A DNA stretch of 64,000 bases from Hyphomicrobiales bacterium. Its GTDB lineage: Bacteria; Pseudomonadota; Alphaproteobacteria; Rhizobiales; Rhizobiaceae. The notes beneath the pieces are model-generated. The model was not told the DNA's origin and did no database searches. It saw nothing but the letters and a program-made list of their open reading frames with translations. Shown here piece after piece: positions 1-64,000 of the stretch (within the stretch, counting starts at the first letter, position 1; each line of letters begins with the position of its first letter). Both the position numbers and the translations under genes were made by a program. The stretch lies in NCBI GenBank assembly GCA_900469625.1, contig UBXV01000050.1, positions 1-64,000 on the forward strand. Reading direction: 5' to 3'.

Positions 1-246
1 CCGCGGGCTTTTTGGCGTTTGCGGCTCCACGCAATGACATGATTGCCGGTAGACCGATATTCGGTCCGCCAAGCATACGCGTCGCACACGTTTGCCGTCC
101 CTGTCAGCAGCGCAAGCATGACAATCCGGCGCGCGCGGCTGTCGCACTCTCCACCTTATCGCTGAAGCAGATCTGCGACGTGTCGTGCGCCAGAGCCGTC
201 GGCCATCCCCAGGACGAAAAACCGCGCCGGATGGTGCAATTCGCTC
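1..246. other. Intergenic stretch, no gene recognised
   Basis: No convincing coding sequence is seen. The first bases (ccgcgggcttttt) look like the right arm and U-tract of a terminator whose left arm lies outside the window, so an upstream plus-strand gene probably ends just before position 1. An open frame covers 12-449, but it has no family resemblance and runs out of frame through the ATPase gene start. Confidence 0.4.
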
Positions 247-277
247 TTGCAGCTCTAGTCGCTAGAGGTCGTAGCCT
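247..277 (+). promoter_or_regulatory. MerR-family promoter/operator upstream of the metal ATPase
   Basis: A -35 element TTGCAG (247-252) and a -10 element TAGCCT (272-277) are separated by 19 bp instead of the usual 17. The spacer begins with a perfect dyad, CTCTAG-TCG-CTAGAG (253-267). A stretched spacer holding a dyad is the hallmark of promoters activated by MerR-family metal sensors such as ZntR, CadR and PbrR. It ends 27 bp before the ATPase start. No merR-type gene is present in the window, so the regulator must be encoded elsewhere. Confidence 0.8.
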
Positions 278-304
278 CCTTTCACGTTATGCAAGGAGCA
301 GGTC

Positions 305-2641
305 ATGGCAGGCAATATTCGTGAAAACCGCTATCGGGTCGAAGGCATGGATTGTGCGTCCTGCGCTTCGAAGATCGACACCGCCGTTCGGCGCATGCCA
401 GGCGTCGAGGATGTCTCGGTTTCCGTGGCCGCCGGCACGATGTCGGTGAAACACGCCGATGAGGATGACCTTGCGGCAAACATCGTCAGCAAGGTCGGAA
501 AGCTCGGTTACCGGCTGCATCCAATCGCCGCCCACCATAAGCCGCCGGTTGCGCCCGTTCATGTCTGCTCGGGCGATCACGATCATTCCCATTCCCATTC
601 CCATTCCCACGACCACGACCATGACCACCACGACCACCACGACCAAGATCACGATCATGCGCATGATCACGCCGCACATACGCATGCCGGCCACGAGCAC
701 GCCGCCGGCAATGCAGCGCGCCCGGCATCGTCGGCGCCGATCAACGTCCATGGCCACGATCATGGCCCGACCAACGGTCCGTGGTGGCGCTCCGGCAAGG
801 GCCGGCTGACGATCGCTTGTGCGCTGGCGCTTGGCGTCGCCTACGGCCTCGGCCATCTCGTACCGGCCACTGAGCCCTGGATCTTTACGCTCGCCATGCT
901 CGTCGGCCTGTTGCCGATCGCCCGGCGCGCCTTTGCCGCCGCGACCTCCGGCACGCCGTTTTCGATCGAGATGCTGATGACGATCGCGGCCGTAGGCGCG
1001 GTCTTCATCGGCGCCACGGAAGAGGCGGCGATGGTCGTCCTGCTCTTCCTTGTCGGTGAGCTGCTGGAAGGCGTCGCTGCCGGCAAGGCGCGGGCAAGCA
1101 TCCAGGCGCTGACGGCGCTGGTGCCGAAGTCGGCCTATCTCGAACGCAATGGCCGGGTGGACGAAGTGCCGGCCGATAGCCTCGAAGTCGGTGCGATCAT
1201 CCTGGTGCGTCCAGGCGACCGTGTTCCCGCCGATGGCATCATTCTCTCCGGCGAAAGCGCCGTCGACGAGGCGCCGGTCACCGGCGAAAGCACGCCGGTG
1301 CACAAGGCCGCGGACGATCCGCTCGTCGCCGGGACGGTCAACGGCGACGGCGCGCTGCGCGTGCGCGTCACGGCGGCCGCCTCCGACAACACCATCGCCC
1401 GCATCGTCAGGCTGGTCGAGGAGGCGCAGGAAAGCAAGGCGCCGACCGAACGCTTCATCGATCGTTTCTCGCGTTACTACACCCCGGCGGTTGTCGTCGT
1501 CGCGGCGCTTGTCGCAATCCTGCCGCCGCTGCTGGGCGGCGGCGACTGGAATGAGTGGATCTACAAGGGCCTCGCGATCCTGTTGATCGGTTGCCCCTGC
1601 GCGCTCGTCATCTCGACGCCGGCCGCCATCGCCGCCAGCCTCTCGGCCGGTGCACGCCGCGGCCTGCTTCTGAAGGGCGGCGCCGTGCTTGAGAACGTCG
1701 GCAAGATTACTGCCGCCGCCTTCGACAAGACCGGCACGCTGACGGAAGGCAAGCCGCGGGTGACCGATATCGTCGGCTTTGTTCGCGCCGAGAACGAGGT
1801 GCTGGGCTTGGCTGCAGCGCTCGAGCAGGGATCGAGCCATCCGCTGGCGCGTGCGATCTTGCAACGGGCGGACGAACTGACATTGCAGGTTCCGGCCATC
1901 ACGACGGTCAAGGCCATCGGCGGCAAGGGCCTAGAGGGTATTGTCGGCACAACAGAGGTTTTCCTTGGATCGCCCCAGGCGGCCAACAGCCGCGTGGCGA
2001 TGTCACCCGAGCAGGCAGCGCGTGTTTCGGCGCTCAACGACGAGGGCAAGACGGTATCGGTGCTGATCGCCGACAACGAGATCGTCGGCGCCATCGCCAT
2101 GCGCGACGAGCCGCGCCCGGATGCTGCAGCCGGCGTCAAGGCGCTGACCGATGCCGGCATTCGCGTGGTCATGCTCACTGGCGACAACCGCCGCACGGCC
2201 GAGGCGATCGGACGCCAGTTCGGCATGGAGGTGCGCGCCGAACTGTTGCCCGAGGACAAGCAGCGCATCGTCGGCGAACTGAAGAGCGCCGGCTTCAACG
2301 TCGCAAAGATCGGAGACGGCATCAACGATGCGCCGGCGTTGGCCGCGGCCGATGTCGGCATCGCCATGGGCGGCGGAACGGATGTGGCATTGGAGACGGC
2401 CGACGCGGCGGTGTTGCTCGGTCGGGTCGGCGACGTCGCCGCGATGGTCACGCTTTCCCGCTCTACAATGCGAAACATTTTCCAGAATATCGCTATTGCG
2501 CTTGGTCTGAAGGCCGTTTTCCTCGTCACCACCATCGTCGGGATCACTGGCCTCTGGCCGGCAATCCTTGCCGATACCGGCGCGACCGTGCTCGTGACCA
2601 TGAATGCGCTGCGGTTGCTGCGGCCGGTCAAGGCTGCCTGA
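305..2641 (+). CDS. zntA: Zn2+/Cd2+/Pb2+-exporting P1B-type ATPase (ZntA/CadA-like)
   Basis: This is an inner-membrane pump that exports soft divalent metals using ATP. An N-terminal HMA domain has the metal-binding GMDCASC motif (C17/C20). A His/Asp/Ser-rich metal-binding linker follows from about residue 94 to 140. The membrane CPC motif is at 430-432, the phosphorylated Asp is D474 in DKTGT, the SSHPLA motif is present, and the hinge GDGIND is at about 670. The last membrane segment has ADTGATVLV, the acidic ligand typical of Zn/Cd/Pb pumps rather than copper pumps. The 778 aa length is normal. It stands alone between a MerR-type operator and a terminator, so metal-induced expression is likely. 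Naming it zntA rather than cadA is a convention. Confidence 0.93.
584..655 (+). repeat. Tandem hexamer tract encoding a His-rich linker
   Basis: Four head-to-tail CATTCC units (584-607) encode (His-Ser)4, followed by degenerate CACGAC/CATGAC/CACCAC units encoding His-Asp and His-His runs. The tract lies in frame inside the metal ATPase between its HMA domain and first membrane segment. Hexamer copy number could change by slippage without shifting the frame. Confidence 0.8.
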
Positions 2642-2662
2642 AGCAGGCGCTTGCAACGGAAC

Positions 2663-2690
2663 CGGCGGCATGGATTGCCGCCGTTTTTTT
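2663..2690 (+). terminator. Rho-independent terminator after the metal ATPase
   Basis: A perfect 8-bp stem CGGCGGCA/TGCCGCCG (2663-2670 and 2676-2683) with a 5-nt loop is followed by seven T residues (2684-2690). It starts about 20 bp after the ATPase stop codon. Confidence 0.93.
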
Positions 2691-2731
2691 GTGGCCGATT
2701 GGCCCGATCAGCCTGTGTATATTCGCGCTGG

Positions 2732-2757
2732 ACTCTCATCAGCGATCCGGTGAGAGT
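2732..2757 (+). promoter_or_regulatory. Dyad or leader hairpin upstream of the nucleoside transporter operon
   Basis: ACTCTCATC (2732-2740) and GGTGAGAGT (2749-2757) form a 9-bp stem with one G-U pair around an 8-nt loop; as DNA the outer 7 bp are perfectly inverted. It lies 134 bp before the ATPase gene start, so it could be an operator for a repressor or an mRNA leader structure. It is not followed by a T-run, which argues against a simple terminator. Confidence 0.45.
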
Positions 2758-2891
2758 ATAAGGAGATCTCGTTTTGAGGGCTTCCGCGCCGGCAAATCGA
2801 TGATAAACCTATACCAAATGGTAAAAAAATCGCCGGCACGGTTTCTGGGAAGAAGACCGAAGCGGGCCAGTTTGGGGATCGCAAGGCCAAT

Positions 2892-4427
2892 ATGGACAGT
2901 ATTGCCATCGAACTGCGTGGGATCGACAAGAGTTTCGGTCCGGTTCACGCCAACAAAAACATCAATCTGAAAGTCCGCAAGGGTACGATCCACGGCGTCA
3001 TCGGTGAAAACGGTGCAGGAAAATCGACCCTGATGTCGATCCTGTACGGCTTTTATCAAGCCGACAGCGGCGAGATCCACGTCGATGGCAAGCAGGTCAC
3101 GATCCGCGACCCGAATGCGGCGATCGCAGCCGGCATCGGCATGGTGCATCAGCATTTCATGCTGGTCGAGAACTTCACCGTGCTCGAAAACATCATGCTC
3201 GGCGCGGAAGAAAGCCAGATCCTCAACAAGGGCATTGCCAAGGCGCGCGAGGAGCTGAAGCGGCTCGAGCGCGAATATGCGCTGGAGGTCAATCCGGACG
3301 CAATTATCGAGGAACTGCCCGTTGGCCTGCAGCAGCGCGTCGAGATCCTCAAGGCGCTTTATCGCCGGGCTGACATCCTGATCCTCGACGAGCCCACCGG
3401 CGTGTTGACGCCGGCCGAGGCCGATCACCTCTTCCGCGTTCTCGAGCAGTTGAAGAGCCAGGGCAAGACCATCATTCTCATCACCCACAAGCTCAGGGAA
3501 ATCATGGCGATCACCGACGAGGTTTCGGTGATGCGGCGCGGCGAGATGGTGGCGACGCGCAAGACGGCGGAAACCTCGGTCGAGGAACTCGCCGAACTGA
3601 TGGTTGGCCGCCGCGTGCTGCTGCGCGTGGAAAAGGGCGCGGCCAATCCCGGCGACGTCAAGCTGTCCGTCAAGGGCCTGACCGTCAAGGACGGCCGCGG
3701 TGTCACCATGGTCGACAACGTTTCCTTCGACCTCAGGGCCGGCGAGATCGTCGGCATTGCCGGCGTCGCGGGCAACGGACAGTCGGAGCTGCTGGAGGCG
3801 ATTTCCGGTATTCGCCGTGCGGTTTCCGGCGACGTCCAGCTGAACGGTCAGCCGGTCAACGTCACCGGCCATGTCGATCCCAAGGACCTGCGCGACCGTG
3901 GTCTCGCGCATGTGCCGGAAGACCGGCACCATGTCGGCCTGGTGCTGAAATTCGAGGAATGCGAAAACGCCATCCTCGGCTATCACCACGACAAGCGCTA
4001 TCTCAACGGCGTGTTTCTCAACGTCGATGCCATCCGCAAGGACGCCGAGCAACGGATCGCCGAATACGACATCCGGCCGCCGAATGCCCGGCTGAAAACC
4101 GCGAACTTCTCCGGCGGCAACCAGCAGAAGATCGTTCTCGCCCGCGAAATGGAGCGGGGACCGGACGTGCTGATCATCGGCCAGCCCACCCGCGGCGTCG
4201 ACGTCGGCGCCATCGAATTCATCCACAAACGGATCATCGAGATGCGCGACCAGGGCAAGGCTGTCCTGCTTGTTTCCGTCGAACTCGATGAAATCCGCGC
4301 CCTGTCGGACCGTATCCTGGTGATGTTTGCCGGCCGTGTGGTCGGCGAGCGCGATCCTGACGCGACCGAGGGCGAGCTGGGCCTGTTGATGGCCGGCGTC
4401 GAAGGCCGCAAGGAGGCCGCAGAATGA
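2892..4427 (+). CDS. Nucleoside ABC importer, duplicated ATP-binding subunit (NupA/YufO-like)
   Basis: Energises uptake of nucleosides through the two permeases that follow. Two ABC domains are fused in one 511-aa chain, as in sugar and nucleoside importers of the RbsA/YufO class. Domain 1 has a full Walker A (GENGAGKST) and the variant signature VGLQQ. Domain 2 has a degenerate Walker A (GVAGNGQSE), the signature FSGGNQQK and Walker B LIIGQPTRGVD. Such asymmetry is usual in this class. The gene overlaps the next by 4 bp (ATGA). The downstream cdd, punA and deoA genes make nucleosides the likely substrate. No BMP-family substrate-binding lipoprotein gene, the normal partner, is adjacent. Confidence 0.88.
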   Translation: MDSIAIELRGIDKSFGPVHANKNINLKVRKGTIHGVIGENGAGKSTLMSILYGFYQADSGEIHVDGKQVTIRDPNAAIAAGIGMVHQHFMLVENFTVLENIMLGAEESQILNKGIAKAREELKRLEREYALEVNPDAIIEELPVGLQQRVEILKALYRRADILILDEPTGVLTPAEADHLFRVLEQLKSQGKTIILITHKLREIMAITDEVSVMRRGEMVATRKTAETSVEELAELMVGRRVLLRVEKGAANPGDVKLSVKGLTVKDGRGVTMVDNVSFDLRAGEIVGIAGVAGNGQSELLEAISGIRRAVSGDVQLNGQPVNVTGHVDPKDLRDRGLAHVPEDRHHVGLVLKFEECENAILGYHHDKRYLNGVFLNVDAIRKDAEQRIAEYDIRPPNARLKTANFSGGNQQKIVLAREMERGPDVLIIGQPTRGVDVGAIEFIHKRIIEMRDQGKAVLLVSVELDEIRALSDRILVMFAGRVVGERDPDATEGELGLLMAGVEGRKEAAE

Positions 4428-5557
4428 GCAATCCCTATGCAAAGCTTCCGGGTTGGGTCGAATACGGCCTCATCCCGCTGGTCAACCTCGCCGTCGCCTT
4501 CCTCGTTGCCGGCCTCGTGGTGCTGCTCGTCGGCGAAAATCCGTTCGAGGCGGCCTATCACCTGATCAACGGTGCCTTCGGCCGCGGCGAATATATCGGC
4601 TTCACGCTCTATTACGCCACCACCTTCATCTTCACCGGCCTTGCGGTCGCGGTCGCCTTCCACGCCGGGCTTTTCAACATCGGCGGCGAAGGCCAGGCCT
4701 ATGTCGGTGGCATCGGCGTTGCGCTCGCCTGCCTCTGGCTCGACCAGACGATGCCGTGGTTCGTGGTCTTCCCGCTTGCGATCATCGGTTCGGCGCTGTT
4801 CGGCGCGGCCTGGGCGTTCCTGCCGGGCTGGCTGCAGGCCAAGCGCGGCAGCCACATCGTCATCACCACCATCATGTTCAACTTTATCGCCTCGAGCCTG
4901 ATGGTCTATCTCCTGACCCGGGTGCTGAAGCCGCTCGGCTCGATGTCGCCGCAGACGCGTACCTTCGCCGAGGGCGGCCAACTGCCCAAGCTCGATTGGC
5001 TGCTGTCGATCTTCGGACTTGAAATCGGAACGGCGCCGTTCAACGTGTCGTTCCTGCTGGCGCTGGTTGCCGCCTTCGGCGTCTGGCTTTTGATCTGGCG
5101 CACCAAGCTCGGTTACGAAATGCGCACAATGGGCCATAGCCCTTCGGCAGCGCGTTATGCCGGCATGAGCGAGAGCCGCATCACCGTCGTCACCATGATG
5201 ATATCGGGGGCGCTTGCCGGCATGATGGCGCTCAACCCGATCATGGGCGAGCAGGGCCGGATGCAGCTGGATTTCGTCCAGGGTGCAGGTTTCGTCGGCA
5301 TCGCGGTTGCCCTCATGGGCCGCTCGCATCCCGCCGGCATCATCCCTGCGGCCGTTCTCTTCGGTGTGCTCTACCAGGGCGGCGCCGAGATCTCGTTCGA
5401 AATGCCTTCGATCTCGCGCGACATGATCGTCATCATCCAGGGTCTCGTCATCCTGTTTGCCGGCGCTCTTGAAAATATGTTCCGGCCGGCCATCACCCGG
5501 TTGTTTTCCACATCCAGCCGGCGCGCCGCGGTCGTTGCCCAGACCAAGGGAGCTTGA
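4424..5557 (+). CDS. Nucleoside ABC importer, permease subunit 1 (NupP/YufP-like)
   Basis: Inner-membrane permease of the BPD_transp_2 family (377 aa), very hydrophobic with about ten predicted membrane spans. Family-like stretches include FHAGLFNIGGEGQ near residue 79 and a conserved GxxARYAGM loop that contacts the ATPase. Its start overlaps the ATPase stop by 4 bp, and its stop is 3 bp before the second permease, so the subunits are translationally coupled. Substrate assignment rests on the salvage genes downstream. Confidence 0.87.
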   Translation: MSNPYAKLPGWVEYGLIPLVNLAVAFLVAGLVVLLVGENPFEAAYHLINGAFGRGEYIGFTLYYATTFIFTGLAVAVAFHAGLFNIGGEGQAYVGGIGVALACLWLDQTMPWFVVFPLAIIGSALFGAAWAFLPGWLQAKRGSHIVITTIMFNFIASSLMVYLLTRVLKPLGSMSPQTRTFAEGGQLPKLDWLLSIFGLEIGTAPFNVSFLLALVAAFGVWLLIWRTKLGYEMRTMGHSPSAARYAGMSESRITVVTMMISGALAGMMALNPIMGEQGRMQLDFVQGAGFVGIAVALMGRSHPAGIIPAAVLFGVLYQGGAEISFEMPSISRDMIVIIQGLVILFAGALENMFRPAITRLFSTSSRRAAVVAQTKGA

Positions 5558-5560
5558 GCC

Positions 5561-6532
5561 ATGGATTTCTTCCACGTCATCGTGGTGCTCCTCGAGTCCA
5601 CCATCCGCGTTTCCGTTCCGCTGATCTTCGCAGCCCTCGCCGGTCTTTTCACCGAGCGTGCCGGCATCTTCGATATCGGCCTTGAAGGCAAGATGCTGGG
5701 CGCGGCCTTTGCCGCTGGCGCGGTCGCGGCGATCACCCAGTCGGTCTGGCTCGGGCTGCTCGCCGGCGTCCTCATCTCTGTGTGCCTGTCGCTGGTTCAC
5801 GGCTATGCGTCGATTACACAGCGCGGCAACCAGATCGTCTCGGGCGTTGCCATCAACTTCATCGTCGCCGGTTCCACCGTCATCCTTGGCGAAGCCTGGT
5901 TCCGCCAGGGCGGACGCACGCCGGCGCTCGCCGAAGGTGCGCGCTTCCAGACGATCACGTTCCCCTTCGCAGACACGATCCGCGAAATACCCTTCATCGG
6001 GCCGATCTACGCGGACCTGCTGTCTGGCCATTTCATCCTGACCTATCTCGCCTTCGCCATGGTGCCGATCAGCTGGTGGATCCTCTATCGGACCCGCTTC
6101 GGCCTCCGGCTGCGTGCCGTCGGTGAAAATCCGGGTGCGGTCGATACCGCCGGCATTTCGGTGATCTGGATGCGGTATCGTGCCGTCATCTGCTGCGGCA
6201 TCCTGTGCGGCTTTGCCGGCGCATACCTGTCGCTGGCGATGACCGCCGGTTTCGTCAAGGGCATGACGGCCGGCAAGGGCTATATCGCTCTTGCAGCGCT
6301 GATCTTCGCCAAGTGGCGCCCGTTCAACATCATGCTGGCGTGCCTGCTTTTCGGCTTCCTCGACGCGTTCGCGATCCGCCTGCAGGGCAACCCCCTGCCG
6401 CTGATCGGCCAGGTGCCGGTGCAGCTGATGCAGGCGCTGCCCTACATTCTCACCGTCATCTTGCTTGCCGGCTTCATCGGCAAGGCCATCCCGCCAAAGG
6501 CCGGCGGCGTCCCCTATGTGAAGGAGCGGTAG
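5561..6532 (+). CDS. Nucleoside ABC importer, permease subunit 2 (NupQ/YufQ-like)
   Basis: Second BPD_transp_2 permease (323 aa), expected to form the heterodimeric membrane channel with the preceding subunit. The N-terminal FTERAGIFDIGLEGKMLGAA stretch is characteristic of the simple-sugar/nucleoside permease branch, and GENPGAVDTAGISV is the coupling loop. It lies 3 bp after permease 1 and 4 bp before cdd, inside one transcription unit. Confidence 0.87.
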   Translation: MDFFHVIVVLLESTIRVSVPLIFAALAGLFTERAGIFDIGLEGKMLGAAFAAGAVAAITQSVWLGLLAGVLISVCLSLVHGYASITQRGNQIVSGVAINFIVAGSTVILGEAWFRQGGRTPALAEGARFQTITFPFADTIREIPFIGPIYADLLSGHFILTYLAFAMVPISWWILYRTRFGLRLRAVGENPGAVDTAGISVIWMRYRAVICCGILCGFAGAYLSLAMTAGFVKGMTAGKGYIALAALIFAKWRPFNIMLACLLFGFLDAFAIRLQGNPLPLIGQVPVQLMQALPYILTVILLAGFIGKAIPPKAGGVPYVKER

Positions 6533-6536
6533 GACC

Positions 6537-6929
6537 ATGGAAAACGAGCTCTTCGAGGCCGCGCGCGAGGCGATGGCCAAGGCGCATGCGCCCTATTCCA
6601 AGTTTCCCGTAGGCGCTGCCATCCGTGCGGAAGACGGCCAGATCTACACTGGCGCCAACATCGAGAACCTGTCCTTCCCGGAGGGATGGTGTGCCGAGAC
6701 GACGGCGATCAGCCACATGGTCATGGCCGGCCAGCGCAAGATCCTGGAAGTGGCCGTGATCGCTGAAAAGCTGGCGCTCTGCCCGCCCTGTGGCGGGTGC
6801 CGGCAACGGCTTGCCGAGTTCTCTGGCGCCAGCACCCGTATCTTTCTCTGCGACGAGACCGGTGTGAAGAAGACGCTGGCACTGTCGGATCTGCTGCCGC
6901 ACAGCTTCGAGACCGAGATCCTCGGATGA
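6537..6929 (+). CDS. cdd: Cytidine deaminase
   Basis: Hydrolyses cytidine and deoxycytidine to uridine and deoxyuridine in the cytoplasm. At 130 aa it is the short homotetrameric type. The zinc site is visible as CAE (C52, catalytic E54) and PCGGC (C85, C88). It sits in the importer operon and shares 4 bp (ATGA) with punA, so imported cytidine would be channelled to uridine salvage. Confidence 0.95.
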   Translation: MENELFEAAREAMAKAHAPYSKFPVGAAIRAEDGQIYTGANIENLSFPEGWCAETTAISHMVMAGQRKILEVAVIAEKLALCPPCGGCRQRLAEFSGASTRIFLCDETGVKKTLALSDLLPHSFETEILG

Positions 6930-7732
6930 ACAGCGCTGCTGCATTCCTGCAAGCCAGGCTTGGCGGCCTGTCGCCGCGCTATGGCATTGTACTCGGTTCA
7001 GGCCTTGGCACGCTGGTCGAAGCGGTCTCCAGCCCGACACGCATTTCCTATGCCGACATTCCAGGCTTTCCCGTCAGCAGCGTTTCCGGCCACGCCGGCG
7101 AGCTTGTCGCCGGCTTTCTCGGCGATGTCCCGGTGGTGATGCTGTCCGGCCGTGTGCATTATTACGAGAGCGGCGACGCCAATGCCATGCGCGTGCCGCT
7201 CGAGACGCTGAGGGATCTCGGCATCGAAAATCTGGTGCTCACCAATTCCGCGGGCTCGCTCAAGGATGAGCTGCCGCCGGGATCGGTGATGCGGATTTCG
7301 GACCATATCAATTTTTCCGGCTTCAATCCGCTGATCGGCGTCGAGAGCGACGATCGGTTCGTCGGCATGACCAGTGCCTATGACGCAGCGCTTGGCGACC
7401 GCATGCAGGCTGCCGCCGAGCGGCTTGGCGTTCCCCTGCAAGCTGGCGTTTACATGTGGTTTTCGGGGCCGAGCTTCGAGACGCCGGCGGAAATTCGCAT
7501 GGCGCGCGTGCTCGGGGCCGATGCGGTCGGCATGTCGACCGTGCCGGAGGTCATCCTGGCGCGCTTCATGGGGCTCAAGGTTGCTGCAGCCTCGGTGATC
7601 ACCAACTTCGGCGCGGGCATGACCGGCGGCGAACTCAGCCACCATGAGACGAAGGACATGGCGCCTGTCGGCGGCAAGCGGCTCGCCGCCATTCTCAAGG
7701 AAATGATCTCCACCGACACGGCGGCCGGCTGA
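6926..7732 (+). CDS. punA: Purine-nucleoside phosphorylase (trimeric class)
   Basis: Phosphorolyses inosine, guanosine and their deoxy forms to base plus pentose 1-phosphate. The start at 6926 is chosen because its ATG overlaps the cdd stop by 4 bp; it gives 268 aa, the usual length. Trimeric-class motifs are visible: the phosphate-binding GSGLG, GRVHYYE, GPSFETPAEIR, GADAVGMSTVPE and the base-binding TNFGAGM. It is followed after 2 bp by deoA. The family name is secure; the gene symbol (punA versus deoD-like naming) is a convention. Confidence 0.93.
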   Translation: MNSAAAFLQARLGGLSPRYGIVLGSGLGTLVEAVSSPTRISYADIPGFPVSSVSGHAGELVAGFLGDVPVVMLSGRVHYYESGDANAMRVPLETLRDLGIENLVLTNSAGSLKDELPPGSVMRISDHINFSGFNPLIGVESDDRFVGMTSAYDAALGDRMQAAAERLGVPLQAGVYMWFSGPSFETPAEIRMARVLGADAVGMSTVPEVILARFMGLKVAAASVITNFGAGMTGGELSHHETKDMAPVGGKRLAAILKEMISTDTAAG

Positions 7733-7734
7733 CC

Positions 7735-9045
7735 ATGCTTCCGCAGGAGATCATCCGTCGCAAGCGAAACGGCGAGCGCCTCGAAGCATCGGATATCGCA
7801 AGCTTCGTGCGCGGCCTTTCCGAAGGCTCGATTTCGGAGGGCCAGGTCGCCGCCTTCGCCATGGCCGTGTGGTTTTCGGGCATGAGCCGCGACGAAACGG
7901 TGGCGCTGACCCTGGCGATGCGTGATTCCGGCGAAACCCTCGATTGGAGTGCCGTCGGCCGACCGATCGTCGACAAGCACTCGACCGGCGGCGTCGGTGA
8001 CAACGTCTCGCTGATGCTTGCCCCGATCGTGGCCGCATGCGGCCTGGCCGTGCCGATGATTTCGGGACGAGGGCTCGGCCACACCGGTGGCACGCTCGAC
8101 AAGCTCGAATCCATACCAGGCTATGAAATCCAGCCGTCGGCGGCGCTTTTCAGGAAGACCGTTGACGAGGTCGGATGCGCCATCATCGGCCAGACGGCCA
8201 ATCTGGCGCCGGCCGACAAGCGGCTTTATGCCATTCGTGACGTGACCGCGACGGTCGATTCCGTTCCGCTGATTACCGCGTCCATCCTTTCAAAGAAGCT
8301 TGCCGCCGGCTTGCAGTCGCTGGTGCTCGACGTCAAGGTTGGCAATGGCTCTTTCATGAGCGACAGCGCAGAGGCCGAGATCCTGGCCCGGTCCCTCGTC
8401 GATGTCGCCAATGGCGCTGGCGTGCGCACGTCGGCGCTGCTGACTGACATGAACGAACCTTTGGCCGATGCTGCCGGCAACGCGCTTGAAATCTGGAACT
8501 GCATCGCCTTTCTCAAGGGTGAGAAGCATGGCACGCGCCTCGAAACCGTGGTGATGGCCTTTGCCGCCGAAATGCTCGTTGCGGCGGGTGTCGTGCCGGA
8601 TCCGGCCTCCGGCGAAGCACTTGCTCGAGCGGTGCTTGAAAATGGCGCGGCCCTCGAGAGGTTTGCCCGGATGGTGCATGCGCTCGGTGGTGCGGCGGAT
8701 TTCGTCGATCGGCCGGGGCAATATCTTTCGGCTGCACCCGTCATCCTGCCGGTCACAGCCGAAAGGCACGGCTATCTGCACTCCTGCCGCACCCGTGATC
8801 TTGGCATGGCGGTCATCGGGCTTGGCGGTGGACGGACGCACCCGAACGACGAGATCGACCACCGTGTCGGCTTCTCCGCGCTGAAACCGTTGGGGACGCG
8901 GATCGAAAAGGGGGAGCCGATTGCGTTCGTGCATGCGGCTGACGAGAGCGCGGCCGAACGGGCGCGCCAGGAGCTCCTGGCGCTCTATGAGATCGCCGAT
9001 GGCCAGCCGGAGGCGGTCTCGCCGATCCTTTCCAGGATCATCTGA
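7735..9045 (+). CDS. deoA: Thymidine phosphorylase
   Basis: Cleaves thymidine (and deoxyuridine) to base plus deoxyribose 1-phosphate. The 436-aa chain has the family signature around residue 80 (KHSTGGVGDNVSL), the phosphate-binding SGRGLGHTGGTLDKLE, and the C-terminal pyrimidine phosphorylase domain. It is the last gene of the importer-cdd-punA operon. Its 3' end overlaps the convergent protease gene by 8 bp. Its product deoxyribose 1-phosphate is the substrate of DeoB, encoded nearby on the other strand. Confidence 0.95.
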   Translation: MLPQEIIRRKRNGERLEASDIASFVRGLSEGSISEGQVAAFAMAVWFSGMSRDETVALTLAMRDSGETLDWSAVGRPIVDKHSTGGVGDNVSLMLAPIVAACGLAVPMISGRGLGHTGGTLDKLESIPGYEIQPSAALFRKTVDEVGCAIIGQTANLAPADKRLYAIRDVTATVDSVPLITASILSKKLAAGLQSLVLDVKVGNGSFMSDSAEAEILARSLVDVANGAGVRTSALLTDMNEPLADAAGNALEIWNCIAFLKGEKHGTRLETVVMAFAAEMLVAAGVVPDPASGEALARAVLENGAALERFARMVHALGGAADFVDRPGQYLSAAPVILPVTAERHGYLHSCRTRDLGMAVIGLGGGRTHPNDEIDHRVGFSALKPLGTRIEKGEPIAFVHAADESAAERARQELLALYEIADGQPEAVSPILSRII

Positions 9046-9568
9046 CGAGGTGCATCGCACCATCTTCGACGCGGTAGGACGATAGGCGGCGCAGGAAGCT
9101 CATGCCGACGAGCATCCCCGAAAGCGATTTGTCGGGCAGCACCAAGGCGTCAACGTCGCGCAGGGAAATGCCGCCGATCTCGACCCTGTTCAGTTTCGCC
9201 CGTGCTGCTTCGACCTCGCCATTGGCAGTTCCGACGCGAACGTCGAATGAGAGTGTTCCCGTTGAAAGGCCGAGCCGGCGTGCCGTCGAAACATTGATGG
9301 CAATGGTGCTTGCACCGGTGTCGACGAGGCCGCTCTGCGTGCGGCCATTGATGCGGAAATCGCCGAAGAAATGGCCGGACCGGTCGGCCTGAAGCACGAT
9401 GGTTCTTCCAGAGGCATACTTTGCCGTCGACGCCGGAATGGCGCGGTTTGCTGCCGCCTTGCCCGTATCGGGCGCGTCAGGGCGTGAAAGATAGGAGCTG
9501 GCAAGGTCGGGGACGACCAGCGCCGCAACGGCGATGCCGCCGGCAAATGTCAGCAAACGTCCGAACAT
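9038..9568 (-). CDS. Membrane-anchored retropepsin-like aspartic protease (TIGR02281 type)
   Basis: A short clan-AA aspartic protease, probably periplasmic. The start at 9568 (176 aa) has a GGAGG ribosome site 9 nt upstream; a longer frame reaches 9631 without one. An N-terminal hydrophobic segment (about residues 3-20) acts as signal or anchor. The catalytic LVDTGASTIAI motif is followed by NVSTARRLGL, and a later LVGMSFLRRL is typical of the family. One catalytic Asp per chain implies dimerisation. The physiological substrate in rhizobia is not known to me. Confidence 0.8.
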   Translation of the reverse strand: MFGRLLTFAGGIAVAALVVPDLASSYLSRPDAPDTGKAAANRAIPASTAKYASGRTIVLQADRSGHFFGDFRINGRTQSGLVDTGASTIAINVSTARRLGLSTGTLSFDVRVGTANGEVEAARAKLNRVEIGGISLRDVDALVLPDKSLSGMLVGMSFLRRLSSYRVEDGAMHLVR

Positions 9569-9645
9569 GGCCTTGGTCCTCCACACCGGGCTGCGAACAC
9601 GCGCGCCGATCCAGGGCAGTAGAACAGGCAAGGGCTAACACCACA

Positions 9646-9673
9646 CAAAAAAACCGCCGGATGGCCGGCGGTT
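9646..9673 (-). terminator. Terminator after upp
   Basis: Read on the minus strand, a perfect 9-bp stem AACCGCCGG/CCGGCGGTT (9652-9660 and 9665-9673) with a 4-nt loop is followed by a run of T (A-tract 9647-9653 on the plus strand). It lies between the upp stop and the protease start and ends the upp transcript. Confidence 0.92.
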
Positions 9674-9710
9674 CAGGGTCAAATTCGCGTGCTGGTTAAG
9701 AAACGGAAAA

Positions 9711-10340
9711 TCACTTCGTTCCGTACATGCGGTCGCCGGCATCGCCGAGCCCGGGCATGATGTAGCCAAGCTCGTTCAGGTGGCTGTCGATCGACGCGGT
9801 GAAGATCGGGACATCCGGATGGGCGGCCTGGAAGTTGCGGATGCCTTCAGGAGCCGCCAGCAGGCAGAGGAAGCGCAGGTTCTTGGCGCCGCGTTCCTTC
9901 AGCTTGTCGATCGCCGCGATCGAGGAGTTGCCGGTGGCAAGCATCGGATCCACGACGATGATCAGCCGCTCGGAGAGGCTTTCCGGCGCCTTGAAGAAAT
10001 ACTCCACCGCTTCCAATGTGTCGTGGTCGCGATAGACCCCGATGTGGGAAACGCGTGCAGAAGGCACGAGTTCGAGCATGCCTTCAAGCAGACCGTTGCC
10101 GGCGCGCAGGATCGAGGCGAAGACAAGCTTCTTGCCTTCGAGCACCGGCGCGTCGATCTCCTGCATCGGGGTCTCGATGCGCTCCATCGTCAGTTCCAGA
10201 TCGCGGGTCACCTCGTAGCAGAGCAGCGTCGAGATTTCCCGAAGCAGCCGCCGAAAACCGGCGGTGGAGGTTTCCTTCTTGCGCATGATGGTCAGCTTGT
10301 GTTGCACAAGCGGATGATCGATCACTGTTACGCCGTCCAT
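9711..10340 (-). CDS. upp: Uracil phosphoribosyltransferase
   Basis: Makes UMP from uracil and PRPP, recovering the base released by pyrimidine nucleoside phosphorolysis. The 209-aa length is standard. The PRPP loop [10 protein letters not shown] is near residue 131, and the C-terminal uracil-binding region ends with [12 protein letters not shown]. It is the distal gene of a minus-strand deoB-add-upp series, 128 bp after add, and is closed by its own terminator. Confidence 0.96.
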
Positions 10341-10468
10341 GGCTACCTTCCCGGAAGTTTCTGTATCCGCCCTTTTTCCATGGATTGCTCCGCGGCCGCA
10401 AGGGCATTGGGCGGCTCGTTGTGGTCATCCCCAGCCGTGCCGTTCGCCCGGACAGGCGCAGGCACCCG

Positions 10469-11437
10469 TCAGAGGCGTGAAATCAGGGACTGACGTGTCG
10501 CCTCGTCGACGAACGCCGCCTCGATCGCCGTCCTGGTCATGCCGTTGATGTCGTCGTCTTCAAAGCCCATCACCGACGAAGCGATGTCGTATTCCTGGGC
10601 AAGGGAGGTGTGGAAGAATGGCGGATCGTCGGAATTGAGCGTCACCCGAACGCCGGCCTGGTGGAGAGCCCGCAAGGGGTGGGCGGCGAAGTCCGGGAAC
10701 ACTTGCAGCGAGATGTTGGATCCGGGGCAGACCTCCAGAACGACAGCCTCGTCGGCGAGCCGCTTGACGAGATCCGCATCCTCGATCGCCCGCACGCCGT
10801 GGCTGATGCGCGACGGTCTCACATGGTCGAGCGCATCGCGCACGCTGAAGGCGCCCGAAAGCTCGCCTGCATGGATCGTCAGACCCAGGCCGGCATCGCG
10901 CACGATATCGAAGGCCCGGGCAAAGTCGGCGACCCGGTGCATGCGCTCTTCGCCTGCCAGATTGAAGCCGGTCACCAGTGCGTGTTCTCTCCTGGCGGCA
11001 AATTCTGCTGTTTTGATAACGGATTCCGGCCCGAGGTGGCGGATGCCGGTGATCAGCATGCGCGCTTCGATCCCGGTCTTTGCCCTGGCAGCGACAATGC
11101 CGGCGGCCAGGCCCTCGAGATAGGCGTCGGCGCCCAGCCCGATGGTGTTGCCATGATCCGGCGAAACGATGATTTCGCTGTAGATCGTGCCGGCCTCCGC
11201 CAGTTCCGTCAGGTAGGTTTCGGCAAGAAGCGCGTAGTCTTCCTGGGTGCGAAACAGCGAGGCGACGCTGTCGTAGCATTTGACGAAATTGGTAAAATCC
11301 GTCCAGACATAGGCGCGGTCGGCGATGATGTCGCTGGTGTCGAGCCCATATTTCTGCGCCTGCCGCAGCGCGAGTTCAGGGGGCGTCGCGCCCTCGATGT
11401 GGCAGTGCAGTTCCGCTTTCTTCAGATGTGCGGTCAA
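10469..11437 (-). CDS. add: Adenosine deaminase
   Basis: Converts adenosine and deoxyadenosine to inosine forms, which PunA then cleaves. The 322-aa protein has the N-terminal zinc-binding [10 protein letters not shown], a central HAGE motif (catalytic Glu) and the C-terminal LNSDDPPFF zinc/aspartate motif. Its start codon overlaps the end of deoB by 4 bp, indicating coupled translation. A 6-aminodeoxyfutalosine-type activity is possible for some relatives, but the context favours adenosine. Confidence 0.92.
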
Positions 11438-12654
11438 ATGAGGCTTCTCCCGTGTAGGCCCGGTGCGATACCGAGATGTCTGGCGACCGTTTCGCCGATA
11501 TGCGCAAAGGTATCGGCAATCCCGAGCGAGCGGCTGCGCACGGCCGGGCCGAACATCAGCACCGGCACGCGCTCGCGCGTGTGGTCAGTTCCGCGCCAGG
11601 TCGGGTCGCAGCCGTGGTCGGCGGTCAAAATGACGATGTCGCCCTGCTTCAGCCGGCGGTCGAGATCGGGCAGGCGCGCGTCAAAGGCTTCGAGCGCTGC
11701 GGCATAGCCGGCGACATCGCGGCGGTGACCGAAAAGCATGTCGAAATCGACGAAGTTGGTGAAGACCAGGTCGCCGTCCTCTGCCTCGTCTATGGCCGCA
11801 AGGCTTGCATCGAACAGCGCCATGTTGCCGTCGGCCTTGGTCAGCTTGGTCACGCCCTGGTGGGCGAAGATGTCGCCGATCTTGCCGATCGCATGCACCG
11901 TGCGTCCGGCCTGCGCCAGCCGGTCGAGAACCGTCGGTTCCGGCGGCAGAACCGAGTAGTCGCGCCGGTTGCCGGTTCGCGTGAAGGTCTGTGCGTTGTG
12001 GCCGATGAAGGGGCGGGCGATGACGCGGCCGATATTGTAGTCGTCGACGAGGCGCCGGACGATCTGGCAGAATTCCAGCAGGCGCTCCAGTCCGAAAGTA
12101 TGCTCATGGGCTGCGATCTGAAAGACGCTGTCCGAAGAGGTGTAGCAGATCGGCTTTCCCGTGCGCATATGCTCTTCGCCGAGCCGGGCGATGATGTCGG
12201 TGCCGGAGGCGTGGCAATTGCCCAGAATGCCGGGGACATTGCCCTCGCGGCAGATCGCCTCGACCAGCTCGGGCGGAAACGCATCGCCCTCGGCGGTGAA
12301 ATAGCCCCAGTTGAACATGACGGGCGTTCCCGCAATCTCCCAGTGGCCCGACGGCGTATCCTTGCCGCGCGACACTTCGCTGGCCGCACCATAGGCGCCG
12401 TAGACCCGGCCCGGGACCGGCATGCCTGCGGGTGTGCGGCCGGTGGCCAGCTTGGCCGCGTGCACCAGGCCGAGGGCAGACATGTTGGGAAGATTGAGCG
12501 GTCCCTCGCGCAGGCCAGGGCGGTCAGCCGCCCCGTTTGCGCAGAATTCGGCGATGTGGCCCAGCGTGTCGGCGCCGAGGTCGCCATAGGTCTCGGCATC
12601 AGGCGCACCGCCAATGCCGAAGGAATCAAGGACGAAGAGAAAAGCGCGCGCCAT
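11434..12654 (-). CDS. deoB: Phosphopentomutase
   Basis: Interconverts ribose or deoxyribose 1-phosphate and the 5-phosphate, linking the nucleoside phosphorylases to central metabolism. The 406-aa length is normal. Metal-binding alkaline-phosphatase-fold motifs are seen: [14 protein letters not shown] at the N terminus, [13 protein letters not shown], and [19 protein letters not shown] near the C terminus. It begins the minus-strand deoB-add unit, 140 bp from the pseudopilin gene end. Confidence 0.95.
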
Positions 12655-12794
12655 GAACGTTCCGATAGGCCGAAGCGCATGGGCAGAGCCTCACGGTTCG
12701 GTGCTGCAACAGGCGCGCAGGCGGATGCCCGAGCGCAATCCCGAAGGAATAGCGCTGGCGGCCCCGCATTGCAATTGGGTCGGCAGGGCTCAGA

Positions 12795-13388
12795 TCAGCA
12801 GTTCGTGCAGCTGATCGTTTCGGCCTGACGCGAGCGGAAATACGCCGTCTTGGCGAGATTGATTTTGGTGATCGACTTTGACGCGAGGTTCGGAGCAAAC
12901 AACAAAAGCTCGTGCGGAACGATCAGCTCCGTGCGGATGACGAATGCGCCCTTTGTCGCAAATTGCGCCGGCAGGTTGACGGTGCTGTTGACCGCGTAGG
13001 GCGTTGCGCCATTTTGGTCGCGCGACCAGATCACGGTGCCCTTGTTGGTGTTGTCGACCTTGATACCGCTGATCTTGAGCGTGAAATTGAAGCCCTTGTA
13101 GGGTGCCAGCATCGTCTGGGCGACATTCTTCATGTTGCCGAGATAGGTCTTGTCGACCGTCGATTGCTGGGCGACCAGATCGGCGACCGTGCTTGCTGCT
13201 CTGGCGACCTTTCCCGATACGGTGAACCCCAGGGAAATCTCGAAGGCTCCGATATAGGCCATGATCAGAATGGGTGTGACGATGGCGAATTCGACGGCCC
13301 CGATCCCCTTCTTGTCCTTGGCAAACGATGAGAAGAGCGATTTGAGGCGGTGGGAGGACAGTCGTGTTGCTTTCGTTAGCGTTTTCAC
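12795..13388 (-). CDS. TadE-family pseudopilin
   Basis: A minor pilin-like protein of the Tad apparatus. The 197-aa chain has a basic N terminus, then KKGIGAVEFAIVTPILIMAY, the TadE segment with a Glu five residues after a Gly that can serve as the prepilin peptidase cleavage site. One membrane helix follows and the rest is probably periplasmic. It lies 7 bp downstream of a second TadE-like gene and diverges from the pilA-cpa operon. It may initiate or regulate pilus assembly; the exact role is inferred. Confidence 0.82.
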   Translation of the reverse strand: MKTLTKATRLSSHRLKSLFSSFAKDKKGIGAVEFAIVTPILIMAYIGAFEISLGFTVSGKVARAASTVADLVAQQSTVDKTYLGNMKNVAQTMLAPYKGFNFTLKISGIKVDNTNKGTVIWSRDQNGATPYAVNSTVNLPAQFATKGAFVIRTELIVPHELLLFAPNLASKSITKINLAKTAYFRSRQAETISCTNC

Positions 13389-13395
13389 CTTGGCC

Positions 13396-14025
13396 TCACT
13401 CGCTCTCGGTTCGGAATATGGCGGTCGAAACCATAAGGTAACCCTTCGGCATTGTGCTTCCGGTCGGGCGCAAGTTGCTTACGAACGGCCTGACGAGATC
13501 CGTGAAGACGCTCCACCTGTAAAAGGCGCGCATCATGTTGGTGGTACCTGGTCCGCCCGGGGCGAACTTGAAGTCGCTCGTTTTGACATCGGACGAGATC
13601 GAGGTCGTCGTGCGGGGAACGGCCTCCGGAAATTTCGCAAGGTCCGCGACGGGGCGAACGTCGATATAGAGTTTGTTGGGCAGCGTCGTCTCGGTGGCCG
13701 AACAGGTCATCATGACGGAGATCTCGTCACAGAACGCCTGCCTGAACTGCGCGTTGGTCTTGTAGCCCGGCTTTCCGACCTGGAACGTGATTTCGCCCGT
13801 GCGGATTTTTCGCGCCATCTTGTCTGTCGCGTTCATGAGCAGCTGCTCGCCGGTGAAGGCCACGAAGGTCTCGATCGTCGCAAACAGAACGATCATGAAA
13901 GGGATTGCAAGAATGGCAAACTCCATCGCGGCGGCACCTTCGCGATTGCGAAGGAGGCGACGAAGTTTTCCGTCACGGCAAACGGACGGTTGCTCTGGGT
14001 GCGGTGTTTCCTGTTCGATCGTCAT
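13396..14025 (-). CDS. TadE-family pseudopilin (second copy)
   Basis: A 209-aa TadE/TadG-like protein. After a cytoplasmic basic leader, REGAAAMEFAILAIPFMIVL forms the pseudopilin helix with the conserved Glu. The C-terminal two thirds are polar and expected outside the membrane, with two Cys near residues 98-107 (FCDEISVMMTC) that could form a disulfide. It is co-directional with the other TadE gene (7-bp gap). The two share the helix but differ elsewhere, so they are paralogues with separate roles rather than a recent duplication. Confidence 0.82.
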   Translation of the reverse strand: MTIEQETPHPEQPSVCRDGKLRRLLRNREGAAAMEFAILAIPFMIVLFATIETFVAFTGEQLLMNATDKMARKIRTGEITFQVGKPGYKTNAQFRQAFCDEISVMMTCSATETTLPNKLYIDVRPVADLAKFPEAVPRTTTSISSDVKTSDFKFAPGGPGTTNMMRAFYRWSVFTDLVRPFVSNLRPTGSTMPKGYLMVSTAIFRTESE

Positions 14026-14140
14026 ACCGTCGTTCCATCATGTCACGCCTGTTGGACGGCACAGTGATGGGCAACCGTTGATATTTCGTATGCGTCAATT
14101 TCAAGCATTTTAGCTATCTGCAGATATTGCAGGGGCGGGA

Positions 14141-14563
14141 TCAGTTGGTCGCGCCGGTTGCTTTTCGCTCCGCATGCCGTTCGCAATTGGGTGTGCAGGA
14201 CAGGACCGTTCGCGATGTCTGCTTGTAGACGCGCACCGTATTGCCCTCGTCGATGGTGACGAGAATGCGCTCGTCGACCATCGCATTGCCGTCCTGATCC
14301 AGGATGACAAGGTTGGTCGTGCCGAAATTGCGTCCGGTAACGACGATGGTGCGCGCGTCAGCTACAGTTGCGTCTGCGACCTCTGCGTTGCCGATGATGA
14401 CCTTGCTCACCGGGCGGTCGAGTTTCAAAACGCGCGCGTGATCCATGTAGACGCGCATCGTGTCTTCGGCGGCAAGGGCGCTGCCGGTCGACACGAGGCC
14501 AAGGTGGCCTGAGATCGCGACTGCAAGTATGGCGGCTCGGCTGCCGGCGAGGGGCAAAGTCAT
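14141..14563 (-). CDS. Secretin N-domain-like pilus protein (CpaC N-terminal homologue)
   Basis: A 140-aa exported protein that resembles only the N-terminal domain of CpaC/RcpA secretins: RPVSKVIIGNAEVADATVAD, then VVTGRNFGTTNLVILDQDG. The start at 14563 has AAGGAAA upstream and gives a clear signal peptide ending at SALAA-E. The barrel-forming secretin domain is absent. It lies upstream of the TadE genes on the minus strand and diverges from pilA. It may cap, pilot or modulate the CpaC secretin; that is inference. Confidence 0.78.
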   Translation of the reverse strand: MTLPLAGSRAAILAVAISGHLGLVSTGSALAAEDTMRVYMDHARVLKLDRPVSKVIIGNAEVADATVADARTIVVTGRNFGTTNLVILDQDGNAMVDERILVTIDEGNTVRVYKQTSRTVLSCTPNCERHAERKATGATN

Positions 14564-14827
14564 CGTGTTTCCTTGAAATGACGCTTGTCCCATCCTCGCC
14601 GTTCTTGGTGAATGAAGCGTTAAGCCGCAAAAGGCAGGATCGTGGCCGTCAGCCGGCCGCAGCATTTGCCGTTCGTTTACCCAAAAATCAGCGAGCCGGC
14701 GTTCATGATTTGGTAACCGCTTTCCTTAAGTCGGTAGCAATTCGGCGGGCCTAGGGTGAGTGCATCCGATCAACGGCAACAGTTGGCGGACGTGCTGAAC
14801 AACAAACGTGAAGTTAGGAGAATCATC

Positions 14828-15013
14828 ATGAAGAAGATTTTTGCCCGTCTGATCAAGGACGAGTCCGGCGCAACCGCCATTGAATACGGCCTGATCGCAG
14901 CTCTGATTTCGGTTGCCCTCATTGGCGGCGCAACGGCGCTCGGTAGCGCGCTGAACACGCAGTTCGCCAACCTTGGGACTTTCATGAACGTTGGTACGGC
15001 CCCGGCTCCGTGA
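14828..15013 (+). CDS. pilA: Flp/Fap-type major pilin
   Basis: Structural subunit of the Tad (type IVb) pilus, 61 aa. The start at 14828 is fixed by AGGAG 7 nt upstream. The sequence has the class signature: a short basic leader, cleavage site after Gly14, then ATAIEYGLIAAL with Glu at +5 and Tyr at +6, and a single hydrophobic helix. The tail ends in NVGTAPAP. It is followed by its own terminator, which allows pilin mRNA to exceed that of the assembly genes. Confidence 0.95.
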   Translation: MKKIFARLIKDESGATAIEYGLIAALISVALIGGATALGSALNTQFANLGTFMNVGTAPAP

Positions 15014-15072
15014 TTGCTGGCTCTTTTTCTGAGGCCGCGGCGACGTTCCGCCGGCAATCAGCTTAAAGTGCG

Positions 15073-15104
15073 AGGCCGCCCTTCCGTGGGGCGGCCTTAT
15101 CTTT
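15073..15104 (+). terminator. Terminator between pilA and cpaA
   Basis: A perfect 9-bp stem AGGCCGCCC/GGGCGGCCT (15073-15081 and 15089-15097), a 7-nt loop and the T-rich tail TTATCTTT. It lies 60 bp after pilA and should limit read-through into cpaA. Confidence 0.9.
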
Positions 15105-15217
15105 GTGCAAGCTCGACCTGGACGCTTGTGCGCCGGCGGCAGGGCCCGGATGGATCATACCCAGAACCCGAGAGGGTTTCGGCGAGGAATGAAGAGTTTC
15201 ACTCGAGGAGACGAACG

Positions 15218-15730
15218 GTGATCGTGGCTGCCATCTTCGTGGTTTTTCCGTTTTGTCTGGCATTTTCCGCGTTGTCCGACGCCCTGACGATGACGATCCC
15301 AAATCGGGTTCCGGTCATTCTGATGGCGACATTCGCAATCGTCGCGCCGCTGGCGGGGCTCGGCCTTTCCGAAATTGCTATCCATATCGCCATGGCGCTT
15401 GCCGTGTTCGGCCTGTGCTTCGGTCTCTTCGCGTTGGGGACAATGGGTGGCGGTGACGCCAAGCTTCTGACCGCCTGCGCACTTTGGTTCGGGGCCGACG
15501 CCTCGCTGCTCGAATTCCTGCTTTCCGTTTCGCTGTTTGGCGGCCTGCTGACCGTTGCGATCCTGCTTTTGAGAGCGCGGGAGGATTTCATCCTGTCCTC
15601 GCGGCTCCCGATCCCGAGACTGCTGTTCACCGCCAACAAGATCCCCTACGGGATCGCGATCGCCGCCGGCGGTTTTGTTGCCTACCCCTCGTCCCCGCTC
15701 GTGCAACTGGCGCTATCCAGCCTCCATTGA
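15218..15730 (+). CDS. cpaA: Prepilin peptidase CpaA (A24A family)
   Basis: Inner-membrane aspartic peptidase that removes the pilin leader. The start is a GTG at 15218 with GAGGAG 7 nt upstream, giving 170 aa; the frame is open further 5' but that part overlaps the pilA terminator. Catalytic Asp motifs are visible: SDALTMTIPNRV near the N terminus and GTMGGGDAKLL in the middle (GxGD type). It lacks the cytoplasmic methylase domain, as expected of Tad-type short peptidases. Confidence 0.9.
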   Translation: MIVAAIFVVFPFCLAFSALSDALTMTIPNRVPVILMATFAIVAPLAGLGLSEIAIHIAMALAVFGLCFGLFALGTMGGGDAKLLTACALWFGADASLLEFLLSVSLFGGLLTVAILLLRAREDFILSSRLPIPRLLFTANKIPYGIAIAAGGFVAYPSSPLVQLALSSLH

Positions 15731-15789
15731 GCTTGCGGTCTGTGCCGCGGCGCGTGTTCGCGGCACGCAATCAATGAGGTAGGCAATTG

Positions 15790-15818
15790 TTAACCATGGC
15801 CGTAAGTGCCTTGTTAAC
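15790..15818 (+). promoter_or_regulatory. Possible CtrA-binding half sites upstream of cpaB
   Basis: TTAACCAT (15790-15797), an octamer used as a CtrA site in alphaproteobacteria, and a second TTAAC (15814-15818) lie 24 bp apart in an AT-rich patch about 65-90 bp before cpaB. The patch contrasts with the GC-rich surroundings. Neither has the canonical TTAA-N7-TTAA layout, so this is suggestive only. Confidence 0.4.
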
Positions 15819-15880
15819 TATAATTACACCAATTCCTGATCAATCTGCCTCCAGCATCTCTCTGGGGCCTCGAAACGATC

Positions 15881-16693
15881 ATGAAACCGGTTCGCATCAT
15901 CATCCTGGCAGTGGCCGTTGGTTCGGCTGTTCTGGCCGGCTTGCTCGCGATGAACCTCACGCGTGGACCAGCGCCACAAATGGCGGAGCCGGTCATCGAG
16001 CGCGCTCCAACCGTCAACGTGCTGGTCGCCAGCAAGAGCCTGCCCGTGGGGTCGCGCCTCGGCGGCGACCTGGTGCACTGGGTGGCTTGGCCGAAGGACG
16101 GCATCGTCGATGGGTTGATCACCGAGGAAACCCGGCCAAACGCCATCGATGATCTCACCGGATCCGTCGTGCGCCTGCCGATCTTCAACGGCGAGCCGGT
16201 GCGCAGCGAAAAGATCGCCGACAGCTCCAGCCGCATCATGTCGTCCCTGCTGCCGGCGGGCAAGCGCGCCGTCGCGACCGAGATCACGGTTGCAACCGGC
16301 GCCGGCGGTTTCATTCTGCCGAACGACCGGGTCGACGTCATCATGGTACGCAAGGGTGATGGCGAGCTCTTTCTGACCGAAACCGTTCTCAGCAACGTCC
16401 GTGTTCTGGCGATCGACCAGCAGGTCGAGGAAAAGGACGACGGATCCAAATCCGTGGTCGGCACCACGGCCACGCTGGAACTGACGCCGGATCAATCCAA
16501 GGTCATGACCGTGGCACAGCAGATGGCCGAGCGCATCTCGCTTGCCCTTCGCAGCGTTGCCGACGCGCAGGAACCTGACACCGCTGCCGCGGACTATCTT
16601 CTGAGCGGCGACGGTCAACCGAGCATTCAGGTCATCAAATCCGGCTCGATCGTAAAGAACGACGGTTCCGTCGGCCAGGGCCAACAACAATGA
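15881..16693 (+). CDS. cpaB: Flp pilus assembly protein CpaB
   Basis: Periplasmic component of the Tad secretion channel (RcpC/CpaB family), 270 aa. It has an N-terminal membrane segment (about residues 5-24), a SAF-like domain (VASKSLPVGSRLGGDLV), and the family stretch AVATEITVATGAGGFILPNDRVDVI. It lies 150 bp after cpaA with its own AT-rich upstream region and overlaps cpaC by 4 bp (ATGA). Confidence 0.92.
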   Translation: MKPVRIIILAVAVGSAVLAGLLAMNLTRGPAPQMAEPVIERAPTVNVLVASKSLPVGSRLGGDLVHWVAWPKDGIVDGLITEETRPNAIDDLTGSVVRLPIFNGEPVRSEKIADSSSRIMSSLLPAGKRAVATEITVATGAGGFILPNDRVDVIMVRKGDGELFLTETVLSNVRVLAIDQQVEEKDDGSKSVVGTTATLELTPDQSKVMTVAQQMAERISLALRSVADAQEPDTAAADYLLSGDGQPSIQVIKSGSIVKNDGSVGQGQQQ

Positions 16694-18246
16694 GCGATCG
16701 AGCGGAGCGCAAGGTGAAACGGAACGGTAACAAATTTCGGGCCTCGGTCGCAGCCGGCCTGTCGTTTTGCCTGACATTTTCGGGCATGGCGCTGCCGACA
16801 CTGCCATCCGCGGAGGCTGCTGCCTCCTCGGTGGTCAGGATCGTTGAAAGCGGCCCCGGCGTGAAAAAGAAGGTGAGCCTGGGGCTAAACAAGGCCGTCG
16901 TCATCGATCTGCCGGCCGACGCCCACGATATTCTCGTTGCCGACCCGTCGCTTGCCGATGCCGTGACGCGCACGTCGAGACGCATCTATCTCTTCGGCAA
17001 ATCCGTCGGGCAGACCAACATCTTTGTCTTCGGAGCGAACGGCGAGGAGGTCGTCAGCCTCGATGTCGAGGTCGAACGCGACATCGCCAACCTGCAGTCC
17101 AATCTGCGGCGCTTCATTCCCGATGCCGACATCAATGTCGAAATCATCTCCGACAACATCGTTCTGACCGGGACCGTGCGCACGCCGCTCGATTCGACGC
17201 GCGCCGTCGATCTCGCCAAGGCCTTCCTCCAGGGCGGTGAAGCGACGACGCGCAACATCACCGCGCAGGGCAACAATGGCGATGCCGACATCTTCGCCGA
17301 AGACCGGCAGGTCTCGCAGATCGTCAATCTCCTGACGATCGACGGTGACGACCAGGTCACGCTGAAGGTGACGGTCGCTGAAGTCAGCCGGCAGGTGTTG
17401 AAGCAACTCGGCTTCAACGGTCGCGTCGGCGACGGCGAAAGCGGTATCGCGTTCCGCAATCCGGCCAACCTTGGCGATGCCGTCGGCGTCGCCGCCAACG
17501 CCGTGATCAAGGGTTCGATCGGCGGAACGACGATCGCCAGCTATATCAATGCCATGGAGCAGGCCGGTGTCATGCGCACCCTGGCCGAACCGAGCCTGAC
17601 GGCCATTTCGGGGCAGGAGGCCAAGTTCTACGTGGGTGGCCAGTTCCGGCTTGCCGGCGTTCAGGAGGTCGGTGCCGGCGAGAACGACGGCATCGAGGTC
17701 AAGCGCGAGATCAACGACGTCGAATACGGCATCCGGCTGAATTTCAAGCCGGTTGTCCTCGGCCCCGGCCGCATAAGTCTGCAGATCGAGACCAACGTCT
17801 CCGAGCCGACCTATGAAGGCTCAGCCGTCACCGGCAACGGCATGACCAGCGTCCCCGGACAGACCTTCCTCGGCATTCGCAAGCGCGAGGCCTCGACCAG
17901 CGTCGAGCTACCCTCGGGCGGTTCGATCGTTATCGCCGGCCTGGTACAGGACAACATCCGCCAGGCGATGTCTGGCCTGCCAGGCGCCTCGAAGATCCCG
18001 GTTCTCGGAACGCTGTTCCGCAGCAAGGATTTCGTCCGCAACGAGACCGAACTCGTCATCATCGCCACGCCCTATCTGGTGCGCCCGGTGCCCAGAAGCG
18101 CGATCTCCAGGCCCGACGACAACTTCAACGCCGCCAACGATCTGGAGAGCTTCTTCCTTGGTCGCGTGAACCGCATCTACGGCCGCCCGGAAGCATCCGC
18201 ACCTGCCGGACGCTATCATGGCAATGTCGGCTTCATCTACAAATAG
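16690..18246 (+). CDS. cpaC: Tad pilus secretin CpaC (RcpA)
   Basis: Outer-membrane channel for the pilus, 518 aa. It has a signal peptide, the pilus-secretin N-domain (residues about 55-125, ending GQTNIFVFGANGEEVVSLDV), a BON-like domain (DINVEIISDNIVLTGTV), and a C-terminal secretin domain containing MRTLAEPSLTAISGQEAKF and the ELPSGGSIVIAGLVQD region. It is coupled to cpaB by a 4-bp overlap and lies 8 bp before cpaD. Confidence 0.94.
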   Translation: MSDRAERKVKRNGNKFRASVAAGLSFCLTFSGMALPTLPSAEAAASSVVRIVESGPGVKKKVSLGLNKAVVIDLPADAHDILVADPSLADAVTRTSRRIYLFGKSVGQTNIFVFGANGEEVVSLDVEVERDIANLQSNLRRFIPDADINVEIISDNIVLTGTVRTPLDSTRAVDLAKAFLQGGEATTRNITAQGNNGDADIFAEDRQVSQIVNLLTIDGDDQVTLKVTVAEVSRQVLKQLGFNGRVGDGESGIAFRNPANLGDAVGVAANAVIKGSIGGTTIASYINAMEQAGVMRTLAEPSLTAISGQEAKFYVGGQFRLAGVQEVGAGENDGIEVKREINDVEYGIRLNFKPVVLGPGRISLQIETNVSEPTYEGSAVTGNGMTSVPGQTFLGIRKREASTSVELPSGGSIVIAGLVQDNIRQAMSGLPGASKIPVLGTLFRSKDFVRNETELVIIATPYLVRPVPRSAISRPDDNFNAANDLESFFLGRVNRIYGRPEASAPAGRYHGNVGFIYK

Positions 18247-18254
18247 GTCGGGCC

Positions 18255-18998
18255 ATGCAACCGCGAAACAGCTTCAACGAGAGTTCCGAAAGGCCGAGTG
18301 CCATGCGCCACAGCACGTCCGCAGTTTCCGCCCGTCATTTGCGGCGCGCTGCAATCCTCGTCGTTGCCGCCGGGCTGCTGGCCGGCTGCGGCACCAAGGA
18401 CAATCTCGCAACGGGCTCCATCCCGGATGACTACCGCACCCGTCATCCGATCGTGCTGGCCGAGGGCGAGCGCGCGATCGATATCCCGGTCGCCTCAGGC
18501 GACCGCCGGCTGACGCAGGGCACGCGCGACGTCATCAGCGGCTTTGCTGCCGAGTACCGCAATTCGTCGACCGGCGTGTTCCAGATCATGCTGCCGCGCG
18601 GCTCGGCAAACAGCCATGCCGCGCAAGCGGTGCGCAAGGAGATCCGCGGCGTGCTCGTTGCTGCCGGAGTCCCGGCCAAGCGCCTGATCGAGGCTGGCTA
18701 CGAGGCCGGCCAGACCGGCGACGCTGCGCCGGTTCGCCTCAGCTACGTGGCGATCATGGCGCAGACCGGACCGTGCGGTGAGTGGCCCGAGGACGTGGCG
18801 CTCAACACGATGCAGAACCGCAACTACTACAATTTCGGCTGCGCGTCGCAGTCCAATCTTGCAGCGCAGATTTCCAACCCGACTGATCTGCTCGGACCGC
18901 GGCAGATGTCGCCGATCGATGCGGAACAGCGCGGGCAGGTCATCAAGGACTGGCGCGGAACCGAGAAGAGTGACGGACCCGTCATCATCTTCAATTGA
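18255..18998 (+). CDS. cpaD: Pilus assembly lipoprotein CpaD
   Basis: Outer-membrane lipoprotein thought to help place the secretin, 247 aa from the first ATG. A second ATG at 18303 gives a more compact lipoprotein signal (basic leader, hydrophobic AILVVAAGLLAGC with lipobox Cys) and has GAAAGG upstream, so the true start may be 18303. The CpaD-family stretch MQNRNYYNFGCASQSNLAAQ is clear. It sits in the cpaB-tadC operon. Confidence 0.9.
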   Translation: MQPRNSFNESSERPSAMRHSTSAVSARHLRRAAILVVAAGLLAGCGTKDNLATGSIPDDYRTRHPIVLAEGERAIDIPVASGDRRLTQGTRDVISGFAAEYRNSSTGVFQIMLPRGSANSHAAQAVRKEIRGVLVAAGVPAKRLIEAGYEAGQTGDAAPVRLSYVAIMAQTGPCGEWPEDVALNTMQNRNYYNFGCASQSNLAAQISNPTDLLGPRQMSPIDAEQRGQVIKDWRGTEKSDGPVIIFN

Positions 18999-19016
18999 TA
19001 TCGTTGGGATCAGCAG

Positions 19017-20306
19017 ATGAGCACCATTGACTACAGGATCGAAACGGGTGCCGAAGCCGGCGACCTCGGCTTCGATACGGTGCAGCCGGGCGACCTCGAT
19101 CAGGTCCGCCCGTTGCCGCGCATCTCGATCCATGCGTTTTGCGAGAGCGAGGCCATGCAGCGGCTGATAGAGCGTTGCGGCCAGGATCGCCGCATGGCGA
19201 AGGTCAGTCTGCGTATCAACAGCGGTGGCATCGATGCGGCGGCCAACATGTTCGCGACGGTGCCGACGCCGAACCTGATTGTCCTGGAAACATCGACCGA
19301 GCCGCGTGCGCTTTTGACCGAACTCGCGCCGCTCGCCGCGGTCTGCGATCCGAGCACCAAGGTCGTTCTCCTCGGCAAGCACAACGATATCGCGCTCTAT
19401 CGCGACCTTATCCGCAACGGCATTTCCGAATACATGGTCGCGCCCGTCGCGATGCCGGACATTCTGGCGGCGATTGCATCGATCTTCGTCGATCCCGATG
19501 CCGAGCCCTTGGGACGCAGCATGGCGTTCGTGGGCGCCAAGGGGGGCTGCGGATCGTCGGCCATCGCGCATAACTGCGCCTGGGGTATCTCCAACCTCTT
19601 TTCGACCGAGACCATCCTTGCCGATCTCGATCTGCCCTATGGCACCGCCAACATCGACTTCGATCAGGACCCGCCGCAGGGCATATCCGAGGCGGTCTTC
19701 GCTCCCGAGCGGCTCGACGAGGTCTTTCTCGATCGTCTGCTGACCAAGTGCTCCGAGCATCTTTCGCTGCTGGCCGCACCGTCGATGCTCGACCGCGCCT
19801 ATGACTTCGAGGGCGCCGCCTTTCATCCGATCCTAGAGATCCTGCAGCGCAGCGCCCCGGTAACCGTGCTCGATATTCCGCATATGTGGACGGAATGGAC
19901 TCGCTCTGTCCTTGGCGAGGCGGATGAGGTCGTCATTACGGCGGTCCCGGACCTTGCAAGCCTGCGCAACACCAAGAACCTGCTCGATGCGATGAAGAAG
20001 CTTCGGCCGAACGACAAGCAGCCGCACCTTATTTTGAACCAGGTGGGCATGCCGAAGCGCCCGGAGATCGCCGTCAGCGAATTCTGCGAATCGCTGGAGA
20101 TCGAAGCGGCAGCCATCATTCCGTTCGACGCCGTGCTCTTTGGCAACGCGTCGAACAGCGGTCGCATGATCGCCGAGATCGACAAGAAATCGGCAGCCGC
20201 CGAAACTTTTTCGCAGCTCGCTCATCTGTTGACCGGACGAGCATCGATGAAGAAGGCGCGTCGCGGGGGGCTCGGCAAGGTGCTGGCCGCACTCGGCAGA
20301 AAATAG
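19017..20306 (+). CDS. cpaE: Tad localisation ATPase-like protein CpaE (TadZ)
   Basis: A MinD/ParA-family protein that positions the Tad machine at the pole in relatives. The 429-aa chain has an N-terminal receiver-like domain without an obvious phospho-acceptor cluster, then a deviant P-loop. The signature lysine of KGGxGK[S/T] is present (K175), but the second lysine is replaced by Ser (KGGCGSS, S180), so ATP hydrolysis may be weak or lost. LADLDLPYGTANIDFDQDPP is the switch region. It is 29 bp upstream of cpaF. Confidence 0.92.
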   Translation: MSTIDYRIETGAEAGDLGFDTVQPGDLDQVRPLPRISIHAFCESEAMQRLIERCGQDRRMAKVSLRINSGGIDAAANMFATVPTPNLIVLETSTEPRALLTELAPLAAVCDPSTKVVLLGKHNDIALYRDLIRNGISEYMVAPVAMPDILAAIASIFVDPDAEPLGRSMAFVGAKGGCGSSAIAHNCAWGISNLFSTETILADLDLPYGTANIDFDQDPPQGISEAVFAPERLDEVFLDRLLTKCSEHLSLLAAPSMLDRAYDFEGAAFHPILEILQRSAPVTVLDIPHMWTEWTRSVLGEADEVVITAVPDLASLRNTKNLLDAMKKLRPNDKQPHLILNQVGMPKRPEIAVSEFCESLEIEAAAIIPFDAVLFGNASNSGRMIAEIDKKSAAAETFSQLAHLLTGRASMKKARRGGLGKVLAALGRK

Positions 20307-20335
20307 ACGACGCATAGAACGGACGGATCAGGAAC

Positions 20336-21799
20336 ATGTTCGGCAAACGCGGAAACGAAGGCTTCGGCAAGGGCGGTGCGACGGGTGTCGCAATGCCGCC
20401 GATCGCGCCAGCCACGCAAGCGGCGGTGATCGAGCGTGCCGTGCCGGTGCTCGCCGACGCGCATGCGCCCGCAACGCGCGCGCCGTCGCCCGCTCCGGCC
20501 CAGAGGAAGCGCCCGGCCCGCAACGAGGATTACTACGATACGAAGTCGCAGGTCTTCTCGGCGCTGATCGATACGATCGATCTTTCGCAGCTCGCCAAGC
20601 TCGACACGGAAAGCGCCCGCGAAGAAATCCGCGATATCGTCAATGACATCATCACGATCAAGAACTTCGCGATGTCGATTTCCGAGCAGGAGGAACTGCT
20701 CGATGATATCTGCAACGACGTACTTGGCTACGGTCCGCTCGAGCCGCTGCTGGCACGCGACGATATCGCCGACATCATGGTCAACGGTGCCGGCCAGACC
20801 TTCATCGAAGTCGGCGGCAAGACCATCGAATCGGAAGTCCGCTTTCGCGACAACGCCCAGCTTTTGTCGATCTGCCAGCGCATCGTCGGACAGGTTGGTC
20901 GCCGGGTCGACGAATCGAGCCCGATCTGCGACGCTCGCCTCCCTGATGGCTCGCGCGTCAACGTCATCGCGCCGCCGCTCGCCATCGACGGTACCGCGCT
21001 GACGATCCGCAAGTTCAAGAAGGACAAGCTGAAGCTCGACCAGCTGGTGAAATTCGGTGCGATCACGCCCGAAGGTGCCGTCCTCCTCCAGATCATCGGC
21101 CGCGTCCGCTGCAACATCGTCATCTCCGGCGGTACCGGTTCGGGCAAGACGACGCTGCTCAACTGCCTGACCGGCTTCATCGACCTCGATGAACGGGTGA
21201 TCACCTGCGAGGACACGGCCGAACTGCAACTGCAGCAGCCGCATGTGGTGCGCCTGGAAACCCGTCCGCCCAACATCGAAGGCGAAGGCGAGATTACCAT
21301 GCGCGATCTCATCAAGAACTGCCTGCGCATGCGGCCCGAGCGCATCATCGTCGGCGAAGTCCGCGGACCCGAGGTGTTTGACCTCTTGCAGGCGATGAAC
21401 ACCGGTCATGACGGCTCCATGGGCACGATCCACGCCAATACGCCGCGCGAATGCCTGGCCCGCATGGAATCGATGATTGCCATGGGCGGTTACACCCTGC
21501 CTGCCAAGACCGTGCGCGAGATCATCGCCGGCTCCGTCGACGTCATCATCCAGGCGGCCCGTCTGCGCGACGGCTCGCGCCGCATCACCCACATCACCGA
21601 GGTGACGGGCATGGAAGGCGATGTCATCATCACCCAGGATCTGATGCGCTACGAGATCGACGGCGAAGATGCCAACGGTCGCATCGTCGGTCGCCACATG
21701 TCGACCGGTATTGGTCGCCCGCATTTCTGGGATCGTGCCCGCTACTTCAACGAAGACAAACGCCTGGCGGCGACGCTCGACGCCATGGACAAGGGCTAG
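20336..21799 (+). CDS. cpaF: Tad pilus motor ATPase CpaF (TadA)
   Basis: Secretion-type hexameric ATPase that powers pilus extension, and in Caulobacter also retraction, 487 aa. After a disordered Pro/Ala-rich N terminus (about 60 aa) come the N-terminal domain (YGPLEPLLARDDIADIMVNG), Walker A GGTGSGKTT (K271), an Asp box (EDTAELQLQQPHVVRLETR), Walker B (MRPERIIVGEVRG), and the His box (TGHDGSMGTIHAN). It is followed after 8 bp by tadB. Confidence 0.96.
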   Translation: MFGKRGNEGFGKGGATGVAMPPIAPATQAAVIERAVPVLADAHAPATRAPSPAPAQRKRPARNEDYYDTKSQVFSALIDTIDLSQLAKLDTESAREEIRDIVNDIITIKNFAMSISEQEELLDDICNDVLGYGPLEPLLARDDIADIMVNGAGQTFIEVGGKTIESEVRFRDNAQLLSICQRIVGQVGRRVDESSPICDARLPDGSRVNVIAPPLAIDGTALTIRKFKKDKLKLDQLVKFGAITPEGAVLLQIIGRVRCNIVISGGTGSGKTTLLNCLTGFIDLDERVITCEDTAELQLQQPHVVRLETRPPNIEGEGEITMRDLIKNCLRMRPERIIVGEVRGPEVFDLLQAMNTGHDGSMGTIHANTPRECLARMESMIAMGGYTLPAKTVREIIAGSVDVIIQAARLRDGSRRITHITEVTGMEGDVIITQDLMRYEIDGEDANGRIVGRHMSTGIGRPHFWDRARYFNEDKRLAATLDAMDKG

Positions 21800-21807
21800 G
21801 AGCCGCG

Positions 21808-22818
21808 ATGTTCGGCATCAGCATTCCCGTCCTGGCGCTGGCTCTGCTCGTTGCGATCTCTGCAGCGGCGCTCGCCTATGTCGTCCTCTATTCGCGCATC
21901 GAGACCGAGAAGAAGGCCGAAGGCCGCATCCGCAAGGTCGGTGCTGCCGAAACGGACCGGGTCAAGGTCAAGGCGGCGCGCGATCGCGTCAACGAAATGT
22001 CAAAGCGGCGCAAGTCGGTCCAGGACTCGCTGAAGGAACTCGAAAAGAAGCAACTGGAAAAATCGGCAAAGACGGCACCGTCAATGAAGGCGCGCCTGGC
22101 ACAGGCCAATCTGACGATATCCCTGACGCAGTTTTACATTTTCAGTGCGGCTTTCGGCTTTGTCGCCTTCATCCTCGCCCTCATGGTCGGCGCGGGTCTC
22201 GCGATATCCGCCGGCATCGGCGTCATTATGGCGGCCGGATTGCCGCGTTGGTTCATCGGCTTCCTGATCAAGCGCCGCTGCAAGAAGTTCCTCGAAGAGT
22301 TTCCGAACGCGCTCGATATCATGGTCCGCTCGATCAAGTCTGGCCTGCCCTTGAACGATGCCTTGCGCCTCATCGCAAATGACGGACAGGAGCCGGTGAA
22401 GACCGAATTTCGCCGCGTTGTCGATTCGCAGCAGGTGGGCCTCAGCGTCACCGAGGGATGCGCCCGCATGATCAACAGCATTCCGCTGGCGGAGGTGAAT
22501 TTCTTCGCGATCGTCATCGCCATCCAGGCGCAAGCCGGCGGCAACCTGTCCGAAGCGCTCGGCAATCTCTCGAAGGTGTTGCGAGAACGCAAGAAGATGA
22601 AGGCCAAGGTCAGTGCCCTCTCTATGGAGGCGAAGGCTTCGGCCTGCATCATCGGCGCCCTGCCGTTCATCGTGTCGTTTCTCGTCTACATGACCTCGCC
22701 TGAATACATGATGGTCCTGTTCACCGACCCGCGCGGCCATCTCATCATCGGCGCCGGCCTAGCCTGGATGACCATCGGCATCCTGGTGATGCGCAACATG
22801 ATCAACTTCGATATTTGA
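21808..22818 (+). CDS. tadB: Tad inner-membrane platform protein TadB
   Basis: A GspF/PilC-type platform protein (T2SSF domain), 336 aa. The start at 21808 lies 8 bp after cpaF; the frame is open further upstream within cpaF but that part is a shadow. It has an N-terminal membrane helix, a charged cytoplasmic segment (about residues 30-100), paired helices near 110-160, the F-domain (FLEEFPNALDIMVRSIKSGL) and C-terminal helices. It works with TadC and CpaF to assemble the pilus. Confidence 0.92.
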   Translation: MFGISIPVLALALLVAISAAALAYVVLYSRIETEKKAEGRIRKVGAAETDRVKVKAARDRVNEMSKRRKSVQDSLKELEKKQLEKSAKTAPSMKARLAQANLTISLTQFYIFSAAFGFVAFILALMVGAGLAISAGIGVIMAAGLPRWFIGFLIKRRCKKFLEEFPNALDIMVRSIKSGLPLNDALRLIANDGQEPVKTEFRRVVDSQQVGLSVTEGCARMINSIPLAEVNFFAIVIAIQAQAGGNLSEALGNLSKVLRERKKMKAKVSALSMEAKASACIIGALPFIVSFLVYMTSPEYMMVLFTDPRGHLIIGAGLAWMTIGILVMRNMINFDI

Positions 22819-22827
22819 GGGACGAAC

Positions 22828-23814
22828 ATGAGCGACGATTTGATCAAGACGCTGACCGATCCCAGTTTGGTCTTCGCCGTTCTCGTCTCGTTTGCAGTGC
22901 TGGCAACGTTCTATTCGCTCGTCGTACCGCTGTTCGAGCGCGGCGACCTCGGCAAGCGCATGAAATCGGTCGCGACCGAGCGCGAACAGATCCGGGCGCG
23001 GGAACGCGCCCGTCTGGCGAGCGAGGTCTCGAACGGAAAGGCCAGCCTGCGCGGGCAGCACAACACCTCCGTGCGCCAGGTCGTGGAGCGGCTGAACCTG
23101 CGCAAGGCGCTGGTCGACGACAACACCGTCAACCGCCTCAAGACAGCAGGCTATCGTTCCCAGAACGCACTCAATACGTTCCTCTTCGCGCGCTTCTGCC
23201 TTCCGTTCGTGTTCCTCGTCATCGCGGTCATCTATATTTTCGTTCTCGGGAATTTCGCCGACAAGCCGTTCATGATGCGGTTCGCATTCGCCGTCGGTTT
23301 TGCCTATGTCGGTTTCTATGCGCCGAACATCTTCGTCGTCAACGCAATCTCCAAGCGACAGCACTCCATTCGGCGCGCCTGGCCCGACGCGCTCGATCTC
23401 TTGCTGATCTGCGTGGAATCCGGCGTTTCGATGGAGCTTGGCATGCGCCGTGTCGCCGACGAAATCGCCGGTCAGTCGCCGGCTCTGGCCGAAGAACTGG
23501 TGTTGACGACGGCCGAGCTTTCCTTTCTTCCCGAACGCCGTCTGGCGCTGGAAAACCTCGGTCAGCGTACCGGGCTCGACGACGTGAAGTCGGTGGTCCA
23601 GGCCCTGATCCAGGCGGACCGCTACGGAACCCCGATCGCGCAGGCACTGCGGGTGCTGGCGCAGGAAAGCCGCGACCAGCGCATGAACGCCGCCGAGAAG
23701 AAGGCGGCAGCTCTCCCGCCGAAGCTCACCGTGCCGATGATCCTGTTTTTCCTGCCGGTGCTCGTCGCCGTCATCCTGGGACCGGCCGGTATCCGGGTCG
23801 CCGATAATTTCTGA
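22828..23814 (+). CDS. tadC: Tad inner-membrane platform protein TadC
   Basis: Second T2SSF-domain platform protein (328 aa), expected to pair with TadB. The N-terminal helix is followed by a basic stretch, two membrane helices near 125-175, the F-domain (RAWPDALDLLLICVESGVSM) and C-terminal helices ending in PAGIRVADNF. It is the last gene of the plus-strand pilus operon; no clear terminator is seen before the convergent TPR gene. Confidence 0.92.
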   Translation: MSDDLIKTLTDPSLVFAVLVSFAVLATFYSLVVPLFERGDLGKRMKSVATEREQIRARERARLASEVSNGKASLRGQHNTSVRQVVERLNLRKALVDDNTVNRLKTAGYRSQNALNTFLFARFCLPFVFLVIAVIYIFVLGNFADKPFMMRFAFAVGFAYVGFYAPNIFVVNAISKRQHSIRRAWPDALDLLLICVESGVSMELGMRRVADEIAGQSPALAEELVLTTAELSFLPERRLALENLGQRTGLDDVKSVVQALIQADRYGTPIAQALRVLAQESRDQRMNAAEKKAAALPPKLTVPMILFFLPVLVAVILGPAGIRVADNF

Positions 23815-23985
23815 GCCGCTGCTGCGGCCGCCTCGACGTGGATGTGCTTGCGCAGACGCGTGGCGCGTCGTTCAGGGCGTGCGCGCCCGACGCATCTCTG
23901 ACCGCGGCGCGCATCACGGCCGCCGAGCCAGGCCGGTCCGTGGCGAGACTGCCACGTTCGGCCGCATCGCCTGCGCGGACGAATG

Positions 23986-24810
23986 TCAGTTGGTGTTTTT
24001 GGCCTGGTCTGCCTTGGCAAGCTCTTTCCAGGCGCCCTGCTGCGATAGCATCGAGCGCAGGTAGGTGACGTTCGCCTCGGCCTGGTCTGCGGACAATTCC
24101 TGGCGCGCGATCGTCTCGGCTTCCTGGAAGCGCCCCTGCAGCCCGACGGCAAGAGCAAGGTTCTGCCTTACGCTGCTGTCGGCGCCGGGCTGGCCGGTTG
24201 CCGATTTCAGGTAGGTTTCCGCCGTGCGCAGGTCCTTGGTCAGGAGATAGGACATGCCGAGATTGGAAAGGACCGAGGGTTCGTTGGGCTTCAGTTCGAG
24301 CGCTTCACGGTAGCGCAGGCGCGCTTCCTGTGCCCGGCCAAGCTGGTCGAGGATCGCGCCTTCGGCGGATTTCAGCTTCCAGTCCGGCCGGTCCGGCGTC
24401 TGGGCGCGGCTGATCGTGTTCAAGGCCAGTTCCAGCTGTCCTGCTGCTGCCTGCGCCTTGCCGTAGGCGCCGAGCACCTCGCGGTCCTGCGGATGGTTGA
24501 TGGCGACCTGTTGCATGACCGCGAGCGCCTGTTCGTTGCGACCGGTCATGCGCAGAAGATTGGCGTAGTTCAGCCCCGCCTCGCGATCCCTCGGGTTCTT
24601 TTCATAGGCCTGGCCGATGCCTTCGGCGGCCTGGGACAGTTCCGAGGCGGTCATCGATTGAACCGGCTTCGACGTGCGCGAGATGGAACCGGTGGTCAGT
24701 TCCTTCTTCGGCTGGTTGGCGCAGCCGGCGACCGACAGGGCGACGATCGCGATCGCGCCCCCCTGCAGCAGGCGGGTAACGGTTCTGGATGAGGTCGTGC
24801 GTTTGGCCAT
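23986..24810 (-). CDS. TPR lipoprotein, TadD-like
   Basis: A 274-aa tetratricopeptide protein with a lipoprotein signal ending in IVALSVAGC, so probably attached to the outer membrane or periplasmic face. At least four TPR units are visible between residues 50 and 210 (NYANLLRMTGRNEQALAVMQ; RYREALELKPNEPSVLSNLG). By position and architecture it matches TadD, the pilotin-like TPR protein of Tad systems. It is convergent with tadC. The start at 24810 gives a good signal peptide; upstream starts to 24873 are possible. Confidence 0.82.
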   Translation of the reverse strand: MAKRTTSSRTVTRLLQGGAIAIVALSVAGCANQPKKELTTGSISRTSKPVQSMTASELSQAAEGIGQAYEKNPRDREAGLNYANLLRMTGRNEQALAVMQQVAINHPQDREVLGAYGKAQAAAGQLELALNTISRAQTPDRPDWKLKSAEGAILDQLGRAQEARLRYREALELKPNEPSVLSNLGMSYLLTKDLRTAETYLKSATGQPGADSSVRQNLALAVGLQGRFQEAETIARQELSADQAEANVTYLRSMLSQQGAWKELAKADQAKNTN

Positions 24811-24885
24811 CGGTGGTGTCCCCAGCATGCATTCGCGCACCAGAACTCCAAACAACATCGGCGCAACTTTCACTCCAGCAATAAT

Positions 24886-24901
24886 CTGTTAACCCTAACA
24901 G
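24886..24901. promoter_or_regulatory. Perfect dyad in the tadD-like/aminopeptidase intergenic region
   Basis: CTGTTA-ACCC-TAACAG is a 6-bp perfect inverted repeat in an AT-rich patch between divergent genes, 76 bp before the TPR gene start and 44 bp before the aminopeptidase start. It looks like an operator; the binding protein is unknown. Confidence 0.4.
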
Positions 24902-24944
24902 AGCGTTAATTGCGCGAATCCATCTCTGTCAGTTGAGGACTTCC

Positions 24945-26336
24945 ATGGCCCCCTATCAGTTCATCGAGCGGCCGTCGCCGTTCAACACCAGCGCCGGCAA
25001 GACGCTGCCGATCTTCGCGGTCACGCCGGCGCATATCGAAACGGGAGCCATCGATCCGATTGCGCTTGATTGGGCTCGCAAGGCCGGCTTCAAGGCTGAA
25101 TCGGGCGCCGTGTTGCTGATCCCGTCGTCGGACGGGCATCTCGGCGGCGCCCTTTTCGGCCTCGGCGGCAACCCGTCCGAGGCGCCGTTCCTGACGGGCA
25201 AGCTCGCCCGCGCCCTGCCGGCCGGCAAGTGGCACATCGAAACGGCACCGCTGACAGCAAACCGGCTGGCGCTCGGCTACGGCCTCGGCTCCTATCGCTT
25301 CGAGCGCTACAAGACGGCCAAGGGCGAGCCGCCGACCCTGCTGATCCCGACCGATGCGGATGCGACCGATATCAAGCGCCAGCTCGCCGGCGTCTTTCTG
25401 GCCCGCGACCTCATCAACACGCCGACCAACGACATGGGGCCGGAAGCGCTGGAAGGGGCATTCCGCGCGCTTGCCGCACACTATAAGGCCGATGTCTCGG
25501 TGATCTCGGGCGAAGCGCTTCTGACGCAGAACTTCCCGCTCGTGCACACGGTCGGCCGGGCGAGTGCCGAAGCGCCGCGCCTGCTCGAGCTGCGCTGGGG
25601 CAAGAAAGGTCACAAGAAGGTGACGCTGGTCGGCAAGGGCGTGTGCTTCGACACCGGCGGCCTCGACATCAAGCCGGCATCCTCGATGCTCCTGATGAAG
25701 AAGGATATGGGCGGTGCCGCCAACGTCATGGGCCTGGCGTTGATGATCATGGACGCCAAGCTCAAGATCGATCTGCGCGTCATCATCCCCGTCGTCGAGA
25801 ATTCGATTTCGGCCAATGCCTTCCGCCCCGGTGACATCTACCGCAGCCGCAAGGGCCTGACGGTGCAGATCGACAACACCGATGCCGAGGGACGTCTGAT
25901 TCTCGCCGATGCGCTGGCCTATGCCGACGAGGAGAAGAACGACCTGCTCGTCGACATGGCGACGCTCACCGGTGCTGCCCGTGTCGCGCTCGGGCCCGAC
26001 CTGCCGCCGTTCTTCACCGACGATGCAGAACTGGCGCGCGATCTCTCCGACGTGAGCCTCGAGGTCGACGATCCGATGTGGCGCATGCCGCTGCACATGG
26101 GCTACGACAAGGATGTCTCTGCGCGCATCGCCGACCTGACCAACGCGCCCGCAGGTGGCATGGCCGGCTCGATCACGGCAGCCCTGTTCCTCAAGCGTTT
26201 CGTCACCAACACCAAAAGCTGGGTGCATTTCGACATCTTCGGCTGGGCCCAGTCCGAGCGGCCGCATTCGCCCGTCGGCGGCGAAGCGCAGGCAATACGC
26301 GCGCTGTACCAGCATATCGGGCAGATGGCCAAGTAA
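24945..26336 (+). CDS. Leucyl aminopeptidase family protein (M17)
   Basis: Cytoplasmic dizinc aminopeptidase that removes N-terminal residues from peptides, 463 aa. The start at 24945 has TGAGGA 5 nt upstream. Active-site motifs include the metal and catalytic Lys region KGVCFDTGGLDIKPASSM, KKDMGGAA, the M17 signature NTDAEGRLILADAL, and the downstream LTGAARVALG. The N-terminal regulatory domain is of the shorter type. The family name is firm; whether it equals pepA or pepB functionally is not decided by sequence alone. Confidence 0.9.
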   Translation: MAPYQFIERPSPFNTSAGKTLPIFAVTPAHIETGAIDPIALDWARKAGFKAESGAVLLIPSSDGHLGGALFGLGGNPSEAPFLTGKLARALPAGKWHIETAPLTANRLALGYGLGSYRFERYKTAKGEPPTLLIPTDADATDIKRQLAGVFLARDLINTPTNDMGPEALEGAFRALAAHYKADVSVISGEALLTQNFPLVHTVGRASAEAPRLLELRWGKKGHKKVTLVGKGVCFDTGGLDIKPASSMLLMKKDMGGAANVMGLALMIMDAKLKIDLRVIIPVVENSISANAFRPGDIYRSRKGLTVQIDNTDAEGRLILADALAYADEEKNDLLVDMATLTGAARVALGPDLPPFFTDDAELARDLSDVSLEVDDPMWRMPLHMGYDKDVSARIADLTNAPAGGMAGSITAALFLKRFVTNTKSWVHFDIFGWAQSERPHSPVGGEAQAIRALYQHIGQMAK

Positions 26337-26349
26337 AGCGCCATGCAAG

Positions 26350-26380
26350 GACGACCGGCGCGCACCCCGCGCCGGTCGTC
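26350..26380 (+). terminator. Strong stem-loop after the aminopeptidase gene
   Basis: A perfect 13-bp GC-rich stem (arms 26350-26362 and 26368-26380) with the loop CACCC, 13 bp after the stop codon. No T-run follows, so it may act as a 3'-end stabiliser or a weak/Rho-assisted terminator. Confidence 0.55.
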
Positions 26381-26526
26381 GAAAATGAAACGCTTGCGTA
26401 ACGGTCCGCGGGTATGGTTGCGGGTCACGGGGCAGTCCCGCGCGTCATCGGGACGCGAAGGGGACGCCGTTAAATTGCCCGCATTATCCTCTCACGCAGG
26501 GGAATGCGGCCGCGCAGGAGGCGCCA

Positions 26527-26877
26527 TTGCCGGTCGAACTGACGCCCTCCCAGGCCCTTGGGCTCTGGCACAAGGTCTCGCTGGAGCAGGTGAGGGTCGA
26601 TGGCCGCGACCTGACGCTGCGCCAGATGGCGATCCTGCTGCAAATCTATCTCGTGCCGCCACCACACACCGTTCGCGGTCTTGCCGCCACGCTTGGCGTC
26701 ACCAAGCCGGTGATCACGCGGGCGCTCGACACCATGGGTGCGCTTGGCCTCGTCGATCGCGTCCGCGATGACCGCGATCGCCGCAATGTCGTCATCAAAA
26801 GGACAGTCGATGGTGCTCTCTATCTTGAAAAATTCGGCGACCTGATCATTGATCAGGGCCGCAAACAGCCTAAGTGA
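26527..26877 (+). CDS. MarR-family transcriptional regulator
   Basis: A small 116-aa winged-helix regulator. The start is a TTG at 26527, preceded by a strong AGGAGG 6 nt upstream; no ATG or GTG lies near. The wing-helix core is visible: LTLRQMAILLQIYL, then TVRGLAATLGVTKPVITRALD (recognition helix) and LVDRVRDDRDRRNVVI (wing with the MarR DRR motif). It is shorter than most MarR proteins, with reduced dimerisation helices. It lies 6 bp before an nlpC/p60 gene. Ligand and targets are unknown. Confidence 0.83.
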   Translation: MPVELTPSQALGLWHKVSLEQVRVDGRDLTLRQMAILLQIYLVPPPHTVRGLAATLGVTKPVITRALDTMGALGLVDRVRDDRDRRNVVIKRTVDGALYLEKFGDLIIDQGRKQPK

Positions 26878-26883
26878 GTTGAC

Positions 26884-27738
26884 ATGTCGACACTTCCCGA
26901 TCGCCGTCTGAATGCCTACCGAGCCGACCTCGCAGAAAGCCGCCTTCGCGGCGTTGTCGAAGCCGAACGTTATGTGGAGGGCAGCGTCGCCCGGGTGTCC
27001 GTGCCGGTGACGCCGCTGCGCGCAAAGCCCGATCTGGCATGCGGAACCGACACGGAACTGCTGCTCGGCGAGAGCGTGCATGTGCTCGATACCAATGAGA
27101 GCTGGTGCTGGGTCAAGGCCGATCTCGACGGCTATGTCGGCTATCTGCCGGAATATTGCCTCGCGCCCGTCATCAAGAGCCCGACCCATATCGTCTCGGC
27201 GCCGCGCACCTTCGTCTATTCCGGTCACGACCTGCGTCTTCCGACCGTCTATCCGTTGTCGATGGGCAGCCGCCTGACTGTCGTCGACGAACGCGAAACC
27301 CGAGGCACGCGCTATTTCCTGCTCGATGGTGGCCAGGCGGTAGTCGCCGACCACTGCATCGAGGTCGGCAGCGTCCTGGCGGGTGATTATGTTTCGGTCG
27401 CTGCCCGCTTCGTCGAAACGCCCTATCTCTGGGGCGGCCGCTCCGGCTTCGGCATCGATTGCTCCGGCCTCGTGCAGCTGTCGATGATGATGGTCGGCCA
27501 GCACGCTCCGCGCGATTCCGACATGCAGGCCGCGGGCCTGGGTACGCCGATCTCCCGCGAGGCGCTGAAGCGCGGCGACCTCGTCTTCTGGAAGGGCCAC
27601 GTTGCGTTGATGGAAGACGACGAAACGCTGATCCATGCGAATGGCCACACGATGACGGTTGCGCGCGAAGGCCTTGAAGCCTCGATCGAGCGCATCGGCT
27701 GGCTCTATGACCAGCCGACGGGCTATCGCAGGCCCTGA
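26884..27738 (+). CDS. SH3-NlpC/P60 cell-wall peptidase
   Basis: A 284-aa protein with two bacterial SH3-like segments (about residues 35-155) and a C-terminal NlpC/P60 domain. Catalytic residues are clear: Cys193 in GIDCSGLVQ, His239 in WKGHVALM and His251 in LIHANG. Enzymes of this class cleave gamma-D-Glu-diaminoacid bonds in peptidoglycan peptides. No signal peptide is visible, which favours recycling of imported muropeptides in the cytoplasm or a non-classical location. It is cotranscribed with the MarR gene. Confidence 0.88.
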   Translation: MSTLPDRRLNAYRADLAESRLRGVVEAERYVEGSVARVSVPVTPLRAKPDLACGTDTELLLGESVHVLDTNESWCWVKADLDGYVGYLPEYCLAPVIKSPTHIVSAPRTFVYSGHDLRLPTVYPLSMGSRLTVVDERETRGTRYFLLDGGQAVVADHCIEVGSVLAGDYVSVAARFVETPYLWGGRSGFGIDCSGLVQLSMMMVGQHAPRDSDMQAAGLGTPISREALKRGDLVFWKGHVALMEDDETLIHANGHTMTVAREGLEASIERIGWLYDQPTGYRRP

Positions 27739-27750
27739 TCGCCCTGCGCT

Positions 27751-28707
27751 TCAGTAGCCGGCTAATTTATCGACGACGTGCTGCAACGGCTGGCCCGATT
27801 CCAGCCGGGCAATCTGCTGTTCGACGTGAGCAAACAGCGCCTTGACGTCCGAGGACGCGGCGACATGCGGCGTCACATAAACATTCGGCATCTGCCAGAA
27901 ACGGCTGTCGGGCGAAAGCGGCTCCTCCTCGAAGACATCGAGGGAGGCCGCGCCGAGAATACCGGTATCGAGGCACGTCAAGATATCGGCTTCGACCTGG
28001 CTGCCACCGCGGCCGCCATTGATGAAGACCGGCGCACCCAGAGGGCCGTTTCGGCGCAGCCTGGCGAAAAGCCCGGCATTGAAGATCCCCCGGGTCTCCG
28101 GCGTCAACGGCAACAGGCCGACCAGAAAATCGGTACGCGCGAGGAAAGTGTCGAGTTCGTCGCCGCCATAGGTCTCGATGCCGTCGACGGCCTTCTTGCC
28201 GCGCGACCAGCCGATGACCTTGAAGCCCATGGCCGAGAGCTTGCGGGCCGCATCCTGGCCGAGAACGCCCATGCCCATGATACCGACGGTAACGTCGGCC
28301 GCTTCCGGCTGGGACAGATCGCGCCACTGGCGCTTGGCCGCGAGCGCCTCGTAGGTCCGGTGCTGGCGCAGGTGCATCAGGCATTGCATCACCACCCACT
28401 CGCTCATGCGCGTCGTCAGGCTGCGATCGACGAAACGCACGAGCGGCACGTCCGGCAATCCCGGCAGCGTCAGCACATGGTCGACGCCGGCGCCGCCGGA
28501 GAACACCACTTTGAGATCGGGCGCCCTGTCGAAGAGATCGGGTGCCGATTTCCACACCACCGCATAGTCGATGCCGGAGAGGTCGCGACTGTCATGGATG
28601 GCGTCGGCCCGATTGATCACGTCGCGGTCGGGAAAGGCGCCTTTCAGCGCAGCCTCCACCTCTTCGGGGATGAACTTCAGATCGACGATGACGGGGCTTT
28701 TCGACAT
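27751..28707 (-). CDS. ghrA: Glyoxylate/hydroxypyruvate reductase A
   Basis: NAD(P)H-dependent D-2-hydroxyacid dehydrogenase, 318 aa, which reduces glyoxylate and hydroxypyruvate. The Rossmann motif is GIMGMGVLGQDAA; catalytic residues are in FINGGRGGSQVE (Arg), DVFEEEPL (Glu) and VTPHVAA (His). The GhrA-type layout (short N-terminal domain, LTLPGLPDVPLVRFVD) supports this subgroup. It lies 10 bp downstream of yejF and may be read with it. Confidence 0.88.
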   Translation of the reverse strand: MSKSPVIVDLKFIPEEVEAALKGAFPDRDVINRADAIHDSRDLSGIDYAVVWKSAPDLFDRAPDLKVVFSGGAGVDHVLTLPGLPDVPLVRFVDRSLTTRMSEWVVMQCLMHLRQHRTYEALAAKRQWRDLSQPEAADVTVGIMGMGVLGQDAARKLSAMGFKVIGWSRGKKAVDGIETYGGDELDTFLARTDFLVGLLPLTPETRGIFNAGLFARLRRNGPLGAPVFINGGRGGSQVEADILTCLDTGILGAASLDVFEEEPLSPDSRFWQMPNVYVTPHVAASSDVKALFAHVEQQIARLESGQPLQHVVDKLAGY

Positions 28708-28717
28708 TGCGAGGACT

Positions 28718-30346
28718 CTACTGGCGAATGGCTGAGAGATTGACGGCTTCGAGGTTGAAGGCGGCGGCCATCAGCGCCTTGGTGTAATCTTCCCGGGGCG
28801 CGTTGAAGATGCGCTCGGCCGGGCCCTGTTCGACCACCTTGCCCATGCGCATCACGATCATCTCGTTGGCCAGCGCCCGCACCACCTTGAGATCGTGGCT
28901 GATGAAGAGATAGGCGAGGTCGTGCTTCTGCTGCAGGTCGCGCAAGAGGTCGACCACCTGGGCCTGCACGCTCATGTCGAGCGCCGATGTCGGCTCGTCC
29001 AGCATCACGAATTTCGGCTTCAGCACCATCGCCCGCGCGATCGCGATGCGCTGGCGCTGGCCGCCGGAGAACTCGTGCGGATAACGCCAGCGGGTGGCGG
29101 GATCGAGCCCGACTTCCTCCAGAGCCGCCGCGACAAGCGCATCGCGGCCGTCATCCGATAGCGCCGGTTCGTGGATCTTCAGCCCTTCGGCGATGATGTC
29201 GGCAACCGACATGCGTGGGCTGAGCGAACCGTAGGGGTCCTGGAACACCACCTGCATCCGGTTTCGCAGCGGCCGCATTTCGCGGAAACTGTAGGCATTG
29301 ATGTCCTTGCCGACGAACGCGATCCGTCCCTTGGACGAGATCAGTCGTGTCAGCGCCAGCCCCAGCGTCGTCTTGCCGGAGCCCGATTCGCCGACGACGC
29401 CGAGCGTCTGGCCGGCGCGCAATTGCAAGTCGATGCCGTCGACCGCCTTCACATGGTCGACCACCTTGCGCAGGAACCCGGCCTTGATCGGAAACCACAC
29501 CTTCACATCGTCCGCTTCCATGACGACCGGCTTGGAGGCGTCGGAAGGTGGCGGGTTGCCCCGTGGCTCGGAGGCGAGCAGATGGCGGGTATAGGCATGT
29601 TGCGGATTGGCGAAGATCTCGGCGGTCGGCCCGGTCTCGACGATCTTGCCCTTGGTCATCACGCAGACGCGGTCGGCGATCTTGCGCACGATGCCGAGGT
29701 CGTGGGTGATGAACAGCATCGACATGCCGTGGTCGTCCTTGAGCGTCTTCAAGAGCTCGAGGATCTGCGCCTGCACGGTGACGTCGAGCGCCGTCGTCGG
29801 CTCGTCGGCAATCAGCAGCTCCGGCCGGTTGGCGAGTGCCATCGCGATCATCACGCGCTGGCGCTGGCCGCCTGAAAGCTCGTGCGGATAGGCGCCGAGC
29901 CGCTTTTCCGGCTCGCGAATGCCGACCTGATTGAGGAGTTCGAGAATGCGCGTGCGGGCGGCAGCACCTTCGAGCCCCTGGTGCAGCTCGAGAATCTCGC
30001 CAATCTGCCGCTCGATCGGGTGCAGCGGGTTGAGCGACGTCATCGGTTCCTGAAAGATCATGGTGATGTCGTTGCCGCGCACATGGCGCAACTCCGCATC
30101 GCTGGCTTTCAGGAGATCCTTGCCGTTGAACCGGATCTCGCCGCTCGGGTGGCTTGCCGAGGGGTAGGGCAGGAGCTTCAGGATGGAGTTGGCGGATACC
30201 GACTTGCCCGAGCCGGACTCACCGACGAGGGCTACCGTCTCGCCGCGTTTGATGTCGAAGGAAATGCCGTCGACCGCCAGCGAGGTGTTGCCACCCTGAT
30301 GAAAGGCGACCGACAGATCGCGCACGGAGAGAATGGGATCGGTCAT
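28718..30346 (-). CDS. yejF: Microcin C/peptide ABC importer, fused ATP-binding subunit YejF
   Basis: Double ABC ATPase (542 aa) that powers the YejABE importer. Domain 1 has Walker [10 protein letters not shown], the signature LSGGQRQRV and Walker [13 protein letters not shown]; domain 2 has [18 protein letters not shown] and [10 protein letters not shown]. Both are intact. The start at 30346 follows the yejE stop by 8 bp; the frame stays open further upstream but there it is antisense-like sequence inside yejE. Confidence 0.92.
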
Positions 30347-30354
30347 CGTCGCGC

Positions 30355-31500
30355 TCACCGGAATGTCTTTCTCGGATCGAAGGCATCGCGGGTCGCTTCG
30401 CCGACGAAGATCAGCAGCGACAACATGATCGACATGACGCAGAAGGCCGTCAGCCCGAGCCAGGGTGCCTGCAGGTTGGATTTGCCCTGCGCGATCATTT
30501 CGCCGAGAGACGGCGAGCCGGGCGGCATGCCGAAGCCCAGGAAGTCGAGCGAGGTCAACGTGGTGATCGAACCGGACAGGATGAACGGCAGGAAGGTCAG
30601 CGTCGCGACCATCGCGTTCGGCAAGAGGTGACGATACATGATCGTGCCGTTGCCGACGCCGAGCGCGCGCGCCGCATTCACATATTCGAAGTTTCGCGCC
30701 CGCAGGAACTCGGCGCGCACCACGCCGACGAAACCCACCCAGGAAAACAGGAGCATGATGCCGAGCAGGATGAAGAAGCCGGGCGGCAGGATCGCGGCGA
30801 TGATGAGCAGGATGTAGAGCACGGGCATCGACGACCATATCTCGATGAAGCGCTGCATCAGAAGGTCGGTCCAGCCGCCGAAATAGCCCTGAACGGCGCC
30901 TGCCGTCACGCCGATCACGGCCGAGGCGATTGTGAGAATCAGGCCGAAAAGCACCGAAATGCGAAAGCCGTAGATCATGCGCGCGGTGACGTCACGCGCC
31001 TGGTCGTCGGTGCCGAGCCAGTTGAGGTTGCCGGCGATGCAGTTGCGGTCGGCCGACCCTTCCGGATAGGCGGAGCAGCGCTCGTCCTTGCTCATCAGCC
31101 AGAAGGGCTTGGTCGGCGCCGAATGCGGAATATTCGAGTTGACAGTCTGGTAGGAGTAGCGGATCGGCGGCCAGACCATCCAGCCGTTGGCCTCGATCTC
31201 GTCGCGGATGAAATCCGAGCGGAAGTCGGTCTCGGCCAGGAAGCCGCCGAACTTTTCTTCCGGATAATCCACCACCGCAGGAAACAGAATCTCGCCCTTG
31301 TAGGAGGCGATGATCGGCCGGTCGTTGGCGATGAACTCTGCAAAGAGACTGAGCACGAACAGCAGAAGGAACAGCCAGAGCGACCAGTAGCCGCGCCGGT
31401 TCGCCTTGAAATTCTGCCAGCGCCGTTTGTTGACCGGCGAAAGCCAGCCGCGCGGCGGGGCCGCAGTCTGCGTGGGGGCAGTGGTGACGATGCTCATCAC
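30355..31500 (-). CDS. yejE: Peptide ABC importer permease YejE
   Basis: DppC-type inner-membrane permease, 381 aa, with an N-terminal cytoplasmic tail, a first helix ([20 protein letters not shown]), a long periplasmic loop and a C-terminal block of five helices. The coupling segment is [20 protein letters not shown]. It overlaps yejB by 4 bp. The long loop (about residues 60-165) is typical of YejE. Confidence 0.92.
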
Positions 31501-32579
31501 ACGTCCCTCCGCTCGAAGTCGATGCGCGGATCGACCCAGGTGTAGATCAGGTCGGAGAGCAGGCTGACGAGCAGGCCCATCAGCGAGAAGATGAACAGCG
31601 TCGCAAAGACGATCGGATAGTCGCGCTTGACGACGGAATCATAGCCGAGCCGCCCCAGCCCATCGAGGGAGAAGATGTATTCGATCAACAGTGAACCGGT
31701 GAAGAAGGCCGAGATGAAGGCGCTCGGGAAGCCGGCGATGATGATCAGCATGGCGTTGCGGAAGACGTGACCGTAGAGCACCTGACGGTCCGTCAGCCCC
31801 TTGGCGCGCGCCGTCGTCACATATTGCTTCTTGATCTCGTCGATGAAGGAATTCTTGGTCAGCAGCGTTGTCGTCGCGAAGGCCGAGAGCAGCAGCGTGA
31901 TCAGCGGCAGCGTCATGTGCCAGAAATAGTCGAGGATCTTCTGCCACCAGGGCAGGTCCCAGAAATTGTCCGAAACGATGCCGCGCAGCGGAAACCAGTC
32001 GAGGAACGATCCGCCGGCAAAGACCACGATCAGCAGGATACCGAACAGGAAGCTGGGAACCGCATAGCCGACGATGATGATACCGGATGTCCAGATGTCG
32101 AAGGTCGACCCGTCGGACACCGCCTTCTTGATGCCGAGCGGGATCGAGATGGCGTAGGAGAACAGCAGGATCCAGAGGCCGAGCGAGATCGAGACCGGCA
32201 TCTTCTCCTTGATGAGGTCGATGACCGAGGTGTTGCGGAAGAAGCTCTCCCCGAAATCGAAGCGGATGTAGTTCCACATCATCGTGCCGAAGCGCTCGAG
32301 CGGCGGCTTGTCGAAGCCGAACTGCTTCTCGAGCTTGGCGATGAATTCCGGATCCAGCCCCTGGGCGCCGCGATACTGGCCGCCCTGGTCGCCGCCCGCC
32401 TGCATCAGGTCGCCGCTGCTGCCGCTCAAGCGGTCGGATCCGCCGGCGTTGGTGAGGTCCGAGATCACCTGTTCGACCGGTCCGCCGGGGGCGAACTGGA
32501 TGACGGTAAAGGAAATCGCCATGATGCCGATGATCGTCGGGATCATCAGAAGCAGGCGACGCAGGATATAGGCACCCAT
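31497..32579 (-). CDS. yejB: Peptide ABC importer permease YejB
   Basis: DppB-type permease, 360 aa, with the usual N-terminal [20 protein letters not shown] helix, a periplasmic loop rich in Gly/Ser/Asp, and the EAA-like loop [20 protein letters not shown]. It heterodimerises with YejE. A gap of about 180 bp separates it from yejA; I see no strong hairpin there. Confidence 0.92.
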
Positions 32580-32761
32580 CAGGCCAGCCTCTCGATCGAC
32601 GTGTTGCCGGTGGCCCGGACCCGCGAAGCGTCGGCGTGCGCCCTATTGTGTCTCAATCCTCACGTCTCCTGCGGCTGTCGGGCCCAGCTCGGGCCTATAT
32701 TCGATTTCAGTGATTCGTTTTTCTGCATTTGGAATCGAGACGGCTTCCAAGCGCAAGGGCT

Positions 32762-34618
32762 TCATTTGGCCGTGGCGTTTTTCGACCACCAGGCATCCGG
32801 GAAGCCGGTGCCGTAATAGGGCAGCTCCTTCGGGTGGGCGAGGTGGTTCCAATAGGCCACGCGGATGGCTTTTGAATAGAAAAGCGGGACGACGTACTGA
32901 TGAGCAAGAAGGACGCGGTCGAGCGCCCGCGTCGTTGCGATCAGTTCCTCGCGATTGGGCGCGAAGATGATCCTGCGGATCAGCTCGTCGATCGCCGGAT
33001 CGGCAATGCCGGCATAGTTCCTCGATCCCGGCTGGTTGACCGAGCCCGAGCCCCAGTAGTCGATCTGTTCGTTGCCCGGCACCAGCGTCTGGGCCCAGAT
33101 GCCGTAGATCATATCGTAATCGAAGCTTCTGACGCGGTTGGTGTATTGCGAATCGTCGACGGTGCGGATGCGGGCGTCGATGCCGATTTTTTTGGCGCTG
33201 TTGATGAATGGCGTGACGGTGCGCTCGAAGGACGGGTTGGACAGAAGCAGTTCAAACCCGAAGGGTTCGCCGGTCTTGGTATTGACCAGGCGGTTCCCCT
33301 TGAGCTCGTAGCCCGCCTCCTTGAACAGGTCGAGCGCCTTGCGCAGGTTGGTGCGTACCTTCTGCGGATCGCCGTTGATGGGGTTCACGTAGGGCGTGGT
33401 GAAGACCGAGGCCGGCACCTTGTCCTTCAGTTCCTCGAGGATTGCCTTTTCGCGACCCTCGGGAAGCTTGGAGGAGGCAAGCTCGGTGCCCCAGAAATAG
33501 CTGTCGACCCGCTGATAGGCGTTATAGGCGAGATTGCGGTTCAGGTCTTCGAAATCGAAGACATAGTTCAGTGCCTCGCGTACCCGCTGATCCCTGAATT
33601 TCTCGCGGCGCATGTTCGGCACGAAGGCCTGCATGACCCCCGTTGCCCGCAGCGGGTTTTCGATCTCCTCGCGGATCACCCGGCCGTCCTTCATCGCCGG
33701 AAAGTCGTAGGCGGTTGCCCAATGGCTCGCGCTGCTGTCTCGATAGAAATCGACGTTGCCGGCGCGAAATGCTTCGAATTCCACGTTCCTGTCGCTGAAG
33801 AAGGCATAGCTGATCGTGCGGAAATTGTACTGGCCGACATTCACGTTGAGGTCCTTGCCCCAATAGTCGTCCCTGAGTTCGAAGCGGATGGATCCGCCTG
33901 CCTGGAACGAGGCGATCTTGTAGGGGCCGGAGCCCATCACCGGTTCCAGCGTCGTGCGGGAGATATCGCGCTTGTTGCCCTTTTCGTCCTGTCCTTCCCA
34001 CCAGTGTTTCGGGACGATCGAGAGCTGGCCGAGAATGTTCGGCAGTTCGTGGTTGTTCTTCTCGTCGAAGCGGAAGGTAACATCGCGCTCGCCGGTCTTT
34101 TCCGCTGCAACCACGTGGCGGTAATAGTTCGACAGGAGCGCATTGTGCTCCTTCACCATGTTGAGGGAGAAAATGACGTCCTCAGGCGTCACCGGCTTGC
34201 CGTCCGCCCACTTGGCCTCCTCGCGCAGACGAAACGTCGCCGACGAGATGTCGTCGGGATAGGAGACGCCCTCGGCAAGCAGGCCGTAGGACGTGGTGAT
34301 CTCGTCCTCGGCGGATTTCAGCAGCGTATCGAAAACCAGGGACGCAACGCCGGTCGCTGCCTCGCCCTTGGAAAGGATAGGGTTGAAGGTGTCGAACGTG
34401 CCGCTTTCCGACAGCCTGAGCTCGCCGCCTTTCGGTGCATCCGGATTGACGTAATCGAAGCGCGCAAAGCCATCTGCGTATTTGAGCTTGCCGATCGACG
34501 ACGTGCCATGGTGCCAGACGGGCTCTTCTTGCGCATTGGCTGCAGGGGGAAGGAAAAGAAGTGCTGTCAGAAGCGAGGCCGCCAGGCCAGGTTTCACGGT
34601 CCTGCAGAAGTTTGGCAT
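32762..34618 (-). CDS. yejA: Peptide-binding protein YejA
   Basis: Periplasmic solute-binding protein (SBP_bac_5), 618 aa, with a signal peptide cleaved after about residue 29 (AANAQ). The YejA-type N terminus KLKYADGFARFDYVNPDAPK is followed by the family Lys/Thr-rich core and YYRHVV..DERDVTF-like regions. It heads the yejABEF operon. In enterobacteria this system imports microcin C and antimicrobial peptides; in Sinorhizobium it is reported to matter for tolerance of plant NCR peptides (established knowledge, not seen in the sequence). Confidence 0.92.
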   Translation of the reverse strand: MPNFCRTVKPGLAASLLTALLFLPPAANAQEEPVWHHGTSSIGKLKYADGFARFDYVNPDAPKGGELRLSESGTFDTFNPILSKGEAATGVASLVFDTLLKSAEDEITTSYGLLAEGVSYPDDISSATFRLREEAKWADGKPVTPEDVIFSLNMVKEHNALLSNYYRHVVAAEKTGERDVTFRFDEKNNHELPNILGQLSIVPKHWWEGQDEKGNKRDISRTTLEPVMGSGPYKIASFQAGGSIRFELRDDYWGKDLNVNVGQYNFRTISYAFFSDRNVEFEAFRAGNVDFYRDSSASHWATAYDFPAMKDGRVIREEIENPLRATGVMQAFVPNMRREKFRDQRVREALNYVFDFEDLNRNLAYNAYQRVDSYFWGTELASSKLPEGREKAILEELKDKVPASVFTTPYVNPINGDPQKVRTNLRKALDLFKEAGYELKGNRLVNTKTGEPFGFELLLSNPSFERTVTPFINSAKKIGIDARIRTVDDSQYTNRVRSFDYDMIYGIWAQTLVPGNEQIDYWGSGSVNQPGSRNYAGIADPAIDELIRRIIFAPNREELIATTRALDRVLLAHQYVVPLFYSKAIRVAYWNHLAHPKELPYYGTGFPDAWWSKNATAK

Positions 34619-34818
34619 CCAGCCGGTACCCCTTATATTTCAAGGTTCTTTTGCCAGAGAATAGGCGAAATCGGGGCAAATGACAGGCGCCGCCGCAAAT
34701 CAGGCGAAATTTTTGCGTCACATCCCGGTGATTGACAAGGCTGAGGCAACGACCACGGCTTAGGATAGGGGTTCATCGGGTACGGCGCGCCTCGCGTTGG
34801 CCGCGATGTCTGCGGAAC

Positions 34819-35892
34819 ATGAACGGGACGAAATTGATGGTTGCTCCACTTCGACGTTGCGGCTCGGCGCTTCTGGCGCTTTTGCTCGGCACGAGCGTCC
34901 TGATCGCCGATGGCGCAAGGGCCGATGAGACGCCGGCAAAGGCGCTGTTTGGCGCCAAGGCTTTGCCTGCGCAGATGGCGCCGTCGTCCTATGGTTTCTA
35001 TGCCAAGGGCTGCCTTGCCGGCGGGGTGGCGATCCCGACGGATGGCCCGACCTGGCAGGCGATGCGGCTGTCGCGCAATCGGCGCTGGGGTCACCCGCAG
35101 ATGATCGCGCTGATCGAGCAGTTTTCCCGCGATGCCGCCGAAAAGGTCGGCTGGCCCGGGCTTCTGCTCGGCGATATCTCGCAGCCGCGCGGCGGCCCGA
35201 TGGTATCGGGCCACGCCTCCCACCAGATCGGTCTCGATGCCGATATCTGGCTGACGCCGATGCCACAGCGCACGCTGACGGGCCGCGAGCGCGAGGACAT
35301 CTCCGCGACGTCGATGCTGCAGAAGAACAAGTTTCTGACGGTCGATCCCTCGATCTGGACGCCGGCGCATGCGCGGCTGATCATGCTGGCGGCGAGCTAC
35401 CCACAGGTCGAGCGGGTCTTCGTCAATCCGGCGATCAAGAAGAAGCTCTGCGACACCTGGAACGGCGACCGCTCCGCGCTCGGCAAGGTCCGGCCCATCT
35501 ATGGGCACGACTACCATTTCCACATCCGCATCAAATGCCCTGAGGGGTCGACCACCTGCAAGGATCAGGCGGCCGTTCCGGCCGGCGATGGCTGCGACAA
35601 GTCGCTCGCCTGGTGGTTTACCGACGAGCCCTGGGCAAAGCCGAAGAAGAAGCCGGACGAAAAGCCGGTGAAGCCGAAGGTGACAACCATGGCCGATCTG
35701 CCGAAGGCCTGCACACTGGTGCTGAACGGCCCGGCGCCCGCCTCCGAGAGGGACGCTACGTTCGGCATGGCCTATCGCGCCGCCGCGCCGGCACCCGCTG
35801 AGCAGGGTATCGAGCAGGTGATCGGCAACGCGGCGACGGATCTTCCGCCATCGGATGTTCCCGTACCGCTGCCGCGCCCGGCGCTGCAGTAG
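34819..35892 (+). CDS. mepA: Penicillin-insensitive murein endopeptidase (M74)
   Basis: Periplasmic LAS-type zinc peptidase that cuts D-Ala-mDAP cross-links. From 34819 it is 357 aa; an ATG at 34837 is an equally good start. A signal peptide (SALLALLLGTSVLIADGARA) is present. Zinc and catalytic motifs are SGHASHQIGLDADIW (H132 and the Asp) and GHDYHFHIRIKCP (HxH). The C terminus carries a Lys/Pro-rich linker (KPKKKPDEKPVKPK) and a tail beyond the core enzyme, probably for wall or envelope contact. Confidence 0.92.
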   Translation: MNGTKLMVAPLRRCGSALLALLLGTSVLIADGARADETPAKALFGAKALPAQMAPSSYGFYAKGCLAGGVAIPTDGPTWQAMRLSRNRRWGHPQMIALIEQFSRDAAEKVGWPGLLLGDISQPRGGPMVSGHASHQIGLDADIWLTPMPQRTLTGREREDISATSMLQKNKFLTVDPSIWTPAHARLIMLAASYPQVERVFVNPAIKKKLCDTWNGDRSALGKVRPIYGHDYHFHIRIKCPEGSTTCKDQAAVPAGDGCDKSLAWWFTDEPWAKPKKKPDEKPVKPKVTTMADLPKACTLVLNGPAPASERDATFGMAYRAAAPAPAEQGIEQVIGNAATDLPPSDVPVPLPRPALQ

Positions 35893-35941
35893 CCGTCCGG
35901 ACTGGCGCCTTTTCAATCCCGCCACGCTCATGTATACGGCA

Positions 35942-35963
35942 ATCAAATCGATTTAAATTTGAT
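35942..35963. promoter_or_regulatory. AT-rich dyad upstream of mgsA
   Basis: ATCAAAT (35942-35948) and ATTTGAT (35957-35963) form a 7-bp perfect inverted repeat around an 8-bp AT-rich centre, ending 14 bp before mgsA. It is a plausible operator and may overlap the promoter. Confidence 0.4.
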
Positions 35964-35977
35964 GGCGGGGAGATGGC

Positions 35978-36358
35978 ATGGCGGATCGGAAATGCGTGGC
36001 CCTGATCGCGCACGATCAGAAAAAGGACGATCTGGCGGCCTTTGCCAAGGCAAACGAATCGGTCTTTGCGCAGTGGAAGATCGTCGCCACCGGAACGACC
36101 GGGGGCCGCGTTCTCGACGTTTGCCCCGGCCTCGACATCACGCGGCTGAAAAGCGGTCCGCTCGGCGGCGATCAGCAGATCGGCGCGATGATCGCAACCG
36201 GCGATATCGAGCTTTTGATCTTCTTTGTCGATCCGTTGACGGCGATGCCGCACGATGTCGACGTCAAGGCGTTGATGCGGCTTGCGATCGTCTACGATAT
36301 TCCGATGGCGCTCAACCGCGCCACGGCCGAGCAGTTGATCGACTTCAACCACAACTGA
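35978..36358 (+). CDS. mgsA: Methylglyoxal synthase
   Basis: Converts dihydroxyacetone phosphate to methylglyoxal plus phosphate, a bypass that relieves sugar-phosphate stress. The 126-aa chain is compact. Family residues are visible: IAHDQKK (His12, Asp13), the phosphate-binding [20 protein letters not shown], and [18 protein letters not shown] with catalytic Asp/His. It stands next to glucokinase but is separated from it by a palindromic repeat element. Confidence 0.94.
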
Positions 36359-36362
36359 TATT

Positions 36363-36460
36363 GCATAATTCCTGGGATCGGATCCGATCTCAGGAATTAT
36401 GCGGCGGCTTAAGTGCTGCAGCGTCCCTTGCGCGTCATGTTCGACGCGCGGCGCTGCAGC
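36363..36460. repeat. RIME-like intergenic mosaic element (two large palindromes)
   Basis: Palindrome 1 spans 36363-36402: arms GCATAATTCCTG and CAGGAATTATGC enclose GATC/GATC and a central GGATCC, giving a nearly perfect 40-nt hairpin. Palindrome 2 spans 36416-36459: outer arms CTGCAGCG/CGCTGCAG enclose a tight GCGCGTC-ATGTTC-GACGCGC hairpin. Two adjacent large palindromes of about 100 bp in total match the Rhizobium-specific intergenic mosaic elements (RIME) that occur in many copies in Rhizobiaceae. I saw no second copy in this window. Confidence 0.75.
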
Positions 36461-36500
36461 GAATTCGAAACCAACGGCGACGATCAGGATGGACAGTGCG

Positions 36501-37520
36501 ATGCCCGGTGCGAGTGAGAACAGCTTTTCCTTTCCGATTCTGATCGGCGACATTGGCGGCACCAATGCGCGCTTCGCTTTGCTGCTCGATGCCTTCGCCG
36601 AGCCGAAGCAGTTGTCGCCGATCAAGACAGGCGATTTCGAGACCATCGAGGAAGCGCTGCAAAAGAGTATCCTCGACAAGACCTCTGTCCAGCCGCGCTC
36701 GGCGATCCTCGCCGTCGCCGGCCCGATCAAGGGCGACGAGATCCCGTTGACCAATGCCGGCTGGGTGATCCGCCCGAAGGACATGCTGACGAGCCTTGCC
36801 CTTGAGGATGTGCTGATCATCAACGATTTCGAAGCGCAGGCTCTGGCCGTCGCGGCGCCGGCCGCCGAAGATCTGGTGCAGATCGGCGGCGGCAGCGTCC
36901 GCCCGCTGACATCCCGAGTCGTACTCGGTCCGGGCACGGGCCTGGGCGTTGGCGGCCTCGTCTTTGCGCAGCACACCTGGTTTCCGGTGCCGGGCGAGGG
37001 CGGGCATGTCGATATCGGTCCGCGCACCGAGCGCGACTTTCAGATCTGGCCGTTCCTGGAGCCGATCGAAGGGCGCATGGCGGGCGAGCAGATCCTGTGC
37101 GGTCGCGGCATCATGAACCTCTATCGGGCCGTTTGCGCCGCCGATGGGGAGGAGGCCGTGCTGACCGATCCCGCCGAGGTCACCACGAGCGCGCTTGCCG
37201 GCAGCAATCCGACTGCGGCGGAAACGATATCGCTGTTTTCGACCTATCTCGGCCGTGTGGCCGGTGACATGGCGCTGATCTTCATGGCGCGTGGCGGCGT
37301 TTTCCTGGCGGGCGGCATTTCCCAGAAGATCCTGCCGGCGCTGCAGAAGCCGGAGTTCCGTACCGCCTTCGAAGACAAGGCGCCGCATTCCGCGCTGATG
37401 GCGACCATTCCGACCTTTGCAGTCATTCATCCCATGGCGGCCCTGTCCGGTCTGGCGGCATTCGCGCGCACACCGAGAGACTTCGGTGTTGCAACAGAGG
37501 GACGCCGCTGGAGAAGCTGA
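36501..37520 (+). CDS. glk: Glucokinase
   Basis: ATP-dependent glucose phosphorylation in the cytoplasm, bacterial Glk family. The start at 36501 (339 aa, MPGASENSF) fits the family length; ATGs at 36489 and further upstream are open but run towards the repeat element. Motifs: phosphate 1 [14 protein letters not shown], catalytic Asp in [22 protein letters not shown] and the sugar-binding [11 protein letters not shown]. It is followed at 111 bp by an ABC exporter gene. Confidence 0.93.
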
Positions 37521-37631
37521 AGGCGGCGAAGCGTGCAAAGACTCGCCAAAGCCGCATCAAACCACTATAGAGCCCGGGAAAGGTAGCGTCGACTTCCGAC
37601 GCACCGCACAGGCTCAGGGAAAACAGGCTTT

Positions 37632-39434
37632 TTGAGCGCTAAAGATAAAACTCACCACGCTGTCGATACCGACACCATCAGCGGGATTCTGAAGCGGGTC
37701 ATTGCGGAAAACGGCCGCGATCACATCCGTGGCTACCTCTTTGCCATTTCCTGCCTTGTCGTCGTCGCCGCGACCACCGGCTTTACCGCCTCGATCATGG
37801 AAACCGTGATCAACGAAGCCTTCGCCAACAAGAATGCCAGCATCGTGCTGCTGGTCTGCGGCTCGATTTTCGCGGCCTTCGTTCTGCGCGGTTTTGCCAC
37901 TTACGGCCAGGCCGTTGCCTTGTCGAAAATCGGCAACAACATCGTCGCGCGCTACCAGAAGCGGCTCTACGCGCATCTGATGGCGCTCAGCGTCGGCTAT
38001 TTCAGCGAGACGCGCTCCGCGCAGCTTGCGGCCCAGATCAGCCAGAACGTCAGCGGTATCCGCGACGTGCTCAATCTGACAGTCACCTCGATCGCGCGCG
38101 ATCTGTTGACCCTGATCGGTCTGATCGGCGTGATGTTCGTCAAGGATTGGCTGCTGTCGATCATCGTGTTCGTCACGGCTCCACCGCTGCTGCTCGGCCT
38201 GCGATATGTTTCCAAGCGGCTGCGCGCGGCGACCCGGGAAGCCATCGATGTGAACAGCCGTGTTCTCGGCGCCATGCAGGAGACGATCCAGGGCATTTCC
38301 ATCGTCAAGGCTTTCACGATGGAGAGCGAACTGCGTGGCAAGGTCGATACGATCGTCGAACGGGCGGAAAACCGCGCCAACCGGATTGCGCGCCTGAGCG
38401 AACGCACGGCGCCGATGACGGAGACCTTTGCGGGGCTCGCCATCTCCAGCGTGCTTGCCTATTCCGCGTTTCGCGCGATCTACAATGACGTTCCGCCCGG
38501 CGCCTTCTTCGCGTTCGTGGTCGCCCTGTTGATGGCCTATGATCCGGCGCGGCGGTTGGCCCGGCTCCAGGTTTCGATGGAGCGCGCCGCGGTCAACGCC
38601 CGCATGGTCTACGAGATCCTCGATACCGTCCCGCATCAACGCGACAAGCCCGACGCAAAGCCGATCGACTTCAAGGACGCGACGGTCGAGCTGCGCGACG
38701 TCAGGTTCCGTTATGCCAATGGCGACGAGATCCTCAAGGGCGTCAGCTTCGTCGCCGAAGGCGGCAAGACCACTGCGCTTGTCGGCCCTTCCGGGGCCGG
38801 GAAGTCGACGGTGATCAGCCTGGTCCCGCGCTTCTACGATCCGACTGCCGGTCAGATCCTGATCGACGGACAGGATATCGCCGACGTGACCAAGCAGTCG
38901 CTGCGCAGTGGTATCGCCTATGTCTCGCAGCAGCCTTACCTGTTCGAAGGCTCGATCCGCGACAATATCCGCTACGGCCGCCCGGAGGCCACGGACGCCG
39001 AAATCGAGGAAGCCGCGCGTCTTGCCTATGCGCATGACTTCATCCTGACCCAGCCGCAGGGATATGACACGCCGGTGGGCGAGAACGGGGTCACGATGTC
39101 CGGTGGCCAGCGACAGCGCCTGTCGATCGCTCGCGCGCTGGTGCGCAACGCACCGCTCCTGCTTCTCGACGAGGCGACCTCGTCGCTCGATACCGAATCG
39201 GAAGCGGCAGTCCAGAAGGCACTGGACGAGGCGATGCACGGACGCACCGTGATCGTCATCGCCCACCGTCTTTCGACCGTCGTCAACGCCGACAAGATCA
39301 TCGTGATGAAGGACGGGCTTGTCGTCGAGGAAGGCCGGCACGAGGATCTTGCGCGCTTGCAGGACGGTCTCTACGCTCGCCTGCACAATCTCCAGGGCAA
39401 GGCCCCAGAGGCGTCTGTCGACGCCGCAATCTAG
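37632..39434 (+). CDS. MsbA-type ABC exporter (fused membrane and ATPase domains)
   Basis: A half-size exporter, 600 aa, that works as a homodimer. The transmembrane domain (about residues 30-320) has six helices. The ATPase has Walker [11 protein letters not shown]-loop, signature [15 protein letters not shown], Walker [12 protein letters not shown] and the H-loop IAHRLST. The likely start is TTG at 37632; the first in-frame ATG at 37797 would remove the first membrane helix. Substrate is unknown: lipid, polysaccharide or peptide export are all possible for this family. It lies 25 bp upstream of dapB. Confidence 0.87.
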
Positions 39435-39459
39435 TCATGAGCCGGAAGGAAATGCGCCG

Positions 39460-40278
39460 ATGAGCACGACGGAGATGAAGCTTGTGGTCGTCGGCGCGGC
39501 TGGCCGGATGGGCCAGACGCTGATCCGCGCGGTCCATGGCATGGAGGGGGTTCGCCTGCATGCCGCCATCGAACGACCGGGCTCGCCCTTCCTCGGGCGG
39601 GACGCCGGTGAGCTTTCCGGCCTCGGTTCGATCGGCATCGCCGTCACCGACAAGCCACTCGAAGCCTTCGTCGAAGCGGAAGGCGTTCTCGATTTCACCG
39701 CGCCCGCCGGCACGGTCGAGTTTGCCGGTCTCGCCGCACAGGCGCGCATCGTGCATGTCATCGGCACCACCGGCTGCGGGGCGAACGACGACGCGAAAAT
39801 CCGCGCGGCTGCCCGTCATGCCCGCATCGTCAAATCGGGCAATATGAGCCTCGGCGTCAACCTTCTGGGCGTGCTCACGGAGAAGGCGGCGCGCGCGCTT
39901 GGCCCGGCTGCCTGGGACATCGAAATCCTCGAGATGCATCACAAGCACAAGGTCGACGCCCCCTCCGGGACAGCGTTGCTTCTGGGCGAGGCGGCCGCCA
40001 AGGGACGCGGCATCGCGCTGTCGGAACATTCCGTGCGCGTGCGCGACGGTCACACCGGCGCCCGCGCCGAGGGCGCGATCGGTTTTGCGACGCTGCGTGG
40101 CGGCTCGGTGATCGGCGAGCACTCGGTCATTCTCGCCGGGGAAGGCGAGCAGGTGACGCTGTCCCACAGCGCCACCGACCGCTCGATCTTTGCCCGCGGC
40201 GCGGTCACCGCGGCGCTCTGGGCACGGGACCAGAAGCCCGGCTTCTACTCCATGCTCGACGTTCTCGGGCTCAACTGA
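39460..40278 (+). CDS. dapB: 4-Hydroxy-tetrahydrodipicolinate reductase
   Basis: NAD(P)H-dependent step of the lysine and meso-diaminopimelate pathway. From 39460 (GGAAGGA upstream) it is 272 aa. The nucleotide motif is [10 protein letters not shown]; the active-site signature is [18 protein letters not shown]. It is flanked by an ABC exporter and gpmA with short gaps, so they may share a transcript. Confidence 0.95.
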
Positions 40279-40309
40279 CACCATCTCTATCGTCTCAAGG
40301 GGAAAATAT

Positions 40310-40945
40310 ATGAGCGGCACCCTCGTCCTCGTCCGGCATGGCCAAAGCGACTGGAACCTGAAGAACCTGTTCACCGGATGGCGCGATCCCGACCTGACCG
40401 AGCTTGGCGTCGAAGAGGCCAAGGCAGGCGGCCAGGCGCTCGCCGACTACGGTATAAAGTTCGACATCGCCTTCACCTCGTCGCTGATCCGCGCCCAGCG
40501 CACCTGCCAGTTCGTGCTCGATGCCGTCGGCCAGCCGTCGCTCGAAACCATTCGCGATCAGGCCCTGAACGAGCGTGACTATGGCGACCTCTCCGGCCTC
40601 AACAAGGACGATGCCCGCGAAAAGTGGGGCGAAGAGCAGGTGCATATCTGGCGCCGGTCCTACGACATCCCGCCGCCGGGCGGCGAAAGCCTGCGCGACA
40701 CCGGCGCGCGCGTGTGGCCCTACTACCTGACGGAAATCCTGCCGCGCGTTCTTGCTGGCGAGAAGGTCCTGGTCGCCGCGCACGGCAATTCGCTGCGTTC
40801 GCTGGTCATGGTTCTCGACCGCTTGAGCAAGGAAGAGATCCTCAAGCTCAACCTCGCGACCGGCGTGCCGATGGTCTACAAGCTCAACGCCAATTCGACC
40901 GTCGCTTCCAAGGAAGTGCTCGGCGACATGTCGGCCGCGCACTAA
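40310..40945 (+). CDS. gpmA: 2,3-Bisphosphoglycerate-dependent phosphoglycerate mutase
   Basis: Interconverts 3- and 2-phosphoglycerate in glycolysis and gluconeogenesis. It is 211 aa, the short alphaproteobacterial form. The phosphohistidine motif is [10 protein letters not shown] (His10), with the second catalytic region [10 protein letters not shown] and a later [11 protein letters not shown]. The start is supported by AAGGGGA. The gene ends at a bidirectional terminator. Confidence 0.95.
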
Positions 40946-40966
40946 GCTGGACACGCATCAATAAGA

Positions 40967-40991
40967 AAAAGGGGCGCCTGGCGCCCCTTTT
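40967..40991. terminator. Bidirectional terminator between gpmA and ada
   Basis: An 11-bp perfect stem AAAAGGGGCGC/GCGCCCCTTTT (40967-40977 and 40981-40991) with loop CTG. Each side ends in a T-run on its own transcript, so it can stop both gpmA (plus) and ada (minus). Confidence 0.92.
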
Positions 40992-40998
40992 GTCGTTT

Positions 40999-41871
40999 TC
41001 AGGCCTTGCCGGCTTCCCAGCCGAGGATCGCGCGCTTGCGCGTCAATCCCCAGTGATAACCGGTGAGAGCGCCGCTCTTGCCGACCGCCCGATGGCAGGG
41101 AACGACGAAGGAGATCGGGTTGGCGCCGACTGCCGCTCCGACAGCGCGCGAGGCAGTCGGCTGGCCGATCTCACCGGCGATGGTCGAATAGGTCGTCGCG
41201 CGTCCAAGCGGGATCTTCAAGAGCGCCTGCCAGACCCGGATCTGGAAATCGGTGCCGATCAGGAAGATGCGCAAGGGCTGGTCTGCACACCAACGTTCCG
41301 GATCGAAGATGCGGGCGGCATACTGTGCCGTCGCCGCGCTGTCTTCGACATAGCTCGCGTTCGGCCAGCGATGCGCCATGTCCTCGAAGCTCTCCTGCTC
41401 GCCGCCGCCATCGGCAAAGGCAAGGCCCGCCAGTCCCCGTTCGGTGATCATCACCAACGCGGTCCCGAAAGGCGAGGGGTGGTAGCCATAGCGGATGGTG
41501 ATGCCGGCGCCGCGGGCCTTCCACTCGCCCGGCGACATCGCCTCATGGGTGACGAAGAGATCGTGCAGCCGGCTCGGGCCGGATAGCCCGACCTCGATGC
41601 TGGCCTCCAGAAGTGGCATATCTTCCTGACGCAGCAGCCGCTTGGCATGATCGAGCGTGACCGCCTGCAGAAAGGCCTTCGGGGAAAGTCCGGCCCAGCG
41701 GGTAAAAACCTTCTGCAACTGCGTCGGCGATTGCTTGAGCCTGCGCGCGATCGCGTCGAGCGATGGCTGCTCGCGATACTCTTCGGTGAGCATCTCGATC
41801 ACGTTTCTCACCGTGTCGTAATCGGTGCCGCCAGGCGTGATATCGGTCGGGAGGGTTGTCGCTATGTTCAT
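40999..41871 (-). CDS. ada: AraC-type regulator/O6-methylguanine-DNA methyltransferase (Ada, short form)
   Basis: A 290-aa fusion of an AraC helix-turn-helix (residues about 20-110) with a C-terminal O6-methylguanine-DNA methyltransferase whose acceptor Cys259 lies in VVPCHRAVGKSGAL. The N-terminal four-Cys zinc domain that senses methylphosphotriesters in E. coli Ada is absent, so transcriptional activation by methyl transfer to that domain is not expected. It probably repairs O6-alkylguanine and may regulate by another signal. Related two-domain proteins are common in this group. Confidence 0.88.
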   Translation of the reverse strand: MNIATTLPTDITPGGTDYDTVRNVIEMLTEEYREQPSLDAIARRLKQSPTQLQKVFTRWAGLSPKAFLQAVTLDHAKRLLRQEDMPLLEASIEVGLSGPSRLHDLFVTHEAMSPGEWKARGAGITIRYGYHPSPFGTALVMITERGLAGLAFADGGGEQESFEDMAHRWPNASYVEDSAATAQYAARIFDPERWCADQPLRIFLIGTDFQIRVWQALLKIPLGRATTYSTIAGEIGQPTASRAVGAAVGANPISFVVPCHRAVGKSGALTGYHWGLTRKRAILGWEAGKA

Positions 41872-41944
41872 CGGTCATCTCCTGTCATGACACAGGTAAT
41901 CATGGTGCTGGTGTCGTCGCCACCCGAAACTTGATCGGCCTTCG

Positions 41945-42448
41945 TCAGCGCCGGCGCACGGTGGCAAGCGCCCCGGAGAAGGCCGTGGCAAAGGTTTCGC
42001 GATCGTCTCGGTTGAGGAAGGAGCCTATGTCCGTGTGCCGTCCGCCATCGCTTACGCTCATCGAGACGATGCCGATCTCCTGGTGTCGCGCGATGTTGAA
42101 GCGTGCCCAGAACGGATTGAAGCGATGCTCGACCATCCGCCCCGATGGCGTGAACTTGCGCACGGAAACGTCGGTGCGCGAAACGCGCACCTCTTCGCGC
42201 GCGCGCGCCGAGCGATAGTTCAGCCAGAACGCGCCGAACAGGAGGGCAAAGTCCAACCCGAAGAAGAAGACGATCGGCCAGGCGCCGATCACCATGAAGA
42301 CGACCGCATGCACCAGGCTGAGCAGCCCGGCGATCAGAAGAAATACCTTGAAGCCCCTGAAACCGAGCGAGCGGTAAGGGGTCAGTTCGGCGCTGAACAC
42401 CGGCGCTTCGCCGGCGGGCGTCTGGTCGTTGCCATCGGTCATGACCAT
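41945..42448 (-). CDS. DUF2244 membrane protein
   Basis: A 167-aa protein with two membrane helices (about residues 30-75: VFLLIAGLLSLVHAVVFMVIG and an adjacent FFFGLDFALLFGAFW) and a soluble C-terminal domain that matches DUF2244 (RTDVSVRKFTPSGRMVEHRFNPFWARF). Function unknown. Two close starts exist (42448 and 42442). It diverges from nth with very little space, so promoter regions overlap coding sequence. Confidence 0.82.
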   Translation of the reverse strand: MVMTDGNDQTPAGEAPVFSAELTPYRSLGFRGFKVFLLIAGLLSLVHAVVFMVIGAWPIVFFFGLDFALLFGAFWLNYRSARAREEVRVSRTDVSVRKFTPSGRMVEHRFNPFWARFNIARHQEIGIVSMSVSDGGRHTDIGSFLNRDDRETFATAFSGALATVRRR

Positions 42449-42464
42449 TGACTATAGATGCATC

Positions 42465-43238
42465 ATGAAAAACGTGAAGCCGAAAGTGCCGGGCAAGCCC
42501 GCGAAAACGAAGTCAGCGGCCGGCCGGCGCACCGGCAAGGCGGTGGGCGTCTACAGCCCCGAGGAAATTTCCGAGATCTTCCGGCGCTTCTCGATCCAGC
42601 GGCCGGAGCCGAAGGGAGAACTCGAGCACGTCAATCCCTTCACCCTGGTGGTGGCCGTTGCCCTGTCGGCGCAGGCGACCGATGCCGGCGTCAACCGGGC
42701 GACGCGCGCGCTCTTTGCCCTTGCCGACACGCCGGAAAAGATGCTGGCGCTCGGGGAGGAGAAGGTCCGCGAGCACATCAAGACCATCGGCCTTTTCCGC
42801 AACAAGGCGAAAAACGTCATCGCGCTCAGCGAAAAGCTGATTACCGATTTCGGTGGCGAGGTGCCGCGCACCCGCGAAGAACTGGTGACCTTGCCCGGCG
42901 TCGGGCGCAAGACCGCCAACGTCGTTCTATCGATGGCCTTCGGCCAGGCGACGATCGCCGTCGACACCCACATCCTGCGCATCGCCAACCGGCTCTGTCT
43001 GGCACCGGGCAAGACCCCGGACGAAGTCGAAGCCAAGCTCTCGCGCATCATTCCCGACGAATATCTCTACCATGCGCATCACTGGCTGATCCTGCATGGC
43101 CGCTATTGCTGCAAGGCGCGCAAGCCGGAATGCGAACGCTGCGTCATTGCCGACATCTGCAGGTCACCGGAAAAGACCTTTGACATCCCGGCGCCGCTGG
43201 TCGAGCTGCCGCAGCAGGTTCTACCCGTCGCCGGCTGA
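42465..43238 (+). CDS. nth: Endonuclease III
   Basis: DNA glycosylase/AP lyase for oxidised pyrimidines. From 42465 it is 257 aa, with a Lys-rich N-terminal extension longer than E. coli Nth. The HhH motif LPGVGRKTANVV carries catalytic K149; catalytic D167 lies in VDTHILRIANRL. The [4Fe-4S] loop C-X6-C-X2-C-X5-C is intact (CKARKPECERCVIADIC). Starts at 42429 or 42441 are open but overlap the divergent gene. Confidence 0.94.
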   Translation: MKNVKPKVPGKPAKTKSAAGRRTGKAVGVYSPEEISEIFRRFSIQRPEPKGELEHVNPFTLVVAVALSAQATDAGVNRATRALFALADTPEKMLALGEEKVREHIKTIGLFRNKAKNVIALSEKLITDFGGEVPRTREELVTLPGVGRKTANVVLSMAFGQATIAVDTHILRIANRLCLAPGKTPDEVEAKLSRIIPDEYLYHAHHWLILHGRYCCKARKPECERCVIADICRSPEKTFDIPAPLVELPQQVLPVAG

Positions 43239-43252
43239 CGCAGGAGCTTCGC

Positions 43253-43846
43253 TCAGGTGGCAATCAGGCCGTCGATCAGATCGCCGATTGCTCCGGCATA
43301 GAGATCCGTTGCGCCGCCTTCGGCAATTTCCAGCGCTGCGCGATCGAAGGCGGCAGACAGCAGCGTCGCTGTTGCCTTGAGCACGGCCGGATGCAGGGTT
43401 TTCGGCGCCATTGCCTCAGCAAGGCCCTCTTCCAGTGTGCGCTGGGCATGTGCCGCATCGATCGCCGCCATCTCGCGCGTGCCGAGCACAGCCGGACCGT
43501 CGAGAATGAGGATGCGAACCCTGCCCGTTTCGGCCATCGCCTCGAAATAGGCCCTTGCGCCGGCCAGGAGCGCCTGGCGCGGTGTCAGGCCATCGAATGC
43601 GGCCGCTTCGATCTTGGCGGCCACCGCGGCGGCCTCTCGCTCGGCAACGGCACGAAACAGCGCCTTCTTGTCTTCGAAATGATGGTAGAGCGCGCCGCGC
43701 GTCATGCCGGCGGCAGCCACGATGTCGGGCGTCGACGTTTCCGCATATCCCTGCGCCACGAACAGACCGTGCGCGGCGTCGAGGATCGCAGCTCGGGTCG
43801 TATCGGAGCGCTCGCGGTTGGAGCGGCGGGGCGATTCCATTTGCAT
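43253..43846 (-). CDS. TetR-family transcriptional repressor
   Basis: A 197-aa regulator with an N-terminal TetR helix-turn-helix (RAAILDAAHGLFVAQGYAET and the recognition helix TRGALYHHFEDKKALFRAV) and a variable ligand domain. The start is placed at 43846 (or 43840); longer frames run through the operator region and are unlikely. It is divergent from a VOC-domain gene, and the 70-bp gap holds two copies of one inverted repeat, so it very likely controls itself and that gene. Confidence 0.88.
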   Translation of the reverse strand: MQMESPRRSNRERSDTTRAAILDAAHGLFVAQGYAETSTPDIVAAAGMTRGALYHHFEDKKALFRAVAEREAAAVAAKIEAAAFDGLTPRQALLAGARAYFEAMAETGRVRILILDGPAVLGTREMAAIDAAHAQRTLEEGLAEAMAPKTLHPAVLKATATLLSAAFDRAALEIAEGGATDLYAGAIGDLIDGLIAT

Positions 43847-43890
43847 ACATTCAGCCTGTATGTTAATTAAAATATACATGCAGATTGTAT
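43845..43890. promoter_or_regulatory. Twin operators between tetR and the VOC gene
   Basis: Two 17-bp sites, ATACA-N7-TGTAT, lie at 43845-43861 and 43874-43890, with centres 29 bp apart. They also share inner bases (ATACATnCAGnnTGTATG). The first overlaps the tetR start codon; the second lies 25 bp before the VOC gene start, in AT-rich promoter DNA. Paired identical dyads next to a divergent TetR gene are strong candidates for its operator. Confidence 0.75.
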
Positions 43891-43915
43891 GATAATGTGA
43901 CCATGAGGAAAAGCC

Positions 43916-44344
43916 ATGAAATCGACGAGCTATTACCCAGTCATCATGACGGCGGACGTGGCGGCCACCACGGCCTTCTACGTCGACAATTTTCGCTTCA
44001 AGGCGCTCTTCACCAGCGATTGGTACGTGCATCTGCAGTCGGTGGAATCAGACGCCGTGGCGCTCGCGATCCTCGACTATCGTCACGAGACCATCCCGGC
44101 AGAGGCCCGCAAGCCTGCCGCTGGCCTGCTCCTGAACTTCGAGGTCGAGGATGCCGATGTCGTCTATGCCGACTGCCGCGCGGCCGGCTTGCCGATCCTG
44201 CTTGCGATCCGCGACGAGGATTTCGGCCAGCGCCACTTCATCACTGCGGACCCGAACGGCGTTCTGATCGACGTCATCAAGCCGATCCCGCCGAGCGCCG
44301 AGTTTGCTGCCGCCTATGATGCCAGCGCGCTTCCGGCGGAATGA
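43916..44344 (+). CDS. VOC (glyoxalase/bleomycin-resistance) superfamily protein
   Basis: A 142-aa single-module pair: [20 protein letters not shown], then the core strands, and a C-terminal [18 protein letters not shown] that ends the VOC fold. Proteins of this type bind small hydrophobic molecules or act as metal-dependent lyases or dioxygenases. A clear metal-ligand triad is not obvious, so catalysis is uncertain. Regulation by the divergent TetR protein suggests a role in response to a small toxic compound. Confidence 0.82.
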
Positions 44345-44430
44345 TCGCAAGGACCGCGTGTTTTGTCTTCCAAATGGCTGGAAAACCGCTATTAACGAAC
44401 ACCGGCCATTAGGGAAACTGGACGGAGTTC

Positions 44431-45423
44431 ATGACAAAATACGACGTGCTGACGATCGGCAATGCGATCGTGGATATCATTGCGCGCTGCGATGACGGCT
44501 TTCTGGACGAAAACGGCATCATCAAGGGCGCAATGAACCTCATCGACGCCGATCGGGCGGAGCTGTTGTATTCGCGCATGGGCCCCGCCGTGGAAGCGTC
44601 CGGCGGCAGCGCCGGCAACACGGCGGCCGGCGTCGCAAGCCTTGGCGGACGCGCCGCCTATTTCGGCAAGACGACCAACGACCAGCTCGGCGAGATCTTC
44701 GCGCACGACATTCGCGCCCAGGGCGTCTATTTCCAGACCGCGCCGCTCGAAACGCTTCCGCCGACGGCGCGCTCGATGATCTTCGTCACCGAAGACGGCG
44801 AACGCTCGATGAACACCTATCTCGGTGCCTGCGTCGAGCTCGGCCCCGAAGACGTGGAAGCCGACGTCGTCGCCGAGGCCAAGGTCACCTATTTCGAGGG
44901 TTATCTCTGGGATCCGCCGCGCGCCAAGGATGCGATCCGCGAAGCCGCCAAGATCGCCCATGCGCACGGTCGCGAAACCGCCATGACCCTGTCTGACAGT
45001 TTCTGCGTCCACCGCTACCGCGACGAATTTCTCGAACTGATGCGCTCCGGCACCGTCGACATCGTCTTTGCCAACAAGCAGGAAGCGCTGGCGCTCTACG
45101 AGACCGAGGACTTCGATCTGGCGCTGGAGAAACTGTCGAAGGACTGCAAGCTCGCAGCCGTCACCCTGAGCGAGGAAGGCTCCGTTGTCGTGCGTGGCGC
45201 AGAACGCGTGCGCGTCGGCGCAACGCCGCTCGCTCAAGTGGTCGACACGACAGGGGCCGGCGATCTCTATGCTGCCGGTTTCCTCTATGGCTATACCGCC
45301 GGTCGGTCGCTCGAGGATTGCAGCAAGCTCGGCAATCTCGCAGCCGGCATCGTCATCGGCCAGATCGGCCCGCGGCCGATGGTGTCACTGGCCGCCGCTG
45401 CCAAACAGGCAGAGCTCGCCTAA
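44431..45423 (+). CDS. PfkB-family adenosine kinase
   Basis: A 330-aa ribokinase-fold sugar kinase. Features: LTIGNAIVDIIARCDD N-terminal signature, SGGSAGNTAAGVASLGG (substrate pocket) and the C-terminal DTTGAGDLYAAGFLYG with catalytic Asp278. The adenosine-kinase subgroup is favoured by the overall pattern and by long-standing annotation of rhizobial relatives; other nucleoside or sugar substrates are not excluded. It adds a phosphorylation route to the nucleoside metabolism seen at 3-13 kb. Confidence 0.85.
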   Translation: MTKYDVLTIGNAIVDIIARCDDGFLDENGIIKGAMNLIDADRAELLYSRMGPAVEASGGSAGNTAAGVASLGGRAAYFGKTTNDQLGEIFAHDIRAQGVYFQTAPLETLPPTARSMIFVTEDGERSMNTYLGACVELGPEDVEADVVAEAKVTYFEGYLWDPPRAKDAIREAAKIAHAHGRETAMTLSDSFCVHRYRDEFLELMRSGTVDIVFANKQEALALYETEDFDLALEKLSKDCKLAAVTLSEEGSVVVRGAERVRVGATPLAQVVDTTGAGDLYAAGFLYGYTAGRSLEDCSKLGNLAAGIVIGQIGPRPMVSLAAAAKQAELA

Positions 45424-45466
45424 GGCGAGCCGGCCATTCTTTCAAAGTGCAAAGAGGGCGTTGCCT

Positions 45467-46006
45467 TTACTTAAAGGCTTCGCCCGGATAGGCGCCCCAG
45501 ATCTCGCTCTGGACGATCCAGCCGTCGACGCCCTGGGTTTCGATGTGGCACCAGTCGCCGTTGCATTCGCCAACGCGGATGACGACGCCCGGCTCCATGC
45601 GGGCAACGATCGACGCGGTGCTTTGCGGCTCTCGGCGCAGGTTGACGAACACGCCTTCGCCCTTACCGCGCATCCATGGCGCTGTGACGGCGGTGCGGTC
45701 GCCCGACAGCAGCGCCTGGTTCACCCAGCCCTCCGTGCCGTCGGCATCGCGGATGCGGCGCCAGTTATCGTATTCCTGAATGATTTCCACCGGTACGCCC
45801 GGCCTAAGGTAACGGAACGCCACCGCATAGTCGACGCTCGGGCCGATGCGCAGGTTGACGCTCTTGGCCTTGAGGCTGACGAATCGCGGCAGCGGCAACC
45901 CGCTGGCTCCCTTTGCGGCCTGGGCATGGGCGCCCGAAGACGTCATGACCGCGCCGACGAGGGCGGCGATCAACGCAAAGGAGAGTTTGGAAACGACGTG
46001 ACGCAT
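45467..46006 (-). CDS. Exported protein with two bacterial SH3 domains
   Basis: A 179-aa protein from the ATG at 46006 (46018 is an alternative) with a signal peptide (LSFALIAALVGAVMTSSGAHA). Two SH3b repeats follow: KAKSVNLRIGPSVDYAVAFR to DGTEGWV, and VFVNLRREPQSTASIVARME to VDGWI. SH3b domains bind peptidoglycan or proteins. Two Cys in GECNGDWCHIE may form a disulfide. No enzymatic domain is present; an envelope-binding role is inferred. Confidence 0.83.
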   Translation of the reverse strand: MRHVVSKLSFALIAALVGAVMTSSGAHAQAAKGASGLPLPRFVSLKAKSVNLRIGPSVDYAVAFRYLRPGVPVEIIQEYDNWRRIRDADGTEGWVNQALLSGDRTAVTAPWMRGKGEGVFVNLRREPQSTASIVARMEPGVVIRVGECNGDWCHIETQGVDGWIVQSEIWGAYPGEAFK

Positions 46007-46195
46007 GACGAAGCTCATTTTCCGTGGCAACTTGCAGGCGCAGTTCACCCAGGGCACAGGACCGGGGCGTAAATCGCGGGGACGACGCAGCGAGTTTTGT
46101 TTGTCTTCCCGACCGGGTCTGGTAGAAATTGCGGCTACAGGGAGAAAGTATCACCCAACTTGGTTAAGGACCCGTCAACGAGGCCCATCGCAGCA

Positions 46196-47200
46196 ATGAC
46201 AAGCAAGAAGAAGCCCAAGGTCTACATCACCCGGAAACTGCCGGACATCGTCGAAACCAGAATGCGCGAGCTGTTCGACGCCGAGCTCAACATCGACGAT
46301 ACGCCGCGCAGCCAGCCCGAGCTGGTGGCGGCCGTAAAGCGCGCCGACGTGCTCGTGCCGACGGTCACGGACCGCATCGACGCGGCGCTGATCGAGCAGG
46401 CCGGTCCGCAGCTTAAGCTGATCGCGAGCTTTTCGAACGGGGTCGACAACATCGACGTCGACGCCGCCGCGCGCAAGGGCATCACGGTCACCAATACGCC
46501 GAACGTTCTCACCGAAGACACCGCCGACATGGCGATGGCCCTCATTCTCGCCGTGCCGCGCCGGCTTGCCGAAGGTGCGCAGATCCTGACGGATCGCAAG
46601 GGCGAATGGGCCGGCTGGTCGCCGACCTGGATGCTCGGCCGGCGCATCGCCGGCAAGCGCATCGGCATCGTCGGCATGGGCCGCATCGGCACGGCTGTGG
46701 CGCGCCGCGCCAAGGCCTTCGGCCTCTCGATTCACTATCACAACCGTCACAGGGTCAAGACCGAAACCGAGGAGATGCTGGAGGCGACCTATTGGGACAG
46801 CCTCGACCAGATGCTCGCCCGCGTCGACATCGTCTCGGTCAATTGCCCCTCTACGCCGGCTACCTATCATCTGCTTTCGGCCCGTCGGCTGGCGCTGATG
46901 CGCCCGGAAAGCTACATCGTGAACACCGCCCGCGGCGGCATCATCGACGAGACGGCGCTGATCAAGAGCCTGCGTGAAGGCAAGATCGCCGGTGCAGGGC
47001 TCGACGTCTTCGAGAACGAGCCCGCCGTCAATCCCAAGCTCATCAAGCTTGCCGGCGAGGGCAAGGTCGTGCTGCTGCCGCATATGAGTTCGGCGACGCT
47101 CGAAGGCCGCATCGACATGGGCGACAAGGTGGTGATCAACATCCGCACCTTCTTCGATGGCCACCGGCCGCCGGACCGGGTGCTGCCCGGCCGCGATTGA
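46196..47200 (+). CDS. D-2-hydroxyacid dehydrogenase (glyoxylate reductase-like)
   Basis: An NAD(P)-dependent dehydrogenase, 334 aa. The Rossmann motif is GIVGMGRIGTAVARRA; catalytic residues are Arg in NTARGGIIDE, Glu in DVFENEP and His in LLPHMSSAT. The overall pattern (YITRKLPDIVETRM start, FSNGVDNIDVDAAA) fits the GyaR glyoxylate reductase group more than phosphoglycerate dehydrogenase. It has no ACT domain. It ends directly against the convergent GNAT gene. Confidence 0.87.
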   Translation: MTSKKKPKVYITRKLPDIVETRMRELFDAELNIDDTPRSQPELVAAVKRADVLVPTVTDRIDAALIEQAGPQLKLIASFSNGVDNIDVDAAARKGITVTNTPNVLTEDTADMAMALILAVPRRLAEGAQILTDRKGEWAGWSPTWMLGRRIAGKRIGIVGMGRIGTAVARRAKAFGLSIHYHNRHRVKTETEEMLEATYWDSLDQMLARVDIVSVNCPSTPATYHLLSARRLALMRPESYIVNTARGGIIDETALIKSLREGKIAGAGLDVFENEPAVNPKLIKLAGEGKVVLLPHMSSATLEGRIDMGDKVVINIRTFFDGHRPPDRVLPGRD

Positions 47201-47668
47201 TCAAAGCGTCTTGCGCATCTCGACCGTTGTCGGGCGGGTAAAACCGGCATGCGCCGTCCTGCCGGTCTCGACGAAGCCCCAGGCCGCGAAGGTCCGGTGG
47301 TTTTCGACAAGCTCGATGCGCGTCTGAAGCCTCAGGCCAGAGAGGTTGAGACTGCGTGCCGTATCTTCGGCCCTAGCCAGCAACAGCCGGCCGACGCCTT
47401 TGCGCTGGTAAGCGACGGCGACCGCAAGCTTGCCGACATAGAGGCAGTCGCTCTCCGGTTTGCAGAAGATGCAGCCGGCCATTTCCGATCCATCGAGGGC
47501 AATCAATCCGATTTCGGCCGAGGCTTTCTGCTTCAGCCCTTCGATCGTCAGCGCATGGGCCGAAGACGGCGGATCGATCCGCCCGTCCATGGAGGCAAAA
47601 GCGCCCAGGATCAGGTCCAGCAAGTCCGCGTAGCGATCGAAGGTCGCGTCGATCCCGATGATCTGCAT
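47201..47668 (-). CDS. GNAT-family N-acetyltransferase
   Basis: A 155-aa acetyl-CoA-dependent transferase. The acetyl-CoA loop is visible as VAVAYQRKGVGRLLLARAE (motif A, Q/RxxGxG/A), followed by LRLQTRIELVENHRTFAAWGF (motif B). Substrate unknown. Its start codon overlaps the stop of the upstream ThiF/MoeB gene by 1 bp, so the two are coupled. Confidence 0.85.
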   Translation of the reverse strand: MQIIGIDATFDRYADLLDLILGAFASMDGRIDPPSSAHALTIEGLKQKASAEIGLIALDGSEMAGCIFCKPESDCLYVGKLAVAVAYQRKGVGRLLLARAEDTARSLNLSGLRLQTRIELVENHRTFAAWGFVETGRTAHAGFTRPTTVEMRKTL

Positions 47669-48441
47669 CAGTCCGCCTGCCTGTGCTTGCGTCTGCGGTA
47701 GCGAATGGTGCTGAACTGCGCCGAAAGTGCATCATACATCAACAGCCGGCCGACGAGCGGCTCGCCGATGCCGGCGATCACCTTGATGGCTTCCATAGCC
47801 TGCAATGTTCCGATGACGCCGGTCAGCGCGCCGATGACGCCGGCCTCCGCGCAGGACGGCACGACGCCCGCAGGCGGTGGCTCCGGAAACAGGTCGCGGT
47901 AGGACGGGTTCTGTTCGCCGTCCTTGCCGGCGCGATAGGGCATCAATACCGTCAGCGACCCGTCGAAACGGCCGACCGCGCCGGTGACGAGCGGGATGCC
48001 GATGCCGGCGGCCGTATCGGCCGCGAGATAGCGGGTGTCGAAATTGTCGGAGCCGTCGATCACCAGGTCGTATCCGGCAAACAAAGCCTCGGCATTGTCG
48101 GCGTCGAGGCGCACGGTATGCGCCTCGACCACCACATGCGGATTGAGCGCGCCGATCGCCGCCGTCGCGCTATCGACCTTTGGCTGGCCGATATCGGCGG
48201 TGCGGTGGATCACCTGGCGCTGCAAGTTCGACAGCGATACCACGTCGTCGTCGACGATGCCGAGCGTGCCGATGCCGGCAGCGGCGAGATAGTGCAGCAC
48301 CGGCGCGCCGAGGCCGCCGGCGCCGATGACGAGGACGCGCGCGCGTTTAAGCGTCTGCTGCCCCGCGCCGCCCAGTTCCGGCAGCATGATGTGGCGCGCA
48401 TAGCGGGCGATCTCCGACGGGTCGAGGCTGGTGTTGCTCAT
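47668..48441 (-). CDS. ThiF/MoeB/HesA-family adenylyltransferase
   Basis: A 257-aa E1-like enzyme that adenylates the C terminus of a small sulfur-carrier protein (MoaD or ThiS type). Features: RYARHIMLPELGGAGQQ start, the nucleotide motif LVIGAGGLGAPVLHYLAAAG, DVVSLSNLQRQV, and the catalytic Cys in VPSCAEAGVIGALTG. The structural CxxC pairs of MoeB are not evident. No moa or thi gene is adjacent, so the partner is undetermined. Confidence 0.85.
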   Translation of the reverse strand: MSNTSLDPSEIARYARHIMLPELGGAGQQTLKRARVLVIGAGGLGAPVLHYLAAAGIGTLGIVDDDVVSLSNLQRQVIHRTADIGQPKVDSATAAIGALNPHVVVEAHTVRLDADNAEALFAGYDLVIDGSDNFDTRYLAADTAAGIGIPLVTGAVGRFDGSLTVLMPYRAGKDGEQNPSYRDLFPEPPPAGVVPSCAEAGVIGALTGVIGTLQAMEAIKVIAGIGEPLVGRLLMYDALSAQFSTIRYRRRKHRQAD

Positions 48442-48469
48442 GAGAGGGCACTTTCCATGATCGGCTCCA

Positions 48470-49594
48470 TCATCCCGAAACGCTGCCATGCTCCACGGTC
48501 AGGAAGCGACCGCGCTCGCCGAGCGCGTCGAACATTGCACGATCCGTTCCGGTCATGAAGGCCTGACCACCAAGCCCGTCGACCAGATCGAAAAGCGCGG
48601 CGCGGCGGCCCATGTCGAGATGGGCTGCGATCTCGTCGAGAAGCAGGATGGGCGCGTGGCCGGTCATGTCGCCGACGAGGCGCGCATGCGCGAGCACCAG
48701 GCCGACGAGCAGCGCCTTCTGTTCGCCGGTCGAGCAGCGCTCGGCCTCCATGTCCTTTTCGCGGTGGCGGATCAGGAGGTCGCTGCGATGTGGTCCGTCC
48801 AAAGTCCGTCCGGCGGCCGCGTCGCGTGGTCGACCGTCGCGCAGCATGGCGAGATACTGCTCCTCGAGATCGAAGGCCGGCCTGTGGCTCTCGCCGTCGA
48901 GGAAGCCCGCAAGCGCCAGGCGCGCGGAAGGGAAGACGCTGTCGCCGGTGTTTCTTTCGACCAGCGCCGTCAGCAGCCCCAGCATTTCCTGGCGCGCCAG
49001 CGCCATCGACACGCCGAGCCCGGCCATTTCTTTTTCGATGGCGGTCAGCCAGGCCGGATCGGGACGAAAGTCGCTGAGCAGCCTGTTGCGGCTGCGCATG
49101 GCACGGTCGAACTCGCTGGCGCGGCGGCCGTGCTCGGGATCGAGCGACAGCACCAGCCGGTCGAGGAAGCGGCGCCGATCGGCCGATGGGCCGGTGAAAA
49201 GTCCGTCCATTGCCGGCGTCAGCCACAGCACGCGCAGATGGTCGGTCAACTCGTCGACCGCGCTTGCGGCCGTGCCGTTCAACCGCAGCCGTCGCGATTG
49301 TCCTTCGTTTGTACCGGCCGTGCCGGTGCCGATCTCGACCGGACCTTCCATGCCCACCACCTCGGCAAAGACCGAGAAGCCGTCGCTGGCGCCGACGCGG
49401 GTCACATCGGCATAGGCGGCGCGCCTGAGGCCACGCCCGGGCGACAGGAACGATACCGCTTCCATCAGATTGGTCTTGCCCGCGCCATTCTCGCCGGTCA
49501 GCACGATATGCCGCTGGTCAAGGGAAAGCGATAGCGCCGCATAATTGCGGAACTCGCTCAGCTTCAGGCGGTTGAGAAAGACCTTCTGGGGCAT
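48470..49594 (-). CDS. recF: DNA replication and repair protein RecF
   Basis: ABC-type ATPase that loads RecA on gapped DNA in the RecFOR pathway, 374 aa. Walker A is TGENGAGKTNLMEAV; the signature and Walker B region is visible as STGEQKALLVGLVLAHARL and ILLLDEIAAHLDMGRR. The start at 49594 (MPQKVFLNRLKLSEFRNY) matches the family N terminus; longer frames are unsupported. In many bacteria recF sits with dnaA-dnaN; here it does not. Confidence 0.94.
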   Translation of the reverse strand: MPQKVFLNRLKLSEFRNYAALSLSLDQRHIVLTGENGAGKTNLMEAVSFLSPGRGLRRAAYADVTRVGASDGFSVFAEVVGMEGPVEIGTGTAGTNEGQSRRLRLNGTAASAVDELTDHLRVLWLTPAMDGLFTGPSADRRRFLDRLVLSLDPEHGRRASEFDRAMRSRNRLLSDFRPDPAWLTAIEKEMAGLGVSMALARQEMLGLLTALVERNTGDSVFPSARLALAGFLDGESHRPAFDLEEQYLAMLRDGRPRDAAAGRTLDGPHRSDLLIRHREKDMEAERCSTGEQKALLVGLVLAHARLVGDMTGHAPILLLDEIAAHLDMGRRAALFDLVDGLGGQAFMTGTDRAMFDALGERGRFLTVEHGSVSG

Positions 49595-49847
49595 TCCGGG
49601 TCCGGGCTCGACGTCCGCGCCGACGACAACGCGCCGAACACGACACGCAAGGGCGCTATAATACTCTAAACGCGCTGTAAATTCATGCCTTGGACCGATG
49701 CCGATCCAGGACGTCATGCAGTAGGACGAAAGCGCCCGCCAAGGCAAGACGAAAGGCAATCGCGGCCAAGTGTCGTTGAAAAGGCGCGATAACGGCGGGG
49801 AAAGCCCCGCAATCCCTGCGTTTCAGCGCTTTTCTTGAAGGCTTGCG

Positions 49848-49871
49848 TACAATATGACAGCCGCATGACAA
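49848..49871 (+). promoter_or_regulatory. PHO box and -10 element upstream of orfA-pit
   Basis: ATGACAG-CCGC-ATGACAA (49854-49871) is the reverse complement of the PhoB consensus CTGTCAT-N4-CTGTCAT, with one mismatch at the outer end. It directly follows a -10-like TACAAT (49848-49853) and ends 22 bp before the orfA start. This places PhoB over the transcription start, the arrangement expected for repression under phosphate limitation, as described for orfA-pit in Sinorhizobium meliloti. Confidence 0.85.
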
Positions 49872-49893
49872 TCCACGAACGGAAATTTATGTG

Positions 49894-50538
49894 ATGCTGG
49901 CCTGGTTCCGCAAACTGCTTCCCCGCGAAGACCGCTTCTTCGATCTCTTCGCCAACCATTCGCGCACCGTCGTCGGTGCCGCCGAAGCGCTCGACAAGCT
50001 TCTGGCCGGCGGTCCCGACCTCGAAAAGCATTGCGACCGCATCGTCGCTCTCGAGGACGAGGCCGACGACATCACCCGCGACGTGCTTCTGGCCGTTCGC
50101 CGCTCTTTCATCACGCCGTTCGATCGTGGTGACATCAAGGATCTCATCCAGTCGATGGATGATGCCATCGACATGATGCACAAGACGGTCAAGACCATCC
50201 GGCTCTACGAGCAGAAGACGTTCGATCCGGGCATGCAGGAAATGGGCGCCATCGTCGTCAAGGCCGCGCATCTGATCGCCGAAGCCATTCCGCTCCTCGA
50301 CCGCATCGGCGTCAACCATGGTCGCCTCATTGCCATCGCCGAAGAGGTCATGCGCATCGAAGGTCGCTCCGACGAACTGCATGACCAGGGCCTGAAGGAC
50401 CTGTTCCGCCGCCACGGCGCCGGCAACACCATGGCCTATATCATCGGCAGCGAGATCTATGGCGAACTCGAGAAGGTCGTCGACCGCTTCGAGGATGTCG
50501 CCAACGAAATCAGCGGCATCGTGATCGAGAACGTCTGA
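49894..50538 (+). CDS. orfA: Pit accessory protein (PhoU-like, DUF47; OrfA)
   Basis: A 214-aa all-helical PhoU-like protein (DUF47/UPF0111): FRKLLPREDRFFDLFANHS, VALEDEADDITRDVL and TPFDRGDIKDLIQSMDDAID, the acidic metal-binding repeats. It is translated 1 bp ahead of pit (TGATG overlap). In relatives it helps regulate or gate the Pit transporter. The start ATG at 49894 follows a GTG codon at 49891 that could also serve. Confidence 0.9.
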   Translation: MLAWFRKLLPREDRFFDLFANHSRTVVGAAEALDKLLAGGPDLEKHCDRIVALEDEADDITRDVLLAVRRSFITPFDRGDIKDLIQSMDDAIDMMHKTVKTIRLYEQKTFDPGMQEMGAIVVKAAHLIAEAIPLLDRIGVNHGRLIAIAEEVMRIEGRSDELHDQGLKDLFRRHGAGNTMAYIIGSEIYGELEKVVDRFEDVANEISGIVIENV

Positions 50539-51542
50539 TGGACGCGACACTCGCCCTGCCGCTGCTGATCGCCCTCATCGGGTTCGCGCTGTTCTTCGAC
50601 TTTCTCAACGGGCTGCACGATGCCGCCAACTCGATCGCGACGATTGTTTCGACCCGGGTGCTGCGGCCGCAATATGCGGTCATGTGGGCGGCGTTCTTCA
50701 ATTTCATCGCCTTCCTGTTCTTTGGCCTGCATGTGGCCGAAACGCTGGGCAAAGGCATCATCGATCCCAGCATCGTCACACCTTTGGTGATTTTCTCGGC
50801 CCTCATGGGTGCGGTCGTCTGGAACATCGTCACCTGGCTGTTCGGCATTCCGTCGAGCTCGTCGCATGCGCTGATCGGCGGTCTCGTCGGTGCGGGCCTC
50901 GCGCGCACCGGTGGCGACGCCATCGTCTGGACCGGGCTTCTGAAGACCGTCGGCGCCATCTTCATGTCGCCGATGATCGGCTTCTTCCTGGCCCTGATGC
51001 TGATCCTCATCGTGTCCTGGATTTTCGTGCGCCAGACGCCGTTCGCCGTCGACCGCAAGTTCAGGGTGATGCAGTTCATCTCGGCCTCGCTCTACTCGCT
51101 CGGCCATGGCGGCAACGATGCGCAGAAGACCATGGGCATCATCGCGGTGCTGCTGTTCTCGCAGGGATATCTTGGTTCCGAGTTCTACGTGCCGTTCTGG
51201 GTGGTCATCACCTGCCAGGCGGTGATCGCGCTCGGCACGCTGTTCGGCGGCTGGCGCATCGTGCACACGATGGGTTCGAAGATCACCAAGCTCAATCCGA
51301 TGCAGGGCTTCTGCGCGGAGACTGGCGGCGCCATTACGCTGTTTGCCGCCACCTGGCTCGGTATTCCCGTCTCGACCACCCACACGATCACCGGCGCAAT
51401 CATTGGCGTGGGGGCGGCCAAACGTGTCTCGGCCGTTCGCTGGGGTCTTGCCGGCAACATCGTCATCGCCTGGTTCGTGACCATGCCGGCCGCCGCGGCG
51501 ATCTCGGCACTCACCTACTTCGCCGTCGACCTGTTCCTCTAG
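50538..51542 (+). CDS. pit: Low-affinity inorganic phosphate transporter Pit
   Basis: Inner-membrane phosphate:H+ symporter, 334 aa, with about ten helices. The two inverted PiT signatures are clear: FLNGLHDAANSIATIVSTRV near the N terminus and SLGHGGNDAQKTMGI in the second half, plus IPSSSSHALIGGLVGA and IPVSTTHTITGAIIG. It forms an operon with orfA under a PHO box. When phosphate is plentiful this is expected to be the main route of uptake. Confidence 0.95.
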   Translation: MDATLALPLLIALIGFALFFDFLNGLHDAANSIATIVSTRVLRPQYAVMWAAFFNFIAFLFFGLHVAETLGKGIIDPSIVTPLVIFSALMGAVVWNIVTWLFGIPSSSSHALIGGLVGAGLARTGGDAIVWTGLLKTVGAIFMSPMIGFFLALMLILIVSWIFVRQTPFAVDRKFRVMQFISASLYSLGHGGNDAQKTMGIIAVLLFSQGYLGSEFYVPFWVVITCQAVIALGTLFGGWRIVHTMGSKITKLNPMQGFCAETGGAITLFAATWLGIPVSTTHTITGAIIGVGAAKRVSAVRWGLAGNIVIAWFVTMPAAAAISALTYFAVDLFL

Positions 51543-51547
51543 GTTGA

Positions 51548-51576
51548 TCCGCCTCCGGCCAAAGGCCGGGGGCGGA
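51548..51576. terminator. Stem-loop between pit and the convergent serine hydrolase
   Basis: A 13-bp stem (arms 51548-51560 and 51564-51576, one T-G mismatch) with loop AAA, starting 5 bp after the pit stop. Neither flank carries a strong T-run, so it may be a weak or Rho-dependent bidirectional end. Confidence 0.55.
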
Positions 51577-51598
51577 CCCCATTTCCCGTCGGCGCGTC

Positions 51599-52987
51599 TC
51601 AGTCGCCGACGCGCGGGGCCGGATGGTCCCGGCCATCCTGATGCAGTGTCAGCTTTTTCGCGCGGGCCGTGTCGCCAGCCTCGAACGTGAGCTGGGCATC
51701 GACCGATTTTGCAAAGAAACGGTGCTCGGCCTCCGGGAAGATCTCAATCGGTTTCTGTCCCGTCGCCTGCGTAAACAGCCTGTCGCCGTCACGCGAAACC
51801 GTCAGATCGAAGCCGGGTGCCAGGCGGTAGGTGCCGACATAGGCATCATAGCGCGCCGGGTCCATGGTGATGGCGACGCGCAGGACCGGGGCGGGCGCCA
51901 GCGGCTTCTCCCGCTCGAGCAGGTGCAGGCCGATATCGTCGACGCCGGCCTCGGTCGCGGTGTTCGACAGCACCACGACGCCGACACCCGTCGAGGGACG
52001 GAAGCCGACGAACGATCTGTATCCGCCGGTTCCGCCATTGTGCCAGACGACCTGCTGGTCGCCGCGCCCGACAATCACCCAGCCGAGCGCCTGCTCGGCG
52101 CTGCCATCGCCAAGCGGCACACGCGTCGCAAGCATCGTGGCAAACGCAGGCGCAAGCGGTGAGGGCTCCTTGCCCATTGCTGCCTTGAGGAAGATCAGCA
52201 GATCATTCGCCGTCGAGCGCAACGCACCCGCACCCTGTAACGCCACAAGGTCCCAATCGCTGACCGGTTCCAGCCCGGCATCGTGACCCGTGGCTCGTCG
52301 TCCCTTCCATTGGGGGCGGGACGTGATTGCGGTATCCCTCATGCCGAGCGGGGCGGCGATGCGTTCGGTCACGAGCGCTTCGTAAGACCCGCCCGACCGC
52401 AATGCCAGCGCATGGCCGAGCAGGCCGGAACCGACATTGGAGTACTCGTTCTCGGCGCCGGGCGCGCGGTCTGGCCGGTGGCTGGAAAGAAACGCATAGA
52501 GTTCGTCGACGCCATAGTCGGCATAGGGGTTGTTGTCGTCGGCCGGCGCGAAATTGTCCGGCAGTCGCGGCAGGCCGGACATGTGGGTTGCAAGATGTCC
52601 GAGCGTGATGGGCCCGGCACCATCGGCCGGCTTCATGACGACGCTTTGCGGCAGCAGTTGCGAGACCGGCGTGTCGAGCTTGACGTTGCCGCGCTCGATC
52701 ATGTCGGCGAGCGCAAGCGCTGTGAAGACCTTGGTCACCGAGCCGATCTCGAACACGGTGTCGCCATCGACGGCTCGCGGGTCGTCCTTCGCCAACTTAC
52801 CGTGGGCGATGATCCGTTGCCCGTCGGGCTCAATGATCCCAACGACGATGCCGACCGACTGCCTGTGCACGTCGATACGCTCGGTCAGGATCTGGCGGAT
52901 TTCGTCGTCGGTGGCGGACGGAGGCTCTGCGCGAGCGGTGGTGGCGAGGGTCATGAGGGTGATCCCGGTGAGGAGGAGGTAGCGCAT
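51599..52987 (-). CDS. Beta-lactamase-family serine hydrolase (class C-like)
   Basis: A 462-aa exported protein. It has a signal peptide (LLLTGITLMTLATTARA), the catalytic Ser-X-X-Lys motif in EIGSVTKVFTALA, the Tyr motif ENEYSNVG, and the HNGGTGG motif in place of KTG. A C-terminal domain of about 100 aa (DPARYDAYVGTYRLAPGFDL) resembles DUF3471. Such proteins include esterases and D-aminopeptidases as well as AmpC; resistance is not implied. The frame is open further upstream to 53548 but lacks family features there. Confidence 0.87.
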   Translation of the reverse strand: MRYLLLTGITLMTLATTARAEPPSATDDEIRQILTERIDVHRQSVGIVVGIIEPDGQRIIAHGKLAKDDPRAVDGDTVFEIGSVTKVFTALALADMIERGNVKLDTPVSQLLPQSVVMKPADGAGPITLGHLATHMSGLPRLPDNFAPADDNNPYADYGVDELYAFLSSHRPDRAPGAENEYSNVGSGLLGHALALRSGGSYEALVTERIAAPLGMRDTAITSRPQWKGRRATGHDAGLEPVSDWDLVALQGAGALRSTANDLLIFLKAAMGKEPSPLAPAFATMLATRVPLGDGSAEQALGWVIVGRGDQQVVWHNGGTGGYRSFVGFRPSTGVGVVVLSNTATEAGVDDIGLHLLEREKPLAPAPVLRVAITMDPARYDAYVGTYRLAPGFDLTVSRDGDRLFTQATGQKPIEIFPEAEHRFFAKSVDAQLTFEAGDTARAKKLTLHQDGRDHPAPRVGD

Positions 52988-53112
52988 GCCAAGGAGATAG
53001 GTGTTCCATTCATGGTTGCAAGGCGCGTCGGGCGCATGCGACCTCCGGATTGTGGGGATCCGGTCAAGGCTCGGTCGAGGTATCGCGGACTTCCCGCGAG
53101 CGCAGTGCCGGT

Positions 53113-54012
53113 TCACGGATCCCAGTGCGGCGGATCGCCGAAAGCCTGCTTCAGGTGTTCGGCGATGGCCCTCAGCTTGGCAGAGGCACGCCGTCCCTCG
53201 GGATGGGCCATGTAGATGAATTCCGGTTCCGGCCGAAATCCGACATCGATTTCGCGCAACCGGTCGTCGCGCACCGCGGGGCCGCAGATGAAGGCTGGCA
53301 GCAGCGCGATCCCAAGTCCGGCAATGGCGGCATCGCGGATCATGTCGCCGTTGTTGACCCGGAGCGCCATCTGGCCGCGCACGACGGTTGCGCCCGTCGG
53401 CCCCTCGAACCGCCAGTCGGTTGCGCCGCGGTTGGTGTAGAAGATGCCACGGTGACCGTCGAGATCGGCAAGCGACGCCGGCGTGCCGTGGCGGGCGAGG
53501 TAGTCGGGCGAGGCGACCAGCAGGCGCCGGCTTTTGGCCAGCTTCCACACGACCAGGCGGCTGTCTGCGATGACCCCGTGGCGCACGATCGCGTCATAGC
53601 CTTCGGAGGCGACGTCGACGCGGCGATCGTCGAGATCAAGCGTCAGTTCGATCTCGGGATGCGTCGCCAGAAAGGGATAGAGCGCCGGCCCAAGGTGCAG
53701 ATGCCCGAAGCTGACGGGTGCTGCGATGCGCAGCGGCCCGGTCATGTTTCCCCGCCGCTCGGCCAGATCGCTGGCGGCGGCCTGGACCTCGCCGACGATG
53801 CGCACCGCGCGTTCGCGAAAGGCGATGCCGTCCTCCGTCAGCGTCAGCTTGCGCGTGGTGCGATGCAGGAGTGTGGCATTGAGGCTGCGCTCAAGCTCCG
53901 CCACCCGTTCGCTGATCACGGATTTCGACAGCCTGAGCCGGCGGGCCGCCTCGCTGATCGAGCCCGCTTCCGCCACCGCGACAAAAGCGGCAATTCCTTC
54001 TATCTTCAGCAT
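53113..54012 (-). CDS. LysR-family transcriptional regulator
   Basis: A 299-aa regulator with the N-terminal winged helix (IAAFVAVAEAGSISEAARRL, KSVISERVAELERSL) and a periplasmic-binding-like effector domain. It diverges from an SDR gene across 146 bp, the classic LysR-target layout, so it likely controls that gene. The subgroup resembles the AaeR/DsdC-like cluster often paired with dehydrogenases. Effector unknown. Confidence 0.9.
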   Translation of the reverse strand: MLKIEGIAAFVAVAEAGSISEAARRLRLSKSVISERVAELERSLNATLLHRTTRKLTLTEDGIAFRERAVRIVGEVQAAASDLAERRGNMTGPLRIAAPVSFGHLHLGPALYPFLATHPEIELTLDLDDRRVDVASEGYDAIVRHGVIADSRLVVWKLAKSRRLLVASPDYLARHGTPASLADLDGHRGIFYTNRGATDWRFEGPTGATVVRGQMALRVNNGDMIRDAAIAGLGIALLPAFICGPAVRDDRLREIDVGFRPEPEFIYMAHPEGRRASAKLRAIAEHLKQAFGDPPHWDP

Positions 54013-54014
54013 CG

Positions 54015-54038
54015 TTCGGCTTTTCCGAATTCGAATTC
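54015..54038. promoter_or_regulatory. Dyad and palindrome at the lysR start
   Basis: TTCGG-CTTTT-CCGAA (54015-54029) overlaps a 12-bp perfect palindrome, GAATTCGAATTC (54027-54038), just upstream of the lysR start codon (54010-54012) and 120 bp from the SDR start. It is a candidate autoregulatory LysR site. Confidence 0.45.
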
Positions 54039-54158
54039 CACGATTGGCAGACTAATCCGAACGGCGATCTTCAGCCATATCTATCGTCATCGAAGGACGG
54101 CGATCGATGGAAAGAAAACCGGTCCGAACCCCAAAAGCTGAACAGAAGGAATTGCATC

Positions 54159-54908
54159 ATGTCACGTCTAGCAAATAAGACCGCGTTGATTACCGGCGGC
54201 ACAAGCGGCATCGGTCTGGAGACGGCCCGCCAGTTCATCGCCGAAGGCGCGCGAGTGGCTGTCACCGGCACCAGCCCGAAGAACATCGCCGAGGCGCGCA
54301 GGGTGCTTGGCGAAAGCGCCCTCATCATCGAAGCCGATGCCGGCGACGTGGCCAGCCAGGCCGCCGTTGCAGAGCAGGTGAAAGCCGCCTTCGGCCATCT
54401 CGATATCCTCTTCGTCAATGCCGGCATCGCCAAGCTGCAGCCGATCGAAAGCTGGGATGAAAAAAGCTTCGACCGGTCGCTCGACATCAACGTCAAGGGG
54501 CCCTTCTTCCTGATCCAGGCGCTGCTGCCGGTGTTTTCGAACCCGGCCTCGATTGTGCTCAACACCTCGATCAACGCCCATATCGGCATGCCGACTTCCA
54601 GCGTCTATGCGCTCAGCAAGGCGGCGCTGCTGTCGCTCGCAAAGACGCTTTCAGGCGAACTGATCGGTCGCGGCATCCGCGTCAATGCCGTCAGCCCCGG
54701 GCCGATCCGCACGCCGCTGCACGACGGCCATGGCTCCACGCTGGCGGAAAACAAGGAGATCGTCGCGTCGATCGCGGCGCAGATCCCGCTCGGTCGCTTC
54801 GGCGATGCCAGCGAGATCGCCAAGGCGATCGTCTTTCTTGCCTCCGACGAGGCGGCCTTCACCGTCGGTGCCGAACTGATCATCGATGGCGGCATGGCTA
54901 CGCTGTAA
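54159..54908 (+). CDS. Short-chain dehydrogenase/reductase (SDR)
   Basis: A 249-aa classical SDR. The cofactor motif is TGGTSGIG; NAG (VNAGIAKLQPIE), the catalytic Ser (NTSINAH) and YxxxK (YALSK) are all present, with the PG motif VSPGPIRTPL. Substrate unknown. Lack of an acidic residue after the second beta strand (VTGTSPKN) suggests NADP(H). It is divergent from a LysR gene. Confidence 0.88.
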   Translation: MSRLANKTALITGGTSGIGLETARQFIAEGARVAVTGTSPKNIAEARRVLGESALIIEADAGDVASQAAVAEQVKAAFGHLDILFVNAGIAKLQPIESWDEKSFDRSLDINVKGPFFLIQALLPVFSNPASIVLNTSINAHIGMPTSSVYALSKAALLSLAKTLSGELIGRGIRVNAVSPGPIRTPLHDGHGSTLAENKEIVASIAAQIPLGRFGDASEIAKAIVFLASDEAAFTVGAELIIDGGMATL

Positions 54909-55251
54909 GGTTACCCCTGCCGCCGCCGGGGCTGGGCTTCGGCGGCCGCGAAATCTCGCGTCGATTGAAACGCATGCGCGGTCGCAGTGGCCCCCCTCGG
55001 GCTCCTCGCCAGCTTTTAGTCCCTGCATTCGGGCAATCACCGCAAACAGCAATCTGGCGCCGACAGATGTTGCCGGGCGCCGGGTCGCTTCTGCGCCGGA
55101 TAAGCCTGTTTTGGTGGAGGGAGTTGATGGACGTCGCCGAAGGACGCCTGCGCGGGGCAATGACCGGAACAGGCTACAGCGCCCCCAATCGTCATGGCCG
55201 GGCTTTTGGCAGCCTGCGGCCATGACGTGGTTCCGTCAAAATGGCTGAGCG
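54909..55251. other. Intergenic region, no gene recognised
   Basis: About 340 bp between the SDR gene and the dnaJ stop. Several open frames cross it (for example 54965-55225 plus) but none resembles a known family or has a good ribosome site. The only clear structure is the inverted repeat at 55191-55226. Confidence 0.5.
55191..55226. repeat. Long inverted repeat near the dnaJ 3' end
   Basis: Outer arms GTCATGGCCG (55191-55200) and CGGCCATGAC (55217-55226) are perfect, and an inner GGCT/AGCC pair can extend the stem. It lies 26 bp beyond the dnaJ stop. No T-run follows on either strand, so it may stabilise the dnaJ mRNA end rather than terminate it. Confidence 0.6.
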
Positions 55252-56388
55252 TCAGTCGCTCAGCGTGTCGAAGAAATCCTTCATCCGGGCAAAGAAGCCG
55301 GCAGATTCCGGGTTGTTGTCCTTGGAGGAGATCTGTTCGAACTCCTGCAACAGTTCGCGCTGGCGCTTGGTCAGCTTCTGCGGCGTCTCGATCTGCATCT
55401 GGATGTAGAGATCGCCGGTCTGGCTGGAGCGCAGCACCGGCATGCCCTTGCCCTTCAGGCGGAACTGCTTGCCGGCCTGGGTGCCTTCCGGCACCGTGAC
55501 GCGCGACTTGGTGCCGTCGAGCGTGGTGACGTCGAACTTGCCGCCAAGGGCTGCCGTCGTCATCGAGATCGGCACGCTGCAATAGAGATCGGCACCGTCG
55601 CGCTGATAGAACTCATGCGGCTTGACCGAGAGGAAAATGTAGAGATCGCCCGCCGGCCCGCCACGCACGCCTGCCTCCCCTTCGCCAGAGAGGCGAATGC
55701 GGGTGCCATCTTCGATGCCGGCCGGGATGTTGACGGAGAGCGTACGCTCTTCGGTGACGCGGCCATGGCCGTGGCACTTGGTGCAGGGATCGGTGATCGT
55801 CTGGCCGCGGCCGCCGCAGGTCGGGCAGGTGCGTTCGATCGAGAAGAAGCCCTGAGCGGCGCGAACACGACCGGAGCCCTGACAGGTGCCGCAGGTCTTC
55901 GGGCTGGTGCCCGGCTTGGCGCCGGAGCCGGTGCAGACGTCGCAGGTGATCGAGGTCGGTACCCGGATCTGCGCGGTCTTGCCGGAATAGGCTTCCTCCA
56001 GCGAGATTTCCATGTTGTAGCGCAGGTCGGCGCCGCGTTCGCGGCCGCCCGACGAGCGTCGCTGGCGTCCGCCACCCATCATCTCGCCGAAGATGTCTTC
56101 GAAGATGTCGGAGAAACCGCCGGCGCCACCGGCACCGCCACCAAAGCCGTTGCCCATGCCGCCCTGCTCGAAGGCGGCGTGGCCGTAGCGATCATAGGCC
56201 GCCCGCTTCTGCGGGTCCTTGAGCGTCTCGTAGGCTTCGTTGATTTCCTTGAAGGTCTTTTCCGAGGCGGCGTCGCCGGGATTCTTGTCCGGATGATACT
56301 TCATCGCCAATTTGCGGAAGGCGCTCTTCAGCTCCTTCTCATCCGCGGTCTTGGCAACGCCAAGCGTTTCGTAAAGATCACGTTTCAT
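55252..56388 (-). CDS. dnaJ: Chaperone protein DnaJ
   Basis: Hsp40 co-chaperone that delivers substrates to DnaK, 378 aa. The J-domain (residues 1-70) has HPD in [10 protein letters not shown]; a Gly/Phe-rich linker ([19 protein letters not shown]) follows. Four zinc repeats are intact: [24 protein letters not shown] and CTKCHGHG. The C-terminal substrate domain is complete. It is downstream of dnaK but separated by a terminator and about 300 bp. Confidence 0.97.
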
Positions 56389-56685
56389 TCTTCAAAGATT
56401 GTCCTGTTACAAGACGTGCCAGCGCGGGGGCCCGGCGGCTGCCTGGTTACCTTGCCACAGGATTTAGTAAACCTTGAAGCGCGATACCATAGCCCATCGG
56501 GCCGAGGGTGCGGTTTTTTGTCGGAAAAATGACGTTTCTGCCGGTCCTGTGCCCCGCGGGCGCCATTCGTTGCCATTCCAGCCTGCGACGTTGCCCGGTG
56601 GCGGCCGTCTGAGTTGCGTCTGGTCAGTGACTGCCTTCCCGCCAAAAGCCGTCCGACGCGAGGCTGAGGAGGGATAAGGAGCAAC
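56389..56685. other. Intergenic region between the dnaK terminator and dnaJ
   Basis: About 300 bp with no recognisable gene. Because the dnaK terminator lies at its right end, it must hold a dnaJ promoter, but I see no confident -35/-10 pair on the minus strand. Confidence 0.5.
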
Positions 56686-56713
56686 AAAAAAGCCCGGGGT
56701 GACCCGGGCTTTT
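56686..56713 (-). terminator. Terminator after dnaK
   Basis: A perfect 11-bp stem AAAAGCCCGGG/CCCGGGCTTTT (56688-56698 and 56703-56713) with loop GTGA. The A-tract on the left gives a T-run on the minus-strand transcript, 21 bp after the dnaK stop. Confidence 0.93.
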
Positions 56714-56734
56714 CCGTCTCTAGCAGAGAGCGAC

Positions 56735-58657
56735 TTAGGCCGAACGCTTGCGGTCGTCTTCGTCGTTGACTTCTTCGTAGTCCGCATCGACGACATCGCC
56801 GTCACGGGCCGCGTCAGCGGCGGCATCCGCATGGGCGGCGTCCGTCTGCTGCGCTTCATAGATCGCCTGACCGAGCTTCATGGACACTTCCATCAGCGTG
56901 GCGGTCTTGGCCTTGATGTCTTCGGCATCAGGCTCGGACGCCTCGACGGCGGTCTTCAGCGCGGCAATGGCGTCGGAGATCGACTTGCGGTCGGCTTCCG
57001 AAACCTTGTCACCATAGTCCTTCAGCGACTTTTCCGAAGAATGGATCAGGCTTTCGGCCTGGTTCTTCGCTTCCACGCCTTCGCGGCGCTGCTTGTCGAC
57101 TTCGGCGTTTGCCTCGGCATCCTTGACCATCTTCTCGATGTCGGCGTCGGACAGACCACCGGATGCCTGGATGCGGATCTGGTGTTCCTTGCCCGTGCCC
57201 TTGTCCTTGGCCGAGACCTGCACGATGCCGTTGGCGTCGATGTCGAAGGTCACTTCGATCTGCGGCATGCCGCGCGGCGCCGGCGGAATGCCGACGAGGT
57301 CGAACTGGCCGAGCAGCTTGTTGTCGGCTGCCATTTCACGCTCGCCCTGGGAGACGCGGATCGTCACGGCCGACTGGTTGTCGTCGGCGGTCGAGAAGGT
57401 CTGCGACTTCTTGGTCGGGATCGTCGTGTTGCGTTCGATCAGGCGCGTGAAGACGCCACCAAGCGTTTCGATGCCGAGCGACAGCGGGGTCACGTCGAGC
57501 AAGAGAACGTCCTTGACGTCGCCCTGCAGAACGCCGGCCTGGATCGCAGCGCCCATGGCCACGACTTCATCCGGGTTCACGCCCTTGTGCGGCTCCTTGC
57601 CGAACAGCTGCTTGACCGTTTCCTGCACCTTCGGCATGCGGCTCATGCCGCCGACGAGAACGACTTCGTCGATCTCGGCAGCCGAAACGCCGGCATCCTT
57701 GAGGGCGGCCTTGCACGGCGCAACGGTGCGCTGGATCAGGTCGTCGACAAGCGCTTCGAACTTGGCGCGGGTCAGCTTCATCGTCAGGTGCTTCGGACCG
57801 GAAGCATCAGCCGTGATGAACGGCAGGTTGATTTCGGTCTGCTGCGACGAGGACAGCTCGATCTTGGCCTTTTCGGCCGCTTCCTTCAGGCGCTGAAGAG
57901 CGAGCTTGTCGTTCTTCAGGTCGATGCCCTGTTCCTTCTTGAACTCGCCGGCAAGGTACTGGACCAGACGCATGTCGAAGTCTTCGCCGCCGAGGAAGGT
58001 GTCGCCGTTGGTCGACTTCACTTCGAAGACGCCGTCGCCGATTTCGAGAACCGAGATATCAAAGGTGCCGCCGCCAAGGTCGTAGACGGCGATCGTCTTG
58101 CCGTCCTTCTTGTCGAGGCCGTAGGCGAGCGCGGCTGCGGTCGGCTCGTTGATGATGCGCAGCACTTCAAGGCCGGCGATCTTGCCGGCATCCTTGGTTG
58201 CCTGGCGCTGAGCGTCGTTGAAGTAGGCCGGAACGGTGATGACGGCCTTTTCGACCTTTTCACCGAGGTAGGACTCGGCCGTTTCCTTCATCTTCTGAAG
58301 GATCATGGCGGAGATCTGCGACGGCGAGTAGTCCTTGCCGTGTGCTTCAACCCAGGCGTCGCCATTGTCGGCCTTGGTGATCTTGTAAGGAACCATGTCC
58401 TTGTCTTTTTGCGTGGTCGGGTCCTGGAAGGTCCGGCCGATCAGGCGCTTGATCGCAAAAAGCGTGTTTTCAGGGTTGGTGACCGCCTGGCGCTTGGCCG
58501 GCTGGCCAACGAGACGTTCGCCGTCTTCGCTGAATGCCACCATCGAGGGGGTCGTGCGCGCGCCCTCGGCATTTTCGATGACCTTCGCATCTTTTCCGTC
58601 CATGACGGCGACGCAGGAGTTGGTCGTTCCCAAGTCAATACCAATTACTTTAGCCAT
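56735..58657 (-). CDS. dnaK: Chaperone protein DnaK (Hsp70)
   Basis: ATP-dependent chaperone, 640 aa. The ATPase domain opens with [18 protein letters not shown] and has [17 protein letters not shown] and [13 protein letters not shown]. The linker and beta-sandwich start at [17 protein letters not shown], and the helical lid ends in a charged tail. It has a strong promoter upstream and its own terminator, and is flanked by dnaJ and a PBP gene. Confidence 0.98.
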
Positions 58658-58768
58658 GTCGTTCTCTCCTTGCAGCGGACTGTCGGAACCCGGTCAGGCA
58701 TTCGTGAGACAGCCCCTAACGGGATGGTCTTAGGATTTCTTCGCAGCGGTGGCTGCGCCGATGCGGCG

Positions 58769-58797
58769 TATATAAGGACCGGCGTTTCGGACTGCAA
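58769..58797 (-). promoter_or_regulatory. dnaK promoter
   Basis: On the minus strand TTGCAG (plus coordinates 58792-58797) and TATATA (58769-58774) are 17 bp apart, and the flanks read CCTTGCAG and CCTTATATA. This fits a sigma-70 promoter and also resembles the alphaproteobacterial heat-shock (RpoH) pattern CTTG-N-CCTTATAT. It leaves a leader of about 105 nt before dnaK. Confidence 0.6.
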
Positions 58798-58918
58798 GGC
58801 ATTCTGGGGGCCGATTGGGGGCAAAAGCAAGCCTGCGTTTGGCGCGCGGCACACAATAGCCGCCCCGCCTGTCGTCGGGGTGGCGCGCAAACGGCGGGAA
58901 GGCGCCGTTTGCACCGCC

Positions 58919-61156
58919 TCAGCCGCCGGTCAGGATGTCGAAAAGCGTGGTTCGCTTGGTGGCGCCGGTGGTCTGACCGACATCGGCTGGCGGCACCATG
59001 CCGCCGTTGCCGTCGGGAAGGGGGCGGGTCTGGTCAACGGCGATCGAGCCGTCGACGCCGACAGGCGGAGCGGGAAATGCGTCCGGATCTCCTGACATGA
59101 CGTCGCCCGTCGCGGCAGGCGGTGCGCCGCCTTCATCGAAGACCGGCTGTACCCCCGTGGTGCCGAACAGCGGCGAGGGCGAAAGCCCCTCATGCGCGGC
59201 CAGCATGTAGTCGTGCCAGGCCCTGGCAGGCAGACCGCCGCCGGTCACCTTTTTCATCGACTTGCCGTCGTCGTTGCCGAACCAGACGCCGGTCGTCAGG
59301 TTGGAGGTGTAGCCGACGAAGAGCGCGTCGCGGAACGATTGGGTGGTCCCGGTCTTGCCGGCGGCTTCCCATCCCTTCAGCTGCGCCTTCTTGCCGGTGC
59401 CGTTGGTCAGCACCCGCACCATCATCTGGTTCATTTCGCTGACGATGGCCGGGTCGAGAACGCGCGGCGGGTTGTCGTAGGTATTTTCGTAGAGCACCGT
59501 GCCGTCGGCCTTGGAAATCCGGCGGATGACATGCGGCGTCGCCTTGAAGCCGCCGTTCATGAACGGGGCATAGGCAGACGTCAGTTCGACCAGGCTCACT
59601 TCCGAGGTTCCGAGCGCGATCGAGGCATTGGCCTGCATCTCGGAATCGATGCCGAGACGGTGCGCGACCTTGACCACGTTCTGCGGGCCGACCTCCATCA
59701 CCAGCTGGGCTGCGATGGTGTTCAGCGAATTGGCAAGCGCATCGGCAAGCGTGACTTCGCCACGGTATTTCTGGTCGTAGTTTTCCGGCGTCCAGTTGCC
59801 GATCCGGACCGGGCCGTCGTTGCGGACCGACATCGGCGTGCGACCGATCTCGAGCGCGGCCGCATAGACGAAGGGCTTGAAGGCAGAGCCTGGCTGGCGC
59901 TTGGCCTTGGAGGCGCGGTCGAACTGGCTCTCGGCATAGTCCTTGCCGCCGACGAGCGCGCGGATGGCGCCCGTGCCGTCGATCGACACCAGGGCTGCCT
60001 GCGAGGCGTCGAGCTTCTTGCCGTCGCCGTCAAGCGTGGCGCTGATCGCCTCTTCCGCCTTCTTTTCCAGGTTGAGGTCGATGGTGGTGTCGACGATCAG
60101 GTCTTCCTTGATTTCGCCGATCATGCCGGGAAGCTGGTCCATCACCATGTCGGCGACATAGTGTTCGGCGCCCGACCAGTAGCTCTTGGCCTTGGTCGGC
60201 GTCTGCGACATGGCCGTCTTGATCTCGCTGTCGGTGACGAAGCCTTCCTCGCGCATGGCGCCGAGAACGACCTGGGCGCGCTCTTCCGCGGCCTTCGGGT
60301 CGCGGGCGGGCGAGAGGCGCGAGGGCGCCTTCAAAAGGCCGGCGAGCAGGGCTGCCTCGCCGAGGTTCACGTCGCGCGCCGACTTGTTGAAATAGCGCCG
60401 CGAAGCAGCCTCGACGCCATAGGCGTTCGAGCCGAAGAACACCCGGTTGAGATACATCGCCAGGATCTGGTCCTTGGAGTATTTCTGCTCGAGCCAGAAG
60501 GCGAGCAGCACTTCCTGGACCTTGCGCTCGAGCGTGCGGTCGGGTGACAGGAACAGGTTCTTGGCCAGCTGCTGGGTCAGCGTCGAGCCGCCCTGGACCA
60601 TGCGGCCGGTGGTGACGTTGGTCAGCATGGCGCGTGCAAGCCCCAGCGGGTCGACGCCGAAATGCGAATAGAACCGCCGGTCCTCGATGGCGATGACGGC
60701 CTGCGGGATGTAGGGCGACATGTTTTCAAGCGAAAGCGCTTCGCCACCGGTGGTGCCGCGATTGGCGATATCGTCGCCATTGACCGCAAGGATCTTGACG
60801 TTGGGCGGGCGCTCGGGGATCGACCAGCTTTCCGCGCTCGGCATGCGCGCGCCGTAATAGAGCACGAGACCGCCGACGCCCATGGCGCCCCAGATGCCGA
60901 TGACGATGCACCAGTAGAAGAGGGTGCGCACCAGGCCGATGAAGCCGCCGCCGCCACCGGAGTTGCGGCGCGATCCACCGCGCTTGTTTTTCTGTGCCTT
61001 CTTCCTCGGCTGGGAAGCCTGTTTACTACGGACTGGCTTGCGGCCGCCGCCGGTCACGCGATCGCTGGCCTCGATGCGAAAATCGTCGTCATCGTCATCG
61101 GCGCTGTTGCCGAAGGAAGGCTCGATCCGTTGTCCTGACTTGCCGCTTGCTGCCAT
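58919..61156 (-). CDS. Class A penicillin-binding protein 1A (transglycosylase/transpeptidase)
   Basis: Bifunctional peptidoglycan synthase, 745 aa. An Asp- and Lys/Arg-rich cytoplasmic tail of about 70 residues precedes one membrane helix (TLFYWCIVIGIWGAMGVGGL). The glycosyltransferase motif EDRRFYSHFGVD has catalytic E158. Transpeptidase motifs are SAFK (S424), SLN, and KTGTT (K601). The C terminus has a Pro/Gly-rich, probably disordered tail. It is the gene upstream of dnaK on the same strand, and a perfect CtrA-type site lies about 140 bp before its start. Confidence 0.93.
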   Translation of the reverse strand: MAASGKSGQRIEPSFGNSADDDDDDFRIEASDRVTGGGRKPVRSKQASQPRKKAQKNKRGGSRRNSGGGGGFIGLVRTLFYWCIVIGIWGAMGVGGLVLYYGARMPSAESWSIPERPPNVKILAVNGDDIANRGTTGGEALSLENMSPYIPQAVIAIEDRRFYSHFGVDPLGLARAMLTNVTTGRMVQGGSTLTQQLAKNLFLSPDRTLERKVQEVLLAFWLEQKYSKDQILAMYLNRVFFGSNAYGVEAASRRYFNKSARDVNLGEAALLAGLLKAPSRLSPARDPKAAEERAQVVLGAMREEGFVTDSEIKTAMSQTPTKAKSYWSGAEHYVADMVMDQLPGMIGEIKEDLIVDTTIDLNLEKKAEEAISATLDGDGKKLDASQAALVSIDGTGAIRALVGGKDYAESQFDRASKAKRQPGSAFKPFVYAAALEIGRTPMSVRNDGPVRIGNWTPENYDQKYRGEVTLADALANSLNTIAAQLVMEVGPQNVVKVAHRLGIDSEMQANASIALGTSEVSLVELTSAYAPFMNGGFKATPHVIRRISKADGTVLYENTYDNPPRVLDPAIVSEMNQMMVRVLTNGTGKKAQLKGWEAAGKTGTTQSFRDALFVGYTSNLTTGVWFGNDDGKSMKKVTGGGLPARAWHDYMLAAHEGLSPSPLFGTTGVQPVFDEGGAPPAATGDVMSGDPDAFPAPPVGVDGSIAVDQTRPLPDGNGGMVPPADVGQTTGATKRTTLFDILTGG

Positions 61157-61467
61157 GCCGTTTGGATTTACCCTTCATGCCGCATCGCGGGCGACGAGCC
61201 GCTCGCCCCAGCGGCGAACGCACTCTCAAGGGCTGGGAGGAATTGCTCTATCGACCCGCCACGGCGATGCGGTGAACTTTAAATGCGGCAATTTAAGGGG
61301 GCGTTAAAAACCGGTTTGTCAAATATGCATGGTCTTCAACAGCTTGGCCGATACGCAGCCCTGCCACCCTGCCAGTCGTTGGCCCTGCGGGTGCCATCGG
61401 CGCGCGACGGGTTGCCGGCGCGGCCGGGTATTCATGACCCTGATTTGCCCCGTCGTCTCTGTGGGGC
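61157..61467. other. Intergenic region upstream of PBP1A
   Basis: About 310 bp without a recognisable gene. The right part is GC-rich; the middle (61280-61325) is AT-rich and holds a CtrA-type site. A TTGACA on the minus strand (about 61314-61319) has no well-spaced -10 element. Confidence 0.5.
61293..61307. promoter_or_regulatory. CtrA-type binding site upstream of PBP1A
   Basis: TTAA-GGGGGCG-TTAA (61293-61307) is an exact TTAA-N7-TTAA match to the CtrA consensus; the motif reads the same way on both strands. It lies 137 bp upstream of the PBP1A start. CtrA is the cell-cycle master regulator of alphaproteobacteria, so cell-cycle control of this wall synthase is plausible. Confidence 0.6.
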
Positions 61468-61677
61468 CTATTCGGCGGTTCTTTCGTGCTGCACGATCCG
61501 ACCGGTCTTCTTCAGAAGGACCGTTTCCTCGGGTGCCGGCTGGCTGTCCTTGGTGATGCTGGCGGTCGTCGTCGTCGTGTCGATCGCCGCGTTGGTCTTG
61601 GCGTGATAGGCGCATTCGGCGAATGCCATGGAGGCAGACAGGCCGACTGCGGCCACAGCCACAAGAAGCATCTTCAT
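61468..61677 (-). CDS. Small exported protein of unknown function
   Basis: A 69-aa protein. The start at 61677 has AGGAG 7 nt upstream and gives a signal peptide (MLLVAVAAVGLSASMAFAEC). The mature part is polar, opening with ECAYHAK and a Thr-rich run (IDTTTTTASITK), with one Cys and a basic end. Similar short Cys-Ala-Tyr-His secreted proteins are known to me from other Rhizobiaceae annotations, without function. Confidence 0.72.
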   Translation of the reverse strand: MKMLLVAVAAVGLSASMAFAECAYHAKTNAAIDTTTTTASITKDSQPAPEETVLLKKTGRIVQHERTAE

Positions 61678-61791
61678 GATCTTCTCCTTTTCGCTCAACG
61701 CCGAAATCCTACGCCTCGACGGGGTTTGCCCGAAATCACGTTTCTGTTTGCCGCTTCGATGCGAGGCCGCAAGGCCGTTCGAAGGCGAGTG

Positions 61792-62142
61792 CTACTCGAT
61801 CGAGGTCCGGAGCGGCGTTTCGCCGACGAGCCTTGCCTGTTTGCCCGGGTCTGGATTGGTATAGTCGTAAAGCCATTGGCTGTAGGGCATGCGCAGCAGC
61901 ACCGAATTGACCAACCTGTTGGTGGCGACCGCGTCGCAGTCGCGCGCCGGATGCGCCTGTCGGGTACACAGCGCCTGAGGGCTATCGACCAGGCGATAGC
62001 CGTGGCCTTGAAAGACCAGTGCCGTCATCGCCGCCAACTTGTTCGGACCGGGCGGCAGGACGACAACGCGCAGGCTGGCAAGCCAGGTTGCCAGGATTAC
62101 CAGGACGATCATCGCGGTCGGGATCTGGAGCAAAAGTTTCAT
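61792..62142 (-). CDS. Small membrane-anchored hypothetical protein
   Basis: A 116-aa protein from the ATG at 62142; the frame is open to 62175 and no good ribosome site decides. It has one N-terminal hydrophobic segment (LLLQIPTAMIVLVILATWLAS) followed by a polar domain with two Cys (ALCTRQAHPARDC) that could form a disulfide in the periplasm. I do not recognise the family. It diverges from the small RNA promoter region. Confidence 0.6.
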   Translation of the reverse strand: MKLLLQIPTAMIVLVILATWLASLRVVVLPPGPNKLAAMTALVFQGHGYRLVDSPQALCTRQAHPARDCDAVATNRLVNSVLLRMPYSQWLYDYTNPDPGKQARLVGETPLRTSIE

Positions 62143-62345
62143 GGGAGGATCTGCCGTTCCTGAGTGCAACGGCATCTAGAGAACCACAGCGCGTCGACAT
62201 GTCGACAGAGATGTGTTCTTTCACATCAAATATCATGGGTTGTGGTTTACAACCTGTAATATTAGTCGGCCATTATGCACTGCAATCTGCGGCCGGCGAA
62301 AGAGCCGAAATCGGCAATTCATGGTGCAACGCAGCAATTCCACCC
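62143..62345. other. Intergenic region upstream of the small RNA
   Basis: About 200 bp with no gene recognised. Its left part is AT-rich and contains the dyad GGTTGT-GGTTT-ACAACC at 62238-62254. The right part may contain the conserved activation region of the small RNA promoter. Confidence 0.5.
62238..62254. promoter_or_regulatory. Inverted repeat upstream of the small RNA
   Basis: GGTTGT-GGTTT-ACAACC is a perfect 6-bp dyad about 90 bp before the small RNA -35 element and 96 bp before the divergent small-protein start. It could be an operator for either transcript. Confidence 0.4.
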
Positions 62346-62374
62346 TTGAAAATATTGCGGCGCATGATTATTAT
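62346..62374 (+). promoter_or_regulatory. Promoter of the NfeR1-type small RNA
   Basis: TTGAAA (62346-62351) and TATTAT (62369-62374) are 17 bp apart, close to the sigma-70 consensus. Transcription would start around 62381-62385, immediately before the first hairpin. Confidence 0.75.
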
Positions 62375-62381
62375 ACGACTT

Positions 62382-62497
62382 ATCGAAGCGCTGCACCTCC
62401 TCCCGCGGCGCCCGATGTGGATCGGTGGCACTCCTCCTCCCAGTCACCGGTCAAGTTTGAGAGCTCCGTGCACCTCCTCCCGCACGGAGCTCTTTTC
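62382..62497 (+). ncRNA. nfeR1: Alpha-r14 family trans-acting small RNA (NfeR1/Smr14C2-like)
   Basis: About 115 nt, folding into three hairpins. Stem 1: GCGCTGC/GCGGCGC (62388-62394, 62405-62411). Stem 2: CGGTGGC/GTCACCG (62423-62429, 62443-62449). Stem 3: AGAGCTCCGTGC/GCACGGAGCTCT (62460-62471, 62482-62493), which with TTTT is the terminator. Each loop contains the same CCTCCTCCC (62396-62404, 62433-62441, 62473-62481), complementary to Shine-Dalgarno sequences. Three identical unpaired anti-Shine-Dalgarno motifs are the known hallmark of NfeR1 of Sinorhizobium meliloti, which represses ABC transporter mRNAs and affects osmoadaptation and nodulation. The exact 5' end is inferred from the promoter. 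Confidence 0.88.
62460..62496 (+). terminator. Terminator of the small RNA
   Basis: A perfect 12-bp stem with a 10-nt loop, followed by TTTT. The loop also carries the third anti-Shine-Dalgarno motif, so the terminator hairpin is itself a seed region. Confidence 0.93.
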
Positions 62498-62669
62498 ATT
62501 TCCGGTCCTGGCAGAAGTCACGGTCTGGCGCGAAATCATGGTCGCCCGGCGCGAGGCAAACCTGCCACCGGTCTCTCCGGCAATATCGATATTTTCGCGA
62601 ATCCTGCTATGGCTTCGCCTTGATGTTGTGCTCGGCTGGCCTCCCCGAAAGCCGATGAGGAGGAATTCG

Positions 62670-63161
62670 ATGAAGTTTCCGTCCGCCGCGGTGCTGGTGT
62701 TTTCAACGCTTGCAATCGTGAATTCAGATGCTCTGGCGCAGGACAACGTCGCCTATGTCGACGATCGCTCCGACGGCGCGGCCGTCGTGCGCTCGCTCTA
62801 CAACGCCATCAATCGCAAGGAATATGCCCGCGCCTACGGCTATTTCGGCGAGACGAAACCGGCCGGCGGCTACAAGGCGTTCACGCGCGGCTACGAGCGC
62901 ACCGTTGCGGTCGAGGTCAAGCTTGGCAAGGTCAAGACCGAGGCGGGCGCCGGCAGCATCTATTCGGCAGTGCCGGTCGCGGTCAAATCGATCGAGCAGC
63001 GTTCAAGGGTCCGGTTCTTCGCCGGCTGCTACGTCACCCGGATCATCAATCCATCGCTTCAGGTGCCGCCGTTCACACCCTACCAGATCGAAGCGGCACG
63101 CCTGAAGGAAGTGAAGGGGCCGCTCGACGCAGCCCTTCCGACCGTCTGCAACGCACCGTGA
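62670..63161 (+). CDS. Exported protein of unknown function
   Basis: A 163-aa protein; the start at 62670 has a strong GAGGAGG 6 nt upstream. A signal peptide (AAVLVFSTLAIVNSDALAQ) is followed by a compact domain: DGAAVVRSLYNAINRKEYARAY, a pattern seen in NTF2-like or DUF-type periplasmic proteins, then VRFFAGCYVTRIINPSLQ and a C-terminal Cys (TVCNAP), so Cys-Cys bonding is possible. I do not recognise a named family. Its ribosome site is complementary to the small RNA loops. Confidence 0.75.
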   Translation: MKFPSAAVLVFSTLAIVNSDALAQDNVAYVDDRSDGAAVVRSLYNAINRKEYARAYGYFGETKPAGGYKAFTRGYERTVAVEVKLGKVKTEAGAGSIYSAVPVAVKSIEQRSRVRFFAGCYVTRIINPSLQVPPFTPYQIEAARLKEVKGPLDAALPTVCNAP

Positions 63162-63180
63162 CGAACGTGCCGGTTGTCCG

Positions 63181-64000
63181 CTACTGAAGCGGCCCGCGCC
63201 GGTCGGCCAGGAATCGCGAGCGCTCGAACACCAGGATGACGCCAAGCGCCATGATGAATGGGATGAGGAGGTAGAGGATCCGGAAAATCGCCAGTGCCGC
63301 CAGCACGTCGGCCGGGTTCATTTCCGGCAGGGCGGCGATGAAGACGAGCTCCAGTACGCCGAGACCGCCAGGCGCATGCGACAAGAGTGCCGCCGAGAAA
63401 GACGCCAGGAAAATCCCCAGAATGACGATGAAACCCGGGTTTCCGGCCTCCGGCAGGGCGAAATAGATGATCCCCGCTGCGCCGATCAGCTCCACCGGTG
63501 CGATGACCAGCTGCCTGAGCACGATGGCGGGCTTGGGATAATGCAGCTGGAACCAGCGGGTCCGGATCGAAGGCAGGCCGACAAGGCTGCCGATCAGATA
63601 GAGCGCGATCACCACCAGGATCAGCACGCCCGTCGTCAGCGACATCTCGACCGGCAGGAACTCGGCGAAACGCTCAATGATCTCCGGCTTCACCAGAAGC
63701 ACGATCGCAGACAGCATCAGCGTGCCGAGCGCGAAGGTGAAGGAGCAGAAGGCGACGAGCACGCCGACTTCGCCTGCCGTCAGCCCCTTCGATCGATAGG
63801 CCCGGTAGCGCACGACCGCGCCTGAGAACACCGAGGCGCCGAGATTGTGCGAGAGTGCATAGGTGGTGAACGAGCAGACGGTGATGAACCAAAGTGAGAT
63901 GCGATGGCCCAGGTGATCCAGCGCCAGCTTGTCGTAGCCGGCAAGCGCCGCATAGGCGACCAGCGTCGCCCCGATCGCCAGAAGCCAGCTTTTTAGCGAA
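63181..64000 (-). CDS. UPF0104/YbhN-type integral membrane protein (5' end outside window)
   Basis: The frame is open from the stop at 63181 to the window edge, so at least 270 residues of a larger protein are present. About seven hydrophobic helices are visible, with the family motifs NLGASVFSGAVVRYRAY and LLSHAPGGLGVLELVFIAALPE typical of the lysylphosphatidylglycerol synthase membrane region (UPF0104). The catalytic aminoacyl-transfer domain of MprF lies C-terminal to this region in full enzymes and is absent, so this is a stand-alone membrane module, perhaps lipid-flipping. Confidence 0.83.
   Translation of the reverse strand, partial: SLKSWLLAIGATLVAYAALAGYDKLALDHLGHRISLWFITVCSFTTYALSHNLGASVFSGAVVRYRAYRSKGLTAGEVGVLVAFCSFTFALGTLMLSAIVLLVKPEIIERFAEFLPVEMSLTTGVLILVVIALYLIGSLVGLPSIRTRWFQLHYPKPAIVLRQLVIAPVELIGAAGIIYFALPEAGNPGFIVILGIFLASFSAALLSHAPGGLGVLELVFIAALPEMNPADVLAALAIFRILYLLIPFIMALGVILVFERSRFLADRRGPLQ

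Follow-up and report, generated by a model that had tools for sequence, protein, structure and literature searches.

Near the end of the 64-kb window, by which we mean the whole stretch of DNA analyzed, lies what is very probably a free-standing, trans-acting small RNA of the ar14 family, about 115-120 nt long, that would block the start of translation on a group of mRNAs leaning towards transporters. Judging by sequence, it is an authentic ar14 RNA and thus a further copy of a published rhizobial family, and it is a separate, syntenic paralogue, a sibling of NfeR1 and not NfeR1 itself. Sequence comparison demonstrates that it belongs to the family, that its structure, seeds and promoter are conserved, and that it persists in the absence of the neighboring gene. 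The family and its architecture were already known, and the redundant three-seed design has been published (PMC10746234; PMC3927594, section 2.7). What is new here is the synteny, the persistence without EamA, the TGC-N3-GCA promoter, the lean of the targets, and the absent ntrB site. A literature search on the combined terms found no paper that joins Ensifer adhaerens with an NfeR1/ar14 sRNA.

Table 1. Features in and around the ar14 gene, in window coordinates
Feature	Position	Strand	Basis
TGC-N3-GCA dyad at -57, putative regulator site	62325-62333	+	promoter comparison
-35 hexamer TTGAAA	62346-62351	+	promoter search
Second TGC-N3-GCA dyad, at -26, inside the -35/-10 spacer	62356-62364	+	promoter comparison
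-10 hexamer TATTAT	62369-62374	+	promoter search
ar14 (RF02344) small RNA, 5' end probably near 62382	62378-62497	+	Rfam (103.2 bits, model 1-123) and fold
Hairpin 1, seed CCUCCUCCC at 62396-62404	62382-62416	+	fold and motif search
Hairpin 2, 13-nt loop, seed at 62433-62441	62420-62452	+	fold and motif search
Hairpin 3 and T run, seed at 62473-62481, likely intrinsic terminator	62459-62497 (hairpin 62459-62494)	+	fold and motif search
EamA transporter, C-terminal remnant of 17 codons, 76% identical to L039	62523-62573	+	sequence comparison
Anchor gene, 163 aa, no Pfam family, synteny anchor	62670-63161	+	conserved downstream

Structure and family membership

A search of the entire window found CCTCCTCCC on the plus strand at 62396-62404, 62433-62441 and 62473-62481, in agreement to the base with the original prediction, which had placed one and the same motif in three hairpin loops at 62396, 62433 and 62473. 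The fourth and last match in the window is on the minus strand (37147-37155); shuffled windows contained a mean of 0.61 matches, and four were reached in 1 of 100 shuffles. In the predicted fold, each of three hairpins carries the motif in its loop (-54.5 kcal/mol, z = -5.72), and this stability was equaled in 0 of 200 shuffles. In the third hairpin, a 13-pair stem (62459-62471/62482-62494) encloses a loop of 10 nt, and a run of T starts within the stem; by sequence this hairpin is a likely terminator, as had been proposed for the end of the RNA. It is absent from the list of a simple terminator scan, because the loop limit of that scan is 8. The predicted promoter with a 17-bp spacer was recovered as well, in the form of TTGAAA-17-TATTAT at 62346-62374 (10 of 12 matches; shuffles 0.4 +/- 0.6).

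The original prediction had named a covariance-model search with the alpha-r14 family as a suitable check. This search gave a match to RF02344 (ar14) at 103.2 bits over model positions 1-123, against a gathering cut-off of 58.8 bits, and it is the sole above-cut-off Rfam match in the window. Rfam places the ends of the RNA at 62378 and 62497, whereas the first stem begins at 62382, the start given originally. It is true that no protein-coding annotation would reveal this RNA, as had been stated, but an Rfam scan does. Two of the three reading frames run through the RNA of the window without a stop, but a coding role of this stretch is unlikely because of one- and two-column indels inside the RNA in the alignment of orthologues.

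The hallmarks of ar14 are found throughout that alignment, which comprises the window and 25 syntenic loci. Three hairpins, each with an unpaired CCUCCUCCC, are present in all 26 sequences, and all three seeds are invariant. The stems remain paired though variable in sequence: RNAalifold gives 26 pairs, and in 11 of these at least one sequence is changed on both sides with the pair kept, although the number of independent covariation events is smaller than 11, as many changes mark one split between two clades. Scored irrespective of locus, 120-nt ar14 matches above the cut-off occur in 16/16 genomes of the genus, our own included. Across the taxonomic family, 121 genomes were sampled, and ar14 exceeds the cut-off in 108 of them (116 of 121 at E <= 0.001).

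Conservation and neighborhood of the locus

Of the 80 loci that we fetched, 40 were scanned for the RNA, the scan ending short of the more distant loci L079-L118. The locus is syntenic, with the same downstream gene, in 25 of the 40 scanned relatives (20/20 and 5/20), and its nearest named relatives are Ensifer and Sinorhizobium. The copy of G001 (L036), a genus genome outside the alignment, carries a substitution in the second seed. In three scanned loci (L064, L065 and L066, two named Rhizobium and one Rhizobiales), no ar14 was found, and an ar35 RNA (RF02346) precedes the anchor gene (L064 2768-2881, L065 2794-2907, L066 2726-2847). Another locus, L084, comes from a record titled Bacillus subtilis and resembles the Brucellaceae loci, with 43% identity to the anchor protein; it probably represents a mislabeled or contaminated assembly.

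A full-length EamA-type gene lies on the same strand between the RNA and the anchor gene in 22/25 relatives. The gene of L039 has a PF00892 match, and the other 21 are 79.6-96.6% identical to it. In the window, most of this transporter gene is gone directly behind the RNA (62500-62580), and between RNA and anchor gene of L045, L046 and L048 (3/25 relatives) there is no convincing EamA match. The RNA is intact in all four of these EamA-less loci, and is therefore not a leader of the EamA gene.

Related copies and the whereabouts of NfeR1

The genome contains five ar14 matches above the cut-off, all at different places, and seven at E <= 0.001. Pairs of CCTCCTCCC motifs 20-50 nt apart number 12 genome-wide versus 0 for the reversed control, and these 12 pairs correspond to six RNA loci, located on contigs C35, C42, C52 (a tandem pair), C71 and C45. 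There are four motifs each in the C35 and C42 loci, three plus two perfect ones in the tandem pair (C52:17421/17705), three in the window copy, which stands alone on C71, and two in the C45 locus. The four-motif relatives (C35:79819-79962 and C42:28020-28163) are near-identical to each other and nearly identical upstream too, suggesting that they probably stem from a recent duplication. The two-motif relative (C45:128147-128247) scores 49.2 bits and so remains below the Rfam cut-off; matches of 40-48 bits are present in several genus genomes. Apart from C45, the weak Rfam matches of the genome include C35:169927 with one perfect motif, C67 and C60:219017 with no motif, and C60:83225 with no perfect motif in either orientation.

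Repeated loop motifs of this kind are not confined to ar14. The RS0680a RNAs, for example, are also named CcsR, or "cuckoo RNA". As described in PMC3927594, these Rhodobacter sphaeroides RNAs have a repeated anti-Shine-Dalgarno loop motif and homologous transcripts, as here, but two hairpins instead of three. The same source reports three, four or two hairpins for the SmelA075/SmelA099/SmelC201 family, the loop motif and modular hairpins of which recur in the window RNA, and our genome has two-, three- and four-motif members. The window copy is the three-hairpin form, and is likened to that family by motif and modular design.

In S. meliloti 4H41, the two members of a tandem ar14 pair begin 30.6 and 30.8 kb away from where the AbcR pair begins. 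In Rm1021, SmelC397 (NfeR1) is listed at 1667 kb beside SmelC398, and SmelC411/412 (AbcR) at 1698 kb, about 31 kb off (PMC2873474). The two strains show a matching distance of about 31 kb, which places NfeR1 in the tandem pair. From order and promoter, we infer that the NfeR1 orthologue of our genome is the second copy of the tandem pair on C52; the two AbcR genes of this draft assembly lie on a different contig, C18. The third seed of this orthologue is imperfect (TCTCCTCCC), as it is in L034 and L038.

Promoter and putative regulator sites

We compared nine promoters of second tandem copies, five of them from the 16 genus genomes (L003, L026, L029, L034 and L038) and four from elsewhere (L126, L131, L123 and L124). 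TGC-N11-GCA (NtrC-type) occurs near -119 in 8/9, and GCAT-N3-TG-N3-T (LsrB-type) near -65, likewise in 8/9. Neither pattern is found within 160 nt upstream in the window or its 10 close orthologues.

The promoter of the window copy has two TGC-N3-GCA dyads instead. The first is located between -53 and -58 in 26/26 syntenic sequences. The second, in the spacer, is present in 11/11 sequences of the adhaerens lineage (the window and L039-L048) and in 0/15 of the others, the Sinorhizobium-side orthologues. At the window's own density, TGC-N3-GCA is expected 0.06 times per 160 nt. The general dyad TGCNNYGCA is not enriched window-wide (28 found versus 36.5 expected), and support for the dyad comes from its fixed promoter place only. 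The lineages differ also at -35, where CTTGAAA is present in 10/11 adhaerens-lineage sequences and 0/15 others. Among the 15 Sinorhizobium-side promoters, six have an LsrB-consensus match at -60/-61, and TGC-N11-GCA occurs in seven, five at -62, one at -61 and one at -130; the sequence with the pattern at -61 is also one of the six LsrB-consensus matches. These matches make a LysR-type regulator possible at this place of the promoter. Transcription in this strain is presumed, as is a regulator acting at the TGC-N3-GCA dyads.

Proposed mechanism and predicted targets

In the proposed mechanism, transcription of the RNA would start at a sigma70-type promoter of its own and stop at the third hairpin, the CCUCCUCCC of each loop would pair with Shine-Dalgarno sequences, and the pairing would keep translation from being initiated on a group of mRNAs leaning to uptake transporters. 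The mechanism is most likely the same as for NfeR1, which, according to PMC10746234, represses its target mRNAs in a seed-dependent manner through redundant seeds, with ABC transport systems making up most of the predicted targets. By analogy with the published NfeR1 experiments in S. meliloti, the window RNA should act as a repressor, too.

The pattern GGGAGGAG-N4-11-ATG has 44 matches in the genome versus 4 for the reversed control. The 44 matches represent 43 distinct sites, behind which lie 31 different ORFs of 100 aa or more. An above-cut-off Pfam match exists for 27 of these, and 14 of the 27 encode transport components. A control Shine-Dalgarno motif, AAAGGAGA-N4-11-ATG, has 41 matches at 39 sites before 26 ORFs of at least 100 aa, of which 22 have a Pfam match and 4 of these 22 belong to transport. 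The bias (14/27 versus 4/22) has a two-sided Fisher p of 0.019 (0.022 over all ORFs) in what is a small test with labels of our own; p becomes 0.045 when the outer-membrane barrel L225 of the control is assigned to transport, and 0.07 when the two FadL proteins are no longer assigned to it. The sequences therefore suggest a modest transporter lean of the predicted 8-nt targets, and transporters may prefer this Shine-Dalgarno sequence for other reasons. Matches to 9 nt of the seed complement number six in the genome versus 2 for the reversed control. Two of the six are at Pfam-supported gene starts, one of a xanthine/uracil permease at C55:80416 and one of an ABC solute-binding protein at C74:93159, each with a predicted seed duplex of -20.8 kcal/mol.

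Alternative readings

That the RNA serves the downstream gene in cis, as a leader or attenuator, would be a natural guess in view of the same-strand EamA gene that follows the RNA in most relatives, and also because the Shine-Dalgarno sequence of the anchor gene, GAGGAGGA, is complementary to the seeds (duplex -13.4; 20/500 shuffles as good). We consider it highly improbable, since the RNA closes with its own terminator-like hairpin, is kept where EamA is missing (the window, L045, L046 and L048), and belongs to a set of five above-cut-off copies at different places in the genome. It is unlikely, too, that the window RNA is a silent or decaying duplicate and that the tandem pair does the work. 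In S. meliloti, Northern blots reliably showed only one of the six NfeR1-type copies (PMC7143759), the 15 Sinorhizobium-side orthologues have no CTTGAAA at -35, and the G001 copy has lost one seed, all of which would fit silence. Against this speak the seeds and pairing kept in 26 aligned sequences, the good promoter retained in the adhaerens lineage, and the location of the imperfect third seed in the genome's NfeR1 orthologue, not in the window copy. SmelA075, of the same motif family, has also been detected after heat, according to PMC2873474.

The original prediction had equated the architecture with that of NfeR1 (alpha-r14). This was right for the family and for the design with three redundant seeds, but synteny and promoter do not support identity with NfeR1. 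The window RNA resembles NfeR1/Smr14C2/SmelC397 of S. meliloti in having three hairpins, the CCUCCUCCC loop seed, a length of about 120 nt, its own promoter and a terminator-like third hairpin. It differs in locus, and in having TGC-N3-GCA dyads in place of NtrC and LsrB sites. An NfeR1 orthologue, wired to nitrogen via NtrC and LsrB and repressing ntrBC, would share the family and the identical three seeds, yet there is very little probability that the window RNA is one. We reject this identity because of synteny, since the tandem pair that houses NfeR1, some 31 kb from AbcR1/2 in S. meliloti, is not the locus of the window copy, because the promoter patterns typical of the second tandem copy are absent from the window and its 10 close orthologues (a comparison with published consensus patterns only), and because the 30 nt upstream of the genome's own ntrB contain no more than 4 nt of the seed complement.

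The ntrB link

NfeR1 pairs with ntrB in S. meliloti, and PMC10746234 calls the interaction likely in other alpha-rhizobia. We searched the 30 nt before the ntrB start for the longest stretch of seed complement. In the genus of the window copy (loci L161 and L193-L207), the 8-nt pairing site is absent from all 16 genomes, the longest match being 4 nt in each of them. In 14 other genomes, a set that leaves out G145 (no ntrC at threshold), the longest match is 8 nt in three (S. meliloti 4H41, S. medicae and USDA 6670), 7 nt in two, 6 nt in five, 5 nt in one and 4 nt in three. With the genome's own ntrB start, the seed is predicted to form a duplex of -8.3 kcal/mol, a value that does not stand out from shuffles (229/500 as good); with S. 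meliloti ntrB it is -17.7, and 93/500 shuffles of that G-rich region are as good. By this longest-match test, ntrB pairing appears to weaken across Sinorhizobium and to be gone in the adhaerens lineage; intermediate sites of 6-7 nt may still work. In the five genus genomes read, the NfeR1 orthologue still has an NtrC-type site upstream, though the ntrB pairing site is missing.

Together, these observations suggest a joint reading, which we put forward tentatively and with slightly less than even confidence. The ar14 paralogues would have the same seeds and different inputs, the adhaerens-lineage window copy answering a putative regulator via the TGC-N3-GCA dyads at -57 and -26. The double-negative loop between NtrBC and NfeR1 would be broken there on the ntrB side, with the NtrC-type site kept. 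It would operate as a circuit of the Sinorhizobium side, at its strongest in the S. meliloti/medicae group, instead of being common to alpha-rhizobia in general. We call it "Sinorhizobium-side" because ntrB sites of 6-7 nt are found there. This questions the breadth of the ntrBC feedback loop, which PMC10746234 calls likely conserved in alpha-rhizobia. With the window RNA, a family studied mainly through one copy gains a conserved, syntenic paralogue, and there is a sequence-based reason to ask whether ar14 copies are distinguished by the timing of their production alone.
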